This document shows, piece after piece, positions 1 through 64,000 of a DNA stretch of 64,000 nucleotides. Numbering within the stretch: position 1 is the stretch's first letter; every line of letters begins with the position of its first letter. The notes under the pieces are model-generated. The model was not told where the DNA came from and did not search any database. It was given only the letters and a program-made list of their open reading frames with translations. The position numbers and the translations under genes are program-made. This DNA comes from a virus. The stretch lies in IMG/VR virus record IMGVR_UViG_3300031521_000039, positions 21,198 through 85,197 of that record. One strand, written 5' to 3'.

Positions 1-63
1 CCAATGATTGGTTCTAACGCATATTTTTATTTAGATGGTATTAATTTTAAGGCAGGTGTATAA
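1..63 (+). CDS. C-terminus of an upstream phage gene (partial)
   Basis: The first 63 bases are open in frame 1 and end in TAA, giving 20 residues that finish in NFKAGV. The gene begins outside the window. Its stop lies one base before the ATG of the next small tail gene, so the two are probably co-translated. From the position just before an XkdW/XkdX-like pair, it is probably the end of a tail or fibre protein. This is inference from context, since the visible piece is too short to classify. Confidence 0.5.
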   Translation, partial: PMIGSNAYFYLDGINFKAGV

Positions 64-64
64 A

Positions 65-394
65 ATGAAAAAAGTTATAAGAATTGATTTAAATGGATTA
101 TTTATTGAAGAAGTGTTGATTGAAGAAAATGCAGAAATTTTGAAAGATTGTATTGAAGTTCTATGCCCAGAAGGATTTTACAAACCTAAATGGGATGGCG
201 AAAAATGGATTGAAGGTTTGACACAAAGCGAAATTGATACGCTTAAAAATACTGTAGAAAAACCAACGCAAGAAGAAATTTTAAGATCAAATTTATTAAA
301 AGACAATGTTGCTTTTAAATTACAATTAGCTCAACAACAAAAAATAAATGCTAATTTGTTAACTCAAATAGCTAAATTAGGAGGTACACAATAA
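65..394 (+). CDS. small tail-operon protein, XkdW-like
   Basis: A 109-residue protein. The ATG at 65 follows an AAGGCAGGTG ribosome binding site, so it is preferred over an in-frame start ten codons upstream. The middle carries a KPKWDGEKWIEG stretch, and the last 50 residues are polar, helical and Gln-rich. Small proteins of this kind sit between the last fibre gene and XkdX in many Firmicutes phages. The stop codon overlaps the XkdX start by one base. The family call rests on size, the tryptophan-rich motif and gene order. Its role, probably fibre attachment or assembly, is inferred. Confidence 0.5.
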   Translation: MKKVIRIDLNGLFIEEVLIEENAEILKDCIEVLCPEGFYKPKWDGEKWIEGLTQSEIDTLKNTVEKPTQEEILRSNLLKDNVAFKLQLAQQQKINANLLTQIAKLGGTQ

Positions 395-552
395 TGGATA
401 ATAATTTTTGGTTTGGAATAATTAAAGAATATTACAATTTGAGGTTATATACTGCAAGTGATTTAGATTTATTTGTACAAGTAAATTATATTACAGCAGA
501 TGAAAAAGCAACTATTATAGGGACTAATACAACTCAAGCTTCTGCATCATAG
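394..552 (+). CDS. xkdX: XkdX family phage protein
   Basis: A 52-residue protein starting with an ATG that overlaps the previous stop (TAATG). The N-terminus has the XkdX pattern: an aromatic FWFGIIKEYYNLRLYT segment, then an acidic helix and ITADEKATIIG. XkdX proteins are 45-60 residues and end the tail module of PBSX-like and many clostridial phages; their function is unknown. Translational coupling to the 109-residue gene suggests equal dosage. No terminator is visible before the next gene. Confidence 0.8.
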   Translation: MDNNFWFGIIKEYYNLRLYTASDLDLFVQVNYITADEKATIIGTNTTQASAS

Positions 553-629
553 GAAAATTATGTTTACTAAAGATAGATAAAATAATAAACAAAAGATAAC
601 TATATTTAAATTTAGAAAGGATAAAAATA

Positions 630-1334
630 ATGAATAACTTAAAGAAAATTGGTTTTATATTTTTATTAGGAATGGGAATATTTATAGTAGGAGGAAATAC
701 AAATAAGGTTTATGCATCTGAAATCACAACATCTAGTAGTGTAGTATTTTATCTAGAATCTAATAATAAAACTGTGGGATTGGACAATACAACAAATGTA
801 AATTTATTTATCAATAATGTAACAGGAATAATGGCAGAAGATATTACTATTAGTTACAACACTAATAAATTAGAATATTTAAATGCAAATATAACAGATG
901 GAATAAATATAATTCAATCAGTAGTTACAACTAGTGGACAAGTAAGATTTATATTGTCTAGTTATGGTGATGAGAATGTAATAGACTCAACTAAAAATAT
1001 ATTACAATTACAATTTAAAACAAAAGAACAAGGCAAGTCAAAAATTCAATTAAATAATTGTAAAATATCTGATGGTATAAATATGGAAAGAAATGTATTA
1101 AAAGAAGAATGTGAAGGAATAGTTATTAAAGTCAATAACGATGTTAATGGAGATGGCGAATTCACATTGTTAGATTTAGCGATTGATTCTAAATATTTGA
1201 ATGAGGATGCAATTTCCAATGACGATTATACAACAGATGTAGTAGTTAATGGAAAAACTGATAAAGATGATTTAGATAAAATTTCACAAGAAATTCTTAA
1301 AAATAAGGATTATTATAATTTTGAGAAAAAATAA
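630..1334 (+). CDS. secreted cohesin-like plus dockerin-like protein
   Basis: A 234-residue protein with a Sec signal peptide (lysines, then a hydrophobic run to about residue 25, cut near VYASE). Residues about 32-165 resemble a cohesin or bacterial-adhesin beta sandwich, with segments such as MAEDITISYNTNKLEY and a terminal VIKVNNDVNGDGE. Residues about 170-230 look like a dockerin: DVNGDGEFTLLDLAI is a typical calcium-binding loop plus helix, and a degenerate second copy (DVVVNGKTDKDDL) follows. Such domains assemble clostridial cellulosomes and surface complexes and are unexpected in a phage. The gene has its own AAAGGAT ribosome binding site and is followed by a terminator, so it may be lysogen-expressed cargo. 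The domain call is by eye. Confidence 0.65.
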   Translation: MNNLKKIGFIFLLGMGIFIVGGNTNKVYASEITTSSSVVFYLESNNKTVGLDNTTNVNLFINNVTGIMAEDITISYNTNKLEYLNANITDGINIIQSVVTTSGQVRFILSSYGDENVIDSTKNILQLQFKTKEQGKSKIQLNNCKISDGINMERNVLKEECEGIVIKVNNDVNGDGEFTLLDLAIDSKYLNEDAISNDDYTTDVVVNGKTDKDDLDKISQEILKNKDYYNFEKK

Positions 1335-1470
1335 ATTAATTCACTTTAAAAGAATCATTTTATGGTTAGTTATTAGGTTACTATTTAATTATTATGCAAA
1401 GTAAAGTATGCTAAAAACTTAATTCGTAGTTTATCTATTAACTTATAAATCAATAAGAATTGGTAATTAT

Positions 1471-1504
1471 AAAGACTTGGACGAAATATTTCAAGTCTTT
1501 TATC
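1471..1504 (+). terminator. Rho-independent terminator after the cohesin-like gene
   Basis: AAAGACTTGGA pairs with TTTCAAGTCTTT across a short loop and runs into TTTTAT. The stem is about 11 bp including a G-T pair. It lies between the cohesin-like gene and the peptidase and separates them into two transcripts. Confidence 0.75.
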
Positions 1505-1538
1505 ATGTAAAAAATAAAATAAATTGAAAGAAGATGAT

Positions 1539-2549
1539 GTGTTAGTGGATAATAAATTAACAGATATAGAAGTGCAAGAATTAATTAAACAATATCCAAT
1601 AGGTGTACTAGATAGTCCAATAGATGAAAGAGATTATCTATACGAACCTACTTGTGCAACCCAGCAAGAATTACCTAGTTCATTTTCATTAGACTATAAT
1701 TATCCTATTCTTAATCAAGGTCAAATAGGTAGTTGTGTAGCACATAGTATTGCAGAAATGAAATCATATATTAATGCAGTAGATAATACTAATATATATT
1801 CGGTTGGATTTATATATGCTAATAGAAAAGAAGATGACTTTAGTGGAAATGGATTAATTCCTAGACAAGCTTTATCTAATATCGTATTAGATGGAGATTG
1901 TTTAAATAGTGATTTCCCAATTAATGAAGAATATCCTAGTATATTAAGTACTTTAGATAGATATAACAAAGAACAACTTTTTGAGAAAGCAAGTAAACAT
2001 AGAAGTAAAGCATTTGCGAAATTAGAAGTAGAACAAATTAAAGAATATTTAGTTAATCAACAAAAACCTATTTTAATTACTGTAAAAGTATATAGTAGTT
2101 TTTATCAATCAAGATATGAAAAAGGAATAGTACGAGATGAAACTTATGGAACTTATTTTGGTTCACATGCAATGGTGATTATAGGTTATGATAGTGACAC
2201 TTTAAAGATACTAAATAGTTGGGGTGACTTTGGTGATAATGGGTATATTTATTTAAATATCAATAATCCAATTATTAAAGAATTATGGGTATTGGAAGAT
2301 GAAAAAATCATTAAGCCAGTTAAGAAGACTTATTGGAGAGTACAAGTTTCAGCTAATAAATTAAAAGAATCAGCAATTGAGGATTGTAATAAATTAGCTA
2401 CATATGGCATAGATACTTGTCCAGTATTAGTTAATGGATGGTGGAAAGTTCAATGTGGATGTTTTACTAATGAGGAAAATAGGGACAATATTACTAAGAA
2501 GTTAGAAGATTTAGGATATGTAGTTTATATTGAAAAAGTTGAAAAATAA
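1539..2549 (+). CDS. papain-like (C1) cysteine peptidase with SPOR-like C-terminus
   Basis: The protein has about 336 residues. Catalytic elements of the C1 family are visible: Cys in QIGSCVAHS, His in GSHAMVIIGYD and Asn in ILNSWG. The last 70 residues (YWRVQVSANKLKESA to GYVVYIEKVEK) form the beta-alpha-beta SPOR pattern that binds denuded peptidoglycan glycans. No signal peptide or membrane segment is seen, so release would need the holin or tail. The start is uncertain. TTG at 1524 lacks a ribosome binding site, whereas GTG at 1539 or 1545 follows GAAAGAAG. Its place directly before the endolysin suggests a wall or lysis role, or action on host proteins. The peptidase class is firm; the substrate is unknown. 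Confidence 0.8.
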   Translation: MLVDNKLTDIEVQELIKQYPIGVLDSPIDERDYLYEPTCATQQELPSSFSLDYNYPILNQGQIGSCVAHSIAEMKSYINAVDNTNIYSVGFIYANRKEDDFSGNGLIPRQALSNIVLDGDCLNSDFPINEEYPSILSTLDRYNKEQLFEKASKHRSKAFAKLEVEQIKEYLVNQQKPILITVKVYSSFYQSRYEKGIVRDETYGTYFGSHAMVIIGYDSDTLKILNSWGDFGDNGYIYLNINNPIIKELWVLEDEKIIKPVKKTYWRVQVSANKLKESAIEDCNKLATYGIDTCPVLVNGWWKVQCGCFTNEENRDNITKKLEDLGYVVYIEKVEK

Positions 2550-2563
2550 AAGGAGTTGATATA

Positions 2564-3391
2564 ATGTTAGAAATTCAACAACAAATTATTAGTGGCAATA
2601 AGACTAGAAGAAGTATTCAACCACAATGGTTAGTCGTTCATGATACAGGCGATGAAGGTGCTACTGCACAAAACGAACATGATTATTTTAATGGTGGTGA
2701 TCGAGGAGCTAGTGCAGATGTATTTATAGATAGTAATAATATTATTCAAATTATAGATACAGATGAATTCTACAGCTGGGCAATAGGTGATGGAAGGGGT
2801 AAATATGGAAAAACTAATTCTAATTCTATGAGTTTTGAGATGTCTATTGGAAGTGATGGACAACCCACAGAAACTACTATTCAAAATACATTAGATGCAG
2901 TTAAATATTTTATGAATAAATATAATATTGACATTGATCATGTTGTAACTCATCATGAATGTTCAGATAAGAATTGTCCAGCTTCGTTTAACACAGATGG
3001 GAATTGGACTAAATGGAATGAATTTAAGAATAGGTTAGCTAATGGTTCTGCTTATAAACAAGGTTGGAATCAAAATTCTAAAGGTTGGTTTTATTGTACA
3101 GATGTAGATAATAGATATTACTATAAAGATACATGGAAAGAAATAAATTCAGAATGGTATTGTTTTGATTTAGACGGTTATGCAAAACAAAACAATTGGA
3201 AATTATATCAAAATAAATGGTATTACCTCGATAAAGATTGTAAAATGTCAAAATCAAAATGGATATCATGGAAAGATGAATTTTATTATGCCAATGAAAA
3301 AGGTGAAATGTTAACTAATTGTTTTACGCCTGATAATTATTGGGTAGATTTAGATGGTTCATGGAACAACAGAGCAAAAGGAATTAAATAA
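2564..3391 (+). CDS. endolysin: N-acetylmuramoyl-L-alanine amidase with wall-binding repeats
   Basis: A 275-residue protein. Residues about 20-160 form an Amidase_2 domain. Zinc ligands are visible as His26 (LVVHDTGDEG) and the later THHECSDKNCP segment, and the Tyr/Glu-containing central sheet is intact. Residues about 165-270 hold tandem aromatic repeats (GWFYCTDVDNRYYYKD, EWYCFDLDGYAKQ, KWYYLDKDCKMSKSKW) of the choline/cell-wall-binding type. It should cleave the bond between muramic acid and L-Ala in host peptidoglycan at the end of infection. The start is set by AAAAGGAGTTGATATAATG, 15 bases after the peptidase stop. The holin-like gene follows. Confidence 0.9.
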   Translation: MLEIQQQIISGNKTRRSIQPQWLVVHDTGDEGATAQNEHDYFNGGDRGASADVFIDSNNIIQIIDTDEFYSWAIGDGRGKYGKTNSNSMSFEMSIGSDGQPTETTIQNTLDAVKYFMNKYNIDIDHVVTHHECSDKNCPASFNTDGNWTKWNEFKNRLANGSAYKQGWNQNSKGWFYCTDVDNRYYYKDTWKEINSEWYCFDLDGYAKQNNWKLYQNKWYYLDKDCKMSKSKWISWKDEFYYANEKGEMLTNCFTPDNYWVDLDGSWNNRAKGIK

Positions 3392-3448
3392 ATTAATATA
3401 AAAATATAATAGTTATGCTACTTAAAAGGCAAAAGGAGTATGATAATT

Positions 3449-4246
3449 ATGGATAATCAATTATTAAATCAAACTTTGGGTGCTATTATTTCAATAGTAC
3501 AAATATTATTACCACTAGGTAGTGCTTTTTATGGTTTTTATAAAGTAGGTGGTGTGAAATTTATTAAATCTAAAATAGGATTAATTAGTGACTCAAGAAC
3601 AAGAGATTTAGTTAATGCTGGGTTTGATAGAATTGTAGACTTGCTTGATACAGAAATTACTAATGCAGAATCTACTGCAAAACCATTAATTCTACAAAAA
3701 ATAGCTGAGGGACAATTAAATAAAGATAGCTTAAAAGATATTGGTGTTGAAGTAGCTAAATCAGTAATGAGTCAATTGCCAGAAAAAACTATAAATTTAC
3801 TACAACAAGAAGTAAATGATGTTAGTGTTTATGTAAATAAAAAATTAGAACAACGTCTTGATAAACTAAAACAAGATTCAAATAGTGGAGTATCTAAAAC
3901 TATTTTACCAGAAGTAATCACTCCTATAGTTGATACAACTGAATTAGAAAATAAGAATATAGAACTTACTAACAAGAATTCAACTCTTAGTGATGAAGTT
4001 AATGATTTACAAAATGCTAATTTGCAACTTACTCAAAATTCAGAACAAGTACAAACTGAAAAAGATAATTTATTAGCACAAGTAAATCAATTACAAGCTA
4101 AGTTAGATACTATAAATAATGCAATAGCTACTGCAAATATAAGTAATAATGTAACTGTTGGTGGTATTATAGTTAATAGTAATGACGCAACTAATTTAGT
4201 AAATAATATTACTGATATTACTAGTCAATCATTTACAATGCAATAA
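3449..4246 (+). CDS. holin-like membrane protein with long coiled coil (LLH-type)
   Basis: The protein has 265 residues. ATG 3449 is chosen because AAAAGGAG lies 10 bases upstream, while the in-frame ATG at 3440 is too close to it. One N-terminal hydrophobic helix (LGAIISIVQILLPLGSAFYGF) is followed by a segment resembling LLH-family holins (SKIGLISDSRTRDLVNAGF). A heptad-rich coiled coil (NKNIELTNKNSTLSDEV and following) occupies about residues 165-230. LLH holins are usually about 100-130 residues, so this is more than twice as long. Position after the endolysin supports a lysis role. It could instead be a membrane-anchored structural protein. Confidence 0.6.
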   Translation: MDNQLLNQTLGAIISIVQILLPLGSAFYGFYKVGGVKFIKSKIGLISDSRTRDLVNAGFDRIVDLLDTEITNAESTAKPLILQKIAEGQLNKDSLKDIGVEVAKSVMSQLPEKTINLLQQEVNDVSVYVNKKLEQRLDKLKQDSNSGVSKTILPEVITPIVDTTELENKNIELTNKNSTLSDEVNDLQNANLQLTQNSEQVQTEKDNLLAQVNQLQAKLDTINNAIATANISNNVTVGGIIVNSNDATNLVNNITDITSQSFTMQ

Positions 4247-4286
4247 ATAAATTAATAACTTAAAACAATTAATTTATTGGGATTTG

Positions 4287-4320
4287 AAAGGCTTAGGGAT
4301 TATTCTCTAGGTCTTTTATT
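4287..4320 (+). terminator. Rho-independent terminator after the lysis genes
   Basis: AAAGGCTTAGGGA pairs with TCTCTAGGTCTTT as a 13-bp stem with a few G-T pairs, followed by TTTTATTATAT. It ends the peptidase-endolysin-holin transcript. A small perfect hairpin (CATGC TTAC GCATG) follows 30 bases later, near 4347-4360. Confidence 0.8.
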
Positions 4321-4476
4321 ATATGGTTATACTCTACGAGGTTTTCATGCTTACGCATGATTTGTTATTTCCAATCAAAGATTTTCATAACAAAAATTTA
4401 TTTTATTATTTTAATGGTGTTCATCTATATGGTGAATAACTAAAAATAATTATTATCAAAAGGAGTGTATTAAATT

Positions 4477-4764
4477 ATGAAAACAGTATTTAGTTATAAG
4501 GATTTAGGATTAGCTTCCTATATTATTACTAATGGAAATGACTTCAAAGGAATAGAAATTAAGTATTCCAAAAGGTTTAATGAATTTAAAATATATGTTC
4601 AAGTAGAAGGTGAAAAAGAACAATTAATTAAAATGAAAAATTACTATGAAGAAAATAAAATAATGATAAATAAAACCAAAATAATACAAGACATGATTAT
4701 AGTCCTATCGGACAAAGTAGAAAGAATTCTGAAGAATGAAGAAGACAACAGTATTGAAAGCTAG
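4477..4764 (+). CDS. small protein, DUF5659-like
   Basis: A 95-residue protein with a clear AAAAGGAGTG ribosome binding site. It starts FSYKDLGLASYIITNG and continues with a beta strand (FKIYVQVEGEKEQLIKM) and a Tyr-rich helix. This order resembles the DUF5659 family of small clostridial and phage proteins that begin with a [YF]xTxDLxLAxFL motif. Function is unknown. It lies just upstream of the replication-initiator-like gene and may share its transcript. The family call is tentative. Confidence 0.5.
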   Translation: MKTVFSYKDLGLASYIITNGNDFKGIEIKYSKRFNEFKIYVQVEGEKEQLIKMKNYYEENKIMINKTKIIQDMIIVLSDKVERILKNEEDNSIES

Positions 4765-4781
4765 TTATAGCCTAGAGTAAA

Positions 4782-4840
4782 TTGACATACAAAGTTAACT
4801 ATCGGACATACCTGTCATTAAGTTGGACATGGACGTCCTA
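4782..4840 (+). promoter_or_regulatory. candidate operator or iteron region before the Rep-like gene
   Basis: A TTGACA at 4782-4787 is followed by direct repeats GGACAT at 4804 and 4825, 21 bp apart (two helical turns), and GGACG at 4831 inside a GGACGTCC palindrome. No good -10 is seen at the expected distance. Spaced repeats immediately before a RepL-like protein could be its own binding sites. Confidence 0.35.
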
Positions 4841-4865
4841 ATTGAGAAGGAGGTGCATTTAAATT

Positions 4866-5513
4866 ATGCAAGAAATAGAAATATCAGATTATATAAAAGA
4901 ATTAAATAGCCAGTTTATAGAAACTATAGGTGGTTCATATTGTAAAATAAGTACTGGAGAACTGTTTACACAAACTGAGGTAAATAAATATGTAAAATTA
5001 AAAATAGAAGAATATAATACTTTGTATATTGCATCAGTTAGAAGTATAGCAGATAAAGAAGGTATAAATTTAGATCAGCATTTAATTAATAACAGAAGTA
5101 AAAAGAAAACTAATAAGAAATTAAAAGAAAGATATGATGGTGGAGAATTTAATATGGTATATAGAGAAAGGTTAGGTGATATTATGGCTTTAAAATTAAA
5201 TGCTACAGAAAAGGGAGTATGGTACTCTTTAGGAGAATTATGTACATATCCTACTAATACAGTTATGATTGGTGGTAATATCCCTTCTTTTGAAGATATA
5301 TCAGTTTATATTGGGATGTCAGAAAGGAATCTAAGAAGATATTTAAAGATTCTTGAAGATAAAAACTTAATGAAAACAAGTCAATGTGGTTACAAAAAAT
5401 CTATAGTAATTAATCCTGAATATTATGCTACAGGAAAAGAATTAGATATTGATACTTTGAAACTGTTTAATTTAGTTGAATGTGATGATAATAAAATAAA
5501 TGAGAACTTGTAA
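4866..5513 (+). CDS. winged-helix replication initiator-like protein (RepL/Rep-like)
   Basis: A 215-residue protein with a strong AAGGAGGTG ribosome binding site. Residues 1-90 are charged and helical. Residues about 100-190 form a winged helix: ALKLNATEKGVWYSLGEL, then a recognition helix DISVYIGMSERNLRRYLKILEDKNLM, then a wing ending VINPEYYATGKELD. The NPEYYxxG ending resembles RepL-type initiators of Firmicutes plasmids. If so, it could start plasmid-like replication of the prophage. A phage regulator with the same fold is the alternative. The upstream GGACAT repeats fit either role. Confidence 0.5.
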   Translation: MQEIEISDYIKELNSQFIETIGGSYCKISTGELFTQTEVNKYVKLKIEEYNTLYIASVRSIADKEGINLDQHLINNRSKKKTNKKLKERYDGGEFNMVYRERLGDIMALKLNATEKGVWYSLGELCTYPTNTVMIGGNIPSFEDISVYIGMSERNLRRYLKILEDKNLMKTSQCGYKKSIVINPEYYATGKELDIDTLKLFNLVECDDNKINENL

Positions 5514-5545
5514 ATAAATTAAAAATAAAAGGAGTGTATTTAATT

Positions 5546-6664
5546 ATGCAAAATAAGATAATTGATTGTGGAATATATAAAATTATAAATAAGACAAATG
5601 GTAAACTTTATGTCGGTAGTAGTAAACATATTCATCAAAGATGGGACGAACATAAAGAAATGTTAGTAAATAATAGACATCATTCTATAAAACTTCAAAG
5701 AGCGTGGAATAAGTATGGCAAAGATAATTTTAAGTTTGATATAATTCAAGAGTGTAAAGAAAGTGAATTACTAGATGTTGAGCAAAGATGGATAGATGAA
5801 TTAGATTCATTTAAAAATGGTTATAACTGTACCAATGATACAAAAAATCCATTTAAAGAATATGATAAAACCAATAAAGAAGAAACCTTGGAAAAGTATC
5901 ATAATATATTACTAGAAATGAAGCAAGGAATTTACTTAATAATTACTGAAAAAGCATATTATGAAAGAATGTTAGAAAAAACAAATAAGAAAACATATGA
6001 CTATAAAAGAATAGCCACTATTATGTATTGGTTTAAAACTAATTTTGATATTACTAAATATATTTTATATATAGATATTAAGGGTAAAAAGACAACAAAT
6101 ATAAATATACAAATATGGGATATGAAACAAAACAAATGTTTATATGATTACATAGAAAAAACTAAAACAATATATTATATAGGAACTGTATTAAAAGGAA
6201 GAAGTGAAATAATAGACAATACATTTAAAATTGATAAAGAAAATCCATTTTATAAATATAATTACATAGGAAAAACCTTTATCTTAGACATGGACAATAT
6301 AACTTATTTAGCAAAAGATGATGTCAAATTATATTTTGAGTATATTTATAATAGAAATGCTTGTGAGTTGCATTTTAAAAGTAGCAAAGCTGGAAAAGTT
6401 ACATTTGATGACGAAATAAGAATGGAGTATACAAATTATATTGATATATTAAAAACTATTTATATAGAACAATATAAAAATGTAAAAATTATAATAAACG
6501 AAATATTACAAAATTTATATAATATTGTTTTAGATAAGAACCAAATAAAATCCGTAGAACAAAATTTAAAAAAATATAAAATATATGGGGAGTTAAAGAG
6601 TATCTGCAAAGAATACAATTATAAATATAAAACATCAAAAGGCACTATTGTTATCTATAATTAA
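5546..6664 (+). CDS. GIY-YIG homing endonuclease with long C-terminal extension
   Basis: A 372-residue protein. ATG 5546 follows AAAAGGAG at good spacing; an in-frame GTG 12 bases earlier overlaps the binding site. Residues 4-90 hold the GIY-YIG nuclease: CGIYKIINKTNGKLYVGSS, an Arg in HIHQRWDEH, WNKYGKDNFKF and the catalytic Glu in LLDVEQRWID. The remaining 270 residues are Lys/Ile/Tyr-rich with no recognised DNA-binding motif. It is free-standing and sits in a short island between the lysis and fibre genes, as mobile endonucleases often do. The nuclease domain is firm; the C-terminal role is unknown. Confidence 0.8.
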   Translation: MQNKIIDCGIYKIINKTNGKLYVGSSKHIHQRWDEHKEMLVNNRHHSIKLQRAWNKYGKDNFKFDIIQECKESELLDVEQRWIDELDSFKNGYNCTNDTKNPFKEYDKTNKEETLEKYHNILLEMKQGIYLIITEKAYYERMLEKTNKKTYDYKRIATIMYWFKTNFDITKYILYIDIKGKKTTNINIQIWDMKQNKCLYDYIEKTKTIYYIGTVLKGRSEIIDNTFKIDKENPFYKYNYIGKTFILDMDNITYLAKDDVKLYFEYIYNRNACELHFKSSKAGKVTFDDEIRMEYTNYIDILKTIYIEQYKNVKIIINEILQNLYNIVLDKNQIKSVEQNLKKYKIYGELKSICKEYNYKYKTSKGTIVIYN

Positions 6665-6707
6665 TAATTACATAGTAAACAAATTAATATAACAAGGGGT
6701 AATTAAA

Positions 6708-7010
6708 ATGAGTGGAGTATACATAATTAAAAATTTAAATAAATCTACTGAGGACAAGCTTTTCATGAAGATAGGATGCTCAAAAGATATAAATAAAAGA
6801 TTTTCTCAGATAAAAAGTAGTCATCGTTTTAATGGCAACTTAGATGAATTACAAATATATAAAATAATAGAATGTAAATCATATATGAAATTAGAAAAAA
6901 TAATTCATCAAATAATGAAAAGCAGACAAATAACTAATGAATGGTATTTTACAGAACAAAGTTTTTTAGAAGGTAGACTAGCTATGGTTGATTTATCAAG
7001 ATACAATTAA
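6708..7010 (+). CDS. T5orf172/MUG113-like GIY-YIG superfamily protein
   Basis: A 100-residue protein starting MSGVYIIKN, with MKIGCSKDINKRFSQIKSSH (the Arg helix of the GIY-YIG fold), then LEKIIHQIMKSRQITNEWYF. This is the compact T5orf172/MUG113 pattern, in which the second Tyr motif becomes K-I-G. It lies 43 bases after the larger GIY-YIG gene with a GGGGTAA-type binding site. The product is probably a nuclease or nicking enzyme; its target is unknown. Confidence 0.7.
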   Translation: MSGVYIIKNLNKSTEDKLFMKIGCSKDINKRFSQIKSSHRFNGNLDELQIYKIIECKSYMKLEKIIHQIMKSRQITNEWYFTEQSFLEGRLAMVDLSRYN

Positions 7011-7028
7011 TAAATTAATAGAATAATA

Positions 7029-7060
7029 AAAGAGATTAGATTTATATTTCTAATCTCCTT
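7029..7060. terminator. bidirectional terminator between convergent genes
   Basis: GAGATTAGA pairs perfectly with TCTAATCTC around an eight-base loop. On the - strand the stem runs into TTTTATT, a good U-tract for the small - strand gene. On the + strand the tail is only CTTATC, so termination of the GIY-YIG genes is probably weaker. Confidence 0.7.
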
Positions 7061-7229
7061 ATCTACTTAAAGTATATATAAAACATAATATTACATATTC
7101 AAGCAAATCTTTATTTGCTATATTTTTATGTTTTATAAAATGCTTATTGACTAAAATAATTGTGTAAATAATCATCCCTATGGATGAAATAACTTTTAAT
7201 ACAGTATTTGTAGCGGTTAAATATTCCAT
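7059..7229 (-). CDS. small single-span membrane protein
   Basis: A 56-residue protein, the only - strand gene inside the early + strand region. ATG 7229 is chosen because AGAGGTGATG lies directly upstream. Residues about 10-30 (VLKVISSIGMIIYTIILV) are a membrane helix, followed by a basic stretch (NKHFIKHKN). It is closed by its own terminator. Function is unknown; a superinfection-exclusion or holin-control role is possible but only inferred from size and isolation. Confidence 0.55.
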   Translation of the reverse strand: MEYLTATNTVLKVISSIGMIIYTIILVNKHFIKHKNIANKDLLEYVILCFIYTLSR

Positions 7230-7353
7230 AACATCACCTCTAATATTATTATTTACTATTAGTATTGATGTTATACATACTTTAAAATTCATCATTTATA
7301 AATAGTTATATTTGTGGTGCTTATCTAATAGGTAAGTAACTAAATACAACTAA

Positions 7354-7376
7354 CGAATGTGATACGTAGGCATTCG
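7354..7376. promoter_or_regulatory. inverted repeat upstream of the fibre operon
   Basis: CGAATG and CATTCG are separated by 11 bases in the gap between the divergent small membrane gene and the fibre operon. It may be an operator or a 5-prime leader hairpin. No convincing promoter hexamers were found beside it. Confidence 0.35.
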
Positions 7377-7409
7377 GAGTAATTTAAAAAACAGAAAGGA
7401 TGATTTATA

Positions 7410-7721
7410 ATGGCAAATATTTTATACGATGTATATCAAGGGGATAATTACGATCCAAATAGTAAGAAATATGAAATAACTGTAACAGTAGATGATGAAA
7501 TAGATTCAACTACAATAAATACAATACTTCCTAATAACGGAGAAAGGTATAAAACCGTTTCAGGATTAGCATTTCTTCCCACAGATTCATCAGCAACAAT
7601 TTATACTCCAACAAAAATGATAGTAGCTTCATTTGTAGCAGAATTTGGAACAGGGATAAATATAACTACAGGATATAAAGATGGAACATGGAAAATTTTA
7701 GCTTCAGTAGCATTTAAGTAA
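7410..7721 (+). CDS. small virion protein, first gene of the fibre operon
   Basis: A 103-residue beta-rich protein without signal peptide, with a GAAAGGATG binding site. It contains YEITVTVDDEIDSTT and a Gly/Thr-rich C-terminal half (TGINITTGYKDGTWKIL). The family is not recognised. It starts the operon of fibre and adhesin genes, so a small structural or attachment protein is most likely. Confidence 0.5.
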   Translation: MANILYDVYQGDNYDPNSKKYEITVTVDDEIDSTTINTILPNNGERYKTVSGLAFLPTDSSATIYTPTKMIVASFVAEFGTGINITTGYKDGTWKILASVAFK

Positions 7722-7750
7722 AATAAATTATGAAAGGATGGTGATAAATT

Positions 7751-10700
7751 ATGATGTCAGACAATAAGATAATTGCATTAATACAGGGGTTATCAGAACA
7801 AGTTTCTGCACAATTCAATGGAGTAGGAATTAAATCAATGATATTTGTTGATCCCAATATATTTAGATTCACATTAAATGATGCTTCTAGCACAGTTTCA
7901 GATGTAGTTGTCGCAGATTTTAATAATTTTACAAATAAAGAAAAAGCTATAGTAAATAAATTATTAGGATTATATTCTGCAAATAAAAAAGATACCTATA
8001 TAGGTGGCGATTTACAGTTATATCCTGTTCAAGGATTTAATCAAACAAATAACAATAAATCATTTACTATTTTATCTAGTAATTTTACAAAAGTTTCGGA
8101 GGATGAATATTATATAGATGTGATACATGGTTTAAATGACTTAAATTGCATACCTACAATTGTAAATAATAATAATGAAGGTTGCACAGAAGGTTGGAAA
8201 TATGAAGATGCTGATACAATAAGAATAACTTCTACATCTCCATTTCAAGGACGTTGCGTCGTAAATTACAGTTCAAGTAATGGACAAAGATTAGATAATA
8301 TTTCATGTGTTAAATCTAGTTATATTTTTGAAAGCAATATAGAAAGAGATGATTACTTCAGTGCAAATATGAATTTTTTACAAAACGGACTCGTTGTTAT
8401 AGTCAATGATGGAACAACTAAAACTTTATATACTTGGGAAGGAATAGATAGTCCACAAGGATTATATCTTCCAAGTTCATGGTCGGATAGTACTGCATTG
8501 ATAAAAGGCGAAAAAGGTATAGGTTTAAAACCTAAACACAAATTTGAGAACAATAAATTATATTTCGAAAATTCAGATGGAACTTTTGATGAAGGTTTAG
8601 TTTTATATGGGAACATAGATAAAAGTAATTTTACAGAGTTTTTAAAGGATTTCGAAGGAAACAATCTAGACGACCTTACTTTGTACTTAGACACGCACAA
8701 AGAATTTCTTAATGGAATATTTATTGGCGATGAGAAATCAGAAGGTTCTTTTAAAATAGTAACAAATAATAGTAAATTAGAATATCAAAGATTGGAAAAC
8801 GGAATATGGAAAACTATTGGGATTATTGGTTCTTATACTACAGATGTAATTAATTTAGATTCGGCTTATAGTACAGTTAACTTTAAAACACCTACAAGAG
8901 ATTTAAACTTAGCAAGAATCACAACTGATGGAAATTCAATACAAGTAGGAGACGTGAGACTAGATAGATTAATATTATCTGGGAAAGAAGTATATTCACA
9001 AAAAATAGAAAGCACAAACACATCTCATAATTATATAGTTAATAACGATACTAGTATAACACAATCGGTTACTGATTGGGAATTTACTATAAATATACCA
9101 TCTCAAAACAATTATAGTTATTATGCACTATATGCGGTTGATACAGATAATACTACTACTGGATATTATAAGTATACAATTACAGACGTGTTAACTGGAA
9201 ATTTAGTATACTATAGTGGTTCACCTTTTGAGTTAAAACAAGGATTAACGTATAAATTTACAACTACAGGATTACATACAGAAACATTACCTAAATTAGT
9301 ACATTTAACTTGTGGAAGACAATATAAAATAACTTTTACTGCACAAAATTCAATTGGATTTAAAGGTGGATTAATTGGAGGACAATTTAAACCATATTGT
9401 GTTTTAAAATATTATTTTGCAGAAGAAGATAAATTATTGTCCAAAGGTGATGTAACAGATAGCGTTTCTTCGAATAATTCAGCTACTATTGCAAGTTCAA
9501 AAGCAGTTTATACTTTATCTCAAGCTATAAATAGTATAAGTGGTGGAATGAGTCCAATCATACCAATTTCATGTGAGGATTTCTCTGCTTTAGAAAAAGG
9601 GATTAATGGTACTCATTATATTTTAACTAATGATGGTGCTATTAATGGTGAAACTGTGCATAAATTTGATAATATATTTATGGTTAATACTTTTGACAGT
9701 AGAGCCATTATAACAACTGACTATGTATTAATTCCTGTAAATAGTAATTCTAAAGGTAATATATTTATTACTAATATTGAACCTGTTAACGGTGGGAAAA
9801 GCGTAATAAAAACAATGAATAATTATCCAAATGAAGATTCTTTATTATCTGCAATGAGTGATGATAACAGCTATAAAGTGACAATTGAATGGGATAGAGG
9901 AGAAGAGTATTGTGGACAACCAACTGTAAATGGTAAAGATGTAATTGGAATTACCAATAAAGCTGGTGGGACATTTACAGGTTATATTATTTTAAATTCT
10001 ACAGATATAATTAGTAATAAAATAACATCTACTTTAAATTTAAATATATATACTATAGCTTTTTCTATAATTACGCCTCCTTCAATATCATCAATTACTT
10101 TTGGAAGTTTACCTAATAGTCAAACAGAATTAAAAGTAGGCGATACTATGAATGTAACAGTTGTAGCAGATAAACCTTTTGATACAATTGAATTTCAAGA
10201 TATAGGAGCTTTTCAATATCAAACTATAAATGTAACAAGTAATACAACCGTAACAGTAAATGGTGTAATAGCTAATCGTGGCATTACTTTACAAAATTTA
10301 AAAGCATCAATTAGAGTTAAAAGTACAGAAGGCTCTTGGAGTGGAATAACTGAAAGCATAGATACATTACCTTTAAATAATATAAAACCTAGCATTGCAT
10401 TAGTAAGTAAAACATTTTCTAGTGGATTTAGTGCATTGAAAAATTCAGAAACATGTATAGTGCAAGTATCTTCAATAGATTGTGATACTTTGATTTCAAG
10501 TGCAATCGGAACAGAATTAAATGTTGAAACAATGAGTGGTAATAGTTGTACTGTAACTAGATTAAGTGGAGATTATAATGATTTAATCGCAAACTTAAAA
10601 ATAACAGGAACTAGAATAAATAATGGAGCTACTAATTATTTAGATATTTGTGTAGAGATTGCAAATGTGTTACCTAGTTTAGCCACTTCTATAACAAAGA

Positions 10701-11218
10701 TAAGAACTGGAGAAACAAAGAATATTAATTGTCTATTTAATCAAAAAGTTATTATAAATGCGAGTACTATAGCTACTCCAAATTATGGTACACTAAATAC
10801 TGGAATATTACCAACTAGTATTTATAGTACAACATATAATCCATCTATATCTATAGTTGATGGTGATATACATAGTGATGTGTTGAGAGACTTAACATTA
10901 ACTGTAAAAAATATGGCTGGATTAACAGCAACCTTGGTAAATATTTATAAGATTCGTGGATTTATGAGAAAAACAATAACATTGACATATCCAATATTAA
11001 CTGCGACTGTACCAACAATTGTTGATATGAATAGTTTGGTTGTTTCAGGAACTATAAATTCAGTTCCACCTTACAATATATGTACACAAATGGTAGCAAC
11101 ACCTACAGTAGTATCTGATTATAATATTACTGATACAACATTAACTATACCAAGTGCTACATATATGTTCAATTATAATAATTCAAATAATATAACTGTA
11201 TTAATAGAAGAGTTGTAA
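7751..11218 (+). CDS. large tail fibre or adhesin protein
   Basis: A 1155-residue protein, the largest of the fibre operon. The N-terminal 100 residues (MSDNKIIALIQGLSEQVSAQFNGVG) look like a virion-attachment helix plus beta strands. The rest is low in cysteine, rich in Asn, Thr, Ser and Gly, and strand-forming, with no transmembrane or enzyme motif. Residues about 770-1150 contain Ig-like strand patterns (SITFGSLPNSQTELKVGDTMNVTV and related). It is probably a distal fibre or baseplate spike binding host surface glycans. Its 3-prime end overlaps a terminator hairpin. Confidence 0.65.
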   Translation: MMSDNKIIALIQGLSEQVSAQFNGVGIKSMIFVDPNIFRFTLNDASSTVSDVVVADFNNFTNKEKAIVNKLLGLYSANKKDTYIGGDLQLYPVQGFNQTNNNKSFTILSSNFTKVSEDEYYIDVIHGLNDLNCIPTIVNNNNEGCTEGWKYEDADTIRITSTSPFQGRCVVNYSSSNGQRLDNISCVKSSYIFESNIERDDYFSANMNFLQNGLVVIVNDGTTKTLYTWEGIDSPQGLYLPSSWSDSTALIKGEKGIGLKPKHKFENNKLYFENSDGTFDEGLVLYGNIDKSNFTEFLKDFEGNNLDDLTLYLDTHKEFLNGIFIGDEKSEGSFKIVTNNSKLEYQRLENGIWKTIGIIGSYTTDVINLDSAYSTVNFKTPTRDLNLARITTDGNSIQVGDVRLDRLILSGKEVYSQKIESTNTSHNYIVNNDTSITQSVTDWEFTINIPSQNNYSYYALYAVDTDNTTTGYYKYTITDVLTGNLVYYSGSPFELKQGLTYKFTTTGLHTETLPKLVHLTCGRQYKITFTAQNSIGFKGGLIGGQFKPYCVLKYYFAEEDKLLSKGDVTDSVSSNNSATIASSKAVYTLSQAINSISGGMSPIIPISCEDFSALEKGINGTHYILTNDGAINGETVHKFDNIFMVNTFDSRAIITTDYVLIPVNSNSKGNIFITNIEPVNGGKSVIKTMNNYPNEDSLLSAMSDDNSYKVTIEWDRGEEYCGQPTVNGKDVIGITNKAGGTFTGYIILNSTDIISNKITSTLNLNIYTIAFSIITPPSISSITFGSLPNSQTELKVGDTMNVTVVADKPFDTIEFQDIGAFQYQTINVTSNTTVTVNGVIANRGITLQNLKASIRVKSTEGSWSGITESIDTLPLNNIKPSIALVSKTFSSGFSALKNSETCIVQVSSIDCDTLISSAIGTELNVETMSGNSCTVTRLSGDYNDLIANLKITGTRINNGATNYLDICVEIANVLPSLATSITKIRTGETKNINCLFNQKVIINASTIATPNYGTLNTGILPTSIYSTTYNPSISIVDGDIHSDVLRDLTLTVKNMAGLTATLVNIYKIRGFMRKTITLTYPILTATVPTIVDMNSLVVSGTINSVPPYNICTQMVATPTVVSDYNITDTTLTIPSATYMFNYNNSNNITVLIEEL

Positions 11219-11237
11219 AATACTCTTCTATTTCTTA
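11203..11237 (+). terminator. terminator overlapping the end of the large fibre gene
   Basis: AATAGAAGAGT (inside the last codons) pairs perfectly with ACTCTTCTATT, 11 bp with an eight-base loop, followed by TTCTT. The stop codon lies in the loop. It can end or attenuate transcription before the next fibre gene. Confidence 0.7.
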
Positions 11238-11271
11238 TGAAATAAATTAATAAAGAAAGGAATGAGATTTT

Positions 11272-13260
11272 ATGGCTGAAACAATAGAAGGGTTAAAACA
11301 GTGGTTGGATATAAATTATCCTAAAAAATTACCATTTGAAACAGTTGAGACAACAGGACTTCCAACAGATTCACCAATGTTTCCTGCATTAATTAGATAT
11401 TCTACAGAAGATGAACAAGTTTATTCTTGGTCTATAGATAAAGGAATAGGTAGTTGGAAAATTGGAATGGGTGGTTCTGGTAGTGGAATTAAATATGAAC
11501 TAAAAAGTAGTAATTTTATAATATCTAAGGGAACAGGATATCTTTGTGATTTAAGTTCAATATCTACTCAAATGACAGCCTCTTTTTTATCTAGCGATAC
11601 TTTTGAAATAGGAGACTTTTTTGAAATTTTTGTTGTAAAAGGAGATAGCAAATCTAAAAATATTGTAGTAGATTTTGTTAGTGGTGGTCACAATTTAGAA
11701 AGTGTTTCTGAAAATTTTACAATGGATTATAATAGTTTATTTAGATTTATCTATATAGATTCTACAATAGGATGGAAAGTAATCCCTATATCATTAATTG
11801 GAACACAAACTAATGGAGAAGAGATAGTATCAAAATCAGCTAACTTTACAATTGAAAACAATACAACTTATTTAGTTGATACTACTTTTAATATAATTAC
11901 TGCAACTGTACCTACTAATATAACATATCCATTTAAATTTAGAATTATTGATTTAAAAAATACAACTAATGTCCGTAATATAAATGTAAATTTTATAACA
12001 AATGGAAATAAGTTTAGAGGAAATTTAGTTAATGATATTATACATTTTAATGGAACAATGTGTGAATATATAGCGGTTGAATCAACGTATGGATTTACCA
12101 AAAATGAATTGAGAAGCAATGACGTTTGTATATATGCTTTGAATAAATATTATAGTAAAGGTGATAGATGTTATTGGTGTGGATTTTTAGCCGAAGCAAA
12201 TGATAATATAGCTACATCTACTGGTTTTAAATGGGGAACAACTGGTGCAACATGGAAGCCTATAGATGTAAACGGAAATTGGAAAGGTATGTATAATGTT
12301 TCTAATTCTTATTTAACCAGTGATTTAGTGGTAACATATGATAGTTCTAATACAATATACACTTTTGTAGGAAGTGCAAGTGCTGGAGATACTTCATATA
12401 ATCCCAATACTGGTGTCAATAAGGATAGATGGAGACCAATAAACTTTAATGGTTCTGATTGGTTTGAAGGAGCTACTGATATTGTAAATGGTAGACAAGG
12501 TGTTATTCCTCCTCCACAAAAAGGAGATAATAAAAAAGTATTATGGGGTGATGCAAATTGGGCATCGCCTTATATAATTGGTGAAGTAAAAACATTGGCA
12601 ATTTCAACAGTACCTAGTGGTTGGTTATTATGTGATGGTTCGGCAATATCAAGAACAACATATTCAGATTTATTTAGTGCAATTAGTACAATATACGGGA
12701 TCGGAGATAATAGTACAACGTTTAATTTGCCTAACTTTAATGGTAGAACTCCAATAGGAACAGGACAATTAACATTTAATACATCATTTAATTATACAGA
12801 TATAAATATTTCAACTGATATAATTACAGTATTACCAAATAACACTCTTTATACAGGTACACCAGTAACAATAACTACAAGTGGAACTATTCCTGCTGGA
12901 TTAGTATTAGCTACGACATACTACGTAATAAAATTAAATTCTACCACTATTAAACTTGCTACAACTTTGACTAATGCTTTAGGTAGTACTGCTATAAATA
13001 TTACAACACAAGGAACAGGAGTACATACGTTAACTTATATTGGTGCAAATAGAACTTTAGGAAACATAGGAGGAGAAGAGAACCATTCAATTACATATGA
13101 GGAAATACAACATGCACATAATTATGGTGGAGGTTCTGTCGGAAACTTTAATAATAACTATTGGGCTTCAAATAGTGTAACCGATATGAGGAATTTAAGT
13201 GGTATTGCTGGAAACAATATGCAACCGTATTTGGTATTAAATATGATTATAAAATATTAA
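11272..13260 (+). CDS. tail fibre with tandem carbohydrate-binding-like modules and tail-collar domain
   Basis: A 662-residue protein. Residues about 285-395 hold two modules of the CBM5/12-like pattern (YYSKGDRCYWCGFLAEAND and a related WKGMYNVSNSYLTSDLVV). A QKGDNKKVLWGDANW segment then leads into a phage tail-collar domain (GWLLCDGSAISRTTY, FNLPNFNGRTPIGTG) that resumes as NRTLGNIGGEENHS and ends QPYLVLNMIIKY. Between the collar halves sits an inserted beta module (LVLATTYYVIKLNSTTIKLA) often seen in phage fibres. It should bind host wall polysaccharide. The domain order is clear by eye. Confidence 0.85.
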   Translation: MAETIEGLKQWLDINYPKKLPFETVETTGLPTDSPMFPALIRYSTEDEQVYSWSIDKGIGSWKIGMGGSGSGIKYELKSSNFIISKGTGYLCDLSSISTQMTASFLSSDTFEIGDFFEIFVVKGDSKSKNIVVDFVSGGHNLESVSENFTMDYNSLFRFIYIDSTIGWKVIPISLIGTQTNGEEIVSKSANFTIENNTTYLVDTTFNIITATVPTNITYPFKFRIIDLKNTTNVRNINVNFITNGNKFRGNLVNDIIHFNGTMCEYIAVESTYGFTKNELRSNDVCIYALNKYYSKGDRCYWCGFLAEANDNIATSTGFKWGTTGATWKPIDVNGNWKGMYNVSNSYLTSDLVVTYDSSNTIYTFVGSASAGDTSYNPNTGVNKDRWRPINFNGSDWFEGATDIVNGRQGVIPPPQKGDNKKVLWGDANWASPYIIGEVKTLAISTVPSGWLLCDGSAISRTTYSDLFSAISTIYGIGDNSTTFNLPNFNGRTPIGTGQLTFNTSFNYTDINISTDIITVLPNNTLYTGTPVTITTSGTIPAGLVLATTYYVIKLNSTTIKLATTLTNALGSTAINITTQGTGVHTLTYIGANRTLGNIGGEENHSITYEEIQHAHNYGGGSVGNFNNNYWASNSVTDMRNLSGIAGNNMQPYLVLNMIIKY

Positions 13261-13281
13261 ACATAGGAGGATATATAAGGA

Positions 13282-13479
13282 ATGACAGACCATAGCGTAT
13301 CAAAATTTGATAAAGAATATTCTACTCAATGGAATAAAGAAAAAGAATATTTAGAACAAAAAGGTGTTAAATACACATTCGTTAAAGAAATAAATAAAAT
13401 ATCAACTTATAAGTATAAAAAGAACTCAAAGTTATTTAAAGCTTTGGGTTCTTTTTATATGGAATTAGAAACTAAATAA
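13282..13479 (+). CDS. small basic protein whose 3-prime end encodes a terminator
   Basis: A 65-residue Lys-rich protein (FDKEYSTQWNKEKEYLEQKG) with a strong AGGAGGATATATAAGG binding site. The family is not recognised. The codons for its last 20 residues contain a 13-bp Rho-independent terminator, so full-length mRNA is made only by read-through. The ORF may be a real gene downstream of the fibre, or a by-product of the terminator sequence. Confidence 0.5.
   Translation: MTDHSVSKFDKEYSTQWNKEKEYLEQKGVKYTFVKEINKISTYKYKKNSKLFKALGSFYMELETK
13419..13457 (+). terminator. strong terminator inside a small coding sequence
   Basis: AAAGAACTCAAAG pairs with CTTTGGGTTCTTT (13 bp, one G-T pair) and is followed by TTTTTAT. 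All of it lies before the stop codon at 13479. Confidence 0.75.
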
Positions 13480-13513
13480 TAAATTAATAAAGGATTGAAA
13501 GGAAAGTGATTGT

Positions 13514-14938
13514 ATGAGACAAGTATTTATAGATAAACTACCTAAGAAAAAGAATAGTTTTAATTGGGAAAAATCCATTGGTTATATTGTAAATTTCGTA
13601 TATGATAATATTAATGGAAAATTAGAAATAGTTAATTATCAAAAAGGGTATTTATTTGTGCGTTATAATAAAATAACAACTAAAATTTTCACAGGTTCTT
13701 TTACAAATGGAAGAATAGGATGTATTATAGGTAAAAAGACAAAAGATTTTAAAATAGATGTTGGACAAGCTATAAAAGATGAAAAAAGAAACATTATAAT
13801 TACCAATAGAGAATATAGAAAAGATAATAAAGAGAAACAATGGAAATGGTATAAATACACATGTAATGTGTGTGGTTGGACTGAAGGTTGGACAGAAGAA
13901 TTAGCTTTGTTAAAAGAGCACAATTGTGCATGTTGTACTAATAAAAAGGTGGTTCAAGGAATAAATGATATTACAACTACTAATCCAGAAATGATTTGCT
14001 ATTTTCAAGGAGGATATGATGAAGCTAAGTTATATACTTATGGAAGTAATGAAGAAATATATCCTATTTGTCCAAACTGTGGTAGAATAAAAGACAAAAA
14101 AATGAAAATATACACAATATATAAACAACATTCAATAGGATGTACTTGTTCTGACGGTCATTCATATCCTGAAAAATTTATATGCTCTTTATTGGAACAA
14201 ATTAATATAAATTTCATATATCAAGCAACAAGATTAGATTTATCTTGGTGTAATAATTATAGATATGATTTTTATTTTGAATGGAATAATGAGTCGTATA
14301 TTATAGAAACACATCAGCTTCAGCATTATAAGGATAAAACACGAGATAGTAGAAGAACTTTTAATGATGAACAAAATATAGATAATCAAAAAAAAGAATT
14401 GGCTTTAAAAAATAATATTAATCATTATATAATTTTAGATTGTAGAAAATCAGAATTGGAATGGATTAAAAATAGTGTTATGGATAGTAAGTTGCCTAAT
14501 TTATTATATTTTAAAGAATATAGTATAGATTGGTTAAAATGCAATGAATTTGCTTGTAGTAATTTAGTAAAAGCTGTTTGTAATTATAAAAAGAGTAATC
14601 CGGAGATTATGCCCTCCAAAATAGCAAAGATTTTTAAAATAGCACATAATAGTACAATTAATTACTTAAAACAAGGTGTTGAATTAGGTTGGTGCTATTA
14701 TAATCCAAAAGAAAGTAGAATAAAATCAACCAAAAAGAATGGTCGAAAAAATGGAAAGGAAGTTGAAATATTTAAAGATGGAATTCCTTTAGGAAAATTT
14801 CCTAGTTGTGCTGAATTATCAAGACAATCTGAAAAACTATTTGGAGTTAAATTGATAGCAAATAGTATATCGTCAGTTTGTCAAGGGAAACAAAAAATGT
14901 ATAAAGACTTTATGTTTAAGTACATTATAAAATACTAA
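13514..14938 (+). CDS. EDxHD-type (Vsr-like) homing endonuclease with zinc fingers and NUMOD-like tail
   Basis: The protein has 474 residues. Residues about 115-145 form a zinc finger (YTCNVCGWTEGWTEELALL, then CACC), and a second lies at YPICPNCG. The nuclease core follows: SYPEKFICSLLEQ (Glu), YRYDFYF (Asp) and YIIETHQLQHY, the E-D-ExH arrangement of I-Bth0305I-like enzymes related to Vsr. The last 60 residues (EVEIFKDGIPLGKFPSCAEL, SVCQGKQKMYKDFMFKYI) resemble NUMOD1/IENR DNA-binding repeats. It is inserted between two fibre genes and is probably mobile. No intron boundaries are apparent. Confidence 0.75.
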   Translation: MRQVFIDKLPKKKNSFNWEKSIGYIVNFVYDNINGKLEIVNYQKGYLFVRYNKITTKIFTGSFTNGRIGCIIGKKTKDFKIDVGQAIKDEKRNIIITNREYRKDNKEKQWKWYKYTCNVCGWTEGWTEELALLKEHNCACCTNKKVVQGINDITTTNPEMICYFQGGYDEAKLYTYGSNEEIYPICPNCGRIKDKKMKIYTIYKQHSIGCTCSDGHSYPEKFICSLLEQININFIYQATRLDLSWCNNYRYDFYFEWNNESYIIETHQLQHYKDKTRDSRRTFNDEQNIDNQKKELALKNNINHYIILDCRKSELEWIKNSVMDSKLPNLLYFKEYSIDWLKCNEFACSNLVKAVCNYKKSNPEIMPSKIAKIFKIAHNSTINYLKQGVELGWCYYNPKESRIKSTKKNGRKNGKEVEIFKDGIPLGKFPSCAELSRQSEKLFGVKLIANSISSVCQGKQKMYKDFMFKYIIKY

Positions 14939-14957
14939 AAGAAAGGGAGGTAATAAT

Positions 14958-16043
14958 ATGACAGACATTTTTGCTTCAAGCTACATAAAAAAATTAACCA
15001 AACATATTGTAAAAAATAATTCAGCCGTTTTTGAAAACAGAGATGGTCTACAATTTACAGGAAATGTAACTATTAGTGATGATAGCGGAAATAATAATAC
15101 AGTAGTAAATATTCCTACAACAGATCTTAGTGGATATATACCAAATACAAGAAAAATTAATAATAAAGGTTTAAGTGCAGATATCTCTTTGACTGGTTCG
15201 GATATAGGACTCAGTAACATAACTAATGATGCACAAGTTAAAAAAATAACTTCAAGTGTGGATAATAACTTAGTTTCATGGAACGGAATTAATGGAGATA
15301 CTCCAAAAGATAGTGGGATATTAGCAACTAATGTAGTTACTAAAGATGATATCCAAACGCTAACTCAAAAAACATTAACAAGTCCTATAATAAGTACAAT
15401 AATTAATACTGGAACTATAACAATTCCTACAACTACAGGGACTCTTGCATTAAATTCAAACCCTGCAAATATAAACCCATCAGCTACCAATACTTATACA
15501 TTAGGGACATCTGCTTTATGTTGGAAAGAAGAATATATAAATAGTATTTATTCAGCTAGTGGTACACCTTTGAAATTAGGAGTCAACGGTACAACTTATG
15601 CTAGTGTTAATACAACAGGTTTGACAGTTACAACTAGTGGTTATGGAAATGCTTTAATTGATACTTCTAATATTCCAACTGGAACAACTAGAACATTAAA
15701 AGTGCCTAATAAAGATGGGGCTATTGCATTAGGAACTATATACAAAGGAACTGTAACTATTGGTGATGTAGGTGGGACAAGTGGAAGTTTACCTGTATCT
15801 GGTGATATAATATCTGCAACGGCTACGAATAGTTCAGGAATAGACATAGCTATAAGTCATCCTTCTTTATCTGCTAATGCAATATATAATATTACTATTG
15901 AAAATCTTGGAAGCGAAGTATTAGCTAATGATATAACTCAAACAGTATTTACAAGAATATCTACTAGCCAAATAAGAGTATTTTTTGAGGAAACATCTAC
16001 ATCTTCACAAAACGTAAAATTAAATATTATGATATTTGATTAA
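14958..16043 (+). CDS. tail fibre protein
   Basis: A 361-residue protein with an AAAGGGAGG binding site. The N-terminus (MTDIFASSYIKKLTKHIVKN) is probably the attachment region. Residues about 65-90 (INNKGLSADISLTGSDIGL) match a motif repeated in many phage fibres, and KTLTSPIISTIINTGTITIP is another common fibre segment. The C-terminal third is a Thr/Ser/Gly-rich beta domain. It is probably a trimeric side fibre acting in host recognition. Confidence 0.75.
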   Translation: MTDIFASSYIKKLTKHIVKNNSAVFENRDGLQFTGNVTISDDSGNNNTVVNIPTTDLSGYIPNTRKINNKGLSADISLTGSDIGLSNITNDAQVKKITSSVDNNLVSWNGINGDTPKDSGILATNVVTKDDIQTLTQKTLTSPIISTIINTGTITIPTTTGTLALNSNPANINPSATNTYTLGTSALCWKEEYINSIYSASGTPLKLGVNGTTYASVNTTGLTVTTSGYGNALIDTSNIPTGTTRTLKVPNKDGAIALGTIYKGTVTIGDVGGTSGSLPVSGDIISATATNSSGIDIAISHPSLSANAIYNITIENLGSEVLANDITQTVFTRISTSQIRVFFEETSTSSQNVKLNIMIFD

Positions 16044-16164
16044 TAATAAATTAAAAGAAATAATAACACGTTAAAATAGCAATTTAAAAAGGACTTGGAT
16101 AAAAAATATATAAAAAAGTAGGTGATGACTTATTGAAAATAGTGAACTTCTAAAAAAAGTAGAA

Positions 16165-16599
16165 GTGATAAATCCAGAATTATTGTCTAAATTAACATTA
16201 GATTCAAATGGACAAATATTAATAGAAGGCAAAAAAATAAATGATAATCAGACATACTACAATGTAGCAGGTCTAGGTGGAGTTATACAATATACTTTTG
16301 GATATATAAGTAACGCTAATACTATAATGACTGCAAGCTCAAATAATATAACCCATTGTGGAAAAGTTGTTGGTATTATATTAGAGAATAAGAATGAGGG
16401 AGAAAAAGTAGAAATTATAACTGGAGGGGAGGTGGTGAATCCAAATTGGAGCTTGATTTCAGGAAATTCATATTATATTGGATTGGGAGGTGATGCAACA
16501 AATATAGCACCAACAATTGGTTTTGTTCAAAAAATTGGTATAGCTAAAAACTCAAATACTTTAGTTATAAGATTAGAACAACCTATAAAGTTAATGTAA
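16165..16599 (+). CDS. small beta-structured virion protein
   Basis: At least 144 residues. The listed start is GTG 16165, but the best ribosome binding site (GTAGGTGATG) lies 40 bases upstream and is followed in the same frame by ATT at 16132. Start there would add 11 residues (ENSELLKKVEV). The C-terminal half (WSLISGNSYYIGLGGDA, GFVQKIGIAKNSNTLVI, RLEQPIKLM) is beta-rich and closely parallels the next gene. It is likely a head-fibre or tail decoration protein. No enzyme motif is present. Confidence 0.55.
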   Translation: MINPELLSKLTLDSNGQILIEGKKINDNQTYYNVAGLGGVIQYTFGYISNANTIMTASSNNITHCGKVVGIILENKNEGEKVEIITGGEVVNPNWSLISGNSYYIGLGGDATNIAPTIGFVQKIGIAKNSNTLVIRLEQPIKLM

Positions 16600-16643
16600 A
16601 TTAATAAATAAATTAAAATAACAAAAGAAAGAAGGTTTTAATA

Positions 16644-17150
16644 ATGTCAGATAAAATTTTATTAAATGTAAATGGAGAAATAGTAAGTAAATCAGTATTA
16701 ACAGTTAGTGGTGGCAGTAGTGATGCAGGAAAAACAATTGGAACTGATTTAAATGGAAAAATAGATATGAGCCTTATGCCTTCAGGGATAGGGGCAGATA
16801 CAACAACTTTACTAGCAAGTGAGTCATTAAATATTGGTGATTTCGTTAACATTTGGGATGATGCTGGAACAATAAAAGTTAGAAAAGCAGATAATTCTGA
16901 TTCTACAAAAGTTGCAAATGGATTTGTAAAAGTTGCAGTTGCCAGTGGTTCAAATGCCGTTATTTATACAGAAGGCGATAATGATACCTTAACTGGATTA
17001 GCAGTTGGAACAAGATATTTCTTAGGAGTAACTGGGAGTTATACTTCAACAGTTCCTACAATTTTGGGAAGCATTATACAATCTCTTGGAACAGTTAAAA
17101 ATCCAACAACAATTAGATTTGAACAAAAAGATCCTATAAAGAACGCTTAA
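16644..17150 (+). CDS. virion decoration or fibre protein, paralogue of the preceding gene
   Basis: A 168-residue protein with a GAAAGAAGG binding site. It shares with the previous protein the order of a VNGEIVSKS N-terminus, a beta core (TRYFLGVTGSYTSTVPTILGS) and an end of the type TIRFEQKDPIK. The two are probably a tandem duplication. No transmembrane or catalytic motifs are seen. Function is inferred from context in the fibre operon. Confidence 0.55.
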   Translation: MSDKILLNVNGEIVSKSVLTVSGGSSDAGKTIGTDLNGKIDMSLMPSGIGADTTTLLASESLNIGDFVNIWDDAGTIKVRKADNSDSTKVANGFVKVAVASGSNAVIYTEGDNDTLTGLAVGTRYFLGVTGSYTSTVPTILGSIIQSLGTVKNPTTIRFEQKDPIKNA

Positions 17151-17166
17151 TTAGTAGGTGGTTTAA

Positions 17167-17544
17167 TTGTTAAAACTAGCTACTAATGGAGAAATATTAA
17201 ATGTAAAAGATACAAAAACGCTTGCTATTTTTATCAAGGGAGTAGTGCAATTAGGAACAATTTATATGGGGATAATGCCCAATAATATGAAATTATCTTC
17301 TGTAACAATAAAAACAGATACTTCCCCAGTAGGAAGTCCTATTTTATTAGATGTTTTAAAAAATGGCACTTCTGTTATTATGTCAAATATTAAATTAGAA
17401 TCGGCTTCAACTTTTCTTCACTTGGACTTAACTCCAATTTTAGCATTTAACAAAGATGACATAATTGAAATAAAAGTTAATAGTGTAGGAACGTCTCAAA
17501 TAGGTTCTAATTTACTTATAAATTTTGAATTTAACATTATATGA
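17167..17544 (+). CDS. small beta-structured virion protein, TTG start
   Basis: The protein has 125 residues. The TTG start follows AGTAGGTGG, which decides it. The sequence (LATNGEILNVKDTKTLAIF, LLDVLKNGTSVIMSN, FNKDDIIEIKVNS) is strand-rich, and the N-terminal xNGEI motif is shared with the two genes upstream. The family is not recognised. Probably a structural accessory protein. Confidence 0.5.
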   Translation: MLKLATNGEILNVKDTKTLAIFIKGVVQLGTIYMGIMPNNMKLSSVTIKTDTSPVGSPILLDVLKNGTSVIMSNIKLESASTFLHLDLTPILAFNKDDIIEIKVNSVGTSQIGSNLLINFEFNII

Positions 17545-17562
17545 TGGAAAGGAATGATGATT

Positions 17563-17802
17563 ATGAACAAATTACAATTATGTGTTCAAGCAGTAACAAA
17601 AGTTTATGGAAATGAGGAAATTTCTTTTGAAGAAGCACAAGCGTTATACAATTATTTTTGTTCGGGTTTATGCTTTATAAATTTAGAAAATGCAAAAATA
17701 GATGAAAACATGAATTCTGATGAATTAAAACACCAAATAGAGATTTTATTAAAAGATACACTTGTTCAATATTACAAGTGTATGGAAGGTTTAACTCTAT
17801 AA
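17563..17802 (+). CDS. small acidic helical protein
   Basis: The protein has 79 residues. ATG 17563 is preferred because GAAAGGA lies 12-18 bases upstream. It is helical and acidic with three cysteines (ALYNYFCSGLCFINL) and no known motif. It breaks the run of beta-rich fibre proteins, so a chaperone or assembly role is possible. This is inference. Confidence 0.45.
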   Translation: MNKLQLCVQAVTKVYGNEEISFEEAQALYNYFCSGLCFINLENAKIDENMNSDELKHQIEILLKDTLVQYYKCMEGLTL

Positions 17803-17865
17803 AATAACACAAACAAAATAAACAAATAGATAAAAAATAATTTATGCGAAAGAAGGAATGTACAA

Positions 17866-18984
17866 ATGGCAACACCAATAGTAATAGATGGAAGAGCAAC
17901 TTATTTAAACTTAGGACAATTTATTTTTGACACTTTAGAAGCAAACGGATGGACAAAAGAAATGTCAGTTTTAACTGATGCAGTAATGAAGAAAAATTAT
18001 AATGGTTCAGATCACTTTGTATTTTTTACACCAATAACAGCAGATGGATATCAAACAACAGTTGGAAATGCAGAAGGATATACAAGAGGAAAAACTGGAG
18101 TAACTTGTGCCTATACAGAAACTACTACTGGAAGTCCAACAGTAGCGGAAGTCGGAACTATAACGGTTCAAAATTTCTGTACTACTGCGGGTAATTATAA
18201 TTTCAGATTTAAAGATGGAACAATTGATGTAACAATTCCAGTTCCAGTTTTAGTAACAGATAATACTACAAATTTAGTAGCAACAAAATTAAAAACTGCA
18301 ATTGATGCAAATACAACTTTTATGGCTAGTTATACAACAAGTATTTCAAATAATATTATTACTTTTACTAAGAAAGCAAATGGAATAACGCCGGTAGTTA
18401 TTTTATTTGATATTGGAATAACTGGAGTAGCTGGCGTATTTGTAAATAAAAATGCTAGAACATTAAGTTGGGGAAGTACAACAGTTGCTTCGGCTTCTTA
18501 TGTAAGTGTAAGAATATATTTATGGGATGACCATTTTGTAATTGGTGTTAATCCAGATACTGGTGTGGCAAATTCACAACCATTCTTATTATATTCTGGT
18601 TCTCCTAAATCCTATGGTGGAGTAAAACTTAATAACTGGGGAGATATGATAGGTGGAACTTGTTTAGAAGCCGTATCGGTATACCCAGTAAGAAATAGAA
18701 CAGGTGCTACTAATAGACCAACTTATCAAACACAAGGTTCTATAGCTCCAATAAATCCAGGGGAAGATGGACTAATGTACATATCTCCAATGTCAGTTGC
18801 AAATGCTACAGATGGTATTAGGGGTGATTTTCAAGACATATATGGACTACCTGCATCAGGGGTTCAACACTTAGATACTCTTACAAAAGGTGGAATCGTA
18901 CATGATATTTGGATTTCTGGAACTACTGGGTCTACTACATTTGCTGGAACAAAAGTAATTGCAGTATTCAATAGAACTGTATAA
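17866..18984 (+). CDS. virion structural protein with inserted beta-sandwich domain
   Basis: A 372-residue protein starting MATPIVIDGRATYLNLGQF. Residues about 80-200 look like an inserted domain of the kind found in tail proteins (GNYNFRFKDGTIDVTIPV, NLVATKLKTAIDAN, NIITFTKKANG). The flanks (YVSVRIYLWDDHFVIGVNPD, GLMYISPMSVANATDG) appear to form one conserved unit. It is probably a tail-tip or fibre-associated protein. It has no signal peptide and shares the fibre operon. Confidence 0.55.
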   Translation: MATPIVIDGRATYLNLGQFIFDTLEANGWTKEMSVLTDAVMKKNYNGSDHFVFFTPITADGYQTTVGNAEGYTRGKTGVTCAYTETTTGSPTVAEVGTITVQNFCTTAGNYNFRFKDGTIDVTIPVPVLVTDNTTNLVATKLKTAIDANTTFMASYTTSISNNIITFTKKANGITPVVILFDIGITGVAGVFVNKNARTLSWGSTTVASASYVSVRIYLWDDHFVIGVNPDTGVANSQPFLLYSGSPKSYGGVKLNNWGDMIGGTCLEAVSVYPVRNRTGATNRPTYQTQGSIAPINPGEDGLMYISPMSVANATDGIRGDFQDIYGLPASGVQHLDTLTKGGIVHDIWISGTTGSTTFAGTKVIAVFNRTV

Positions 18985-19012
18985 TAAATTATAAAAAGGC
19001 GGTGTGAGCCTA

Positions 19013-19762
19013 ATGAACTACGATAGTATTATACTTAATGCCTTTTCTACAACAAGAGAAAGGCAGATATTGGACAACTTATCAACTTCAATTAGGAGTT
19101 CAACCGATAAGCCTACAATATCATTAAATAATTTTGTATTTTCATCAAGAGATAAAATTTACAACTCTGTTTTAATTGACACAATAGATACTTATTCAAG
19201 AAATTATAAAATAATGGATGGAATAAACTCAAGTTTTAGGGATATACCGAATATCCCTTTTAGTACTGTAAATAACTTAATTGTTTCACTTAGAGACGAT
19301 GTAAAATCTAATAGTGTTGTGATGAATACATTTAAAACATCAAATAGAGATATAAACGAAAATAGTATATGTTTAAATGGATTTATTACTTCTAGAGAAG
19401 ATGCAGTTCTTGATAATATTAGTGTTTATGATAATTACATGTTAAATAATTCTTATATATCAGGATTAAACGTATCCTATAGAAATAATCCTAATAAATC
19501 ATTTACAACCCTTAATTCACAAACTATTTCTATTCTTGATACAGTTACACCAACTTATATAATGGATGGATTTTTTACTACATCAAGAGATTCTAATTAT
19601 AATGGCACAATAAATAATTATATTTTAGATTGTATGAGAATTGGAGTAAGTATAGATTCAATAGTAATAAGTGATAAATTAAAAGCCTCACATGAAGCAG
19701 TAGTATTGTATCAATCTATGATAGAAATACCACAAACATTAATAATAGCTTCATGGTATTAA
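19013..19762 (+). CDS. repeat protein of the fibre operon
   Basis: A 249-residue protein. ATG 19013 is chosen because AAAGGCGGTG lies upstream at normal spacing; GTG 19004 overlaps it. It is built from imperfect repeats of the pattern LNxFxTSxRD: LNAFSTTRER, LNNFVFSSRD, MDGINSSFRD, MNTFKTSNRD, LNGFITSRED, MDGFFTTSRD. Spacing between copies is about 30-60 residues. No database family is recognised. A repetitive scaffold or fibre shaft is the likeliest role. Confidence 0.5.
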   Translation: MNYDSIILNAFSTTRERQILDNLSTSIRSSTDKPTISLNNFVFSSRDKIYNSVLIDTIDTYSRNYKIMDGINSSFRDIPNIPFSTVNNLIVSLRDDVKSNSVVMNTFKTSNRDINENSICLNGFITSREDAVLDNISVYDNYMLNNSYISGLNVSYRNNPNKSFTTLNSQTISILDTVTPTYIMDGFFTTSRDSNYNGTINNYILDCMRIGVSIDSIVISDKLKASHEAVVLYQSMIEIPQTLIIASWY

Positions 19763-19806
19763 GATTATTCTCATGGGTCTGATAATAGATTTCATGAGAA
19801 TAATCT
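19762..19806 (+). terminator. 14-bp perfect stem-loop after the repeat protein
   Basis: AGATTATTCTCATG and CATGAGAATAATCT form a perfect 14-bp stem around a 17-base loop, beginning on the stop codon. The tail (ATTAAATAG) has no U-tract. It may be an RNA-stabilising or processing hairpin rather than a classic terminator. Confidence 0.6.
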
Positions 19807-19864
19807 ATTAAATAGAATATAAAAGTACTTATGACTTTTCAATATAAAGAAAGGAGTGATATGA

Positions 19865-21238
19865 TTGGAAAATTTTCAATTAATTAAACAAATGCAAACT
19901 AATATTAGTAATCCCAATGAACCAATAATTATAAATAGCACAGATTGGATACTAGATATTGCATCTAATTTATACAAACTGACTGTTACACATGGTTTGC
20001 AAACAGATAAAATATTAACAGAAATGTATAATGATAAAAATGAAGAAGAAACAATATCTGTAAGAATAGTTGATAATAATACTTTAGAATTAAAAAATTC
20101 CATGCCTATAAATGGTACATTGATGATAAATTATAGTTCTACATCTAGTAATGGAGGTGGTTCAGTAGGAGATTTAAGTGGATTTACAACAGATGATTTA
20201 ACAGAAAGTTTAACTAAAAAATATATCACTCCTATACAAGTAAATAAATTAAATAATATTAGTGATAATGCTAAAAAAGTTGAATCTTCTTTAACTAATG
20301 GGAATATTAAAATAGATGGAGCAGAAACAAGTGTTTATACACATCCATTATCACATAGCCCAAATATTATAGCACAAGATTCTAATAATAGATTTGTTAG
20401 TGATGCTAAAATAGCTAGTTGGGATGCAAAAGCTAATACAATACATAATCATGTAATTGGTGATATTACAAATTTACAATCAACTTTAGATAATAAATTA
20501 GTTTCTAGTAATATTAAAGCTGGTTCTAATATTACTATTACATCTAGCGGTAATGATGTAACTATTAATGCGAGTGGAGGAAGTAATAATATAAATGATA
20601 GTTTGAGTACGTCTGTAATAAATACTTATTCTATTGATAAATTAAATTCCACTTATATAAAACAAGTAGCTAATAAATCACTTATAGCAGATTCAGAAAT
20701 AACTCGTTTATCAAGTATCACAAATTATGATCATACAAACGTTGACACACATATGGCTAATAATGGTATTCATGTAACATCTACGGATAAAACTAATTTA
20801 GCTAATGTAGTTGCTAACTCTCATACACATACTAATAAAACAGTTATTGATAAATTTACGGAAGTTAGTGGACAACCATATTATAATGGAAGTGCCATGG
20901 GTGGTGGAATATCAGACTTAACTTCATTTACTACAAATGATTTAGTAGAAAGTACAACTAAAAAATATATTAGTCCTGCTGAAAAAACAATATTGTCTAA
21001 TACAAGTGGAATAAATACTGGGGATGAAACAATTGCAACTATCAAAACAAAACTTGGACAAGCTAATTCAACTACTGATGGTTATGTATCTAGTACAGAT
21101 TGGAATACTTTTAATAATAAATTAAATACAAGTAACATTAAGCAAGGAAGTAATATTACAATTACAACTAGTGGTTCTGATATTACTATTAATAGTACTG
21201 GTACAGGCATATCAACATGGAATACATTCAATCTATAG
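19865..21238 (+). CDS. tail fibre protein with internal duplication
   Basis: A 457-residue protein starting at TTG 19865 after AAGGAGTGATATGA; the nearby ATG is out of frame. Residues 100-240 and 355-455 repeat the same pair of segments. One begins LSGFTTDDLTESLTKKYIT or LTSFTTNDLVESTTKKYIS. The other begins SNIKAGSNITITSSGNDV or SNIKQGSNITITTSGSDI. THPLSHSPNII and NHVIGDITNLQSTLDNK are typical fibre-shaft segments. It is probably a trimeric fibre working with the next gene, which carries a third copy of the NIKAG motif. Confidence 0.75.
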   Translation: MENFQLIKQMQTNISNPNEPIIINSTDWILDIASNLYKLTVTHGLQTDKILTEMYNDKNEEETISVRIVDNNTLELKNSMPINGTLMINYSSTSSNGGGSVGDLSGFTTDDLTESLTKKYITPIQVNKLNNISDNAKKVESSLTNGNIKIDGAETSVYTHPLSHSPNIIAQDSNNRFVSDAKIASWDAKANTIHNHVIGDITNLQSTLDNKLVSSNIKAGSNITITSSGNDVTINASGGSNNINDSLSTSVINTYSIDKLNSTYIKQVANKSLIADSEITRLSSITNYDHTNVDTHMANNGIHVTSTDKTNLANVVANSHTHTNKTVIDKFTEVSGQPYYNGSAMGGGISDLTSFTTNDLVESTTKKYISPAEKTILSNTSGINTGDETIATIKTKLGQANSTTDGYVSSTDWNTFNNKLNTSNIKQGSNITITTSGSDITINSTGTGISTWNTFNL

Positions 21239-21256
21239 AAAGGAGTGATAAATTAA

Positions 21257-23224
21257 ATGGCAACAAATTTAAATTTTAATGCAGACAGCAAAAGCAATTT
21301 AGCTTCATATACAACTGCTGGAGAAGTAGTTTTTACAGAAGACAACATCTATTTAGTTAAAAATGATGGAAGTAAAATAAAATATAGTTCAATAGAAGTC
21401 GTTCCGTCACTTCCTAGTAGTGGAATCAGTTCAGATAAAATATACATTTTAAGTACACAAAATTATAGTATTAACTACTATGATGGAAGTGCATGGCATG
21501 TATTAGGAAGTAATCAAATTATCATCGGAACTACTAATGCAGATACTACGAAGTTATGGTTAGATATTTCAACACCAACTAATCCGATACTTAAATGGTA
21601 TAGTGGAACTGCATGGATTAATGTAAATAATCAAAGGAATTTTACTACAAATAAAATAGATTTAACAAGTGAAGTTACAGGTATTTTACCTATTGTTAAT
21701 GTAAATACAACTACTTTAGCTAAAACTACAGATATACCTAATGTAAGTAATAAATTAGAAGCGACTAATATAAAAGCTGGAACAAATATAAATTTAAGTA
21801 CTAGTGGAAATGATGTAACGATTAGTGTATCTGGTTCTAATGCTACAAGTATAAATTCTCATGCAGTAGATAACTCTACATATTCACCTAATAGAGTTTT
21901 AATAGTTGATAATAGTGGTAATTACACTCATGCAAATGTTAATGTTGCTGGAATAGTTGCTACTAATGGAACAATATTACAACCAAGTGGAAGTCCAACA
22001 ACTATTCTTAGTGGGGAAGAAAAAACTTTTAGTTATCCTAGTTGTTCTGCTGATAAAATGTTAATGAATATACAAGAAGTTATAAGTGGGAGTTCTGTTA
22101 CAGATAATCATTTGGATTTTAGTGATAGTAGCAAATATACTTCACAAGATGTAAGTAAAATATTAATAAGTAGTAATAAAGCACAATTAAAATCACAATC
22201 TGACAATAATGTAACACCTACTTTAACTGGATATAATACCTCTGTAAGTGGTAAAACTTATATTGTTACGGATAATGGAAGTATAACTGGATATGAATCT
22301 TGGAAAACATACATTAATACTGGTTTAATTGGAAGTTATCAATGGGCATCATCATTTACAGGTTCAAATTACTCACAAATAGATTATGGAGTTGGAAATG
22401 AAAGATATTTTAATAGAATAGATATTGGTATATATGCAAATTCTGGAAATGCTAAAACTGTTATAATATATGGTTTAAAAACAGATGGAACTTTGACAGG
22501 TACATTAACTACTTGTAATTTAACAAATACAAGTAGTTATCAAACTTTTTATTTTTCGTATGTGGATAAATTACGCGGTATAAGATTAGTTGTTACTGAT
22601 AAATATGCTTTAGATGCAAATTTTAGAATAATGGGAGTTCAACTTTTTACGAATAATTATCCAATAATTCCACAATATTTGAAAACAACAGGTAGTAGCA
22701 ACTTTAGTTTAACAACAACTGATACAATTACATCTTTAAGTATGCCAGTAGTAATTCCTACCAACACTAATGTTAAATGTTTATTTAGCGTGGATAATGG
22801 AGTTAATTGGTTATATAAAGACGGAACGGGGTTTCATAAATATACTGGTGATTTAACAGTAACATGGACAAGTTCAAATGTGAATACAGAATTACAAACT
22901 TATTTTACTAATTTACCAGTAACGCAATTAAAATCAGATTTAAATAGTTTAAGCATAATACCTATTTCGTTAGATTTTGCTTGGGATATGTCGACATCTG
23001 ATTTAATGGTTACACCAACTATATCACCAGTTACATTAATATATACAACATTACCACATTTAGAATCTTCAAGTTTTGGACGTTTCGATGATGCTTATGT
23101 AACATTTGGTGTAAAAATAATTAGAGATCCATTAGACAATACGAAAACAAATCAGATGGCAATTAAAAACCTAAGTAATCGGAATCGAACAGCGAATCCA
23201 AATGTGATTGTAACAACAAGTTAA
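21257..23224 (+). CDS. tail fibre / receptor-binding protein with discoidin-like module
   Basis: A 655-residue protein. The N-terminal 130 residues (LNFNADSKSNLASYTTAGEVVF) resemble fibre attachment regions. ATNIKAGTNINLSTSGNDV repeats a motif of the upstream fibre. Residues about 325-480 form a jelly-roll-like segment (WASSFTGSNYSQIDYGVG, FNRIDIGIYANSGN, DKLRGIRLVVTDKY) resembling F5/8 type C galactose-binding domains. The rest is beta-rich. It is probably the receptor-binding tip recognising wall glycans. The carbohydrate-binding call is by pattern only. Confidence 0.65.
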   Translation: MATNLNFNADSKSNLASYTTAGEVVFTEDNIYLVKNDGSKIKYSSIEVVPSLPSSGISSDKIYILSTQNYSINYYDGSAWHVLGSNQIIIGTTNADTTKLWLDISTPTNPILKWYSGTAWINVNNQRNFTTNKIDLTSEVTGILPIVNVNTTTLAKTTDIPNVSNKLEATNIKAGTNINLSTSGNDVTISVSGSNATSINSHAVDNSTYSPNRVLIVDNSGNYTHANVNVAGIVATNGTILQPSGSPTTILSGEEKTFSYPSCSADKMLMNIQEVISGSSVTDNHLDFSDSSKYTSQDVSKILISSNKAQLKSQSDNNVTPTLTGYNTSVSGKTYIVTDNGSITGYESWKTYINTGLIGSYQWASSFTGSNYSQIDYGVGNERYFNRIDIGIYANSGNAKTVIIYGLKTDGTLTGTLTTCNLTNTSSYQTFYFSYVDKLRGIRLVVTDKYALDANFRIMGVQLFTNNYPIIPQYLKTTGSSNFSLTTTDTITSLSMPVVIPTNTNVKCLFSVDNGVNWLYKDGTGFHKYTGDLTVTWTSSNVNTELQTYFTNLPVTQLKSDLNSLSIIPISLDFAWDMSTSDLMVTPTISPVTLIYTTLPHLESSSFGRFDDAYVTFGVKIIRDPLDNTKTNQMAIKNLSNRNRTANPNVIVTTS

Positions 23225-23251
23225 TAGAGAAACAAAGGAGGAATTAAAATC

Positions 23252-23626
23252 ATGATAGCGTATGTATATTGGAAAGGAAGTTTAGGAATAAATTGTATAA
23301 TAAATAATGTGACTTCAATTTCAGGAAATCAAATAATCGGTGACACAACAATAAATTTTGGAGGAGGTTCTAATTATGTTATATTACAAAATTCAATAGA
23401 TAAAAATATAGGAGATGTAATTGATATTTCAAATTTAACAGATTGTAGAGATTTTTTCTTAAAAGGCAAGGATTTTTGGTATTTAGAACAAATTAATAAA
23501 GCTAATACTAGAGTTGGTAATTTAGAAACAGAACCACCACTTGCCAATCAAATATCTAGTGCAAATGCATTAATCGATGATTTATCTCAAATGATGGTAG
23601 AAATGTCTACCGTTACTTTGGCTTAA
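23252..23626 (+). CDS. small protein following the terminal fibre gene
   Basis: A 124-residue protein with an AAAGGAGG binding site. The first half is beta-rich (VYWKGSLGINCIINN, TINFGGGSNYVI). The second is helical (FWYLEQINKANTRVGNLE and an Ala/Ser/Leu-rich end). Its place between a fibre gene and a 62-residue protein mirrors the order at 1-552, suggesting a second module of fibre, small adaptor and tiny helical protein. The family is not recognised. Confidence 0.45.
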   Translation: MIAYVYWKGSLGINCIINNVTSISGNQIIGDTTINFGGGSNYVILQNSIDKNIGDVIDISNLTDCRDFFLKGKDFWYLEQINKANTRVGNLETEPPLANQISSANALIDDLSQMMVEMSTVTLA

Positions 23627-23666
23627 ATAAATATAAAAATAAAAGGAGCAAAGGAGTATGATTAAT

Positions 23667-23855
23667 ATGACAAGTTTTAAAAACGTAATGGAAAGAGCAA
23701 TAAGGAGTTCATACACAACCAAAGAAAGAAAATATTTCGAGGAGAAAATTGCTACATGGTCACTTAATGGTTGGCTAGAAGACACAGAAGTAGCTTATTT
23801 ACTAGGTATTTTAGATGAAGTCTATGGAAAGACTACAACAGGAACACAAGCTTAA
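23667..23855 (+). CDS. tiny helical protein ending the fibre operon
   Basis: The protein has 62 residues. ATG 23667 is used because AAGGAG lies 10 bases before it; the in-frame ATG at 23658 is only one base from the site. It is helical with aromatic residues (KYFEEKIATWSLNGWLEDTE, YLLGILDEVYG). In size and place it recalls XkdX, though I see no clear sequence match. It is followed by the operon terminator. Confidence 0.5.
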   Translation: MTSFKNVMERAIRSSYTTKERKYFEEKIATWSLNGWLEDTEVAYLLGILDEVYGKTTTGTQA

Positions 23856-23904
23856 TAGGTCAAATTCTGTTAAATCTAACATTTTAAATTAATTCTAACA
23901 AACA

Positions 23905-23940
23905 AAAACAGAGTAGATATTATTAACTACTCTGTTTTCT
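23905..23940 (+). terminator. terminator of the fibre operon
   Basis: AAAACAGAGTAG pairs perfectly with CTACTCTGTTTT (12 bp, 10-base loop), with T residues at and after the descending arm. It closes the fibre operon. Confidence 0.9.
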
Positions 23941-24066
23941 ACAAGTTTAAACAAATTAATATAATAAAAGAAGTTGATTAAATGAAAAATCAATTTTTAT
24001 TACAATATAAATATAGCACAAATTAATATGGTTGTAAATAGATTTTGCAAAATATCTTTAATTTAT

Positions 24067-24114
24067 TTTTACTATTAAACTACATCAATTGATAAATACC
24101 GTTTAATAGTAAAA
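24067..24114. repeat. 14-bp perfect inverted repeat
   Basis: TTTTACTATTAAAC and GTTTAATAGTAAAA flank a 20-base spacer. Neither strand has a U-tract at the expected end, so a plain terminator is unlikely. It could be a replication or protein-binding site. Confidence 0.65.
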
Positions 24115-24192
24115 TAGTAGAAAAGTCATCGTGGGTTAACTCTCCTACTATCAGTTAAATTAAAATGTACACTTGTGCAATTTAGTACATTA
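24110..24192 (-). ncRNA. candidate ~80-nt small RNA
   Basis: On the - strand an extended -10 (TGATATAAT, 24199-24207) has no clear -35. It is followed about 15-25 bases downstream by the imperfect palindrome TGCACAAGTGTACA. Further on a hairpin pairs AGTAGGAGAG with CTTTTCTACT and runs into ATTTT. The hairpin arms nearly repeat those of the terminator at 24406-24435. No ORF of useful length with a binding site lies inside. Promoter plus terminator spacing suggests a short untranslated RNA. Confidence 0.4.
24166..24179. promoter_or_regulatory. operator-like imperfect palindrome
   Basis: TGTACACTTGTGCA is a 14-bp palindrome with one mismatch. It sits just downstream of the extended -10 of the candidate small RNA, where a repressor would block transcription. 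The nearby ribbon-helix-helix protein is a possible binder. Confidence 0.35.
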
Positions 24193-24330
24193 AATTTTAT
24201 TATATCATATTGAAAATTAAAATACCATACATCAGAAAATTTTAATAGGCATATAGAATTGTTTAAATGATAACTTGTAAGGATTTAATTGAGTTTGAAT
24301 TTTAAAATTGCTTAGATTTGATGTTTTTTA

Positions 24331-24405
24331 ATCGACCGTTTTCATTGCAGTTCTTCGGATTAAAAACGGGCAATGCGAACGATATGGAACGAACAAGGAC
24401 GATAG
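24331..24405. other. GC-richer patch with pseudoknot potential
   Basis: About 44 percent of these 75 bases are G or C, far above the surroundings. CCGTTTT (24336) can pair with AAAACGG (24363), and CATTGC (24343) with GCAATG (24370), in the interleaved order of an H-type pseudoknot. A CTTCGG loop sequence lies between. It is followed by GAACGA, GGAACGA and GGACGA repeats. No protein gene covers it. It could be an RNA element, an attachment site or a protein-binding region. Confidence 0.4.
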
Positions 24406-24435
24406 AAAAAGTAGAAAAGATATACTCTCCTACTT
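24406..24435 (-). terminator. terminator of the ribbon-helix-helix gene
   Basis: On the - strand AAGTAGGAGAG pairs with CTTTTCTACTT (11 bp with two G-T pairs, five-base loop) and runs into TTTTT. It overlaps the gene's stop codon. Confidence 0.8.
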
Positions 24436-24661
24436 ATGAGTTTCTAACCTTACTAATAAAGGTTTTCATATTTTCTTCATTATCTAATAATGATATTAAA
24501 CAGTCAAAACCTAGTGTACATGGACGATTCAAGCATTTCATAAGTTTTTTAAACTCATCTAAAGACTCTTTATCTATTTTAACAGTGAGTTGACTACGTG
24601 GTTTGTCCAACCAACTTTTATGATCTATTTTAAATCCATTGAATATGTATTCTTCAGACAT
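24434..24661 (-). CDS. ribbon-helix-helix DNA-binding regulator
   Basis: A 75-residue protein with a strong GGAGGT binding site. Residues about 22-60 fit an RHH fold: a strand SQLTVKID, then helices ESLDEFKKLMKCLN and TLGFDCLISLLDNE. It is transcribed opposite to all flanking genes from a near-consensus promoter, with its own terminator. An 8-bp inverted repeat spans the -10 and the binding site, which suggests autorepression. Placed beside RusA and the integrase, it is a candidate lysogeny or copy-number regulator. The fold is by pattern; the function is inferred. Confidence 0.65.
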   Translation of the reverse strand: MSEEYIFNGFKIDHKSWLDKPRSQLTVKIDKESLDEFKKLMKCLNRPCTLGFDCLISLLDNEENMKTFISKVRNS

Positions 24662-24695
24662 AAATTTACCTCCATTAGTTCTCTATAGGTAAATT
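24662..24695 (-). promoter_or_regulatory. inverted repeat across -10 and ribosome binding site of the RHH gene
   Basis: AATTTACC and GGTAAATT lie 17 bp apart. The upstream arm overlaps the -10 and the downstream arm overlaps the GGAGGT binding site. Because transcription should start between the arms, this is more likely a DNA operator than an RNA hairpin. Confidence 0.5.
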
Positions 24696-24721
24696 ATATT
24701 ACATAATGAAACATTGGTCAA
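24693..24721 (-). promoter_or_regulatory. sigma-A type promoter of the RHH gene
   Basis: TTGACC and TATAAT are separated by 17 bp on the - strand, about 30 bases before the start codon. It is one of the best promoter matches in the window. Confidence 0.8.
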
Positions 24722-24767
24722 GCATGGTTTAATAAGTTTTATAACATTTTTCGCATAATCTTTATTT

Positions 24768-24785
24768 CTCGAACAATTGTTTGAG
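24768..24785. promoter_or_regulatory. LexA (SOS) box-like palindrome
   Basis: CTCGAACAATTGTTTGAG is an 18-bp palindrome with one mismatch. Its core CGAACAATTGTTTG fits the Gram-positive LexA/DinR consensus CGAAC-N4-GTTYG. A TATAAA (24793-24798) lies where a + strand promoter would place the box over its -35. It lies between the divergent RHH and RusA-like genes. Confidence 0.6.
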
Positions 24786-24932
24786 CATTTTTTATAAATG
24801 GTTTGGCTTATTTAGAAGGTTTGTAAGGATAAGGTGATTTAGGTGCATAAAGTAGTGGATTATATAAGAATAATTATACATTTTTAATGAATAATATACA
24901 AAATTAAAATAAGAAAGGAATTGATAAATATT

Positions 24933-25487
24933 ATGGAAGAAAAAAATACAGTAGTTGTTGAGTTCAATGAAGAATTACTTGAAGAATGGACAAAAAATTA
25001 TTTTAAGAAGCATCCTAGAGCAAGAAAGATTCCTATAACCAATTGCGTTCATCCAAGTATTAACACTTGGACAATAATGCCAAGGCTATCACAAAATTCA
25101 TTAAAACATAGATGGGCTAGTTTTACTCAATATGTTTTAGATAAACAGAATAAAGAAATGTTAGGTATAAATAAGTGTAAGGTGGAAGTAATTATTCATA
25201 AGGCAACTCAAATAAGATGCGATGCCGATAATTATTGCCTAAAATTCTGCAACGATCAATTTGTGGATTCTGGCTTGTTAGTAGACGATAGTTATAAAGT
25301 CATAACAGAAACAACTACACGAATTATATATAATAAAGGTGTAAACAAGATGGAGATTATTTTTAAAGATTGTGAATTTAACTTAGAAGAGTTGAAAATT
25401 GCACTAGAAAAAGAACAAATTAAACGAGATAAAAGAGAAAAAACAATGTCTGAGAAGAAGAAAACTAAGAAAAAGAAGATAAAATAA
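24933..25487 (+). CDS. RusA-like Holliday junction endonuclease
   Basis: A 184-residue protein. ATG 24933 is chosen over an in-frame TTG at 24921 that touches the AAAGGA site. The RusA pattern is present: HKATQIRCDADNYCLKFCND (the D-x-DN core), then SGLLVDDSYKVITE. RusA enzymes resolve Holliday junctions during phage recombination and packaging. The C-terminus is strongly basic (KREKTMSEKKKTKKKK). The LexA-like box upstream suggests induction by DNA damage. RusA proteins are usually about 120 residues, so the N-terminal 50 residues are an extension. Confidence 0.7.
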   Translation: MEEKNTVVVEFNEELLEEWTKNYFKKHPRARKIPITNCVHPSINTWTIMPRLSQNSLKHRWASFTQYVLDKQNKEMLGINKCKVEVIIHKATQIRCDADNYCLKFCNDQFVDSGLLVDDSYKVITETTTRIIYNKGVNKMEIIFKDCEFNLEELKIALEKEQIKRDKREKTMSEKKKTKKKKIK

Positions 25488-25490
25488 ATT

Positions 25491-25679
25491 ATGAAAATTT
25501 GTACATCAAATAAAAGAATTATTAGAGAAGATTTAGCTAATCCATTTAGTGATATGTCTTACCATGAAAGATTAGTTATGGCTGGAGCAATTGATTTGAC
25601 TGATAATTGCTTTGTTCAAGATTTAGGTAATGGTTATTGTAGGATGATTGCTATAGATAAAACTAAAAAGGTTAAATAA
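25491..25679 (+). CDS. small conserved-looking protein between RusA and integrase
   Basis: A 62-residue protein beginning three bases after the RusA-like stop, with no good binding site of its own, so translation is probably coupled. It contains LANPFSDMSYHERLVMAGAIDL and no recognised domain. The function is unknown. Confidence 0.45.
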   Translation: MKICTSNKRIIREDLANPFSDMSYHERLVMAGAIDLTDNCFVQDLGNGYCRMIAIDKTKKVK

Positions 25680-25711
25680 ATTAAAAAAACTTAGAAAGGA
25701 TGCGATTTAAT

Positions 25712-26737
25712 ATGGGAAGACAAACTAATAAAGTATTATTAACTACACCAGAAGAAATCAATAAAATATTAATTAATAACAAGGAGTTAACACAAGATTT
25801 TATAAATTATTTAGAAACGACAGATCATTCGCCTAAGAGTATTGTAGTCTATAAAAATAATTTGAACATCTTTTTCGTGTATTTAATGCAAAAAGAAAAG
25901 AATATTGACTTTGTAGATATTAAAAAAAGACATATAATGAACTTTCAAAATTTTATGATTAAAGGAGGATTAAGTCCAGCTAGAATTCGTAATATCAAAA
26001 GTACGCTCTCCTCATTAGGCTTATTTATAGAAGCAATTTTAGATGAAGAAAAAAAATGGGAAAACTTTAGAAATATAATTAACAAAATTCCAAGTCCTAG
26101 TTTGTCTTCAACTAGAGAAAAAACAATATTGTCAGATGATGATTTAGAAAAACTACTAGATAAATTGGTTGAATTAAATAAAATACAAATTGCTTTATTT
26201 GTGGCAATGTCAGCATTTAGTGGGACTCGTAAAGCTGAGACGATTCAATATAAAAGAAGTTTCTTTACTGAGGATAATTGTAAAAATGGATTATATGTAA
26301 CTCCTGAGATCAGGACGAAAGGGCATGGTTCTAAGGGAAAGCCACTTGTAAAATATTGTCTTAAATCTAAAGTTGATAAATATTTAGATTTGTGGGACAT
26401 AGAAAGACAAAAACAAAATATCGAATTAGATGATTTATTTGTAACAAAGAGAAAAGGAGAATGGATACCTGCTTCAATAAGTACAGTAGATAGTTGGATG
26501 GGAAAATGTAGTGAAATATTAGGAGTTACAAGTTATGCTCATATGTATCGTCACTTTTTCATTTCTTATCTTCGAAGAGAGTCAGTTCCTATCGAAATAA
26601 TTAAGGATATTGTAGGTCATGAAGATGTATCTATGAGTCAAAAATATGACGATAATCCTAAAGAAGATGGGTTCTTAAAATATTTTTCAGAAGATGGAAT
26701 AAATAAAATTGAAGATAAAAAATTGTCTGATTTATAA
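25712..26737 (+). CDS. int: tyrosine recombinase / integrase
   Basis: The protein has 341 residues. ATG 25712 follows GAAAGGATG at normal spacing; ATG 25700 overlaps it. Residues about 20-120 form the SAM-like core-binding domain. The catalytic domain shows Arg (FSGTRKAETIQ), H-x-x-R (AHMYRHFFISYL), the second His (VGHEDVSM) and Tyr (SQKYDDNP). It would integrate or excise the prophage, or resolve multimers of a circular prophage. A 19-bp inverted repeat just downstream is a candidate site of action. Confidence 0.9.
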   Translation: MGRQTNKVLLTTPEEINKILINNKELTQDFINYLETTDHSPKSIVVYKNNLNIFFVYLMQKEKNIDFVDIKKRHIMNFQNFMIKGGLSPARIRNIKSTLSSLGLFIEAILDEEKKWENFRNIINKIPSPSLSSTREKTILSDDDLEKLLDKLVELNKIQIALFVAMSAFSGTRKAETIQYKRSFFTEDNCKNGLYVTPEIRTKGHGSKGKPLVKYCLKSKVDKYLDLWDIERQKQNIELDDLFVTKRKGEWIPASISTVDSWMGKCSEILGVTSYAHMYRHFFISYLRRESVPIEIIKDIVGHEDVSMSQKYDDNPKEDGFLKYFSEDGINKIEDKKLSDL

Positions 26738-27060
26738 ATAAATTAACAAAATAAATAAGTTATTAAAATACGAGCTTTATCAACACATAACCACTATATA
26801 TAGTATGCAATACATAAAATAAGATTGATTTCATAGTTAAAAATAATTCGAATTAGGTTACATGGAGTTGTCAGACTAATCAAAATTAAATAAACTATGA
26901 AATCAATCTTACTAATTAAATATAATAGTAATTATTTTGTAAGCTTTCCACCATAGATAGCTTTACAATAATTAATATAACCAATATTAATAATAATTAT
27001 ACATATAAAAAAATAATATATATATATACATTTCCATAAATTGAAAGGATGGTGTCCGAT
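26738..27060. other. non-coding region after the integrase
   Basis: No gene is seen in this 320-bp stretch. It holds the large inverted repeat at 26820-26911, a palindromic CTATATATAG near 26793, an imperfect inverted repeat (TTGTAAGCT and AGCTTTACAA) near 26937-26972 and an AT-only stretch before the next gene. This would suit an attachment site or origin. Confidence 0.5.
26820..26911. repeat. 19-bp perfect inverted repeat downstream of the integrase
   Basis: TAAGATTGATTTCATAGTT (26820-26838) and its exact complement (26893-26911) flank a 54-base spacer. There is no U-tract. Position just behind the recombinase makes it a candidate attP or resolution site. Confidence 0.7.
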
Positions 27061-27258
27061 ATGAATGAAAGTAAATTATTACAATATCTGCAATCAGTTT
27101 TAAAAGAAAGAAATAAAACAATTATTGAACAAAATAAAGATATAACAAATTTAAATTTAGAAAACATAAGTTATAGAAATATGATTGAAATATTAACACT
27201 TCTATTGATATTATCTGCCATAGGAAATGTATTTATGATATTTTTATTAACACATTAA
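27061..27258 (+). CDS. tail-anchored coiled-coil membrane protein, XhlA-like
   Basis: A 65-residue protein. ATG 27061 follows GAAAGGATGGTG. The N-terminal 40 residues are polar and helical (LLQYLQSVLKERNKTIIEQN), and the C-terminal 22 form one membrane helix (ILTLLLILSAIGNVFMIFLL). This topology is shared with XhlA-type lysis accessory proteins. A holin partner is possible. The sequence match is only in topology. Confidence 0.5.
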   Translation: MNESKLLQYLQSVLKERNKTIIEQNKDITNLNLENISYRNMIEILTLLLILSAIGNVFMIFLLTH

Positions 27259-27341
27259 TTTGTACAATTAAATACTAAAGAAAACAATTTAAATAAGGAG
27301 ATGATTATCAAAAATTAAACAAGCGAAAGGAGTTAATTATT

Positions 27342-27743
27342 ATGGATTTTGCAGGACTAAGTACTTTAATAAACGAACATGGACTAGCAGTTGTATTACT
27401 ATTATTATTTTGTTGGGGGTGTTTTACAACAATTTCTCCATATATAAAAAATAAACTAAATAAAAGAGTAGAAAATGATGATAAGTTAGAAGATAATGTT
27501 CATAAGGAATATTTTAAAATGACTAAAGAAACTAGAGATATAAATAATAGAATATTGGGAGAATTACAAATAGTAAATATAACCAATCAACAAATTTCTG
27601 CAACTAATGAATTATTAGCAAAAAACAATAGTACATTATCGGAATCATTATGTGGTAGAATAACTACACTAGAAACTACTACTGACGAGATAGGAAAAAC
27701 AGTTGAAAAGATTAATACAAAAATTGATGTTATATTAAAATAA
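27342..27743 (+). CDS. N-terminally anchored coiled-coil membrane protein
   Basis: A 133-residue protein with a GAAAGGAG binding site. One membrane helix (LAVVLLLLFCWGCFTTI) is followed by a basic stretch and about 85 residues of heptad-rich helix (TRDINNRILGELQIVN, ITTLETTTDEIGKTVEKINT). The topology is opposite to the gene before it, so the two could form a paired complex. It could be holin-like or a spanin-type scaffold. The stop codon overlaps a - strand terminator. Confidence 0.5.
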   Translation: MDFAGLSTLINEHGLAVVLLLLFCWGCFTTISPYIKNKLNKRVENDDKLEDNVHKEYFKMTKETRDINNRILGELQIVNITNQQISATNELLAKNNSTLSESLCGRITTLETTTDEIGKTVEKINTKIDVILK

Positions 27744-27825
27744 AAAAGTAGCCATTTCTAGCTACTCTAGTACTATCAAGAAATAAATAGTTACATATGG
27801 TAAAAGAATACTGTTTATCTCTCTT
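27743..27825 (-). ncRNA. candidate ~80-nt small RNA at the convergence of the two arms
   Basis: A - strand promoter with perfect hexamers lies immediately upstream. About 80 bases later AGTAGC pairs with GCTACT, followed by six T. The interval has no ORF with a start and binding site. Both ends are therefore defined by independent signals, a good case for a small RNA. It would also be antisense to the 3-prime untranslated region of the membrane-protein transcript. Confidence 0.5.
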
Positions 27826-27831
27826 AACTAA

Positions 27832-27859
27832 ATTATACTACTTTTAACAATAATGTCAA
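27832..27859 (-). promoter_or_regulatory. promoter of the candidate small RNA
   Basis: TTGACA and TATAAT, both perfect, are separated by 16 bp on the - strand. No protein gene lies downstream before the terminator at 27743-27770. Confidence 0.7.
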
Positions 27860-27865
27860 TATATA

Positions 27866-27947
27866 AATAAGGTACTGTTAATATATTTATTACACTATAA
27901 TGTGTTTTATTTATATTAATAGTACCTTATTTTTTCGCTTTTTTTAT
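27866..27947. terminator. very long terminator hairpin between the two gene arms
   Basis: AATAAGGTACTGTTAATATA pairs with TATATTAATAGTACCTTATT as a 20-bp stem with one G-T pair. An inner ACAC/GTGT stem lies in the loop, and TTTTTT-CGC-TTTTTTT follows on the + strand. On the - strand the tail is TTTATATATT. It should end transcription from both directions. Confidence 0.9.
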
Positions 27948-28025
27948 TGAAGAACGAATGGTTTATCAATATTTGAAAACTTTTGGCATTACTATCATAT
28001 GTATATTATTTGAATTCTATACATT

Positions 28026-28157
28026 CTATTTAATTGCTGAATTTTTAATACTTAAGCAAATCATTTCTTTACTAATAACAGTTTTATGATCACACTTGTT
28101 ATTAAAACTGTGAGGACAATCTTTATTTGAACATTTTAGTGTATTTGTTTTATTCAT
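28026..28157 (-). CDS. tiny Cys/His protein, last gene of the left-running arm
   Basis: A 43-residue protein with a strong AAAGGAAGTG binding site. It carries a metal-binding-like set, KCSNKDCPHSFNNKCDH, followed by a helix with one more Cys. It is the last gene before the convergent terminators. The function is unknown. Confidence 0.55.
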   Translation of the reverse strand: MNKTNTLKCSNKDCPHSFNNKCDHKTVISKEMICLSIKNSAIK

Positions 28158-28207
28158 ATTATCACTTCCTTTTATATTTATATTAATAAGTCATTAAACT
28201 TATCCTT

Positions 28208-28912
28208 TTACAAAGACTTTAATCTTTCATATTCATCCTCTAATCCACAGAATATTAATTCTAATGCATAAGGAAGTGTAGTAATCCATTTACAAAATAT
28301 TTCTTGCCACTCTAATTTAAGCCTATGGTGTCTACGTTGTAACAAGATATTTCTAATAGTTGAATAATTCATATTTACTGTTCTTGTGTTAATATAGCTT
28401 TCTGGAAGTATCCTTTTTGCTGAAGCTAAAACACTATCTTTACTTTTTTGATCTTGAACTTCAAAATAAACATCTCTCAAATAATTCAACCCCTTTATAG
28501 CATATGATATAGATTGTTTTTCTGCCTCAACATGATATTCAAACATATCTAATGAAATTTCAGTATTTTTATCAAATAGTTTATGCATTGTACTTGTTGA
28601 GTTTGCAGACGTTCCTATTTTATAAGTATCAAATTCTGACCACCAATATCTAGGAGCGGTAATATCGCACCATACTTGTATTTGCCTCATGAATTTACAA
28701 TGTTCAGTACCAGCCTTAATTAATGTTTGTGCTAGTTTTAAATCTTTTTCACCTATGGCAAAACTTTCTATATTGGTATTAATTACACTGTTACCTTTTT
28801 TTAGATAGTAACGATAATCATAGCTATCACTTAAATCCCATGAATTTTTTGCATTTCTCATACCTCTAAAACTTGCTTTAAATCCATAAACTTCTGTCTT
28901 TTCAATTTTCAT
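28208..28912 (-). CDS. ThyX-like (FAD-dependent thymidylate synthase family) protein
   Basis: A 234-residue protein. The sequence follows a Firmicutes and phage family often annotated as ThyX-like: FRGMRNAKNSWDLSDS, IGEKDLKLAQTLIKAGTEH, KFMRQIQVWCDITAPRYWW, EFDTYKIGTSANSTSTMH and LPESYINTRTVNMNYSTI. The canonical ThyX RHRxxSxNxxS box is not obvious, so activity is uncertain. If active it would methylate dUMP to dTMP, which fits the dUTPase, ribonucleotide reductase and glutaredoxin in the same arm. It is separated from the next upstream gene by one boundary element. Confidence 0.55.
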   Translation of the reverse strand: MKIEKTEVYGFKASFRGMRNAKNSWDLSDSYDYRYYLKKGNSVINTNIESFAIGEKDLKLAQTLIKAGTEHCKFMRQIQVWCDITAPRYWWSEFDTYKIGTSANSTSTMHKLFDKNTEISLDMFEYHVEAEKQSISYAIKGLNYLRDVYFEVQDQKSKDSVLASAKRILPESYINTRTVNMNYSTIRNILLQRRHHRLKLEWQEIFCKWITTLPYALELIFCGLEDEYERLKSL

Positions 28913-28933
28913 ATTTTTAACCCTCCATTCTTA

Positions 28934-28945
28934 TATTAATTTATT
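28934..28945 (-). repeat. representative copy of the gene-boundary element AATAAATTAATA
   Basis: On the - strand the stop codon TAA of the coiled-coil gene runs straight into ATAAATTAATA, followed by the next ribosome binding site. About 28 close copies occur in the window, always in the direction of transcription; positions are listed in the findings. Confidence 0.7.
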
Positions 28946-29262
28946 TATTGGTTTTTTATATCATTTCCACCAATTTTATAATCATCTTTAAATAAATCTA
29001 ATCCTTTAGCATACTCATCTATATAACTTAAATCATCATTTCCATCAACTACAGTCGAATATTCATTATTTTTATTTAATCTATTATGTAATTCCTGATT
29101 GTCACTTCTTAACTGTCCATTATCTTTTTGTAATTCATAGTTATTTATTTTCAACAAGTCATTTTCTAATTCAAGCTTGTTTAATCTTGTATATAAATCC
29201 ATTAATGTTAATTGTCCATCTCTTGATTCCATTTCTTCTTTACATTCACATACATTACTCAT
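28945..29262 (-). CDS. coiled-coil protein
   Basis: A 105-residue protein with a GGGAGATAA-type binding site. It begins MSNVCECKEEM. Residues 18-65 form an Asn/Leu-rich coiled coil (LYTRLNKLELENDLLKINN), followed by an acidic tail. The family is not recognised. The N-terminal Cys pair may bind metal. Confidence 0.5.
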   Translation of the reverse strand: MSNVCECKEEMESRDGQLTLMDLYTRLNKLELENDLLKINNYELQKDNGQLRSDNQELHNRLNKNNEYSTVVDGNDDLSYIDEYAKGLDLFKDDYKIGGNDIKNQ

Positions 29263-29322
29263 TTTTATTATCTCCCTTTTAATTCATATTTTTATTGTTA
29301 TATTAATTTGTTAAATTGCTTT

Positions 29323-29514
29323 TTAATATTCATCTGTTGGTTTTGTAGCCAAACAAACTATATCATTCATTTGTTTGGTCAAAGACTCTATTAAATAACA
29401 TCTATCACATTTACTTTCTAAATACTTATTGCAAGTACATTGTAAGTTTTCAGTTTCATTAATTGCTTTGTTTATTATTGTAGCAATATTAAGATAATCA
29501 TTTCTTTTTGACAT
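29323..29514 (-). CDS. small Cys-rich protein
   Basis: A 63-residue protein with a GGAGGGAATATG binding site. Two cysteine pairs, CTCNKYLESKCDRC, could bind zinc. The flanks are helical. No family is recognised. The ACAAATTAATA boundary element follows its stop codon. Confidence 0.5.
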   Translation of the reverse strand: MSKRNDYLNIATIINKAINETENLQCTCNKYLESKCDRCYLIESLTKQMNDIVCLATKPTDEY

Positions 29515-29569
29515 ATCATATTCCCTCCAATTTTACGTTAAATTTTAATATTTACTTGGTTATCTTAAT

Positions 29570-29737
29570 TTATTTTAGTCTAAACCATGCTTTATAATAA
29601 TTAATCTTGCCTATATCTACTGGAACATCATTCCATATAACTCCATCATCCATACTATATTCTAAAGAGTTACAATCATCATTATGTTGTTTGTATACTG
29701 TTTGATATCCACCTTTATATATTTTTCCCTTTTCCAT
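29570..29737 (-). CDS. small protein coupled to the DNA ligase gene
   Basis: A 55-residue protein (MEKGKIYKGGYQTVYKQ to INYYKAWFRLK). Its ATG overlaps the ligase stop codon (TAATG), so it is translated by coupling. It is aromatic and beta-like (EYSMDDGVIWNDVPVDIG). No family is recognised. Confidence 0.5.
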   Translation of the reverse strand: MEKGKIYKGGYQTVYKQHNDDCNSLEYSMDDGVIWNDVPVDIGKINYYKAWFRLK

Positions 29738-31017
29738 TAATTATAAGACACTTCCTTTCCTTCTTCTCTAATACATACAAATGTTGGAAATTGTAAACTG
29801 ATTAATTTAGTTTTCTTATCCATAGTTTCTTCTTTATATTTTACTTCTAAAATTCTACCTATGTATTTGTCACGATTTATCCAATATTCTTGACGTTGTT
29901 CATCTGAGTAGCCACTTCCTACATTAACCTTATTTCCTTTGTAGTCTATTATAAATGAACCTAATACTCCTTTATATTTTCCATCCCCTTCTTCATATCC
30001 AATGATTTTACAGTCCGCAGTTAAGAATTTTTTCACTTTTAATATTCCATTGTGTCGTTTGTTTCTCCATTCACAATCTTTAATAGCCATTAATCCTTCT
30101 TTATCTTCTGATGTAGCAACATCTAAATATTCATCTACTACTTCAATATCTGATCCTTCATAATAAACTTTTGGAATATCTAAATTTATTAATCCTTTTT
30201 CTAATGCTTCAGCTTTTAATTGTCTTAATTGTTTTAATCTTTCTTTGTATTTTAACTTGCTCTTTCCCGCAAAGAATTCATCTATAGGTAGTAAATCAAA
30301 TACTATAAAATCTATCATAGTTTTATATTCTGTATCTGAATTAACTATTGATGTAGTTAATCTAAAGTTTTCTCCATTTGATATATTATCTGTATTCTTT
30401 TTAACTAATTCACCATTGAAATAATATCCTTTGAAACTTGTTTGATTTAATTGTTCAAGTATATGAGATAAATTTGATATTTCTTTTCCTTGTCTACTGA
30501 GCATTATTCCATTAACATCTGAGCAATTAATACCATTAAGTTTTTCTTCTAAAATAAACCATGTACCTTTCTTTAATGGATATTTGTGTATTGGATATGC
30601 CTGTTGGATATTAAATTCTGGAATTAATCCTTTGATAGCTTTGTTAATTGTTTTACCTGATATATTACATCTAAGGTCTTTAGTAAGTACCTTAATCCAT
30701 AATTCTTGTTCTTCAGTAGATTTGATACTTAAAAATATTAATACTCTATTTCTAAGAATATCATTTATATTACTTTTTGACAGTTTATTCAACATATCGA
30801 ATCCATTGCTCCAAGTTTTATCATTATTTGCCACAAATTCATGTAGTAGACATCTAAGTTTCTTTTCGCTGAATCCAAATTGAATACTATCATTGTATGT
30901 ATAATATAGTATTTTAGTAAAATCTTCATTATCTTTATTATTTTGTATTATTGATACCTTGTCATTTGTACCACTTGTGCTTTCTAATTGGTTAATTATT
31001 TTTATTACTTCTTCCAT
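29737..31017 (-). CDS. ATP-dependent DNA ligase
   Basis: A 426-residue protein. Nucleotidyltransferase motifs are visible: motif I WFILEEKLNGINC (adenylated Lys near residue 159), motif III YYFNGELVKK, motif IV DKEGLMAIKD and motif V ILKVKKFLTADCKIIGYEEG, with an OB-fold C-terminus (GSFIIDYKGNKVNVGSGY). Motif I reads KLNG where most ligases have KxDG. It seals nicks during phage replication. It has its own promoter with an untranslated leader and is coupled to a 55-residue gene. Confidence 0.85.
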   Translation of the reverse strand: MEEVIKIINQLESTSGTNDKVSIIQNNKDNEDFTKILYYTYNDSIQFGFSEKKLRCLLHEFVANNDKTWSNGFDMLNKLSKSNINDILRNRVLIFLSIKSTEEQELWIKVLTKDLRCNISGKTINKAIKGLIPEFNIQQAYPIHKYPLKKGTWFILEEKLNGINCSDVNGIMLSRQGKEISNLSHILEQLNQTSFKGYYFNGELVKKNTDNISNGENFRLTTSIVNSDTEYKTMIDFIVFDLLPIDEFFAGKSKLKYKERLKQLRQLKAEALEKGLINLDIPKVYYEGSDIEVVDEYLDVATSEDKEGLMAIKDCEWRNKRHNGILKVKKFLTADCKIIGYEEGDGKYKGVLGSFIIDYKGNKVNVGSGYSDEQRQEYWINRDKYIGRILEVKYKEETMDKKTKLISLQFPTFVCIREEGKEVSYN

Positions 31018-31068
31018 TTCTCTATCTCCTTTATTCTATTAATTTATTTACATATTATGTAATATAAG

Positions 31069-31110
31069 TTGTAAGGGCTTGTACTATTTAGAATTTAATT
31101 TCCCTTACAA
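31069..31110 (-). promoter_or_regulatory. inverted repeat at the 5-prime end of the ligase transcript
   Basis: TTGTAAGGG and CCCTTACAA (9 bp) flank a 24-base loop. The predicted start of transcription falls in the first arm, so the mRNA would begin with a 5-prime stem of about 7 bp. There is no U-tract. It may protect the mRNA or bind a regulator. Confidence 0.5.
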
Positions 31111-31114
31111 GACT

Positions 31115-31143
31115 ATATTACTACTTATGGTTTGTTTTGTCAA
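31115..31143 (-). promoter_or_regulatory. promoter of the ligase operon
   Basis: TTGACA and TAATAT are separated by 17 bp on the - strand, about 90 bases before the ligase start. Confidence 0.8.
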
Positions 31144-31167
31144 TGTATTTATATTAATTTGTTTTAG

Positions 31168-32322
31168 TTATTTATATTTTTCAACTAATCTATCCATAAC
31201 ATCCCAATCTAATGTGCAATATAATTCTTCTTCATATTCTATCTCATTACCTCGTCCTAATGTTTGTGTTTCAAAGAATACTAATCCTTTTGTGTCTTTT
31301 TTATTTCTATTTATTTCATATCCTAAGTCAGCTTCATGCCAATATAAATATCTATCATTATCTGTATGAGTTGGATTTTCAGGACAAGTATTATGTAAGT
31401 ATAAAGTATCGTTTAACATATCTAATGCTTCATCTAATTGGCTATTGTAATCATAGTCATCATCGTATCTATGGGTTAATTTCCCTTTAGCATCATAACC
31501 TATATCATTAATCTGAACACAACATATTGGAGGTTGACCTAGTAAAAATTTAATATCTTCTATTTTGTCATAGCTTGTACATTCAAATTTGGGTAGTTTA
31601 GGTGCTTTTCTAAATATTAATATATGTGTTTTTATAGTTGTTCCACTTGCTGAAAATGTTTCTGGTGGTAATTCTATATTAGCAATAAACCAACAATTAT
31701 CCAATATGAATTCTCTAACTTTTTTTAAGGCTGATTTATAACCAATTCCACTAGGTAAAATAAATATTCCATAACCACCTACTTTTAATGATTTAACTGC
31801 CATTTCTAAAAAGAAAACATCACTATTAGCTTTGTATTTACCACTCTTTTTATCTAATTTGGTACAATCCCATTGTAAATCTCCTTCTACTGGTATATTA
31901 AAAGGAGGATTACTTATAATAGCATCGTAGTAATTTTCTCTGTAATGATTAATGGCACTATCATTTATTACTTCATGGTTTGTACAAATATTTAATATTT
32001 TAGCTGATACCTCATCAATTTCAACACAAGTTATTTTACTATCTTCTTTTATGTATTTAATTAAACTTCCACTACCAGCAGATGGTTCTAAAATTTTTGC
32101 TCCAACAGATAATTTAGGATTAATATAATCAGCTATAAATTTTGACACACATGATGGAGTAAAAAATTGTGCTAAACCGTCAACACCTAATACTGAACCA
32201 TATCCACTATAGTTTTCTTTTAATAATTGTTTCTCTTCTTCTGTAATCTGTTCTAGTGGCTTATGTATTATTGATATACATTCTTTGTTTTTCATTACTC
32301 TTTTTCTTTCATCTGAATTCAT
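31168..32322 (-). CDS. N6-adenine DNA methyltransferase (HsdM/type I-like)
   Basis: A 384-residue protein. Motif X-like QFFTPSCVSKFIADYI is followed by motif I ILEPSAGSGSLIKYI, VEIDEVSAKIL and catalytic motif IV ISNPPFNIP (NPPF), the gamma-class order of HsdM-type enzymes. Motif VIII-like GYGIFILPSGI is also present. It transfers methyl from S-adenosylmethionine to adenine. No restriction or specificity gene is adjacent, so it probably protects phage DNA or marks sites for regulation. The C-terminal 130 residues are acidic and of unknown role. Confidence 0.85.
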   Translation of the reverse strand: MNSDERKRVMKNKECISIIHKPLEQITEEEKQLLKENYSGYGSVLGVDGLAQFFTPSCVSKFIADYINPKLSVGAKILEPSAGSGSLIKYIKEDSKITCVEIDEVSAKILNICTNHEVINDSAINHYRENYYDAIISNPPFNIPVEGDLQWDCTKLDKKSGKYKANSDVFFLEMAVKSLKVGGYGIFILPSGIGYKSALKKVREFILDNCWFIANIELPPETFSASGTTIKTHILIFRKAPKLPKFECTSYDKIEDIKFLLGQPPICCVQINDIGYDAKGKLTHRYDDDYDYNSQLDEALDMLNDTLYLHNTCPENPTHTDNDRYLYWHEADLGYEINRNKKDTKGLVFFETQTLGRGNEIEYEEELYCTLDWDVMDRLVEKYK

Positions 32323-32372
32323 TTCTTATAAAATCTCCTTTTTATTATATTTTATTTCTATTAATTTATTTA

Positions 32373-32403
32373 AATAAGACAAACATTTTCAATCTGCCTT
32401 ATT
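32373..32403 (-). terminator. stem-loop between the 134-residue gene and the methyltransferase
   Basis: On the - strand AATAAGGCAGA pairs with TTTGTCTTATT (11 bp, several G-T pairs). The tail is only three T, then the AATAAATTAATA element. It may be a weak terminator or processing hairpin. Confidence 0.5.
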
Positions 32404-32417
32404 TTCTTTATATGGTT

Positions 32418-32822
32418 TTATAAACCTAATTCTGACTTTAATTTATAATATAAGCTTAGTTTCTCCTGATAATTTTGTTCTTTCTGTTCTTCTTCTAGTT
32501 TTTCTTTCTCTTTCAAGTCTTTTAATATTTCGTTTATTTCTTCTTGTGTAAAAACTTTGCATTCCACTAAGTCGTCTGCAAAATCACTATTTCCATATTC
32601 TCCTCCATCACAATAAGCCATAAGCATTTGATATAAATCGTATGAATCTTTATAGCTGAATACTGGCTTATTCCAATGGGTATCTATTTCTAACTCCCAA
32701 TATAGGAACTCATTTTCATGTGTTATCATAAGACTCCCATTATATCCAAAACTCCAACATATGTATTTAATATTCTTACCTTTTAAATCTTGTAAGTGTT
32801 CTAACATTTTTAAATTTACCAT
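32418..32822 (-). CDS. hypothetical acidic protein
   Basis: A 134-residue protein. It has a beta-rich first half (KYICWSFGYNGSLMITHENE, YWELEIDTHWNKPVF) and a charged helical tail (EINEILKDLKEKEKLEEEQ). No family is recognised. A promoter lies 40-70 bases upstream. Confidence 0.5.
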   Translation of the reverse strand: MVNLKMLEHLQDLKGKNIKYICWSFGYNGSLMITHENEFLYWELEIDTHWNKPVFSYKDSYDLYQMLMAYCDGGEYGNSDFADDLVECKVFTQEEINEILKDLKEKEKLEEEQKEQNYQEKLSLYYKLKSELGL

Positions 32823-32862
32823 AATAATTCCTTCTTTCTATTAATTTGTTAACCTCTTATTT

Positions 32863-32891
32863 ATAATAACATCTTTGGAATAATAATGCAA
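32863..32891 (-). promoter_or_regulatory. promoter of the 134-residue gene
   Basis: TTGCAT and TATTAT are separated by 17 bp. The boundary element occurs both upstream (32904) and downstream (32839) of this promoter, showing that it is not only a 3-prime-end signal. Confidence 0.55.
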
Positions 32892-32914
32892 TATATATAT
32901 TTCTATTAATTTAT

Positions 32915-32949
32915 TATAAAAGAAAGGACAGAACTTTTACATTCTGCCT
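32915..32949 (-). terminator. terminator after the two-span membrane protein gene
   Basis: AGGCAGAA pairs with TTCTGTCCT with one bulged T, followed by TTTCTTTT on the - strand. It separates the membrane-protein transcript from the next promoter. Confidence 0.65.
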
Positions 32950-32957
32950 AACTCAAT

Positions 32958-33182
32958 TTATTTTATCTCTTTATTTTCTTGTTTATATATCTCAGTCATA
33001 AAGTAGTTATTTAACAATGCTAAAATAGTCCCTAATATAATTATAATGAATGATATTGAAATGGTATCACATCCAATAAATAGTTTAAATATTGTTGCAA
33101 CTGTTAATACTGAACCAACAATATTAATAAAAGCACTTATCATGCAACCTAGTATTTTTAAAATGCGTTTTAATACTTTCAT
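32958..33182 (-). CDS. two-span membrane protein
   Basis: A 74-residue protein with an amphipathic basic start (MKVLKRILKILGCMISAFIN) and two membrane helices (to about residue 35, then ISISFIIIILGTILALLNNYF). It ends charged (KQENKEIK). Topology is holin-like but the gene is far from the endolysin. The role is unknown. Confidence 0.5.
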   Translation of the reverse strand: MKVLKRILKILGCMISAFINIVGSVLTVATIFKLFIGCDTISISFIIIILGTILALLNNYFMTEIYKQENKEIK

Positions 33183-33248
33183 AATTACATCTTCTTTCTC
33201 AGTAGTATTTAATTAATACTATTATGCTTGGATTAAATTTGTTGATTA

Positions 33249-33365
33249 TTATTCTTTATCTTCTTTTTTACTTTTTGAACTTGCAATAATTGCTTTGCAT
33301 ATAGGTTCTACTATACACATTCCTGTCATTAATATTATTAACATATAAAATGATAAATCTTCCAT
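33249..33365 (-). CDS. tiny single-span membrane protein
   Basis: A 38-residue protein with a GGAAGGTAGTG binding site. One membrane helix (FYMLIILMTGMCIVEPI) is followed by a Lys/Ser-rich tail (SSKSKKEDKE). The function is unknown. It is adjacent to another small membrane protein gene. Confidence 0.5.
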   Translation of the reverse strand: MEDLSFYMLIILMTGMCIVEPICKAIIASSKSKKEDKE

Positions 33366-33434
33366 AATTACACTACCTTCCTATTATGTATTAATTTATT
33401 GAATTAACTTAAAAGTATGATTTTAAGTGGTTAT

Positions 33435-33818
33435 TTAGAAATCGAGCCTAGTGATAGCCTTATTCTTAGAACGCATACTAGTTAAAATAAGATATAATTC
33501 ACTTGATTTTCTAATACCAGCAATCTTTTGACATATATCAGTCATTATTATTTGTTTTATACCAATTGAGTTTTCAAGAATGTCTCTTTCATGACAATAT
33601 ATTTGACATTGAACTCCATCTTCATTGAAATAGTAATATTTATCAACAATTTCCTTTTTATCTTTCTTAATTTCAGAGTTAAATTTTTTAAAAGTATTTG
33701 AAATATCAATAAGAACTTCATCAATATTTCTTATATCTCCATTTGGTAGATGAGTTACAATATTAATTTTAGCTAGAACATCTTGTACATGTATTTATTT
33801 TAAAACTAATGCTAACAT
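33435..33818 (-). pseudogene. 127-codon gene with an in-frame TAA at codon 8
   Basis: ATG 33818 overlaps the stop of the dUTPase gene (TAATG) and is preceded by GGGGGTG. After seven codons a TAA occurs (33795-33797), but the same frame then stays open for 119 codons (IHVQDVLAKINIVTHLPNGD to SKNKAITRLDF). No other start with a binding site exists in the open part. A point mutation, an assembly error or stop-codon read-through are the options. The family is not recognised. Confidence 0.55.
33446..33469 (-). repeat. dispersed repeat, copy A
   Basis: On the - strand it reads AAGAATAAGGCTATCACTAG, one of four related copies. This copy overlaps the last codons of the interrupted gene. Confidence 0.4.
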
Positions 33819-34975
33819 TATTTCACCCCCGTACTTGAATATCCACCCCTATTTACATCTCCAAGTTGTTCTACTATTTCAAATTCAACATTTTCCATAA
33901 CTCTATCAACTACTTCAAATTGTAAGATTCTATCATCGTAGTTTATTTCTCCATTTTTAGTACACCAAACCATTGCTCCCCATTCATCATCATTTCCTTG
34001 GAATTTATTATCTATTTGACCCACTGAATTAGTTAAAATAAATCCATAATTTTTAAACATTCCTGAACGTGGATAAACATTAGATTTCTTATTAGGTGGC
34101 ATCTTCATTGCAAATCCCAATTTAAAGAATAAAGTATCTCCAAAGCTATATTTACAAGGGAAAGTTGTTTCTACTCCATTCTTGAACACTCTACTTACTC
34201 TAAGATCCACTAAGTCTCCACCATCAATCTTTTCCATAGGTGTAATATTTTTATCTATGTATCTTACTTGTAATTTCATTGGCTCTAATTGTTCTTCATT
34301 TTTATTATTAAGAATAAGTCTTATAACATCATTTACAATATCACTATTGCCATTATAGAAAATATAAATAATTTTCTCTGCACAACCAGTAGTATAAGTT
34401 TCTATTTTTTGAATCATTTTCATATTTGATAAACTACTATTTTTTGTTCCTAAGTCATTGCATAATAAGTCCATAGTATTAAATTCTAAATCTAGCTTAT
34501 AGTTATCACCCACTTCTAAATTATCCATATTAGTATCTGATAACGGAACTTCAATTAATATTAATTTATCATTACCTAAACTTATTATATTTGTCTCGTA
34601 TATGTAATCAATTAAAAATTCCTTATTATTAATTTTAACAGTTATATTTGGAACACTTGGTGTTATATATTTTGTTTGAACTTTATCTATGATTTCTGCC
34701 TTCATATGTTCTAGTGTTTCCTTATTATTAAAATCCATTGTATATCCTTCTTCTATATCAATTGTTGATTTAATTTTATTATTCATTCTAAACTCTCCTT
34801 CTAATTCATCTATAATTTTTCTAATTTCTTCTTGATATAGACCGTTAAAAAACCATGAGTATTGAGAGTTTTCATTAGCTTGTCTATATATTATTTCAGC
34901 TTTGCAGATAGTTAATAATTCTGTTATTGATTTTTCATGATAATATTCTTTAAGTTTGTTTATATTGTCATTCAT
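33818..34975 (-). CDS. dut: dUTPase with long N-terminal extension
   Basis: The protein has 385 residues. The last 110 carry the trimeric dUTPase motifs: VYPRSGMFKNYGFILTNS (motif 2), VGQIDNKFQGNDDEWGAM (motif 3), DDRILQFEVVD (motif 4) and RGGYSSTGVK (motif 5). The enzyme hydrolyses dUTP to dUMP. About 270 N-terminal residues are unrelated to dUTPase. ATG 34975 follows AAAGGAGAG. A second AAGGAGAG with ATG lies at residue 64 (MNNKIKSTID), so either a shorter product is made or two genes have fused. It is coupled to the broken gene downstream. Confidence 0.75.
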   Translation of the reverse strand: MNDNINKLKEYYHEKSITELLTICKAEIIYRQANENSQYSWFFNGLYQEEIRKIIDELEGEFRMNNKIKSTIDIEEGYTMDFNNKETLEHMKAEIIDKVQTKYITPSVPNITVKINNKEFLIDYIYETNIISLGNDKLILIEVPLSDTNMDNLEVGDNYKLDLEFNTMDLLCNDLGTKNSSLSNMKMIQKIETYTTGCAEKIIYIFYNGNSDIVNDVIRLILNNKNEEQLEPMKLQVRYIDKNITPMEKIDGGDLVDLRVSRVFKNGVETTFPCKYSFGDTLFFKLGFAMKMPPNKKSNVYPRSGMFKNYGFILTNSVGQIDNKFQGNDDEWGAMVWCTKNGEINYDDRILQFEVVDRVMENVEFEIVEQLGDVNRGGYSSTGVK

Positions 34976-35085
34976 TTTTAATCTCTCCTTTGATTTATTT
35001 CGTTTTGGCGACTGCACTTGTGAATAAGTGTATTGGTTAAATTGATAATTGGTAATACATGGTAAAATGTAGCAATTTAGCAGGT

Positions 35086-35283
35086 TTATTTTGCTTCATA
35101 TATTGCTATATGTGTAGGGTTATAATCATTTTCATCAACTTCATAAATCATATCGTTCCATTCAAAATATGGATATCCTGTTTGCTTTACTAATTCAAAG
35201 AAAATATTTATGTTTCCTATAAATATGTATTTAGATAATAATATTTCTTCCTTTTTAATATTTGTTTGTGGTTTTATATTCAT
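35086..35283 (-). CDS. hypothetical protein
   Basis: A 65-residue protein with an AAAGGAGAG binding site. It contains a hydrophobic strand-helix segment (KYIFIGNINIFFELVKQTG) and an acidic end (YEVDENDYNPTH). No family is recognised. It lies between NrdG and the dUTPase gene. Confidence 0.45.
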   Translation of the reverse strand: MNIKPQTNIKKEEILLSKYIFIGNINIFFELVKQTGYPYFEWNDMIYEVDENDYNPTHIAIYEAK

Positions 35284-35365
35284 TACAATCTCTCCTTTTT
35301 CACCATTCTATTATTTTATTAACTGACAATAAAATATCTGTTTTAATAGAATATTTAGTTTTTAA

Positions 35366-35388
35366 CCTAGCCTATAGCCCCATTCTTA
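35366..35388 (-). repeat. dispersed repeat, copy B
   Basis: On the - strand it reads AAGAATGGGGCTATAGGCTAG. It lies in the 220-bp gap after nrdG, which otherwise holds only short degenerate reading frames. Confidence 0.4.
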
Positions 35389-35502
35389 AAATTGATTTTT
35401 TGTATTTTTAGTAATTTTGACGAATTTCACTATAGTTGCTTTAGATTTAATTTTTCTTGGAATTTTCGATATTTACTTTTAAAATCAATCCTAGAGCGTT
35501 TT

Positions 35503-35973
35503 TTAATAATCTAATCCCTTTTTATAAATATGTTGATTTGAAGTTGCAAGTTTCACGTTATATTGTAAATTATTGTCACATCTTAATTCTTCTATATACC
35601 TTCCTGTTTTTATATAATCACATAATTCTAATTCAAATTTAGGACAGTCTTTTAAATCATATCTAGTAAATAACCATATTGGTTTATTTAATGTTTTTAA
35701 ATCTCTTAACATTTGTTCTAATTCGATATGATTTTGGTCATTAACTTCTCCTCCAAATATCTGTATTGAAGTTATCATATTATTAAAATCTTGAACTTTA
35801 GTTTTTATATTCTCAAAATACACCTTATTATATAAATCTCCCTCGTTAAAGTTCCAAGACTCAGGATTATGGCAGTTGGGGCAATGACCTAATTTGCCAT
35901 CACCCTTGCAACCTGCTACATATATTTCTAAGGCTCGTCTACTTAAAGTATATTGAGTGGCTAATACATTCAA
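35503..35973 (-). CDS. nrdG: anaerobic ribonucleotide reductase activating protein (NrdG)
   Basis: A 156-residue radical-SAM protein. It would use S-adenosylmethionine and a 4Fe-4S cluster to make the glycyl radical on NrdD. The expected NrdG elements are GHCPNCHNPESWNF and a later SIQIFGGEVNDQ. The cluster cysteines are Cys22, Cys31 and Cys34, so the motif is C-x8-C-x2-C instead of the usual C-x3-C-x2-C. The insert is GDGKL between otherwise typical flanks. The gene starts directly after nrdD. Confidence 0.85.
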   Translation of the reverse strand: MNVLATQYTLSRRALEIYVAGCKGDGKLGHCPNCHNPESWNFNEGDLYNKVYFENIKTKVQDFNNMITSIQIFGGEVNDQNHIELEQMLRDLKTLNKPIWLFTRYDLKDCPKFELELCDYIKTGRYIEELRCDNNLQYNVKLATSNQHIYKKGLDY

Positions 35974-37899
35974 TTATTTACTAGCCTTACCTATAGAATC
36001 TGAATTGTACATTTGTCTATTTGGAGCATCTTCTTCTCTTCTAACTTTGTGCCAGTTCTTAATATTAGTTAAGAAGCCAACTACTCTTGTATAAAAATCT
36101 TCAATTTCAGCACCACATATAGGACAAATATGGTCTGAACCTACTGTCATATGACCATTAGCACATTTTCTTAACATATAATTAATTGCAAAATATATTA
36201 CTCCTTGCTTTGCACATGTTTCAATTAATAACTTCATATCTTCTACATTGTCTAGTCTTTCATCACAAGATATATGCATTATTGAACCACCAGAAAAATA
36301 TTTATCAAATGTTCCTTGAAGTCTTATTCTATCTAGTAAATCTGCATTTACTATTAATGGTATAAATTGATTAGAATACAAGTTATATTCTGTTTGGTAC
36401 TTTAATAGTTGGTCTTTTGATGCTAATTTAATTGATACATTTTCTGCTGGAATTTGCTCACAATTATGAGGAGTTTTAAATCTCTTTTGCATTTTGTCAT
36501 TAACTGTATTTATTATATTAATGATTTCTAACCCTAATTGCATTCCATTCTCTGTTTTAATATCTTCTCCTAAATATGATATTGCTTCATTAAATCCATT
36601 AATTCCACAAGTTGAGTATTGAGTATTAATATCTACAAATCCTAAGTCATATAATGGGTGATTTCCATTATCTATTCTTTTTTGAACTATTTTTCTTTTT
36701 GTATGATTAATTTTTGCACACATCTCAACTAATAAAGCTAATTCTTTTTTAAATTCTTCTTTATCATTTTGATATTTTATTGATAATCTAGGTAAATTAA
36801 TTGTACAAACTCCTAAACTACCAATTTTACTTGAACCACTTCCAAAACTATTAAAATATTCATTAGTAGTTTCACTACGAAGTCTACAACAAGAAGATAA
36901 TGTGCTAGTCTTACCCATATACATGTTTATAAAAGCAAATTTCATATTCTTTTCTGCTATATAATTAACAAAACCTATATCTTGTAATTCTTGATTATCA
37001 TTTATACTAAAACAAGCTGTTGTAACAGGAAAAGTTATTGGGGTTCTTTCTTGTTCTCTATTCATAATATCTAAATATAAATTTTGCATCTTTTTAACTA
37101 TTTCTCTATCAGGATGACTACCATCTGGAAATATGTAATCATTAATCATCTTATCTAAGAATCTACCATCATAAATTGATACATTAGTAAATGGGGATTG
37201 ATTCCCTCTCATTGGTTGGTTTATTGTATATATAAATGATGTTAATTGTGAGTCAACATAGTTCCAACAATCTTCTTCTGTCATAAAAGAAAAATGTTCA
37301 TCTCTTTTATTTTCTATTATATTTTTAACATAGTAACTCATTACAACTAATAAATCTGCTAGTCCACAAGCTCCTAATGTTGAATTACTTGCAACTACTA
37401 CGAATTGTTCTAATTGAGATTTGAATGCAGTTAGATATTTAGGTGGTACACTATGTATTTTTTTAACCATACTAAGTCCATTCATCATAATGTCATATGT
37501 AGAATAATTATAACAATATGGTAATCCACCTCCTACGCCTATAAAATCATTTATGTAAATATCACCAACTAAATTCTTTTCTACAACTTCATTTGCAAAT
37601 CCTAGTCCATATAAAGCTTTAGATTCTTTCCACATCATATAGTAACTGTTTATCTTTTCAAAAGGTTTTTTCAATTCAGTTGAATAACTAATTACTGAAA
37701 CATCATCTACATTACTATTTTGATCTACAGATATATCTGTAGTAGTTTTTACTTTTTTACTAAAGAATCCTTTTGAAAATTTAGCTAAGTCTAACTGTGC
37801 CCCTATTCCATCCATATCAAATAACTCACTTGGATATTTACCTCTTAGATACATCATTAAATCATCGAATTCTCTTTCATAGCTTGTGTTAATATACAT
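35974..37899 (-). CDS. nrdD: anaerobic ribonucleoside-triphosphate reductase (NrdD)
   Basis: A 641-residue protein. It shows class III features: an active-site Cys region in TSTLSSCCRLRSE, a C-terminal zinc site (LRKCANGHMTVGSDHICPICG) and the glycyl-radical loop TRVVGFLTN near residue 605. It reduces ribonucleoside triphosphates to deoxy forms without oxygen, pointing to an anaerobic host. There is no ATP-cone, as the N-terminus starts at the catalytic region. It is followed by nrdG and preceded by glutaredoxin- and FTR-like genes, a complete deoxynucleotide module. Confidence 0.95.
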   Translation of the reverse strand: MYINTSYEREFDDLMMYLRGKYPSELFDMDGIGAQLDLAKFSKGFFSKKVKTTTDISVDQNSNVDDVSVISYSTELKKPFEKINSYYMMWKESKALYGLGFANEVVEKNLVGDIYINDFIGVGGGLPYCYNYSTYDIMMNGLSMVKKIHSVPPKYLTAFKSQLEQFVVVASNSTLGACGLADLLVVMSYYVKNIIENKRDEHFSFMTEEDCWNYVDSQLTSFIYTINQPMRGNQSPFTNVSIYDGRFLDKMINDYIFPDGSHPDREIVKKMQNLYLDIMNREQERTPITFPVTTACFSINDNQELQDIGFVNYIAEKNMKFAFINMYMGKTSTLSSCCRLRSETTNEYFNSFGSGSSKIGSLGVCTINLPRLSIKYQNDKEEFKKELALLVEMCAKINHTKRKIVQKRIDNGNHPLYDLGFVDINTQYSTCGINGFNEAISYLGEDIKTENGMQLGLEIINIINTVNDKMQKRFKTPHNCEQIPAENVSIKLASKDQLLKYQTEYNLYSNQFIPLIVNADLLDRIRLQGTFDKYFSGGSIMHISCDERLDNVEDMKLLIETCAKQGVIYFAINYMLRKCANGHMTVGSDHICPICGAEIEDFYTRVVGFLTNIKNWHKVRREEDAPNRQMYNSDSIGKASK

Positions 37900-37915
37900 T
37901 TATACATCTCTCCTT

Positions 37916-38137
37916 CTAGTTGTTTATTACTTCTTGTAAAGTTTTTAATTTATTATCAACCACTATTAATGGTAATGATAGCATGTCGTTTTCTTGTGCT
38001 AATTTTATATATTTATCTTGTTCTTCTTGTGGTAATTCATTTAATAATTTATATTCAAACTCCATACCTTTATTTGTTAGAACTGTTTTAGTCATGTTAC
38101 AAGCTGAACAATTTTGTTTTCCTATTAATAAAATCAT
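37916..38137 (-). CDS. glutaredoxin / NrdH-like redoxin
   Basis: A 73-residue thioredoxin-fold protein: MILLIGKQNCSACNMTKTVL with a CSAC active site, and the cis-Pro segment LSLPLIVVDNK. It can supply dithiol electrons. Its ATG directly follows the stop of the FTR-like gene. Its binding site (AAGGAGG) lies within the end of that gene, so the two are coupled. Together they suggest a phage-coded redox chain beside the reductase. Confidence 0.8.
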   Translation of the reverse strand: MILLIGKQNCSACNMTKTVLTNKGMEFEYKLLNELPQEEQDKYIKLAQENDMLSLPLIVVDNKLKTLQEVINN

Positions 38138-38269
38138 TTAAATTTCCTCCTTAATATAAAGTCCACATATGCAAATATCTTTCTCTCTTTTGTCTTTGCA
38201 AGGACATTTAGTATCCTCATTTTCAATAATCATACATGGACAATATTTGTTATTTGCTAATACTTTCAT
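38138..38269 (-). CDS. FTR-like (ferredoxin-thioredoxin reductase type) cysteine protein
   Basis: At least 43 residues. Three cysteine pairs, YCPC, KCPC and CICG, give CPC-x9-CPC-x8-CIC. The catalytic subunit of ferredoxin-thioredoxin reductase has CPC-x16-CPC-x8-CHC, with a 4Fe-4S cluster next to a redox disulfide. The end CGLYIKEEI fits small phage members of that family. ATG 38269 has a weak site (AAGAAG). A better start at 38322 (after GAGAGTG; MSMILNPDIKKRKE) is one base out of frame. One extra A in the A7 run near 38294-38300 would join them. The role as reductant for the glutaredoxin is inferred. Confidence 0.6.
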   Translation of the reverse strand: MKVLANNKYCPCMIIENEDTKCPCKDKREKDICICGLYIKEEI

Positions 38270-38354
38270 TGCTACTTCTTTTCTTTTTTTAATGTCTGGA
38301 TTTAATATCATTGACATCTTTCAAATCACTCTCTTTCTATTTTGTTATATTAAT

Positions 38355-39122
38355 TTATTTAAAATGACTTTCAGTAAGTAGATTATTACTTAGTAAAAAT
38401 GCTTTAAGCTCTACTTTAATTTCTTGGATATCATTATATTTACCCATATCAAATACAGGAATATCATATGCTTTAGCTATTCTAATTGCTTGTCCTGTAC
38501 CTCCACTACCTTTACCTTTCTTAGTCCAACATATAACAAATGCTGAAGGTGTTTCTAAATCTTGCCCTAATACTTGATGACTGTTTCTAGCTTGTAATTT
38601 TTGAGCACCTTGTTTTAAATTAAACCAATAAGGATGATATTTTTGTGCTATTTCAAAAGCTTTAGGATTAGATACTATTAACTTTGAATCAGAATTTTGA
38701 AATCCACTCCAAGGTAAATATATTTCTTTATCACCATTAACTTTATCACATCCATTTTCAAATGCTTTATCTGAACCGTCAGCACCACCAGAACGTAATT
38801 TGAATCCTTTGTTAGCAAAATATGTACCTAGACTTTCAAATAGTTCTAATATTTCTTGTGGTGTTTCTCTTGAACCTATTCCTGCATAATATATATTCAT
38901 TATATTATTATCGCCTAATGTATATTTATTGTCATTTGATATAATAGTAGGCATTTCATATGTTATTCCATTTGCTTCAAATCTTAGCATATGTGTGTTA
39001 ACATTTTTATTTGAAAACTCATCTAAAACTTTATCAGTTTGTTCTTGTTCCATTCCACTAGCTTCGTCAATAATTCCTTGTTGAGACTTAGCTCTTAGAC
39101 CTCTAACCATTTTATCATCCAT
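38355..39122 (-). CDS. SLOG-domain (DprA/YspA-like) nucleotide-binding protein
   Basis: A 255-residue protein. Residues about 75-235 form a Rossmann-like SLOG domain: IYYAGIGSRETPQEIL, a glycine-rich RSGGADGSDKAFENG, YLPWSGFQ and FVICWTKKGKGSGGTGQAI. Such proteins are common in large phages with unknown ligands, and may bind nucleotides or nucleotide-derived signals. The N-terminal 75 residues are an unrelated acidic extension (LRAKSQQGIIDEASGMEQEQ). It precedes the redox and reductase genes and is probably co-transcribed with them. Confidence 0.75.
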   Translation of the reverse strand: MDDKMVRGLRAKSQQGIIDEASGMEQEQTDKVLDEFSNKNVNTHMLRFEANGITYEMPTIISNDNKYTLGDNNIMNIYYAGIGSRETPQEILELFESLGTYFANKGFKLRSGGADGSDKAFENGCDKVNGDKEIYLPWSGFQNSDSKLIVSNPKAFEIAQKYHPYWFNLKQGAQKLQARNSHQVLGQDLETPSAFVICWTKKGKGSGGTGQAIRIAKAYDIPVFDMGKYNDIQEIKVELKAFLLSNNLLTESHFK

Positions 39123-39124
39123 AA

Positions 39125-39427
39125 TTATAATTCAACTCCTTTACATATATTTTTATATTTATCTATATTGTTGTTTCTAACAGTCATTTGTTTTACATTA
39201 TCAAGCATTACATTACGTGCATCAGCAAATTGACTAAAGAAATCATTCTTTTCTAGTTCCTTATTTACTTCTTCTGTTATTGTTTTATATATTTTAGATT
39301 TATTACTCACAAATTGTTTATATACTTGCTTAGTATGTATTTTCTTTCCTAAGTATGGAATCTTATGATACCATTTATCTTTAATAGTAACCATGTCTCT
39401 TAATTCTTGTTCTTTACATTTATCCAT
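39125..39427 (-). CDS. hypothetical basic helical protein
   Basis: A 100-residue protein starting two bases before the SLOG gene. It is rich in Lys and helical (IHTKQVYKQFVSNKSKIYK). No motif is recognised. Confidence 0.45.
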   Translation of the reverse strand: MDKCKEQELRDMVTIKDKWYHKIPYLGKKIHTKQVYKQFVSNKSKIYKTITEEVNKELEKNDFFSQFADARNVMLDNVKQMTVRNNNIDKYKNICKGVEL

Positions 39428-39446
39428 TGAAAATTCTCCTTTTTAT

Positions 39447-39809
39447 TTATTCTTCATCTTCAAATTCTTCAAAATCCTCTTGTTGTTCCTTAATAATATT
39501 CCTGAATATCTTCTTATTTAAAATTTTCTCATCAATAGTCTCATCTAATTTAGACAATCCTTTTATCAATTCCATTTTATATTCAAGTTCTTTCTTGGCA
39601 TGTTCACAATCACATCTAGTAGGTGATACCCATTGAGTTTGATTGTTTATTTTAAAGATTCTCCATTCATCAGATTCCACTTCATTATCACAGTATATAC
39701 ATATATCATAGCCATCAGGATTTTTATATGTTCTTGATGATAGCAAATCTTTTAAATTAATGTATCCAGTTTCTAACTTATAATATTTTTTCATTTTATT
39801 ATCACACAT
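39447..39809 (-). CDS. zinc-ribbon-like acidic protein
   Basis: A 120-residue protein. CIYCDNEVESDEW and later TRCDCEHAKKELE give two cysteine pairs, typical of a small zinc ribbon. The C-terminus is acidic (QQEDFEEFEDEE). ATG 39809 follows AAGAAAG; an in-frame ATG five codons on is also possible. The function is unknown. Confidence 0.5.
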   Translation of the reverse strand: MCDNKMKKYYKLETGYINLKDLLSSRTYKNPDGYDICIYCDNEVESDEWRIFKINNQTQWVSPTRCDCEHAKKELEYKMELIKGLSKLDETIDEKILNKKIFRNIIKEQQEDFEEFEDEE

Positions 39810-39877
39810 TCTTTCTTATATTAATTTATTAACTCTTGATAAAATCAGCATTTCATTGTATTATTCAACCTCTGTAT

Positions 39878-39899
39878 GCTAGTGATAGACCCATTGTTA
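39878..39899 (-). repeat. dispersed repeat, copy C
   Basis: On the - strand it reads AACAATGGGTCTATCACTAG, sharing CTATCACTAG exactly with copy A. It lies just after the stop of the 305-residue gene. Confidence 0.4.
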
Positions 39900-39923
39900 T
39901 TTTTTATCTTTTATGAAAATTGG

Positions 39924-40841
39924 TTATTTCGCTTCAATAAATTCTATACTACCAACTATATTTCCAGCTTTAAATTCTTTATATGATTTGAATAATTTAA
40001 CCTTCATTATTCTATCATGTGAAAGTTCCCCTACGCCTCCTATTATTTTTACACCACCACATCCCATTACAAAAGCTTTATTATACGAATTTCTTGCAAT
40101 TACATTTTCTCCAGTATATACATTATTTATATATGTTTTTACGGTATCGCCAATATGTAATGGTATTAAATCAATATCTACTATTCCAGCATCTTCTCCC
40201 ACAATACTTTCTTCAAACATTTTTAGAGTAAGTTTAACTTTATTTTCTTTTAGATACCATTTACCTTCTTGCAAAGCCTTATGAGAATTACTATACTTTG
40301 ATAATACTTCTAAGATTTTATTAAATGTGCCATTGAAATTATTATCTCTAAACTTTAACATAAATTCTGCAAATTGATTTTCATTTACTATATCACATAC
40401 TTTAGCAAAAGATATAGATTCTTCATCTAATTTTATATATGTAGTATTTAGCCATCTTTCACAAAAAATGATTGGTGCTAATTTATTTTCTTTTACAACA
40501 GAGATATGTTTATTCTCACCTCCACTTATTTGTAATATGTTTTCTGATTTTGTATCTTTAAATTTTGTTCCTTCCTTAAAATTTAATATTTCTGATAATT
40601 TGTATATATCGTTTGTATTGTCATATGCAATTTCATCATTATCGTCATCAACAAACCATCCTAAATCATAAGTATGTTCTTCTCCAATATCATCTAAAAT
40701 TGTAACTAAAGTGTTGAATCTATTATATTTATAAAATTCTGCTTTAATAATCGTATGTGACTTCTTTCCAGTAAGTGGTGTTCCTTGATATATTAAATTT
40801 TTACCTACTAATTCTTTTCTTATTTTATCTGTTATTATCAT
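39924..40841 (-). CDS. hypothetical protein
   Basis: A 305-residue soluble mixed alpha/beta protein. The first 75 residues (LVGKNLIYQGTPLTGKKSHT, TYDLGWFVDDDND) look like a small beta barrel. The last 90 residues are also beta-rich (LIPLHIGDTVKTYINNVYTG, MGCGGVKIIGGVG). No family is recognised. It is not near a strong promoter. Confidence 0.45.
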   Translation of the reverse strand: MIITDKIRKELVGKNLIYQGTPLTGKKSHTIIKAEFYKYNRFNTLVTILDDIGEEHTYDLGWFVDDDNDEIAYDNTNDIYKLSEILNFKEGTKFKDTKSENILQISGGENKHISVVKENKLAPIIFCERWLNTTYIKLDEESISFAKVCDIVNENQFAEFMLKFRDNNFNGTFNKILEVLSKYSNSHKALQEGKWYLKENKVKLTLKMFEESIVGEDAGIVDIDLIPLHIGDTVKTYINNVYTGENVIARNSYNKAFVMGCGGVKIIGGVGELSHDRIMKVKLFKSYKEFKAGNIVGSIEFIEAK

Positions 40842-40904
40842 TTTTCATTTTCTCCTTTATATTTAGTTATATTAATTTGTTAAATTTCAGTTAAAACTAT
40901 TCTT

Positions 40905-41018
40905 TTATTTATTCATAACTCTAGCATATATACTTTTCAATGAATTTGCTATTTTTAAACTATTCTTATATGTAGAATTAGATAATAATTGTAATGCTTC
41001 TAATTTAGTTATATTCAT
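40905..41018 (-). CDS. tiny helical protein
   Basis: A 37-residue protein (MNITKLEALQLLSNS to YARVMNK) with an AAAGGAAGTG binding site and a promoter 25-50 bases upstream. It is basic and helical. The function is unknown. Confidence 0.5.
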   Translation of the reverse strand: MNITKLEALQLLSNSTYKNSLKIANSLKSIYARVMNK

Positions 41019-41042
41019 TTAATTCACTTCCTTTCATTTACT

Positions 41043-41071
41043 ATAATATACCAACTAAGTTTTAAAGTCAA
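41043..41071 (-). promoter_or_regulatory. promoter of the tiny helical protein gene
   Basis: TTGACT and TATTAT are separated by 17 bp on the - strand. The first 10 bases (TTGACTTTAA) are identical to those at 44149 and 56470. Confidence 0.7.
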
Positions 41072-41086
41072 TGTACTTTTATTAAT

Positions 41087-41677
41087 TTATTTAACTATAT
41101 ATCCTTTTACTTTCTGAACTCCTAATTTAGAAATACGTTTAGAGTATTCTCTATCGCTTTCACCATATTCTCTTTCTATAAATACATCTAGTCTTGTATC
41201 TATTGCAAAATGTTTATTACTTCCTTTATCATTTACAATAACCTGTCCATATCTTTCTAGGTATATTTGAGTATTTTGTGGTATTACATTATTTGCAACT
41301 CCACCTCGACTAAGTTTTTTACCTTGACTTGTTATTGATCCATAACCATTTTCTGAATTCATAGAACTATAAAATGTTAATACAAATTCTTGCCATTGTG
41401 GTTCAATCTTCTTTTGTTTTTCCAACTCTTTTTCTTTTTGTAATTTTAATTCTTCACCTTTCTTTTTCTCTAGTTCTATTTTATCTCTTTCATATTGTTC
41501 TTGCATTGGATTAATTAATAATCCAAATTTATCAGTTTTTAGTACCATTTCTTTTGCATTAACTTGTTTTTCAGCTATCTGCATTGCATTATTGTGAAAT
41601 GGTGTTTGGTGTGTACTATATGTAGATAATAACAATGTTGTACTAAGTACACAGACAATCCTCTTTCCTTTTAGCAT
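41087..41677 (-). CDS. secreted 3D-domain cell-wall protein
   Basis: A 196-residue protein. A signal peptide is visible (MLKGKRIVCVLSTTLLLSTY), followed by a charged coiled segment (EKKKGEELKLQKEKELEKQK). The C-terminal 100 residues resemble a 3D double-psi barrel (FVLTFYSSMNSENGYGSITSQ, VIPQNTQIYLERYG, FAIDTRLDVFIE) found in muralytic transglycosylase-like proteins such as YabE/Rpf2. It should act outside the membrane on peptidoglycan. It directly follows the MCP-like gene, so both may change the host cell before lysis. Confidence 0.65.
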   Translation of the reverse strand: MLKGKRIVCVLSTTLLLSTYSTHQTPFHNNAMQIAEKQVNAKEMVLKTDKFGLLINPMQEQYERDKIELEKKKGEELKLQKEKELEKQKKIEPQWQEFVLTFYSSMNSENGYGSITSQGKKLSRGGVANNVIPQNTQIYLERYGQVIVNDKGSNKHFAIDTRLDVFIEREYGESDREYSKRISKLGVQKVKGYIVK

Positions 41678-41698
41678 TTAATCAGCTCCAATCTTATG

Positions 41699-42562
41699 TT
41701 ATTTTTTAATCATAGTTATAGCTTTTTCTGTTTCATTTGCAATCTCTACTGTGTTATTAGCAAGTTCTTGAACCGCTGAACTAGTTTGTTCCATACATGC
41801 ACTTACTGAAATCATTCCATCATTTATTCCTTCTATACGTGATATTCTAAGTACATTACTTTCTTTGAGTTTCTTACTATTTTCTTTACCTGTTTCAGTT
41901 TTTTTAAGAATAATATTAGCTGTAACTTGTAAGTCTTCTACAATTTTACTAATCATTGTACTTGAGTTTTTAGTTTCTTCTGCAAGTTTTTTAACTTCAT
42001 TAGCTACAACTGCAAACCCTTTGCCAGCATCTCCTGCTCTTGCAGACTCTATACTTGCATTTAGCGATAAAAGATTAGTTTGATTAGCTATTTCTTTGAT
42101 TACATTTGTTATTTTAGAAATATCTTTCATTTTTACATATAATTCATTTGCATTATTATAGTTGTCAACATTATCATTATGGAATACTTCCATAATTCCA
42201 CTATTATTTTTTGCACTCTCATATGCAAGATTAACTTCTGAAGTAATATGAACTATATTTGATGTTACTTCTTGTATAGTAGCACTTATTTCTTCAACTG
42301 AACCTGCTTGACCGGTAATAGTATTGTTGATAGTTTCTATTTCTGTAAGTATATTTTTACCTACTTTATTTGTTGATTTTTTATATTCTTCGAATTCTTT
42401 ATCTTTACTAATTAAAGTTGTATGTAGTTCTTTATTTTTTAATTCTAGTTCTTTGATTTTATTATCACTTTCTAGTTTAAGTGTTTTTAACTTGTTGTCC
42501 ATTTCCTTTTCTAAAGATTCTCTTAGTTCTTGTAGTCCTTTTGTATTTTTAAATATTTTCAT
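41699..42562 (-). CDS. soluble methyl-accepting chemotaxis protein-like signalling protein
   Basis: A 287-residue protein. There is no membrane helix or recognisable sensor domain; residues 1-65 are coiled coil. Residues about 75-285 form an MCP signalling hairpin, with the conserved tip near residues 157-182 ([20 protein letters not shown]) and [20 protein letters not shown] after it. The tip is the part that contacts CheA and CheW. It starts by an ATGA overlap with a 25-residue gene. A phage-made cytosolic receptor could rewire host chemotaxis or other kinase signalling. The domain call is firm; the role is inferred. Confidence 0.85.
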
Positions 42563-42636
42563 GTTGATACACTCTCCTTTAATTCAATTTTTATTCTTTT
42601 TGTTTTTAATAGCTTATATATTGTGTCATCTCTCAT
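42559..42636 (-). CDS. 25-residue leader-like gene coupled to the MCP gene
   Basis: An AAAGGAG binding site precedes an ATG, and the short ORF ([20 protein letters not shown] and five more) ends in ATGA with the MCP start. It may be a real small protein or a coupling leader setting MCP translation. Confidence 0.45.
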
Positions 42637-42652
42637 TATTGATTGTCTCCTT

Positions 42653-42907
42653 TTATATTTTAATTTCTGTTACTTCATCTTTAATTTCTATTTCCTTACT
42701 TCTGTCAAAATTAAAATGATTGTTTATCCCAATATCACTTTGGAAATAGAATTTTTCATTACAATTATCTGTTAAACATCTTGCTACAAATTCAACATAT
42801 TTATTACCTTCTATTTCTACTAGCTTGTAATCACTTGTTAACTGATAATCAGATTGTTCACATTTAGGACAATAGGGTATATTATCTTTAAGAATTGATT
42901 TAAACAT
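42653..42907 (-). CDS. zinc-ribbon protein
   Basis: An 84-residue protein. YCPKCEQSDY and RCLTDNCNEKF provide two cysteine pairs 30 residues apart. This is one of five adjacent small Cys-rich genes. Its function is unknown. Confidence 0.55.
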   Translation of the reverse strand: MFKSILKDNIPYCPKCEQSDYQLTSDYKLVEIEGNKYVEFVARCLTDNCNEKFYFQSDIGINNHFNFDRSKEIEIKDEVTEIKI

Positions 42908-42910
42908 TTC

Positions 42911-43174
42911 TTAAGTCTCCTTTCTATTAGAATAACAGTTTCTGTCTTTTAATAAACAGTATTTGTTTTTATATAAATAACTACAATTTGTTGGCGTTTG
43001 ATTGCATTTTACAAATCTATATCTTAATGCAATAAAGAAATTAACTATAGGATTTCTTATATATGTATACCATAAGTTACTAACCGAGGGGCATTCTTTA
43101 TTACATTTGGAACAATATTCAAAATCTTCATCATTGTGATGTTTGCAAAATACAAAATTAAATTTTTGGTTCAT
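42911..43174 (-). CDS. Cys-rich small protein
   Basis: An 87-residue protein with ten cysteines (EYCSKCNKECPS, KCNQTPTNCSY, KYCLLKDRNC) and a hydrophobic central stretch (NPIVNFFIALRYRF). It is probably a metal-binding protein, perhaps membrane-associated. The family is not recognised. Confidence 0.5.
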   Translation of the reverse strand: MNQKFNFVFCKHHNDEDFEYCSKCNKECPSVSNLWYTYIRNPIVNFFIALRYRFVKCNQTPTNCSYLYKNKYCLLKDRNCYSNRKET

Positions 43175-43176
43175 TA

Positions 43177-43476
43177 TTATATTTTCCCTTCTTTATTTAT
43201 TAAATTAAATCCCCAATCATAAGTAGGTTTATCTATTGATTTTGAATATTTTTCCCTTAACTGTTTCATGAAATTGTCTATTTCAATAATGGATTCTTTC
43301 TTACACTCATCACATAAACATTGTTTAAAATTCTGAACTTCTTCCCCTGACAATCTAGTGTTGAATATTCCAAATTTTCTTTGTGTATAAACTGATATTT
43401 TTACTTTTGTTTCCATATATTCTTCTGAAATTTCTGTTTCTTTACCACAACAATCGCAAAAATATTTTACTGCCAT
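43177..43476 (-). CDS. zinc-finger-like protein
   Basis: A 99-residue protein with FCDCCGKETE at the start and CLCDECKKE in the middle, a typical split zinc site, then a helical tail. An AAGGTGGTG binding site is clear. The function is unknown; a DNA- or RNA-binding role is possible. Confidence 0.55.
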   Translation of the reverse strand: MAVKYFCDCCGKETEISEEYMETKVKISVYTQRKFGIFNTRLSGEEVQNFKQCLCDECKKESIIEIDNFMKQLREKYSKSIDKPTYDWGFNLINKEGKI

Positions 43477-43532
43477 AATATCACCACCTTTTACGTTTAA
43501 TTAATTTATTAACTCCATGAAAAATTCGACTT

Positions 43533-43742
43533 TTAACATATTGGCGTTAAACAATGGTTACAATTACCACAAGTGATTTCGTCTTCTGTTGGTTCTAAAC
43601 TTACTTTGAATTCACCATTCTTTATAACTGTCCAAGGCACTATGTTTTGTTCATTTTCGAACTCTAATAATAATTTATTCTTATCTCTAGTAATTTTACA
43701 CTCTATTTCCTGACCTTCATTATTTTTAATTATTGCTTTCAT
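43533..43742 (-). CDS. small protein with C-terminal Cys cluster
   Basis: A 69-residue protein with a beta-rich body (DKNKLLLEFENEQNIV) and a C-terminal TCGNCNHCLTPIC. An AAGGGGAA-type site precedes it. The family is not recognised. Confidence 0.5.
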   Translation of the reverse strand: MKAIIKNNEGQEIECKITRDKNKLLLEFENEQNIVPWTVIKNGEFKVSLEPTEDEITCGNCNHCLTPIC

Positions 43743-43767
43743 TTTTACATTTCCCCTTTACTTTCTA

Positions 43768-44004
43768 TTAATTTGTTTTATTTACTCTATGGCAATCTTC
43801 ACATTCTAAATATTGTCTTTCTTTAGCTTTATCATTGATAAATTTTAAATTACCACTACAATATCTGCATTTATCAATTGCTTCGGCATACTGGTTTCTG
43901 TATTCTTTTAATTCGTCTATTATGTAATTTGTTTCTGTTATAACTTGTCCTTGTGTTTGACTATCTTCTTTTACTTGTTGAAATATTTCATCGGCTTCAA
44001 TCAA
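43768..44004 (-). CDS. zinc-ribbon protein, TTG start
   Basis: A 78-residue protein. TTG 44004 follows AGAGGTGATG. A helical N-terminus leads to CRYCSGNLKF and YLECEDCHR, a CxxC-CxxC ribbon. It is the first gene after the promoter at 44031-44060. Confidence 0.55.
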   Translation of the reverse strand: MIEADEIFQQVKEDSQTQGQVITETNYIIDELKEYRNQYAEAIDKCRYCSGNLKFINDKAKERQYLECEDCHRVNKTN

Positions 44005-44030
44005 TCTACATCACCTCTTTCCTTGACTTA

Positions 44031-44060
44031 ATATTACCATATAAGGATAACACCTGTCAA
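44031..44060 (-). promoter_or_regulatory. promoter of the zinc-ribbon gene cluster
   Basis: TTGACA and TAATAT are separated by 18 bp on the - strand, just before the AGAGGTGATG binding site. Confidence 0.75.
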
Positions 44061-44084
44061 CTTAATTATATTAATTTATTTATA

Positions 44085-44120
44085 TTAAAAATACCAACAA
44101 GAATTTCTCCTGTTGGTATT
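44085..44120 (-). terminator. terminator of the topoisomerase operon, overlapping a promoter
   Basis: On the - strand AATACCAACA pairs with TGTTGGTATT (10 bp, 11-base loop) followed by TTTT. The ascending arm directly abuts the -10 of the promoter at 44121-44149. A transcript starting from that promoter begins inside the arm and cannot form the full stem, whereas read-through RNA from the topoisomerase genes can. Confidence 0.75.
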
Positions 44121-44149
44121 ATCTTAGCATTATTGGATTTTAAAGTCAA
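44121..44149 (-). promoter_or_regulatory. promoter fused to the topoisomerase terminator
   Basis: TTGACT and TAAGAT are separated by 17 bp on the - strand. It shares TTGACTTTAAAA with other promoters of this arm. Confidence 0.6.
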
Positions 44150-44177
44150 TGGTTTATTTTCCTTTATGTTAATTTAT

Positions 44178-46433
44178 TTATTTAATAACCAATTTAATGA
44201 CTTCATCTTGATTTGTTCTAGTATTTATTAAGAAATTACCTTGATTTCCACGTTTAGAATATAGGTAAGTATATAAATCTCTTTCTTCATTCGTTTTATT
44301 TGTTGGAACTATATCAGAAAGCATAAAAGTCTTAGACTTTCCCTTTAAAGTTTCTAGTTCAAAGTTGAATTCTTTAGCTACATCAATTATAGCACTAATA
44401 ACTCTATTGCCTTCATTTAGTTTCATTCCAACATTACCTTGTGAATTTGTACTACCTACTGCATTAAAATTACTACTATTAAATATTAATCCCTTTCCTT
44501 CATCTGATACCATTAATACATCCATATCTTTTTCGGCGTAGTATATATCTAATATTTTACTCTTGTTTGAATAACATTTCTCTAGTTTTTTATACGATGA
44601 TAAATACTTGTCTATCTTTATCTTAGCAAGATTTCCATCTTCATAAACTACTAGAATAAATCCAGTTGGTTTATCTATAGATACTATTTTAATTATTTCC
44701 TCATCTTCATCAAATCCTAATAATTTAGGCACAAAAGTACCATGTGTTGAAGGTTGATATTGTTCTAAATCAGAACATTGTAATTTATATCTTCTTTCTT
44801 TACTAGTAAATATTAATAAAGTGGACTTATTTGTAGTTATGAAGTCACCAAGTATAGTGTTTCCCTCGACAATTTTATGATTATCTGATTGCTTAAGGTG
44901 CTTCTTTATGTACTTATTAGTGTAGAAAATACGACAGTTATAGTTATACTCTTCTATAAATTCTTCTTGTGGTATTTGAATTATTTCACTTACATCTATA
45001 ACTTCTGCCAATCTAGGTCTTCCATATTTATCAGAAATAGTTTGCAATTGTTCTATTATTATTTTGTCTATTTCATCTATATTAGAAACAATATATTGTA
45101 AATATTCTACCTCTTTTTGTAACTCTTGTATTTGTTTAATTTGCTTTTCTATATAAGATTTATTTATATTTCTAAGCTTCATATCAGCTATAAATTGTGC
45201 TTGTTTTTCATCTATGTTAAACCCATCACATAAACTTTTTAATATCTTATCTTCTTCCGTGTGCCTTATTAGTTTAATTGCTTCGTCTATATCTATTAAA
45301 ACTTTCTGTAATCCTAGCATGATATGTAATTTTGCTGATTTTGTTTCAATTTCTTTATTAGTTAATTTTATTATACAATTTTCTCTAAATTTTATCCAAA
45401 AATCAAGGACTTCATTTATTCCTCTTACTTTTGGAACAAAATTTATTAAACTGTTCATATTATATGAAATATTTGATTCTAATGAGGTATATTTGTATAG
45501 TTTATTAACCAATAAATCAATATTTATATTTTTTCTTAAATATAAATCTACAGTATATTCTTCTTTTTGATCTTTTTTATTATATCCACTACCATCTTTA
45601 ACATCAGTTATTTCTTTAAATATGTTTAGCTTGTTTGTTATTTCTTTTAATACTCTTTCTACCGTTGTTGAGTATGGTATAAACATGGAAAGGATATTAT
45701 TTTCTTCATCAAATCTAGGTATTGCTCTTAATTTTATACTCCCTTTTCCTGTGTCACATATATTTTTAATATTTTCTTTATTATATATTACTTTACAATC
45801 TGTAGGAAAATCTGGAATTATATAATCTGAAGCTATTAGTGTTTTGTCTTTTATATATTTTGAAGTATAATCACATATGTCTTTTAAATTAAATCCATTA
45901 AAAGAACATGCTTCTCCTACAGCAATAGCACTTGTAAACATAGTTAAAATATTAGGATACATAGTAGGTAAGCAGACAGGTTCTTTATGTTCAGTATCAC
46001 CTATCATATCAACTACTCCATCATAGATTCCATCAAATAATGTTTTTTCAGAAAATCCACTTAATTTAGCAAAAGTATATCTGGGTGCAGAATATCCTCC
46101 TTGAGTTAATGTATTACCAAAATTACCATGACCAAGTATGAAAGGAGTAGATTGCGTTTGGTTTGTGTCTACAAGTAAAGATAATGATCCCATTAGTGAA
46201 GAGTCACCATGAACATAATATTTGGTTGCATTACCTATAATATCTAAACACTTAAAAAAGTCTTTTTCGCTAATCATTTTATTTGCCATCATACTATAAA
46301 GGATTTTTCTTTGTACAGGCAAAAATCCATCTTCTACTTTTGGCAAAGCTCTATCAACAATAGTTGACATTCCATAACTCATATAATCTTCTAAAACTTG
46401 TTCACTTAATTTTACTTTTTCTATTTCTGACAT
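44178..46433 (-). CDS. type II DNA topoisomerase subunit A (GyrA/ParC-like)
   Basis: The protein has 751 residues. The breakage-reunion domain shows DGFLPVQRKILYSM, NTLTQGGYSAPRYTFAKL with the active-site Tyr near residue 117, and PTMYPNILTMF. The C-terminus has ESDNHK-type gyrase repeats (TFVPKLLGFDEDEEII, KGLIFNSSNFN) but no obvious GyrA box (QRRGGKG), so a decatenating or relaxing enzyme is as likely as a gyrase. It starts two bases after the B subunit ends and would work with it during phage replication. Confidence 0.9.
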   Translation of the reverse strand: MSEIEKVKLSEQVLEDYMSYGMSTIVDRALPKVEDGFLPVQRKILYSMMANKMISEKDFFKCLDIIGNATKYYVHGDSSLMGSLSLLVDTNQTQSTPFILGHGNFGNTLTQGGYSAPRYTFAKLSGFSEKTLFDGIYDGVVDMIGDTEHKEPVCLPTMYPNILTMFTSAIAVGEACSFNGFNLKDICDYTSKYIKDKTLIASDYIIPDFPTDCKVIYNKENIKNICDTGKGSIKLRAIPRFDEENNILSMFIPYSTTVERVLKEITNKLNIFKEITDVKDGSGYNKKDQKEEYTVDLYLRKNINIDLLVNKLYKYTSLESNISYNMNSLINFVPKVRGINEVLDFWIKFRENCIIKLTNKEIETKSAKLHIMLGLQKVLIDIDEAIKLIRHTEEDKILKSLCDGFNIDEKQAQFIADMKLRNINKSYIEKQIKQIQELQKEVEYLQYIVSNIDEIDKIIIEQLQTISDKYGRPRLAEVIDVSEIIQIPQEEFIEEYNYNCRIFYTNKYIKKHLKQSDNHKIVEGNTILGDFITTNKSTLLIFTSKERRYKLQCSDLEQYQPSTHGTFVPKLLGFDEDEEIIKIVSIDKPTGFILVVYEDGNLAKIKIDKYLSSYKKLEKCYSNKSKILDIYYAEKDMDVLMVSDEGKGLIFNSSNFNAVGSTNSQGNVGMKLNEGNRVISAIIDVAKEFNFELETLKGKSKTFMLSDIVPTNKTNEERDLYTYLYSKRGNQGNFLINTRTNQDEVIKLVIK

Positions 46434-46435
46434 AT

Positions 46436-48481
46436 TTATACCTCCAACGTTCTAATATCAAAGAACTCATTCCCTCTAGCTTCAATAAATTCTTTTCTTT
46501 CTTTTGCTTTTTCATCTGACATACATAATTTTAAAACATATTCACATTTAATTACATCATCCCATGTAATTTGTTTTATGATTCTCTTTTCTTCATTCAT
46601 AGCTGTATCTGATAATATTTCAGTGGTTAGACCTCCTAATCCTTTGAATCTTTTAGATTTATATGTTTCTTTTATGTCTCTTAATATGTTGTCTTTTTCT
46701 GTTTCAGTATAAGCATAGTATTTTTCTTTTTTTGTTTCTATTAAATATAATGGGGTGTAAAGAATATACAAATGACCATTTTTAATAAATTCTGGTGCTA
46801 ATACAGAAAATAAACATATTATTAAACTTCTTATGTGCTTCCCATCTTCATCACCATCCACACTAATTGCGACCTTATCAAATAGCAAATTATCTTCATT
46901 ATATTTTGAAATACCTTTTATAGCCTTACCTTTATATTCCATACCACATTGAAGTATCTTAAATATGTCTTTGACTTCATTGTTATTTAACAAATCATTT
47001 AATGGGTTTTTAAAAGCATTGATAACTTTCCCCCTTAATGCATATAGAGCCATAGTTCTTTTGTCTCTCGATTTACGCATTGGTTCTTTTGCTGAATCCC
47101 CTTCTGTTAATATTAAACAAATTTCTTCTCGTTTTTTACTTACACAAGGAGTATATTTATCAGGTCTAGTTATAGCTGAGTTTGCTCCTTTTTCTAATTC
47201 CTTTTTTACATTTTGTCTTGAATTTTCTGCTTTATTATTAGCTCTCATATTAATTAATACTTGATTTATAATATTCTCAGCATCTATTCTATTCTCTTCT
47301 AAGTAAATTGAAAATTTTTCATAAATATCATCAGAAACATATTTTCTTATAAAAGCATTGTCAATGCTTAGTTTAGTTTGATTCGCATAACTTGTTTTTG
47401 TTGATTTAGTAATAAGGACAGTTATTAAACTATCAGATATATCATCAAATTTAATTTTTTCTTTATTTTTATATAAACTATTTTTTGCTAAATAATTATG
47501 TATTGCAGTAGTTAAACCTTTCTCTAGAGCCTTTGTTGTTACATTGTATGTTAATTCAGTTAATTCACTACTATTGTGATAGTATTCTTGTTTCTTAATA
47601 CTTCTGTTAAATTTAAATGTTAAGCTATAGTCCATTTTATAAACTAATTTACCTTCTTTATCTTGACAATTATCACACTTATTATAAAAGTTTATAGTCT
47701 CACTTACATCATCTTTTTCACCTATGTTTTTATCTATATAGTCTTTTATATTATCATATTTATATTCTATAAATTCTTCATTTTTTTCATCCTTAAATCT
47801 TAAATAAATTCCTGTACATACTGTTGCTTGTGTGTTCATTTTATTTTTAATCCATTGAGAATCTATATTAATATCTGTGAAAACTCTTTTGTCAGGTTTA
47901 TATGTAATTGTAGTTCCAGTATATCCGTCAGTATTATCTTCTATTTTTAAAACTCGTTGTCCATCTTCAAAATTAAAAGGTTCATCATTATCTTCTTTTA
48001 TAAAATCTAGAGTGTCTTTGTCAACTGGTCTACCTTCTTTAAAATTTAAAGTATATTTTTCATGTTCTTTTCTAACAATCACTGTCATATACTCACTACT
48101 CATTTGGCTACTTGCGAGTCCTAAGCCGTAATTACCTAGTTTTCCATCAAGTTCTTTATTATCTAAATCTTCTTGTGTAGTAGCGTAATTATCTCCACCA
48201 TATAGTTTGTACAAAGCTATATCCCAATTATATAAATTATCTTCCTTCATCCATAGACAAGGTAATCCATCTGCAAAGTCTTGTATGGTATATGAATCAT
48301 CTTTATGTCTAGTTATAATAATTTTATCGCCATGACCTGCCTTATATCTATCTATTGCATTAGTTATTATTTCAAATAAAGTTTGTTGAACTCCTCTAAT
48401 CCCATCAGAACCTAAAATTACACTAGGTAATTCTCTTATCTTACTACTTCCATTACATAAAGTTAATTTTCTTTCTGCCAT
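46436..48481 (-). CDS. type II DNA topoisomerase subunit B (GyrB/ParE-like)
   Basis: The protein has 681 residues. GHKL ATPase motifs are visible (EIITNAIDRYKAGHG with the Glu-Asn pair, DFADGLP, GKLGNYGLGLASS). The TOPRIM domain starts LTEGDSAKEPMRKSRDKRTM near residue 460 and continues ISVDGDEDGKHIRSLI, with the acidic metal triad present. It ends with the GyrB-type KRFKGLGGLTTEIL segment. It powers strand passage for subunit A, encoded immediately downstream. An AGGAGGTTAT binding site is clear. Confidence 0.9.
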   Translation of the reverse strand: MAERKLTLCNGSSKIRELPSVILGSDGIRGVQQTLFEIITNAIDRYKAGHGDKIIITRHKDDSYTIQDFADGLPCLWMKEDNLYNWDIALYKLYGGDNYATTQEDLDNKELDGKLGNYGLGLASSQMSSEYMTVIVRKEHEKYTLNFKEGRPVDKDTLDFIKEDNDEPFNFEDGQRVLKIEDNTDGYTGTTITYKPDKRVFTDINIDSQWIKNKMNTQATVCTGIYLRFKDEKNEEFIEYKYDNIKDYIDKNIGEKDDVSETINFYNKCDNCQDKEGKLVYKMDYSLTFKFNRSIKKQEYYHNSSELTELTYNVTTKALEKGLTTAIHNYLAKNSLYKNKEKIKFDDISDSLITVLITKSTKTSYANQTKLSIDNAFIRKYVSDDIYEKFSIYLEENRIDAENIINQVLINMRANNKAENSRQNVKKELEKGANSAITRPDKYTPCVSKKREEICLILTEGDSAKEPMRKSRDKRTMALYALRGKVINAFKNPLNDLLNNNEVKDIFKILQCGMEYKGKAIKGISKYNEDNLLFDKVAISVDGDEDGKHIRSLIICLFSVLAPEFIKNGHLYILYTPLYLIETKKEKYYAYTETEKDNILRDIKETYKSKRFKGLGGLTTEILSDTAMNEEKRIIKQITWDDVIKCEYVLKLCMSDEKAKERKEFIEARGNEFFDIRTLEV

Positions 48482-48508
48482 TATATAATAACCTCCTATA
48501 ATTTGTTT

Positions 48509-48742
48509 TTAATATGTAAGTTTGTATATGTGATAATCTCTATCTGTTAACTCTTCAAAATCAATTAACTTAACATCTTCATCGTATTCCTCTTTTAATT
48601 TTTCCATCAATATCTCTCTAATTGTTTCATCTCTTTCAAAATCATCAACTATATCAATATCTTCCTCAATAGTTATAATTGTATCTGTGTGTATTTCATG
48701 ACCATCTCTATAAATTTCTATTAAACATTTATAATCATTCAT
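48509..48742 (-). CDS. hypothetical acidic protein
   Basis: A 77-residue protein of alternating strands and acidic helices (IITIEEDIDIVDDFERDETI). The start is adjacent to the stop of the gene upstream, with an AGGAGGAAG site. No family is recognised. It precedes the topoisomerase genes. Confidence 0.45.
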   Translation of the reverse strand: MNDYKCLIEIYRDGHEIHTDTIITIEEDIDIVDDFERDETIREILMEKLKEEYDEDVKLIDFEELTDRDYHIYKLTY

Positions 48743-49180
48743 TTATACTTCCTCCTTTGTAATTTCACAAGCAACGTGCCAGTATGCTTGAAGTAAATCT
48801 TCAAATCCTTCAAAATTTTTAATATCAAACTCATCATTTTTAGAAATTTTAATGTACCATTTATCAGTATATTTACCTCTAGATATATCTAGAATTTTAA
48901 ACCCATTATCCTCAATAAACTGCCTTAATTGTCCTTCATTTAATAATGGCATTACACCAACCTTATCTTTTACAAAAACTTCTCTTATTGTTCCACAATC
49001 ATATATAACATATGTAAACTCAACATTAGTATTTATATCAAATACTTGATATAAATCATTTTCTCTTACTATATTATTAAAGAAAAATAAATCTCCTACA
49101 CTTGGTTGCCACCATTTTTCAAATACTTTTTGAGCCTCTTTGGGTTGTTTTAAAAATTCTTCTGCACTTATATATTCCAT
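48743..49180 (-). CDS. hypothetical soluble protein
   Basis: A 145-residue mixed alpha/beta protein with aromatic segments (FEKWWQPSVGDLFFFNN, GKYTDKWYIKISKND) and a helical end (LLQAYWHVACEI). An AAGGAGAG site precedes it. Similar proteins occur in clostridial phages, but I cannot assign a family. Confidence 0.45.
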   Translation of the reverse strand: MEYISAEEFLKQPKEAQKVFEKWWQPSVGDLFFFNNIVRENDLYQVFDINTNVEFTYVIYDCGTIREVFVKDKVGVMPLLNEGQLRQFIEDNGFKILDISRGKYTDKWYIKISKNDEFDIKNFEGFEDLLQAYWHVACEITKEEV

Positions 49181-49234
49181 TTCATTCTCTCCTTAATTAT
49201 ATTAATTTGTCAATATTCCATTAAAATTTCTCTT

Positions 49235-49480
49235 TTATTTGGAAGTTAATCCCAATTTATTTCTAATTGTCATATGTAAACCTACTATTCCTAACCATAA
49301 ATTAAACTCATATTTATTATAATTTTCTCCACCTGTGATATTACCATAATCATCAACATCACAATTATAAGTTTCAATCTCTTTGTTAATTGTAATTCCT
49401 ATTATGCATTGGTTATTTTCTTTATAAAAATTAGTTTTATGAAATTCTATTTTCTTAATATTTTTGTTATATTCATGCAT
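49235..49480 (-). CDS. hypothetical protein
   Basis: An 81-residue protein. ATG 49480 is chosen because AAGGAGGG lies upstream; the longer frame overlaps the preceding gene. It is beta-rich (NQCIIGITINKEIETYNCDV) and ends in a hydrophobic helix (FNLWLGIVGLHMTI). The family is not recognised. Confidence 0.45.
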   Translation of the reverse strand: MHEYNKNIKKIEFHKTNFYKENNQCIIGITINKEIETYNCDVDDYGNITGGENYNKYEFNLWLGIVGLHMTIRNKLGLTSK

Positions 49481-49481
49481 A

Positions 49482-49781
49482 TTAATTTCCCTCCTTGTCA
49501 TCGCCTTTAAATTTAATATCTTTTACTGCTTCTCTCCAACATTTTTCACAAACATCACTACCTATTCTTTTATCTGTACATTTTAATGGTTTTAACCCAT
49601 GACAACTTGGACAATTTCTCCCATAAAACATATAAGCTTTTTCTTTCATTGTGATTTTTAAAAATCCTTCTCTTGAATATATTTTTGCTATTTCCTTAAT
49701 ATCTATCTGTTTGTTTAATTTATGTTTAATCCAATAGACTAAATTATACCAACTATATTTCTTTACAAATACTGGTTTCAT
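49482..49781 (-). CDS. zinc-finger-containing protein
   Basis: A 99-residue protein with a basic aromatic N-terminus (FVKKYSWYNLVYWIKHKLNK) and a C-terminal zinc site (GRNCPSCHGLKPLKC, DVCEKCWREA). The function is unknown. Confidence 0.5.
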   Translation of the reverse strand: MKPVFVKKYSWYNLVYWIKHKLNKQIDIKEIAKIYSREGFLKITMKEKAYMFYGRNCPSCHGLKPLKCTDKRIGSDVCEKCWREAVKDIKFKGDDKEGN

Positions 49782-49794
49782 TTATTTCACACTC

Positions 49795-50031
49795 CTACAT
49801 TATTTCTAAGCCTCTTAAAGTACAATACGTTTCATCGTGTAGTCTTCTTGCAACATTTTTAATTTTTTCTTCATCTATAAATTTTGAATAATATTCTAGT
49901 TCTTTATCTATTTCTTCAATTGTCATTTTCTTTAGTTTTTGCAAAGCTACTGATATTACAAATAATTCTTCTGATGTTAATTTAGTTTTTAATTCTATTG
50001 AAAATGAATCATTTATATTTATTTTACTCAT
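49795..50031 (-). CDS. small helical protein
   Basis: A 78-residue helical protein (LTSEELFVISVALQKLKKMT, YYSKFIDEEKIKNVARRLHD) with an AGGAGGATG site. No family is recognised. Confidence 0.45.
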   Translation of the reverse strand: MSKININDSFSIELKTKLTSEELFVISVALQKLKKMTIEEIDKELEYYSKFIDEEKIKNVARRLHDETYCTLRGLEIM

Positions 50032-50052
50032 CCTCCTTATCTTTATTCTCTT

Positions 50053-50175
50053 TTACTTAGATTTTGGGTAGTTTAAATTCATTAAAAATAATAATCCCCA
50101 CATACTAACATATTTACATACAATAATTGTACAAATCATAGTTACTATATTCTCTAATACATGCCATTTATTCAT
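50053..50175 (-). CDS. tiny membrane protein
   Basis: A 40-residue protein with a strong TAGGAGGAATTACA binding site. A hydrophobic segment (IVTMICTIIVCKYVSMWG) and a second short one (LLFLMNL) suggest one or two membrane passes. The function is unknown. Confidence 0.5.
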   Translation of the reverse strand: MNKWHVLENIVTMICTIIVCKYVSMWGLLFLMNLNYPKSK

Positions 50176-50186
50176 TGTAATTCCTC

Positions 50187-50822
50187 CTATTCAATAATTA
50201 ATTCATTTTTAATAATACATTTTCTTCTATTTTTAAATCTCCACCATGAAGAATTATTATATCTTCTAACAAGTTGATATTTAAGAGTTATTATGGTTTC
50301 TGCGTTTTCTAATTTAAAATCACAATAGGTACTAAAACAACTTGAAGCTTTCTCTACAGATGTTCCATAATGTCTATAACTACCTCCAATACTATCATTC
50401 TCTTTATCATATTCAGATTCATAAACATCAATATAAATATCTAGTCCTTTATAATAATCTAAATTATTTTTGATAACTTGTAATAGTCCTAATTTTTCAA
50501 TTGCATTAATTTCATTTTTAGACACTAGATGTATATAACCAAATTCTTCGTCACCATAAAAATTAATCATATTATTAGTATTATTTAAACTCCATCCTTG
50601 ATATTCTCTAACTCGAATCAATTCTTTTGGCTTTTCTTCTTTTTCTTTGGGATTTTTAAATTCAGCTTTTACAAAGTTAGTTTTCCCAGTTATAATTTGT
50701 CCACAATGTTTACATTTATAAACTGTTATATTCTCTTCATTATTATCAAATTTATGTCTTGTGACATCATGTATTTTCATAATATGTAGGTTATGACCTA
50801 ATAAACATTTAATATTTTTCAT
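50187..50822 (-). CDS. protein with DUF1660-like zinc motif and novel C-terminal domain
   Basis: The protein has 211 residues. ATG 50822 follows GAGGAGTTAAA and overlaps the upstream stop as ATGA. The N-terminus (KCLLGHNLHIMKI, YKCKHCGQIITGK) is the small zinc motif of DUF1660-type phage proteins. Residues 70-211 are a separate alpha/beta domain (DYYKGLDIYIDVYESEYD, WWRFKNRRKCIIKNELII) that I do not recognise. Confidence 0.5.
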   Translation of the reverse strand: MKNIKCLLGHNLHIMKIHDVTRHKFDNNEENITVYKCKHCGQIITGKTNFVKAEFKNPKEKEEKPKELIRVREYQGWSLNNTNNMINFYGDEEFGYIHLVSKNEINAIEKLGLLQVIKNNLDYYKGLDIYIDVYESEYDKENDSIGGSYRHYGTSVEKASSCFSTYCDFKLENAETIITLKYQLVRRYNNSSWWRFKNRRKCIIKNELIIE

Positions 50823-51082
50823 CTTATATTTAACTCCTCGTCCATATTTCCATCCCACTTTTGAAAGTTCTCATAATCAAAACTTTTTGCATAAATATCA
50901 TTAGCTCTTAATACTGCATTTTTACATACATCAATTAATGTATCTCCATAACAAGAACTACCATATATTTGATTTCCTGAAACTTTATTTAGTTCATCTG
51001 CAAAATAAACTTGAACTAAATAATCGTCAATTCTAACTAACCAATCTTTATTATTAAATTTAACATTCTTTTCTAATACCAT
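50819..51082 (-). CDS. hypothetical protein
   Basis: An 87-residue protein (VKFNNKDWLVRIDDYLVQVY, NAVLRANDIYAKSFDY). It ends in TGA overlapping the next ATG, so it is translationally coupled. No family is recognised. Confidence 0.45.
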   Translation of the reverse strand: MVLEKNVKFNNKDWLVRIDDYLVQVYFADELNKVSGNQIYGSSCYGDTLIDVCKNAVLRANDIYAKSFDYENFQKWDGNMDEELNIR

Positions 51083-51096
51083 TTTATTTATCCTCC

Positions 51097-51684
51097 TTAT
51101 TCTTTAAATTCTAATATTTCATCATTTTCAGTATTCATGATATAAAATGGTTTATCTACTCCACAACTAAAATGAGAAGCACTTTGTAATCCTATATGTA
51201 TTTTATCAACAATATCCTTATTACTATCTTCTAATGCAAATAAACTACCATTGGCGTGATATTCTCCACAGCCACATGATCCATAATCTTCAAAACTTTC
51301 ACTAACTTGAAAATCACATTCAACTTCAAATAATTTATCTTTGTATGATATTAAGAAAAAACCACCTTCATCTTTCTTACCATAGTTCCCATCTTCAAAT
51401 AACTTTTTAATTTTAGGTATTAATTCAGTAACCATGAATTTATGATCTATAGTCCATTTTTTAAAAGTTATTTCTTCTTCTGTCGGAAATATATCTGAAT
51501 ACATTAGCAATTGTCCCATTCTATAAGAACTCGTAAATCCTAGTAAGAAATTCTTATTCTTTTCTGGCTTAAATATCTTCTTGTCTTTTCTATATGTTTT
51601 TGTATTCCCATTTGAACCTAAGCTGTCGCACCCCATATATGTTTTCTTATTCTTTTTGTCAATTACTCCTATAATACATGTCAT
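51097..51684 (-). CDS. proteasome beta/HslV-like Ntn hydrolase
   Basis: The protein has 195 residues. ATG 51684 follows GAGAGTGATATAA, so the protein starts MTCIIGVID. Removal of Met would expose Thr as the N-terminal nucleophile, as in proteasome beta subunits and HslV. Other expected elements are YMGCDSLGS (Asp), KKIF (Lys) and FLLGFTSSYRMGQLL. Similar stand-alone proteins occur in phages. No ATPase partner (HslU/ClpX-like) is nearby, so it may use a host unfoldase or act alone on peptides. Confidence 0.65.
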   Translation of the reverse strand: MTCIIGVIDKKNKKTYMGCDSLGSNGNTKTYRKDKKIFKPEKNKNFLLGFTSSYRMGQLLMYSDIFPTEEEITFKKWTIDHKFMVTELIPKIKKLFEDGNYGKKDEGGFFLISYKDKLFEVECDFQVSESFEDYGSCGCGEYHANGSLFALEDSNKDIVDKIHIGLQSASHFSCGVDKPFYIMNTENDEILEFKE

Positions 51685-51807
51685 TTTTATATCACTCTCT
51701 TTCATATTACTTTTTATTGTTCTATTAATTTATTAAATTACCTTAAAATGCGAATTTTAAAGTCTAATTATGCAATTATCATTCACATTTCTTGCATAAT
51801 TTAATCT

Positions 51808-51837
51808 ATTATCCCGTTGTTTTTATCATTTTTGCAA
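51808..51837 (-). promoter_or_regulatory. promoter of the Ntn hydrolase gene with nearby inverted repeat
   Basis: TTGCAA and GATAAT are separated by 18 bp. Just downstream TTATGCAA (51768) and TTGCATAA (51792) form an 8-bp inverted repeat in the leader, a possible operator or hairpin. Confidence 0.45.
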
Positions 51838-51851
51838 GATTGCAATTTGTA

Positions 51852-52148
51852 TTATTCGTGTTTATGAGATTTGTTGTAAGCTTTAATAATATCTTCTGAA
51901 TTTTTTAAAAATTCAATATCAATAGATTTTAACATTTCTTCTTTTGGTTTATGAAATGCATCATTCTTTCTATTCTCCCATTTTTTAAAAGCTTCTAACC
52001 ATTTATAGTCTTCTGGAAAGAACATATCATCTGAAGCTATATAACTAAACATATTGTTTATAAGTTGTCCAAATCTTAAATCAGGACTCTCTAACCATAT
52101 TTCAGTTAATATTTTCATAAATGGTTCTATTCTATTTATATCTCTCAT
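51852..52148 (-). CDS. conserved phage protein (DUF1040/YihD-like pattern)
   Basis: A 98-residue protein starting RDINRIEPFMKILTEIWLES, then PDLRFGQLINNMFSY and MFFPEDYKWLEAFKKW. This order (RI...ME.WxxxPDLRLGQLI...FYxED) is found in a widespread small family of unknown function in bacteria and phages. The start touches the HAD gene stop. The role is unknown. Confidence 0.55.
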   Translation of the reverse strand: MRDINRIEPFMKILTEIWLESPDLRFGQLINNMFSYIASDDMFFPEDYKWLEAFKKWENRKNDAFHKPKEEMLKSIDIEFLKNSEDIIKAYNKSHKHE

Positions 52149-52631
52149 TTATTTACACCCTCCTAATAATTCTAAAGCCTTTTTCAATTCATTCTTAGTA
52201 AATCCATAATAATCATTACATTGAACTAATCTATCTTCTAAGTCGCCTATATCATTTTCATCATCTAAAATTACATAATTAATATCCATATCAGAAAACA
52301 TATATAACCATTCTTTAATTTCTTCACCTCTAGTTTTATCCTTTAACAATGGTGTTGATGAAAAATATCTGTCATTTATTATTTCATATAATTTCAAATT
52401 ATTACAAATATCTTTTATACCATTGTCAGTATCTCTCCAACTAGAACTTATAACTATGTATGCATTAGTCTTGTCTATTAATTCTTTTAAATTCTTCATG
52501 CAGATTGGATCAAAATTAAATTGAGCATTCCAACTATCACATTCATGATGTTTAACTTGATAATCTTGAAATCTCCAAGTGTTAAGAACTCCATCAATAT
52601 CTAAGAAAATTATATTCATTTTATTTATCAC
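52149..52631 (-). CDS. HAD-superfamily phosphatase-like protein
   Basis: The protein has 160 residues. GTG 52631 is preferred because GAGGTGA lies six bases upstream; ATG 52619 is the alternative. HAD motifs are FLDIDGVLNTW (nucleophile Asp and general acid Asp), IVISSSWRDTD (motif II) and YVILDDENDIGD (motif IV). Phage members of this class are thought to act on nucleotides or nucleic-acid 3-prime phosphates. The substrate here is unknown. Confidence 0.75.
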   Translation of the reverse strand: MINKMNIIFLDIDGVLNTWRFQDYQVKHHECDSWNAQFNFDPICMKNLKELIDKTNAYIVISSSWRDTDNGIKDICNNLKLYEIINDRYFSSTPLLKDKTRGEEIKEWLYMFSDMDINYVILDDENDIGDLEDRLVQCNDYYGFTKNELKKALELLGGCK

Positions 52632-52636
52632 AAGTT

Positions 52637-52885
52637 TCACCTCAATTTTATTTTAATATACTTAAATAATTCACTAATTCCCATTAGAATTAATAATATA
52701 AAATACCATAACCCTAAAACAAACAATATTATCAATGGAACAAAAGTTAAGATACTTCCTGTTTTATAAAACTGAAACTTCCAAAATACACATCCTATCA
52801 TTGCAAAAGTAAAACATAATCCTACAATTTTATTTGTATATTTATCTCCTAGTTTTATTGACTTATCTATAATTTTATCAAACAA
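52637..52885 (-). CDS. two-span membrane protein
   Basis: An 82-residue protein with two hydrophobic helices (IVGLCFTFAMIGCVFW, TFVPLIILFVLGLWYFILLI) and a basic C-terminus (YIKIKLR). The function is unknown. It ends just inside the longest frame of the HAD gene. Confidence 0.5.
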   Translation of the reverse strand: MFDKIIDKSIKLGDKYTNKIVGLCFTFAMIGCVFWKFQFYKTGSILTFVPLIILFVLGLWYFILLILMGISELFKYIKIKLR

Positions 52886-52937
52886 TTAAATCACCTTATC
52901 TATATTAATTTATTTATAACCTATTAAAACAAGCTTT

Positions 52938-53252
52938 TTAAAAAGTGTTAATATCAAATCTATTGATTATATTTTGTATTTTCCTAATTTTTTTAGTTAA
53001 TTTATCTTTTAAGTCTTCATGTTCAGTATAATGTATAAAACTCCTAATTATTTCTAACTCATCAAGTGTAAATTCATTATATATAATTTCAAAATCATCA
53101 GACAATATCATATCCATAGGTTTAAATTTAACTCTTATATTTTCATCCACTACAAAGCTATAATATCTATCATCATCCTTATAATTTAGCCAATCCTCAT
53201 ATGTAAATAATGTTTGAGTTGATTTATGAATTGCATATTTAAATTTAATCAT
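52938..53252 (-). CDS. hypothetical protein
   Basis: A 104-residue protein. ATG 53252 follows GGGAGGAG, which lies in the end of the upstream gene. It has a basic start (MIKFKYAIHKSTQTLF) and helical ends (KKIRKIQNIINRF). No family is recognised. Confidence 0.45.
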   Translation of the reverse strand: MIKFKYAIHKSTQTLFTYEDWLNYKDDDRYYSFVVDENIRVKFKPMDMILSDDFEIIYNEFTLDELEIIRSFIHYTEHEDLKDKLTKKIRKIQNIINRFDINTF

Positions 53253-53254
53253 TT

Positions 53255-53635
53255 TTAATTCTCCTCCCATATTTTTTCTAACATATTTTCTACTTCATCA
53301 AAAGCTAATTTGTTACTTCTTGATTTATCTACTATATCTTTAATCTCATCTAATATTTTATCTTTTGTAGATTCTAGTTCCTTATTTTCTTCATATAAAT
53401 CATCATACTTATCTTTTAAATCACTATTTTCAGTGTCCAAAGTATCATAAGCTTCATCTTTATCAGCCATTTCATCTTCTAAAATATCTAGTCTGTCTAA
53501 ATCAGCTTCTACACTACCAAATGTATTTTCTAATAAATCATATAATCCACTATCTATATATTCTTTAATTTGTTTTAATACATTACCATCTTCATAAATT
53601 GTAACTGTCTGTCCATTATCTAATGTCAATACCAT
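53255..53635 (-). CDS. acidic coiled-coil protein
   Basis: A 126-residue protein. ATG 53635 follows GAGGTGATTGATT. After a strand-rich start (VLTLDNGQTVTIYEDGN), residues 45-110 form an acidic coiled coil (LDTENSDLKDKYDDLYEENK). It overlaps the upstream gene by 20 bases. The function is unknown. Confidence 0.5.
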   Translation of the reverse strand: MVLTLDNGQTVTIYEDGNVLKQIKEYIDSGLYDLLENTFGSVEADLDRLDILEDEMADKDEAYDTLDTENSDLKDKYDDLYEENKELESTKDKILDEIKDIVDKSRSNKLAFDEVENMLEKIWEEN

Positions 53636-53918
53636 AATCAATCACCTCTTTAGATTCTTCATAATCATATTGAAAATCATAAATTCTATTTTTTGTATAA
53701 ATCCATACTCCTCCATCATCTTCATCAAATGATTCTACCGATGAACTTGTGCAAATTGAACCAGTTTCATACAACCATTGAATAGGTTCTCCTTCTTTTA
53801 TGTATTCAGGTAAATAACACTTTCTACCTATTCTATAAGCATATTTTTCATCTCTTTGGTTAGTTTCTTTGTTTAATACTTCACATATTTTCATTCTTTG
53901 TCTTTTATTAAATTCCAT
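53616..53918 (-). CDS. hypothetical protein
   Basis: A 100-residue protein starting MEFNKRQRMKICEVLNKE after AGAGAGGATG. A beta segment (GGVWIYTKNRIYDFQYDYE) follows. No family is recognised. Confidence 0.45.
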   Translation of the reverse strand: MEFNKRQRMKICEVLNKETNQRDEKYAYRIGRKCYLPEYIKEGEPIQWLYETGSICTSSSVESFDEDDGGVWIYTKNRIYDFQYDYEESKEVIDYGIDIR

Positions 53919-54001
53919 TTTAATCATCCTCTCTATTTATGTTAATTTATTATAAGGTTTTAAAATCCAAGTTTGATTGGAACTTAAAAATCTATGCCTT
54001 C

Positions 54002-54166
54002 TCATATATATTCTTTCTTTTTCTCCTCAATAATGTTTTTAAATATACATTGAAGAACAGTTCCCATTTTAATTATACTAGTATAATCATTTTCTATTAT
54101 AACATCTACTATTTTATCATATGCTAAAACCTTTTGTTCTGTTGTTAAATCTTTTAATATATACAT
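54002..54166 (-). CDS. small helical protein
   Basis: A 54-residue protein. ATG 54166 follows AAAGGAAGTGA. It is helical (LTTEQKVLAYDKIVDVIIE, LQCIFKNIIEEKKKEY). It is directly preceded by a good promoter. The function is unknown. Confidence 0.5.
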   Translation of the reverse strand: MYILKDLTTEQKVLAYDKIVDVIIENDYTSIIKMGTVLQCIFKNIIEEKKKEYI

Positions 54167-54193
54167 AGTTATTTCACTTCCTTTCATAAACCT

Positions 54194-54222
54194 ATCTTAC
54201 CATAGATTTCTAATTGGTTCAA
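54194..54222 (-). promoter_or_regulatory. promoter before the 54-residue gene
   Basis: TTGAAC and TAAGAT are separated by 17 bp on the - strand. It begins right after the boundary element that follows the HNH gene. Confidence 0.65.
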
Positions 54223-54232
54223 TATGTTTCTA

Positions 54233-54961
54233 TTAATTTGTTGCTTTTATGTATAATTTATAGTCTTCGTGTAACCATTTATGTATTTTATTTAATCTAT
54301 TAGAACTAAAATTAGGATTATCCTTATTATACCATTCATCAAATAATGAAGTATGTTTACTACTGTTACATATCTTACAAGAGGGAATGCAATTGCTTAA
54401 ATCATTGTTTCCCTCATGATCTACATGCTCTTTATGAAAGTCTGTTAATCTAATTTCACCTTTAAATTTATTATAGTGTTGCTCGATAGATAGTCCACAA
54501 TAAGCACACTCATTATTAAAGTATTCTTTGCAATTAATCCACTCCTTTTTACTAATTTTATGATTTCCATGCATTTCTCTATTTTCCCTATATTCTTTCA
54601 TCTTATTAGGATTGTTTCTTTGCCAATCTCTTTGAACTCCCTTATCTCGTCCTTCCTTATTCATTCTTTTTAGGTTTTCTTTTCTTTTTGGATTTTGGTC
54701 ATGTTTTTTACAATAATTTGCTCTTTTATCTCTATGATTCTTGCCCCATTGGGAATTTTTCTTCTTTTCACAAGTTTTACAATAAGGACTTAAGCCATCA
54801 TTACTTCCTTTGTTTTTGTAGAAGAATTCATCAGTACATAGTAGCCATTCTTCCTCGTTAGGGGAATATTCTTCATGTATAGAACAACGTTTATATAATT
54901 TCCCATCTATTTCTTTATGATTCTCTTGATAATGAATAAGAATTTTCTCTTTTTGATTCAT
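54233..54961 (-). CDS. HNH endonuclease
   Basis: A 242-residue protein. The C-terminal domain has a zinc-stabilised HNH core: NECAYCGLSIEQH, then FHKEHVDHEGNNDLSNCIPS and CKICNSSKHTSLFDEW. An N-terminal zinc site (YCKTCEKKKNSQWGK) and a basic middle (NPKRKENLKRMNKEGRDKG) fit DNA binding. It is free-standing among small genes of the replication arm, as mobile homing enzymes often are. The target is unknown. Confidence 0.8.
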   Translation of the reverse strand: MNQKEKILIHYQENHKEIDGKLYKRCSIHEEYSPNEEEWLLCTDEFFYKNKGSNDGLSPYCKTCEKKKNSQWGKNHRDKRANYCKKHDQNPKRKENLKRMNKEGRDKGVQRDWQRNNPNKMKEYRENREMHGNHKISKKEWINCKEYFNNECAYCGLSIEQHYNKFKGEIRLTDFHKEHVDHEGNNDLSNCIPSCKICNSSKHTSLFDEWYNKDNPNFSSNRLNKIHKWLHEDYKLYIKATN

Positions 54962-55018
54962 TTAATTACTCTCACCTTTCTTTAATTAATTTACAATATA
55001 ATATCGATTTTAAAAGAA

Positions 55019-55483
55019 CTATCTAATATTTATTATCTCATATTCTTTATCAATATAGATATAATGTCCAAAATTCATATAATCAAGACTAACTGAGGTT
55101 TGTACTATTCTATGTTTTTTCATATCTAATAATGCAAAAGGATATTCTGGATTCATCTCTGAATTATCTAACACTTGATATTCTTTATTGATTCCATCTT
55201 TATTTACTAATAATATAGATCCAATATTAATTTGCATATCTTCTAATTTTGATGTATGTTTTGCATAATCGTCCATTGCGACTTGTGTAATTTGTGATAA
55301 AACATTTAAATCAAAATTTTCTTTATTACTTTTAAAATAGTAAGGTGGTCTATAACCTTCAAAGAAAGGTTTCTTTTCTTCAGTATCAATATATGTACCT
55401 CTAATTTTACCTCTTATAGTTTGTCCGATATTGTCTATAGACTCTATAATTGAACCATTTTCAAATTTTATTTTATTACTCAT
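55019..55483 (-). CDS. hypothetical protein
   Basis: A 154-residue protein. ATG 55483 follows TTGGAGGATAAATGAT. It is beta-rich (IKFENGSIIESIDNIGQTIR, QINIGSILLVNKDGINKEY) with no recognised family. It is the downstream partner of a Cys-rich gene. Confidence 0.45.
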   Translation of the reverse strand: MSNKIKFENGSIIESIDNIGQTIRGKIRGTYIDTEEKKPFFEGYRPPYYFKSNKENFDLNVLSQITQVAMDDYAKHTSKLEDMQINIGSILLVNKDGINKEYQVLDNSEMNPEYPFALLDMKKHRIVQTSVSLDYMNFGHYIYIDKEYEIINIR

Positions 55484-55484
55484 A

Positions 55485-55790
55485 TCATTTATCCTCCAAT
55501 TTATTTCCACATAATGGACAGTATTCAATTTTTATACCTTCACTTATTGGTGCTATTACCAATTCATTGTTATTCAATGTATTCATTTTTCTAAAATAAG
55601 TCACATCTAAATAATTATTCCATTTCATACTAATAGAGAATTCATTATTCTCATCAGCACAACCACAACAACCTTCGCAATTACGATTATAATCTTTACT
55701 TCTTATCGTGTCACATAAGTTATCCTCTGCATATGTAGTTCTAAATTGTAATTTCTTTTCTGTTCCCATTGTTTCACAAAATTCACACAT
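55485..55790 (-). CDS. Cys-rich zinc-ribbon protein
   Basis: A 101-residue protein with CEFCETMG at the start, CEGCCGCADEN in the middle and a classic YCPLCGNKL ribbon at the end. Several metal sites are likely. Its start overlaps the upstream stop by one base. The function is unknown. Confidence 0.55.
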   Translation of the reverse strand: MCEFCETMGTEKKLQFRTTYAEDNLCDTIRSKDYNRNCEGCCGCADENNEFSISMKWNNYLDVTYFRKMNTLNNNELVIAPISEGIKIEYCPLCGNKLEDK

Positions 55791-55984
55791 TATCTATCAA
55801 CTCCTTTAAAGTAACTATATTCTTTAAATATTTCATCAGATTCTATTCTTTTACCATCTACGAATAATCCACCTTTTCCTTTTTCTACTTTTTCATATTT
55901 GAAATTACATTCTTTTAAAATATCTTCAAACTCATTATCAGTTAAATTATCAAATATACTTTTATATTTTTCTTTATCATCCAT
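55790..55984 (-). CDS. small acidic protein
   Basis: A 64-residue protein (MDDKEKYKSIFDNLTDNEF, GLFVDGKRIESDEIFKEYSY) with an AAAGGAGATG site. No family is recognised. It ends on the start codon of the Cys-rich gene (TAATG). Confidence 0.45.
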   Translation of the reverse strand: MDDKEKYKSIFDNLTDNEFEDILKECNFKYEKVEKGKGGLFVDGKRIESDEIFKEYSYFKGVDR

Positions 55985-56063
55985 TTTTACATCTCCTTTA
56001 AATTTAATTATATTCTATTAATTTATTAACTCTTGGTAAATTCATGTTTTTACTTGGAGTTAA

Positions 56064-56088
56064 CCCTAGCAATCATGCTGTTTTATAA
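56064..56088 (-). repeat. dispersed repeat, copy D (most diverged)
   Basis: The - strand reads AGCATGATTGCTAGGGTTAA right after the GNAT stop. It shares only the GCTAGG core and position with copies A-C. Confidence 0.3.
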
Positions 56089-56384
56089 GGTTAAATCTTT
56101 AATCATAATTTCCATCCAACCTTTTTTACCAATTGAATAGAACCCAAATTTATTATACCATTCTACTAAAACAAATCCATCTCTTTGTGGTTGTTTTGTA
56201 TCTGCATGAAGATATATGTATTTATAATTCTTTTCTTTTGATAATTCAATTAATTTAATGTTTTAGTCCCTAAGCCTTTATACCTATTAGATATACCACT
56301 AATTATAAGTGTATCTAAATACATAAAGATATCCTTATGTTTATCTTGATAAAACTTATAATATACATCTATACAATCTTCCAT
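56083..56384 (-). pseudogene. frameshifted GNAT acetyltransferase
   Basis: ATG 56384 with an AAGGAGGTG binding site starts a frame (MEDCIDVYYKFYQDKHKDIF) that reaches the acetyl-CoA loop NRYKGLGTK and stops at TLN. The -1 frame then continues LIELSKEKNYKYIYLHAD to WYNKFGFYSIGKKGWMEI, the second half of a GNAT fold. One more A in the A4 run at 56261-56264 would join the halves into about 100 residues. It is a real pseudogene or an assembly error. A promoter lies upstream. Confidence 0.65.
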
Positions 56385-56441
56385 TAATTACACCTCCTTA
56401 AATAAAAAATAGATATAAGGAATTATTTACCTCATATCTAT

Positions 56442-56470
56442 AATATACTCTTATTCAGTTTTAAAGTCAA
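56442..56470 (-). promoter_or_regulatory. promoter of the GNAT gene
   Basis: TTGACT and TATATT are separated by 17 bp on the - strand. It shares TTGACTTTAAAA with the promoters at 41071 and 44149. Confidence 0.7.
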
Positions 56471-56480
56471 TCTATTTCTA

Positions 56481-57014
56481 TTAATTTGTTTTTAACTTAT
56501 TTCTAAGATAATAATAAAACGTGTTATAAATATATTTTCCACTATGTTCTTTATCAGTAAAGAAAAACGGGCAATTATATTGTTCTTGAAATGAATGTAA
56601 TGAGCCAATAAATGATTCTTTAGGAAATTTAGTTTTATATTTTCCTTCACATATATCAGCATAATTAGCATCTTCTATTAACAACCTTAAAACTCCATTA
56701 CTACGTTCAAACTCTCTTTTAAACCTTTCTCTATTCTGTGAAAAATTACCACTTATTTCTTCGGCATTAGCTTTTCTTTCAACTACTATTTCATCGGTAA
56801 AGTATGTGTTCTCTAAAATATCTAAGGATTCATTTTTAAGTATCATAAATGAATAATCCCCATAATCCAATTTATATTCCATATAGCCTATTTTATTTGA
56901 TTTTAACCACATCTTAATATGGCTATTTATTTTCTCTCTGGAATCAATCAATACAACCATTGATGATATAATTTGTTTAATTTCTTTATCTTTATATTCT
57001 CTATTAAAGTTCAT
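56481..57014 (-). CDS. ERCC4-type (XPF/Mus81-like) nuclease
   Basis: A 177-residue protein. Nuclease motifs are VVLIDSREKINSHI (GDxxE-type acidic start), LDYGDYSFM and EIVVERKANAEEISG (ERKxxxD-type core), then NFSQNRERFKREFER. Such enzymes cut branched or flapped DNA during replication and recombination. It overlaps the end of the polymerase gene by 11 bases and takes its binding site (GGAGGT) from that gene, so the two are co-translated. Confidence 0.75.
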   Translation of the reverse strand: MNFNREYKDKEIKQIISSMVVLIDSREKINSHIKMWLKSNKIGYMEYKLDYGDYSFMILKNESLDILENTYFTDEIVVERKANAEEISGNFSQNRERFKREFERSNGVLRLLIEDANYADICEGKYKTKFPKESFIGSLHSFQEQYNCPFFFTDKEHSGKYIYNTFYYYLRNKLKTN

Positions 57015-60000
57015 CTAATACCTCCTCCATATTTGGGATTACTGAATAATTAGTAATATGCCATTCAATTTTATTCGCATCAACCTCAAATACTGGCTTG
57101 ACATTACCCTTTTTATCTATTTTTTCTCCAACCTTTTTCCACCCAAATTTCTTTTCCATAGAATGAATATAAATTACATCATTTTTATTTAATTCCCCAT
57201 CATTGTTCCATAGTTTTTTATTAATTTTACACTTACAAGTTGAACCATTATTCAAACAATATGTATTTACTATAGGAGTATATTTAGTATTTACATCTGT
57301 AATTAAAGCATATCTTTTTTCAATTTTATCATTCTTATAATCTATATATCCTAAATAGTCTAATTCTGTTAGTAATGACTCTTTGAATGATATATCTTTA
57401 TTGGGTAATTTTTCTATAAGAGTGTTTATTAATCCTTGAGTATCAACTTCTTTAAATACTTTCTCAGTTTCCTTAATAGCAAACCCTCTTATTATTTCTA
57501 TATTTTCATCGCTTAAACTATCTTTCTTAAATTGTTTTTTGCTATATATTTTATTATATAAATTTACTATTGCTAATAACTTTTGAGTTTTACCAAATTC
57601 AGAAAAGAAATTAAGCTTTATAAGTATTTCTAATTGTCTTGAATTTGTACTTGTTTTATTAGTTATGTCTATTAATAAGTCTAAGAAGGTACTATATTTA
57701 TTATTTCTTAATTCATATAATTCTTGTCCTATATTTTCATTACAGAATTTAATAGAACCTATTCCTTTATAAATAGAATTTGTTTCTAAGTTTGGGTAAT
57801 ATGTTCCTAATGAATATCCAAACTTAGGTGAGTTTATTTTTATTCCCATTTGATTAGCTAGTTGTGTTCCCGTAGATATATCCTCGTCATTATTTGCATT
57901 ATTTAGATAAGATGTTATAAATTCTAACGGATGATAATATCTAAAATATCCACATAGATAACCTAGCATTGAATATCCTGTACTATGATTATATCCAAAC
58001 ATATAAGAACTGGCATTGGAGATAATTTCTAAGAACTCTTTAGCTTCTTCTTCTGCTATTTTTCTAGGCTTATCTGATTTATCACAATAACCTTCTAATA
58101 TAGATGGCATAGCTTTTTCAAGTCTATCTATTTGCTTACGTCCTATAGCACGTCTTACGTTATCTGCTTCACTTCCACTAAGTCCACATATTTGTTGAAG
58201 AAAAGCAATAACATCTTCTTGAAATACAAGGAAACCATTATTATCTTTTAATAAATTATCAATTAATTCTGAAGGATTATGATTGAATTCTCTTGCTATT
58301 AATCTATCTCTATAAGACGCACCACTTGGACGTAGAGAAGCATTTATTAAACTTAAATCATTAATTTTTCTAGGTTGGTATTTTTTTAATAAATCATAAG
58401 CATAGCTACCCTCAAATTGGAATATTCCAACTGAAGAATCAGTTATATGTTCCCATACTTTTTCATCTTCCCAGTTTACTTCATGTGATGCTGGATATGG
58501 AATATTTAATAATTTACAAGTATCTTTAATTATTTCTATATTTTTTAATCCTAATATATCGTACTTGACCAATCCAGCCCCATCATGTACTTCTTCCATA
58601 TTTATATACAGTATTCTTTTACCTTCTTTATTCCAAAAACAACCATAGTTATCAGGAAGAGTAACTGGGGAAGCTATAATACCTGCTGGATGCATAGATT
58701 GAGAAACTGAAGTCCCTAATACACCATCAAAATAGTAAAATAAATCTTTATATTGCTTTCTTGCTTTTTCACTATCTTCTTCATATAACTTTTTAATTTG
58801 TGCAACTTCATCTAAAGGATATTCCATAGCTCTACCTAAATCGTCTATAGTTCCTTTATCAGATATAGTTCCTATTGCAAGTATATAAGCCGATTTATCT
58901 GCTCCAAATCTATCTATTATGTAATTATAAACTAACTCTCTTTGTGTTGGAGAGAAGTCTAAATCTATATCTCCAACTTCTTCTCTATCTTCATTACAAA
59001 ATCTTGAGAATATAGTATTCCATTGAATAGGGTCTAAGTCAATAATATCTAATAAGTATGCTATCATTGAACCTCCAACTGATCCCCTGCAAAATCCAGT
59101 TGGTATTCCGTTTTCTTTACACCATATACATATCTCACTCATAAATAACATAAAACTACACATATTTAATTTCTTAAATACTCTTATTTCTTCTTGAATC
59201 TGAATTAAATATTTTTCGTCTTTGTTTATAATGCCATTGTTTATTTTTTCTTCGTATTTTTTTAATACTATATTTTCAAATAAAGACTCGTCATCATCAG
59301 ATATTTTAGGATATTTTACTGTTGCATCTAATACTATATCTTCTATTCCATCTGACATAATATTAGTGTTTTCTATGGCTTCTAAAATAACGTCCATTGG
59401 TAATGAATTTTGTTCCTTAAATTTATCAACTAATTCGTTATATGACTTAAAAGTTAAATCATAACTATCTTCATCATCATATACCATTTTTTTTGCTTTT
59501 TTAAATTTATATCTACATTCTGCTTTATATTTGTTTAAGCTATGTGTGTCAGTTCCTACTATAAGTGGTTTATTATATTTTTTACTTAATTCATATAGCT
59601 TTTTATTATATGATATTTGGTCTCCTTTTCTGTCGATATGATATTGTATTTCATAATAATCATAATGCTTTAATAATTTTTCATAATATTCATTATCTTC
59701 GTTTAATTTATTTAAAGGAGAAGCCATACAAGCAGATATCTTTATAACATTATTAGATATGTTTAAAAATTCATCAAATGTAACTCTTGGCTTGTAATAC
59801 ATATGATCTTCGTCTGTTGCGTTTCCTACTAATAAATTGAGTTCTTTTACCCCATCCATATTTCTAGCTATCAAGATTGTATGATGATTATCTCTAATCT
59901 TTTGTTTCTTTTTCACCATTTCACCATTTTTGTTTTCTTCTTCAACTATTTCATATAGTTTTTCTGTAAGATAAATTTCACAACCGTGTAAGTATTTTAT

Positions 60001-60180
60001 TCCTTTTTCATCGCAATACATTTTCTTTTCAATCCAGTTATATATATTACCATGTTCACTAAATCCAATAGCTTTCATTCCATATTCTACTGCTTTATCA
60101 ATATAATCTTTATATTTTGTGCAACTATCTAATAAAGATAAGTCGCTATGTAAATGATATATTATAAAATTTTTCTTCAT
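57004..60180 (-). CDS. dnaE: DNA polymerase III alpha subunit (DnaE-type)
   Basis: The protein has 1058 residues. An N-terminal PHP domain (IIYHLHSDLSLLDSCTKY, FSEHGNIYN) precedes the C-family catalytic core: PTGFCRGSVGGSMIAYLL and the Asp pair in EVGDIDLDFSP near residue 405, then QSMHPAGIIAS and the helix-hairpin-helix region SSYMFGYNHSTGYSMLGY. The replicative polymerase lies between RecJ and the ERCC4 nuclease. A clamp-binding motif could not be placed with confidence. Bacterial DnaE is about 1100-1160 residues, so it is slightly short. Confidence 0.93.
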   Translation of the reverse strand: MKKNFIIYHLHSDLSLLDSCTKYKDYIDKAVEYGMKAIGFSEHGNIYNWIEKKMYCDEKGIKYLHGCEIYLTEKLYEIVEEENKNGEMVKKKQKIRDNHHTILIARNMDGVKELNLLVGNATDEDHMYYKPRVTFDEFLNISNNVIKISACMASPLNKLNEDNEYYEKLLKHYDYYEIQYHIDRKGDQISYNKKLYELSKKYNKPLIVGTDTHSLNKYKAECRYKFKKAKKMVYDDEDSYDLTFKSYNELVDKFKEQNSLPMDVILEAIENTNIMSDGIEDIVLDATVKYPKISDDDESLFENIVLKKYEEKINNGIINKDEKYLIQIQEEIRVFKKLNMCSFMLFMSEICIWCKENGIPTGFCRGSVGGSMIAYLLDIIDLDPIQWNTIFSRFCNEDREEVGDIDLDFSPTQRELVYNYIIDRFGADKSAYILAIGTISDKGTIDDLGRAMEYPLDEVAQIKKLYEEDSEKARKQYKDLFYYFDGVLGTSVSQSMHPAGIIASPVTLPDNYGCFWNKEGKRILYINMEEVHDGAGLVKYDILGLKNIEIIKDTCKLLNIPYPASHEVNWEDEKVWEHITDSSVGIFQFEGSYAYDLLKKYQPRKINDLSLINASLRPSGASYRDRLIAREFNHNPSELIDNLLKDNNGFLVFQEDVIAFLQQICGLSGSEADNVRRAIGRKQIDRLEKAMPSILEGYCDKSDKPRKIAEEEAKEFLEIISNASSYMFGYNHSTGYSMLGYLCGYFRYYHPLEFITSYLNNANNDEDISTGTQLANQMGIKINSPKFGYSLGTYYPNLETNSIYKGIGSIKFCNENIGQELYELRNNKYSTFLDLLIDITNKTSTNSRQLEILIKLNFFSEFGKTQKLLAIVNLYNKIYSKKQFKKDSLSDENIEIIRGFAIKETEKVFKEVDTQGLINTLIEKLPNKDISFKESLLTELDYLGYIDYKNDKIEKRYALITDVNTKYTPIVNTYCLNNGSTCKCKINKKLWNNDGELNKNDVIYIHSMEKKFGWKKVGEKIDKKGNVKPVFEVDANKIEWHITNYSVIPNMEEVLDEL

Positions 60181-60195
60181 TTTGCATCTCCTTTA

Positions 60196-61821
60196 TTAAT
60201 TTATTATCTCAAAGTCAACAATTTCAATCATTCCTGTATTATTATATGTATCCATAGTACACTTTCCAATTATATTAGCTTTTAATGATCGATTTAATAG
60301 TTGTTCTTTTAGTACATTTGTTGGAAACTTTTTATTGAATTTAATTCCATTTACAAAAAACACTATTCTAGTTCTTTTAATGTCATTTGCAACTATATTT
60401 AATTCTACATTTTCAAAAGCTATCAAAGGAGCATCTATCTTATTTCCAAACTCATTTTCTAATAATGCTAATTCATTTACTATGTATTCATCTATTTCCG
60501 ATTCATCTAATATAAAATCTACTAGATACTCTTTGCTATCTACAATTTCTTTACCTTTATATAAATCATTTAAATATTCTTTTAATTTGTTTAAATTGTC
60601 TTTTTTTAATTGATAACCACCAGCTTGGGCATGTCCTTGTGAAAATATAACTAAATTACTGTTGAGGATATCTAATCTTGTATCAGTTGAAATACTATCT
60701 ATTCCTCTAAAACTTCCTCCAATAACATCTTTTTTATCTTCTACATCTCTATATAATAATGTTGGAAGTTTATATTTATCTTCTATTTTTTGTGCTACTA
60801 ATCCCGTATGAGATTGACTTAAAGTTTTTCCTACATCTAAGATAATACATTTATCTTCTTTGGCAATATTGATTTTAGGTTCTATCTTTTTTAAAGCTGA
60901 TTTAACCGCATTATCCTGTTTAGCTTTTACATTTTTACACATCTTAGCTACTTCCAAACAAAAATCATAATCATCTGAAGTAAAAGCTTGATACATTTTC
61001 ATTTTTTCTTCTTGTGTTCCACTTCTAATTGTTCCGTTTAATTTAGGTGCTATTACCCATCCGATTTTATCTATATTATATTTACCTTCTAAATCATATT
61101 CATTTACTTCCATTAATGCTTTTATAAAGAGATTATTTATTTCCTTAGTACCTTCATATACAAAATATCTAGTTTCTAACTCATGCAAGTCCATCATATC
61201 AGCAACATTGCCCAATGCAACCAAATCTTTATATTTAATTGATTTATCTTCAAACAAATAATCATCTAAAGCTTTTATAAATTTATAAACAACACCAGAT
61301 CCTGCTAAATTTTTATTCATTACATTTTTAGATAATTGATTATTTATTACTACTGCATTTTTACTATATCCTCCATCTGCATGATGATGGTCTATAATAA
61401 GTATGTCTATTCCTCTATCTTTTAACGCTTTATGTTGTTCATAATCATTACTTGAAGAATCTGTTAATACTACAAGATTAGTATTATCTTCAATAACAAT
61501 ATCATCTGATAAACCATGTTGCTTATTTGTATGTATTTTTAATTCTATATTAGCATTAGGAAATGATTCTTTTATTCTATTGTGAAATATAGAATAGCTT
61601 GTCATACCATCAACATCACAATCTCCTACAGTTGTTATTTTTGAATTATTATTTAGATGTTTTAATAGTAATTCTACTCCTTCTTGCATATAATCGTAGT
61701 TATTATAATCTTCTATAACTTTCTTATCTAAATTAAATAAATCCTTAGTTATGCCCCTATTTTCTAACACTGTTTCTACTGGAGAAAATGTATAGTTATT
61801 TCCTATTAATTTATATTTCAT
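60196..61821 (-). CDS. recJ: single-strand DNA exonuclease RecJ-like (DHH family)
   Basis: A 541-residue protein. Motif I TTVGDCDVDGMTSYSIFHN (near residue 65), LVVLTDSSSND, the DHH motif IIDHHHADGGYSK (near 144) and VALGNVADMMDLHE give the metal site. A DHHA1 domain (IFSQGHAQAGGYQLK) and an OB-like C-terminus follow. It degrades 5-prime single-stranded DNA in repair and recombination. It is packed between primase and polymerase genes. Confidence 0.9.
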   Translation of the reverse strand: MKYKLIGNNYTFSPVETVLENRGITKDLFNLDKKVIEDYNNYDYMQEGVELLLKHLNNNSKITTVGDCDVDGMTSYSIFHNRIKESFPNANIELKIHTNKQHGLSDDIVIEDNTNLVVLTDSSSNDYEQHKALKDRGIDILIIDHHHADGGYSKNAVVINNQLSKNVMNKNLAGSGVVYKFIKALDDYLFEDKSIKYKDLVALGNVADMMDLHELETRYFVYEGTKEINNLFIKALMEVNEYDLEGKYNIDKIGWVIAPKLNGTIRSGTQEEKMKMYQAFTSDDYDFCLEVAKMCKNVKAKQDNAVKSALKKIEPKINIAKEDKCIILDVGKTLSQSHTGLVAQKIEDKYKLPTLLYRDVEDKKDVIGGSFRGIDSISTDTRLDILNSNLVIFSQGHAQAGGYQLKKDNLNKLKEYLNDLYKGKEIVDSKEYLVDFILDESEIDEYIVNELALLENEFGNKIDAPLIAFENVELNIVANDIKRTRIVFFVNGIKFNKKFPTNVLKEQLLNRSLKANIIGKCTMDTYNNTGMIEIVDFEIIN

Positions 61822-61825
61822 TTAA

Positions 61826-62866
61826 TCATCCCTCATATTTAAATTTACAATTAGTATATAATTGCATAAATATCTCTTTACCTTTATCAGTAACACTTTC
61901 TTTCCCTTTTAATAAGTCTAAATCATCATATATATAATAAACATTACATAACCCTTTTTTAAATTTCTTACATTCTACAAAAATATCATCTAAAACAACA
62001 TCTTTGTCAAAGGCTAGTATTATATCTTTTCCTAGTTTAAGTAATTTTGTTAACTGTACTGGACTAATAACCTTTTTACTTACAGCCACACAGTTATTAA
62101 TATCCATATCATTACATTGCATAACTGACTTTTCTGCCTCGAATACAAACACTTCATTAGATGATATAATATCAAAATAGTTTTCATACAAACCATATAA
62201 ATAGAATTCTCCGACATATGGATAATAGTAAAAATATTTTGGTATTCCTTTAATTTTATAATCATTATCCATAGTTCTTCCTTTGAATGTAAGTAATGCT
62301 CCACTGTCATTTCTAATTGGGAAAACCACTCTATTATCTAGTATGTCATATGAAACACCAAATTTAGTTTGCGTAGTCTTATTAATCCCATCTTGTAAAA
62401 ACAAATCACATGTTTCTTTTATAAATCTCTGAGTGAAAGTTTCGTCCAATATTAATTCATCATAATCATCAAGTTTATTTATTTTATTTAAACTTCTTTT
62501 AAATTGTCTTAAAAAACTATAACTAGAACTCTTTTCACTCTTTTTAACATTGTTACTATATTTCAATCCACATTGTTTACATACAAACTGAATAGCTTCT
62601 GATAGACTATATTCATTTATGAATTGTATAAGAGTAAACATATCTTTATATTCATATTTATCAAACTCACCTTTTCTTGAATATACTTCTGTTTTTAAAT
62701 TATCATTTAATTTAATGCTTATAGAAGTAAAATTATCACCATCAGGCAAAGCACAAGTAATACGTTTTGAACTTTTTTTTATATGATGACAACCTATATT
62801 TTCTAATATATTTTCTATATATTGTGGATTCTCTTTTAGATATATCTTAAGTTCGTCCTTATCCAT
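61826..62866 (-). CDS. dnaG: DNA primase (DnaG-type, phage)
   Basis: A 346-residue protein. The N-terminal part (IGCHHIKKSSKRITCALPDGD) is a reduced CHC2 zinc region; cysteines at VCKQCGL lie later. The core contains VVFPIRNDSGALLTFKGRT and a TOPRIM domain (VFVFEAEKSVMQCNDM, IILAFDKDV). It is shorter than bacterial DnaG (about 600), as in many phages, and lacks a visible helicase-binding domain. It lies just downstream of the DnaB-type helicase gene and should prime lagging strands. Confidence 0.8.
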   Translation of the reverse strand: MDKDELKIYLKENPQYIENILENIGCHHIKKSSKRITCALPDGDNFTSISIKLNDNLKTEVYSRKGEFDKYEYKDMFTLIQFINEYSLSEAIQFVCKQCGLKYSNNVKKSEKSSSYSFLRQFKRSLNKINKLDDYDELILDETFTQRFIKETCDLFLQDGINKTTQTKFGVSYDILDNRVVFPIRNDSGALLTFKGRTMDNDYKIKGIPKYFYYYPYVGEFYLYGLYENYFDIISSNEVFVFEAEKSVMQCNDMDINNCVAVSKKVISPVQLTKLLKLGKDIILAFDKDVVLDDIFVECKKFKKGLCNVYYIYDDLDLLKGKESVTDKGKEIFMQLYTNCKFKYEG

Positions 62867-62881
62867 ATGCCTTACCTCCTT

Positions 62882-64000
62882 TTAATATGGTGAGTTTCCA
62901 CCTTCTATATTAGAAAAGTTTTTAGCTTGAGTTATAATTGCTTTATCTCCCTCAAAAACAAAATTTAAATATTCTCCGTCTTCCATTTGACCACCATTTC
63001 TATTATAATCAATTACTAATTTACAATTACCACTATCAACACCATCATTAAGTATTTCTTCTTTTGTTTTATGTATCCAATATGCTATAGTTGAAGCATA
63101 TCTGTTTATTTTATCGCTATCTGCTAATCTTTGTTCTTTGGGACTCATTTGACCACCTGCTATTATAGGTATATCTAATGCTCCACCTACCTTATTTTTT
63201 AAGAAATTAGTCATATCTCCTAATACATTATGTTCTTTATTGTCTCCTCCGCCAGTATCATCTACTTTTATATAATCATAAATTAATAATCCTAAGTTCA
63301 TAGATTGTTTTAGTTGTTTCGCTGTCATATAAATTTTATCTTTAGTCCAACCAACATCATATTTATGCACTAATGGCTTATTTTTTAACCATTCTTTTGC
63401 TTCTTCAACTGCTTTTTCTTCTTGTAATGAGTAATTACCATTCTTAACCTTTTTTATATCTACTCCAGACTTTAATGCTAAAAATCTTATCATCCATCTT
63501 TCATCACTCATTTCAGTATCAAATATAGCTACAGGAACTCCATTTTCAACCTTATGTATAGCTTCATTAAGAAAGAACATTGATTTACCACTTTTTGCTC
63601 TACCACCTATTACAACCAATTCTCCATTTTCATAAGTGAAATATTCATTTAATCCTTTATATTTACTAGGTATGCCTGCAAATCCTGAATCTGTTCTCCT
63701 ACTTTTTATTAATTCCCATAATTCATCTGCTTTATCTCCTATCATTTGCACATTAGTGTCTACAATATAATCATCTGCAAATTTAGTTATATCGGTTTGA
63801 ACTTTATAATTAATACTATTTATATCTTCATTGCTTGATAATACCCCATTAGCCATTTCTCTTAGTTTTATATATGTATCTCTTTTGAATGCATTAGATA
63901 TTATATTATTAGCAATAAATTCATATCCTTCAATTTCAGACCTAGCTACTAGTCTTAGATCATCTAACCACCCACATATATCTTTTGAAATATCATCAAA
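62882..64000 (-). CDS. dnaB: replicative DNA helicase, DnaB-type (partial)
   Basis: The frame is open to the window edge, giving the last 372 residues. An in-frame ATG at 63856 is internal. Walker A is VVIGGRAKSGKSMFFLNEA, followed by VAIFDTEMSDERWMIRFLAL, the Walker B region LGLLIYDYIKVDD and an arginine-finger segment DYNRNGGQMEDGEYL. The visible N-terminal part (WLDDLRLVARSEIEGYEFIA) resembles the linker and end of the DnaB N-domain. It unwinds the fork and interacts with primase, encoded next. Confidence 0.88.
   Translation of the reverse strand, partial: FDDISKDICGWLDDLRLVARSEIEGYEFIANNIISNAFKRDTYIKLREMANGVLSSNEDINSINYKVQTDITKFADDYIVDTNVQMIGDKADELWELIKSRRTDSGFAGIPSKYKGLNEYFTYENGELVVIGGRAKSGKSMFFLNEAIHKVENGVPVAIFDTEMSDERWMIRFLALKSGVDIKKVKNGNYSLQEEKAVEEAKEWLKNKPLVHKYDVGWTKDKIYMTAKQLKQSMNLGLLIYDYIKVDDTGGGDNKEHNVLGDMTNFLKNKVGGALDIPIIAGGQMSPKEQRLADSDKINRYASTIAYWIHKTKEEILNDGVDSGNCKLVIDYNRNGGQMEDGEYLNFVFEGDKAIITQAKNFSNIEGGNSPY

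Follow-up and report, generated by a model that had tools for sequence, protein, structure and literature searches.

A conserved family of soluble chemoreceptor-like proteins in large phages and its possible action on the host chemosensory kinase

What a chemoreceptor-like signalling protein could do for a virus is the question raised by a gene found among the replication genes of a phage. The DNA analyzed here, below called the window, is a stretch of 64,000 nucleotides comprising bases 21198-85197 of an 85,197-bp IMG/VR virus record. An earlier note, made from the sequence alone, had described an ORF at 41699-42562 as encoding a soluble, chemoreceptor-like phage protein with a nearly canonical signalling tip and a coiled coil in place of the sensor parts. 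At these coordinates the minus strand indeed bears one intact ORF of 287 amino acids (42562 to 41699), whose ATG start is preceded by AAAGGAGAG. The sole Pfam domain in its product is MCPsignal (PF00015, residues 132-280, E 3.2e-32), which scores 112 bits against a curated cut-off of 34.6 bits, also exceeded in records G001-G004, and the protein is a genuine member of the MCP signalling-domain family. In PHROGs it is assigned to the uncharacterised family phrog_8572.

The description of the protein as soluble holds as well. The domain search revealed MCPsignal alone, with neither HAMP nor a sensor family such as globin or PAS; a recognisable cytoplasmic sensor is common in soluble chemoreceptors and not obligatory for them. 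No membrane helix was detected, the highest Kyte-Doolittle mean over 19 residues being 0.88 in the window receptor and 0.46-1.54 across the six large-phage receptors tested, compared with more than 2 in most other viral-contig MCPs and in typical membrane MCPs scanned in the same way. The AlphaFold2 model, computed from an alignment of six phage homologues, is a hairpin of two helices (7-175 and 181-286) joined by a turn at 176-180, with a mean pLDDT of 88 and a pTM of 0.47, a low value as expected for a long rod. Since helix 1 spans residues 7-175, the N-terminal ~65 residues (coil at ~7-65) form a single continuous coil that prolongs this helix past the end of helix 2, in agreement with the coil postulated in place of the sensor parts.

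The signalling tip of the hairpin (residues ~155-193) aligns without gaps to the tip of E. coli Tsr in 3zx6, and sequence matches were obtained to the Thermotoga receptors of the CheA-CheW co-structures 3ja6, 3ur1, and 4jpb, as well as to the soluble Thermotoga receptor 3g67. A loss of tip residues on alignment, which would have spoken against the original description, was looked for and not seen: mean conservation among the nine full-length phage members is 96% at residues 161-180, compared with 49-77% in other blocks. These nine proteins share 50 invariant positions, and their tip motif QTNxLxLNAxIExARAGxxGxGFxVVA does not vary outside the x positions. The Tsr contact residues I377, L378, N381, E385, and R388 presumably correspond to L164, L165, N168, E172, and R175 of the phage protein; with contacts mapped in this way by homology, all five are unchanged in the nine members. 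We take a further contact, Tsr F373, to be represented by N160, a position that varies among the phage proteins.

Two further features of the protein are newly described here. The strict methylation-site motif is matched in both arms of the window protein, from residues 86 and 254, and delimits adaptation-type regions at 86-100 and 254-270; the C-arm motif is weaker in records L023, L072, and L096. Heptad-spaced E/Q pairs at 90/91 and 97/98 in the N-arm mirror those at 265/266 and 258/259 in the C-arm about residue 178, which is the modelled tip turn, and their equal distance from the tip is what is expected of facing adaptation sites in an antiparallel hairpin. As judged from sequence, these mirror-placed methylation-type motifs are retained in most members, which argues for a receptor capable of adaptation, as opposed to a tip alone. 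The other feature is an exchangeable N-terminal coil. It is conserved within the large-phage family, whose members share a conserved start with F-K-N. The proteins of L072 and L096 differ greatly over the first 58 or so residues (33% identity) and hardly at all over the other 231 (97%). The coil is therefore exchanged as one module, the pattern one would expect of an input or targeting module.

A search for homologues among phages, proposed together with the original description, showed that 18 IMG/VR records encode this short soluble receptor. Fifteen of them represent seven lineages of large phages (up to ~220 kb), and the remaining three (L072, L096, and L137) belong to at least two lineages of other phages, whose gene set differs (SSB, DnaB, dCTP deaminase). 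Protein searches identified homologues 82% and 57-60% identical in viral contigs of 196, 141, 121, and 65 kb. A degenerate pattern of the tip matched 12 stretches in 2.9 million contigs, each encoding a short soluble receptor, and wider patterns added L072, L096, and L137; a scan of genome contigs with narrow patterns returned weak cellular MCPs only. In a tree of 76 MCP domains, comprising the nine phage proteins then known and 67 others, mostly from viral contigs and with cellular Clostridium receptors hardly sampled, the nine phage receptors form one clade (100/99 support). The Nei-Gojobori dN/dS ratio between the window and L002 is 0.20 for the whole gene and about 0.15 within the signalling domain, and ranges from 0.19 to 0.54 in more distant pairs, where high dS makes the values rough; the family is under purifying selection. 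Between the window and L023 lineages, the receptor is better conserved than the neighbouring genes, with 42% identity versus 30% for topoisomerase subunit A and 25% for subunit B. Retention of the receptor across many phage lineages suggests that these phages plug into the chemotaxis machinery of their hosts.

The genomic setting is also conserved. In the window the receptor gene belongs to a minus-strand phage replication arm, as had been noticed from the sequence: topoisomerase II subunits B and A are encoded upstream, DnaE, RecJ, primase, and DnaB farther upstream, and the anaerobic ribonucleotide reductase NrdD downstream. Topoisomerase genes precede the receptor in the window, L002, L003, and L033, and ribonucleotide reductase genes follow it in the window, L002, L003, L018, L019, and L023; L171 and other shorter loci end before these positions. 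Directly after the receptor gene, in all seven large-phage lineages, stands the gene of a secreted 3D-like protein (41087-41677 in the window, minus strand; phrog_9810) with a signal-peptide-like start, a coil, and a 3D-domain-like C-terminus. Its similarity to PF06725 is below threshold (E 0.2 in the window, 5e-4 in L018), and the L018 homologue is SpsC-like. An MFS transporter gene is located between this gene pair and the ribonucleotide reductase gene in L002 (8414-9603), where it reads as two ORFs, and in L023 (4772-5968), where it reads as one.

On the other side of the receptor, a frequent neighbour is an 84-aa protein with Cys pairs (CPKC...C...C; 42653-42907, minus strand). Used as the sole query, this protein retrieved eight viral loci, every one in a record with a receptor gene nearby; a further lineage, represented by the 218-kb record L171 and its copy L172, was found in this way, with the receptor 0.4 kb away. 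It adjoins the receptor in the unrelated phage L137 too. The 25-residue ORF to which the earlier note had coupled the receptor exists (42559-42636, minus strand), and the overlap of its stop with the receptor start codon in ATGA probably reflects translational coupling. The emphasis placed on it was not borne out: among the nine members whose upstream DNA was read, only the window phage and the L003 lineage carry a homologue, and a role as essential partner was rejected.

The receptor and 3D-like genes close an operon of small genes, at the head of which is a candidate promoter (44060-44031, minus strand; TTGACA, 18 nt, TAATAT with a preceding TG), a consensus match of a kind no more frequent in the region than expected by chance. 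Behind the topoisomerase II subunit A gene, dividing it from this operon, is a terminator-like hairpin (44090-44120, minus strand) with a 14-bp stem and a T run, one such hairpin being found against 0.4 expected. In L171, the gene of a protein that resembles a sigma factor by eye (1566-2165) precedes the receptor gene at a distance of a few genes; this protein could serve phage promoters.

About 65 nt upstream of the receptor start, five of the seven large-phage lineages share a previously undescribed element, GACAATTTAG-N-GTTGACA followed by 6-12 variable bases and GCCAAC. Genome-wide scans covering four of the five lineages, all except the L171 record, found its exact 18-mer in a single copy linked to the receptor. 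The sole other match to the forward pattern with up to two mismatches is at 17915 of the window record, inside a coding sequence; matches in L026-L028 were rejected as chance-like, being not upstream of a receptor gene. The L171 record was retrieved through the neighbour protein and nevertheless carries the element, and thus provides an independent check. The element is conserved and specific to the receptor gene. In the window and L003 lineages it is missing, and the 84-aa and 25-aa ORFs stand directly upstream instead. The TTGACA within the element suggests a -35 box; an Rfam search with it gave no credible match, and the predicted RNA folds of the receptor leader are weak and differ between lineages. 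We regard it as a candidate promoter, operator, or RNA element.

The data suggest Clostridium-like bacteria as hosts of the large phages that carry the receptor. The window DnaE is 46% identical to that of LIBA6276, a member of the big plasmidial siphophages of C. difficile, which are reported to be maintained in the form of extrachromosomal circles (PMC5786514). The window also encodes a tyrosine recombinase, and free-standing endonuclease-like genes with relatives in record G011 occur among its structural genes at 5534-6664 (GIY-YIG-like by eye) and 13514-14938. The two ends of G011, which to judge from its identifier comes from a non-metagenome IMG genome, repeat each other, indicating a probably circular element of about 210 kb, as estimated from the period of the repeated genes. 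It encodes a terminase, a tape-measure protein, and a Tubulin/FtsZ-family GTPase (L041 11231-12349; PF00091, PhuZ-related in PHROGs), possibly a partition or phage-centring tubulin; no tRNAs were detected in this record, and no near match was found among the phages or plasmids searched. A circular phage element fits plasmid-like persistence, in which case the receptor could act over many host generations.

Family membership, an intact tip, adaptation-type motifs, solubility, conservation, and a fixed context are thus all shown by computation. In our judgement, the phage probably makes a true chemoreceptor signalling protein of the cytoplasmic type, acting on a chemosensory kinase of the host. 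A CheW domain, which is also part of CheA, is absent from all 13 phage records searched; this rules out a phage-encoded CheA or CheW partner in these records, and any kinase partner would be the host's. Entry into arrays, the direction of the effect, and its timing are what we infer beyond this. Dimers of the hairpin would form trimers through the conserved tip, and the trimers would join CheA-CheW complexes in the host arrays, biasing CheA output. The N-terminal coil would stand in for a ligand domain and determine the input of the receptor or its location; the receptor may be tuned by methylation enzymes of the host. The likely outcome, during phage carriage or replication, would be altered CheA output leading to altered swimming or to another behaviour under CheA control.

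The main rival of such a working receptor is a decoy or locked fragment, the tip of which would titrate CheW and CheA or fix CheA in one state with no sensing or adaptation, so that infection would turn chemotaxis off or on. Constitutive signalling is known from cytoplasmic fragments of E. coli Tsr, and the phage protein, being soluble and devoid of a sensor domain, is best conserved in its tip, all of which would suit a decoy. However, most members bear adaptation-type motifs in mirror positions, and the coil, conserved in large phages and replaced as a unit between L072 and L096, would be superfluous in a decoy. It is these mirror-placed motifs and the exchangeable coil that make a working receptor a better explanation than simple titration, even if the C-terminal arm, which falls about 30 residues short of that in most of the receptors scanned, counts against it; we favour the working receptor and hold a pure decoy to be rather unlikely.

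Reuse of a receptor-derived coiled coil as a scaffold, unconnected with CheA and serving to organise, for example, proteins of replication, partition, or the envelope, might be proposed from the location of the gene in the replication arm beside topoisomerase II and a secreted protein. Foldseek matches, too, include Smc arms; structure comparison alone does not discriminate among long helical hairpins. A scaffold would not require that the invariant part be exactly the kinase-contact tip, and the receptor occurs in unrelated phages with other neighbours, which makes this role improbable. Finally, many MCPs of viral contigs are membrane receptors of ordinary type and full length that seem to stem from hosts, and the window gene might likewise have been captured from a host in recent times, or be contamination from a prophage edge, and serve no function in the phage. 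The earlier note had named a recent host fragment as the finding that would undo its proposal; the family is instead old and conserved between phages. Purifying selection, the single clade, and phage synteny, with the neighbour gene fixed in seven lineages down to 42% identity and the same upstream element in five of them, single-copy where scanned genome-wide, led us to reject a recent fragment and leave capture without function scarcely credible.

Extending the working-receptor reading, we tentatively consider that clostridial phages possess a dedicated chemosensory module that taps host CheA and thereby changes the swimming of carrier or infected cells. The module would jointly comprise the exchangeable-coil receptor, the secreted 3D-like partner, the Cys-rich partner, and the gene-specific regulatory element; this composition is conceivable with the same reserve. 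If true, the module would report or impose the state of the phage via the CheA pathway of the host. With a conserved phage receptor family, the control of host chemotaxis by phages could be tested directly in laboratory strains; such a family would also offer a minimal natural receptor, with no sensor, HAMP, or membrane part, for the study of receptor-driven CheA.

Soluble receptors in bacteria and receptor-like genes in other large phages are already known. Our search of the open-access literature yielded no account of a phage-encoded family of chemoreceptors that acts on the signalling of the host. The phages phiCD5763/LIBA6276 (PMC5786514) share with the window phage the dnaE-recJ-primase-helicase order and a 3D-like homologue, whereas an MCP domain is absent from LIBA6276. 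The MCP signalling domain also occurs in proteins of the jumbo phages Vibrio XC31 (610 aa; L034 1184-3016), Asteriusvirus A4 (470 aa; L036 1544-2956), and MaAM05 (508 aa; L035 1763-3289), the first and the last annotated as hypothetical and that of A4 as an MCP. Unlike the receptor described here, those of XC31 and A4 have strong membrane segments and that of MaAM05 a long N-terminal domain, and all three fall outside the phage-receptor clade. Full-length transmembrane MCPs also lie among phage-like replication genes in L163 (5150-6835), L164 (3424-5109, on an 83.6-kb contig), L057 (5318-6985, on a 210-kb contig, near a response-regulator-like gene), and L115 (1166-2818); these may represent another type of phage-borne chemoreceptor, independent of the first.

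Among cellular proteins, HemAT and YfmS of the Gram-positive bacterium B. subtilis (PMC7542364) are, like the phage protein, cytoplasmic and free of membrane helices; both are bacterial genes, HemAT has a globin sensor, and YfmS is likened by description only. Tm14 of Thermotoga maritima (3g67; complexes 3ur1 and 4jpb), matched both by sequence and in the fold search, is similarly a short soluble signalling hairpin with the same tip, but it is cellular and has 213 amino acids, whereas the phage protein is phage-encoded and has an extra N-terminal coil of ~65 residues. Soluble receptors elsewhere assemble cytoplasmic arrays (PMC3964821). FrzCD of Myxococcus xanthus is likewise cytoplasmic with no obvious sensing domain, and differs in its basic DNA-binding tail and two HAMP domains; the phage protein has no HAMP and a mixed-charge coil, with a Lys cluster confined to its first nine residues. 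The N-terminal part of FrzCD sets location and array formation, and FrzCD demonstrates that signalling is possible for a receptor lacking an obvious sensor (PMC12077210). What is new in the present case is a conserved family of sensorless, soluble receptors that belongs to phages and has a fixed neighbour and, as the sequences indicate, an upstream element of its own.
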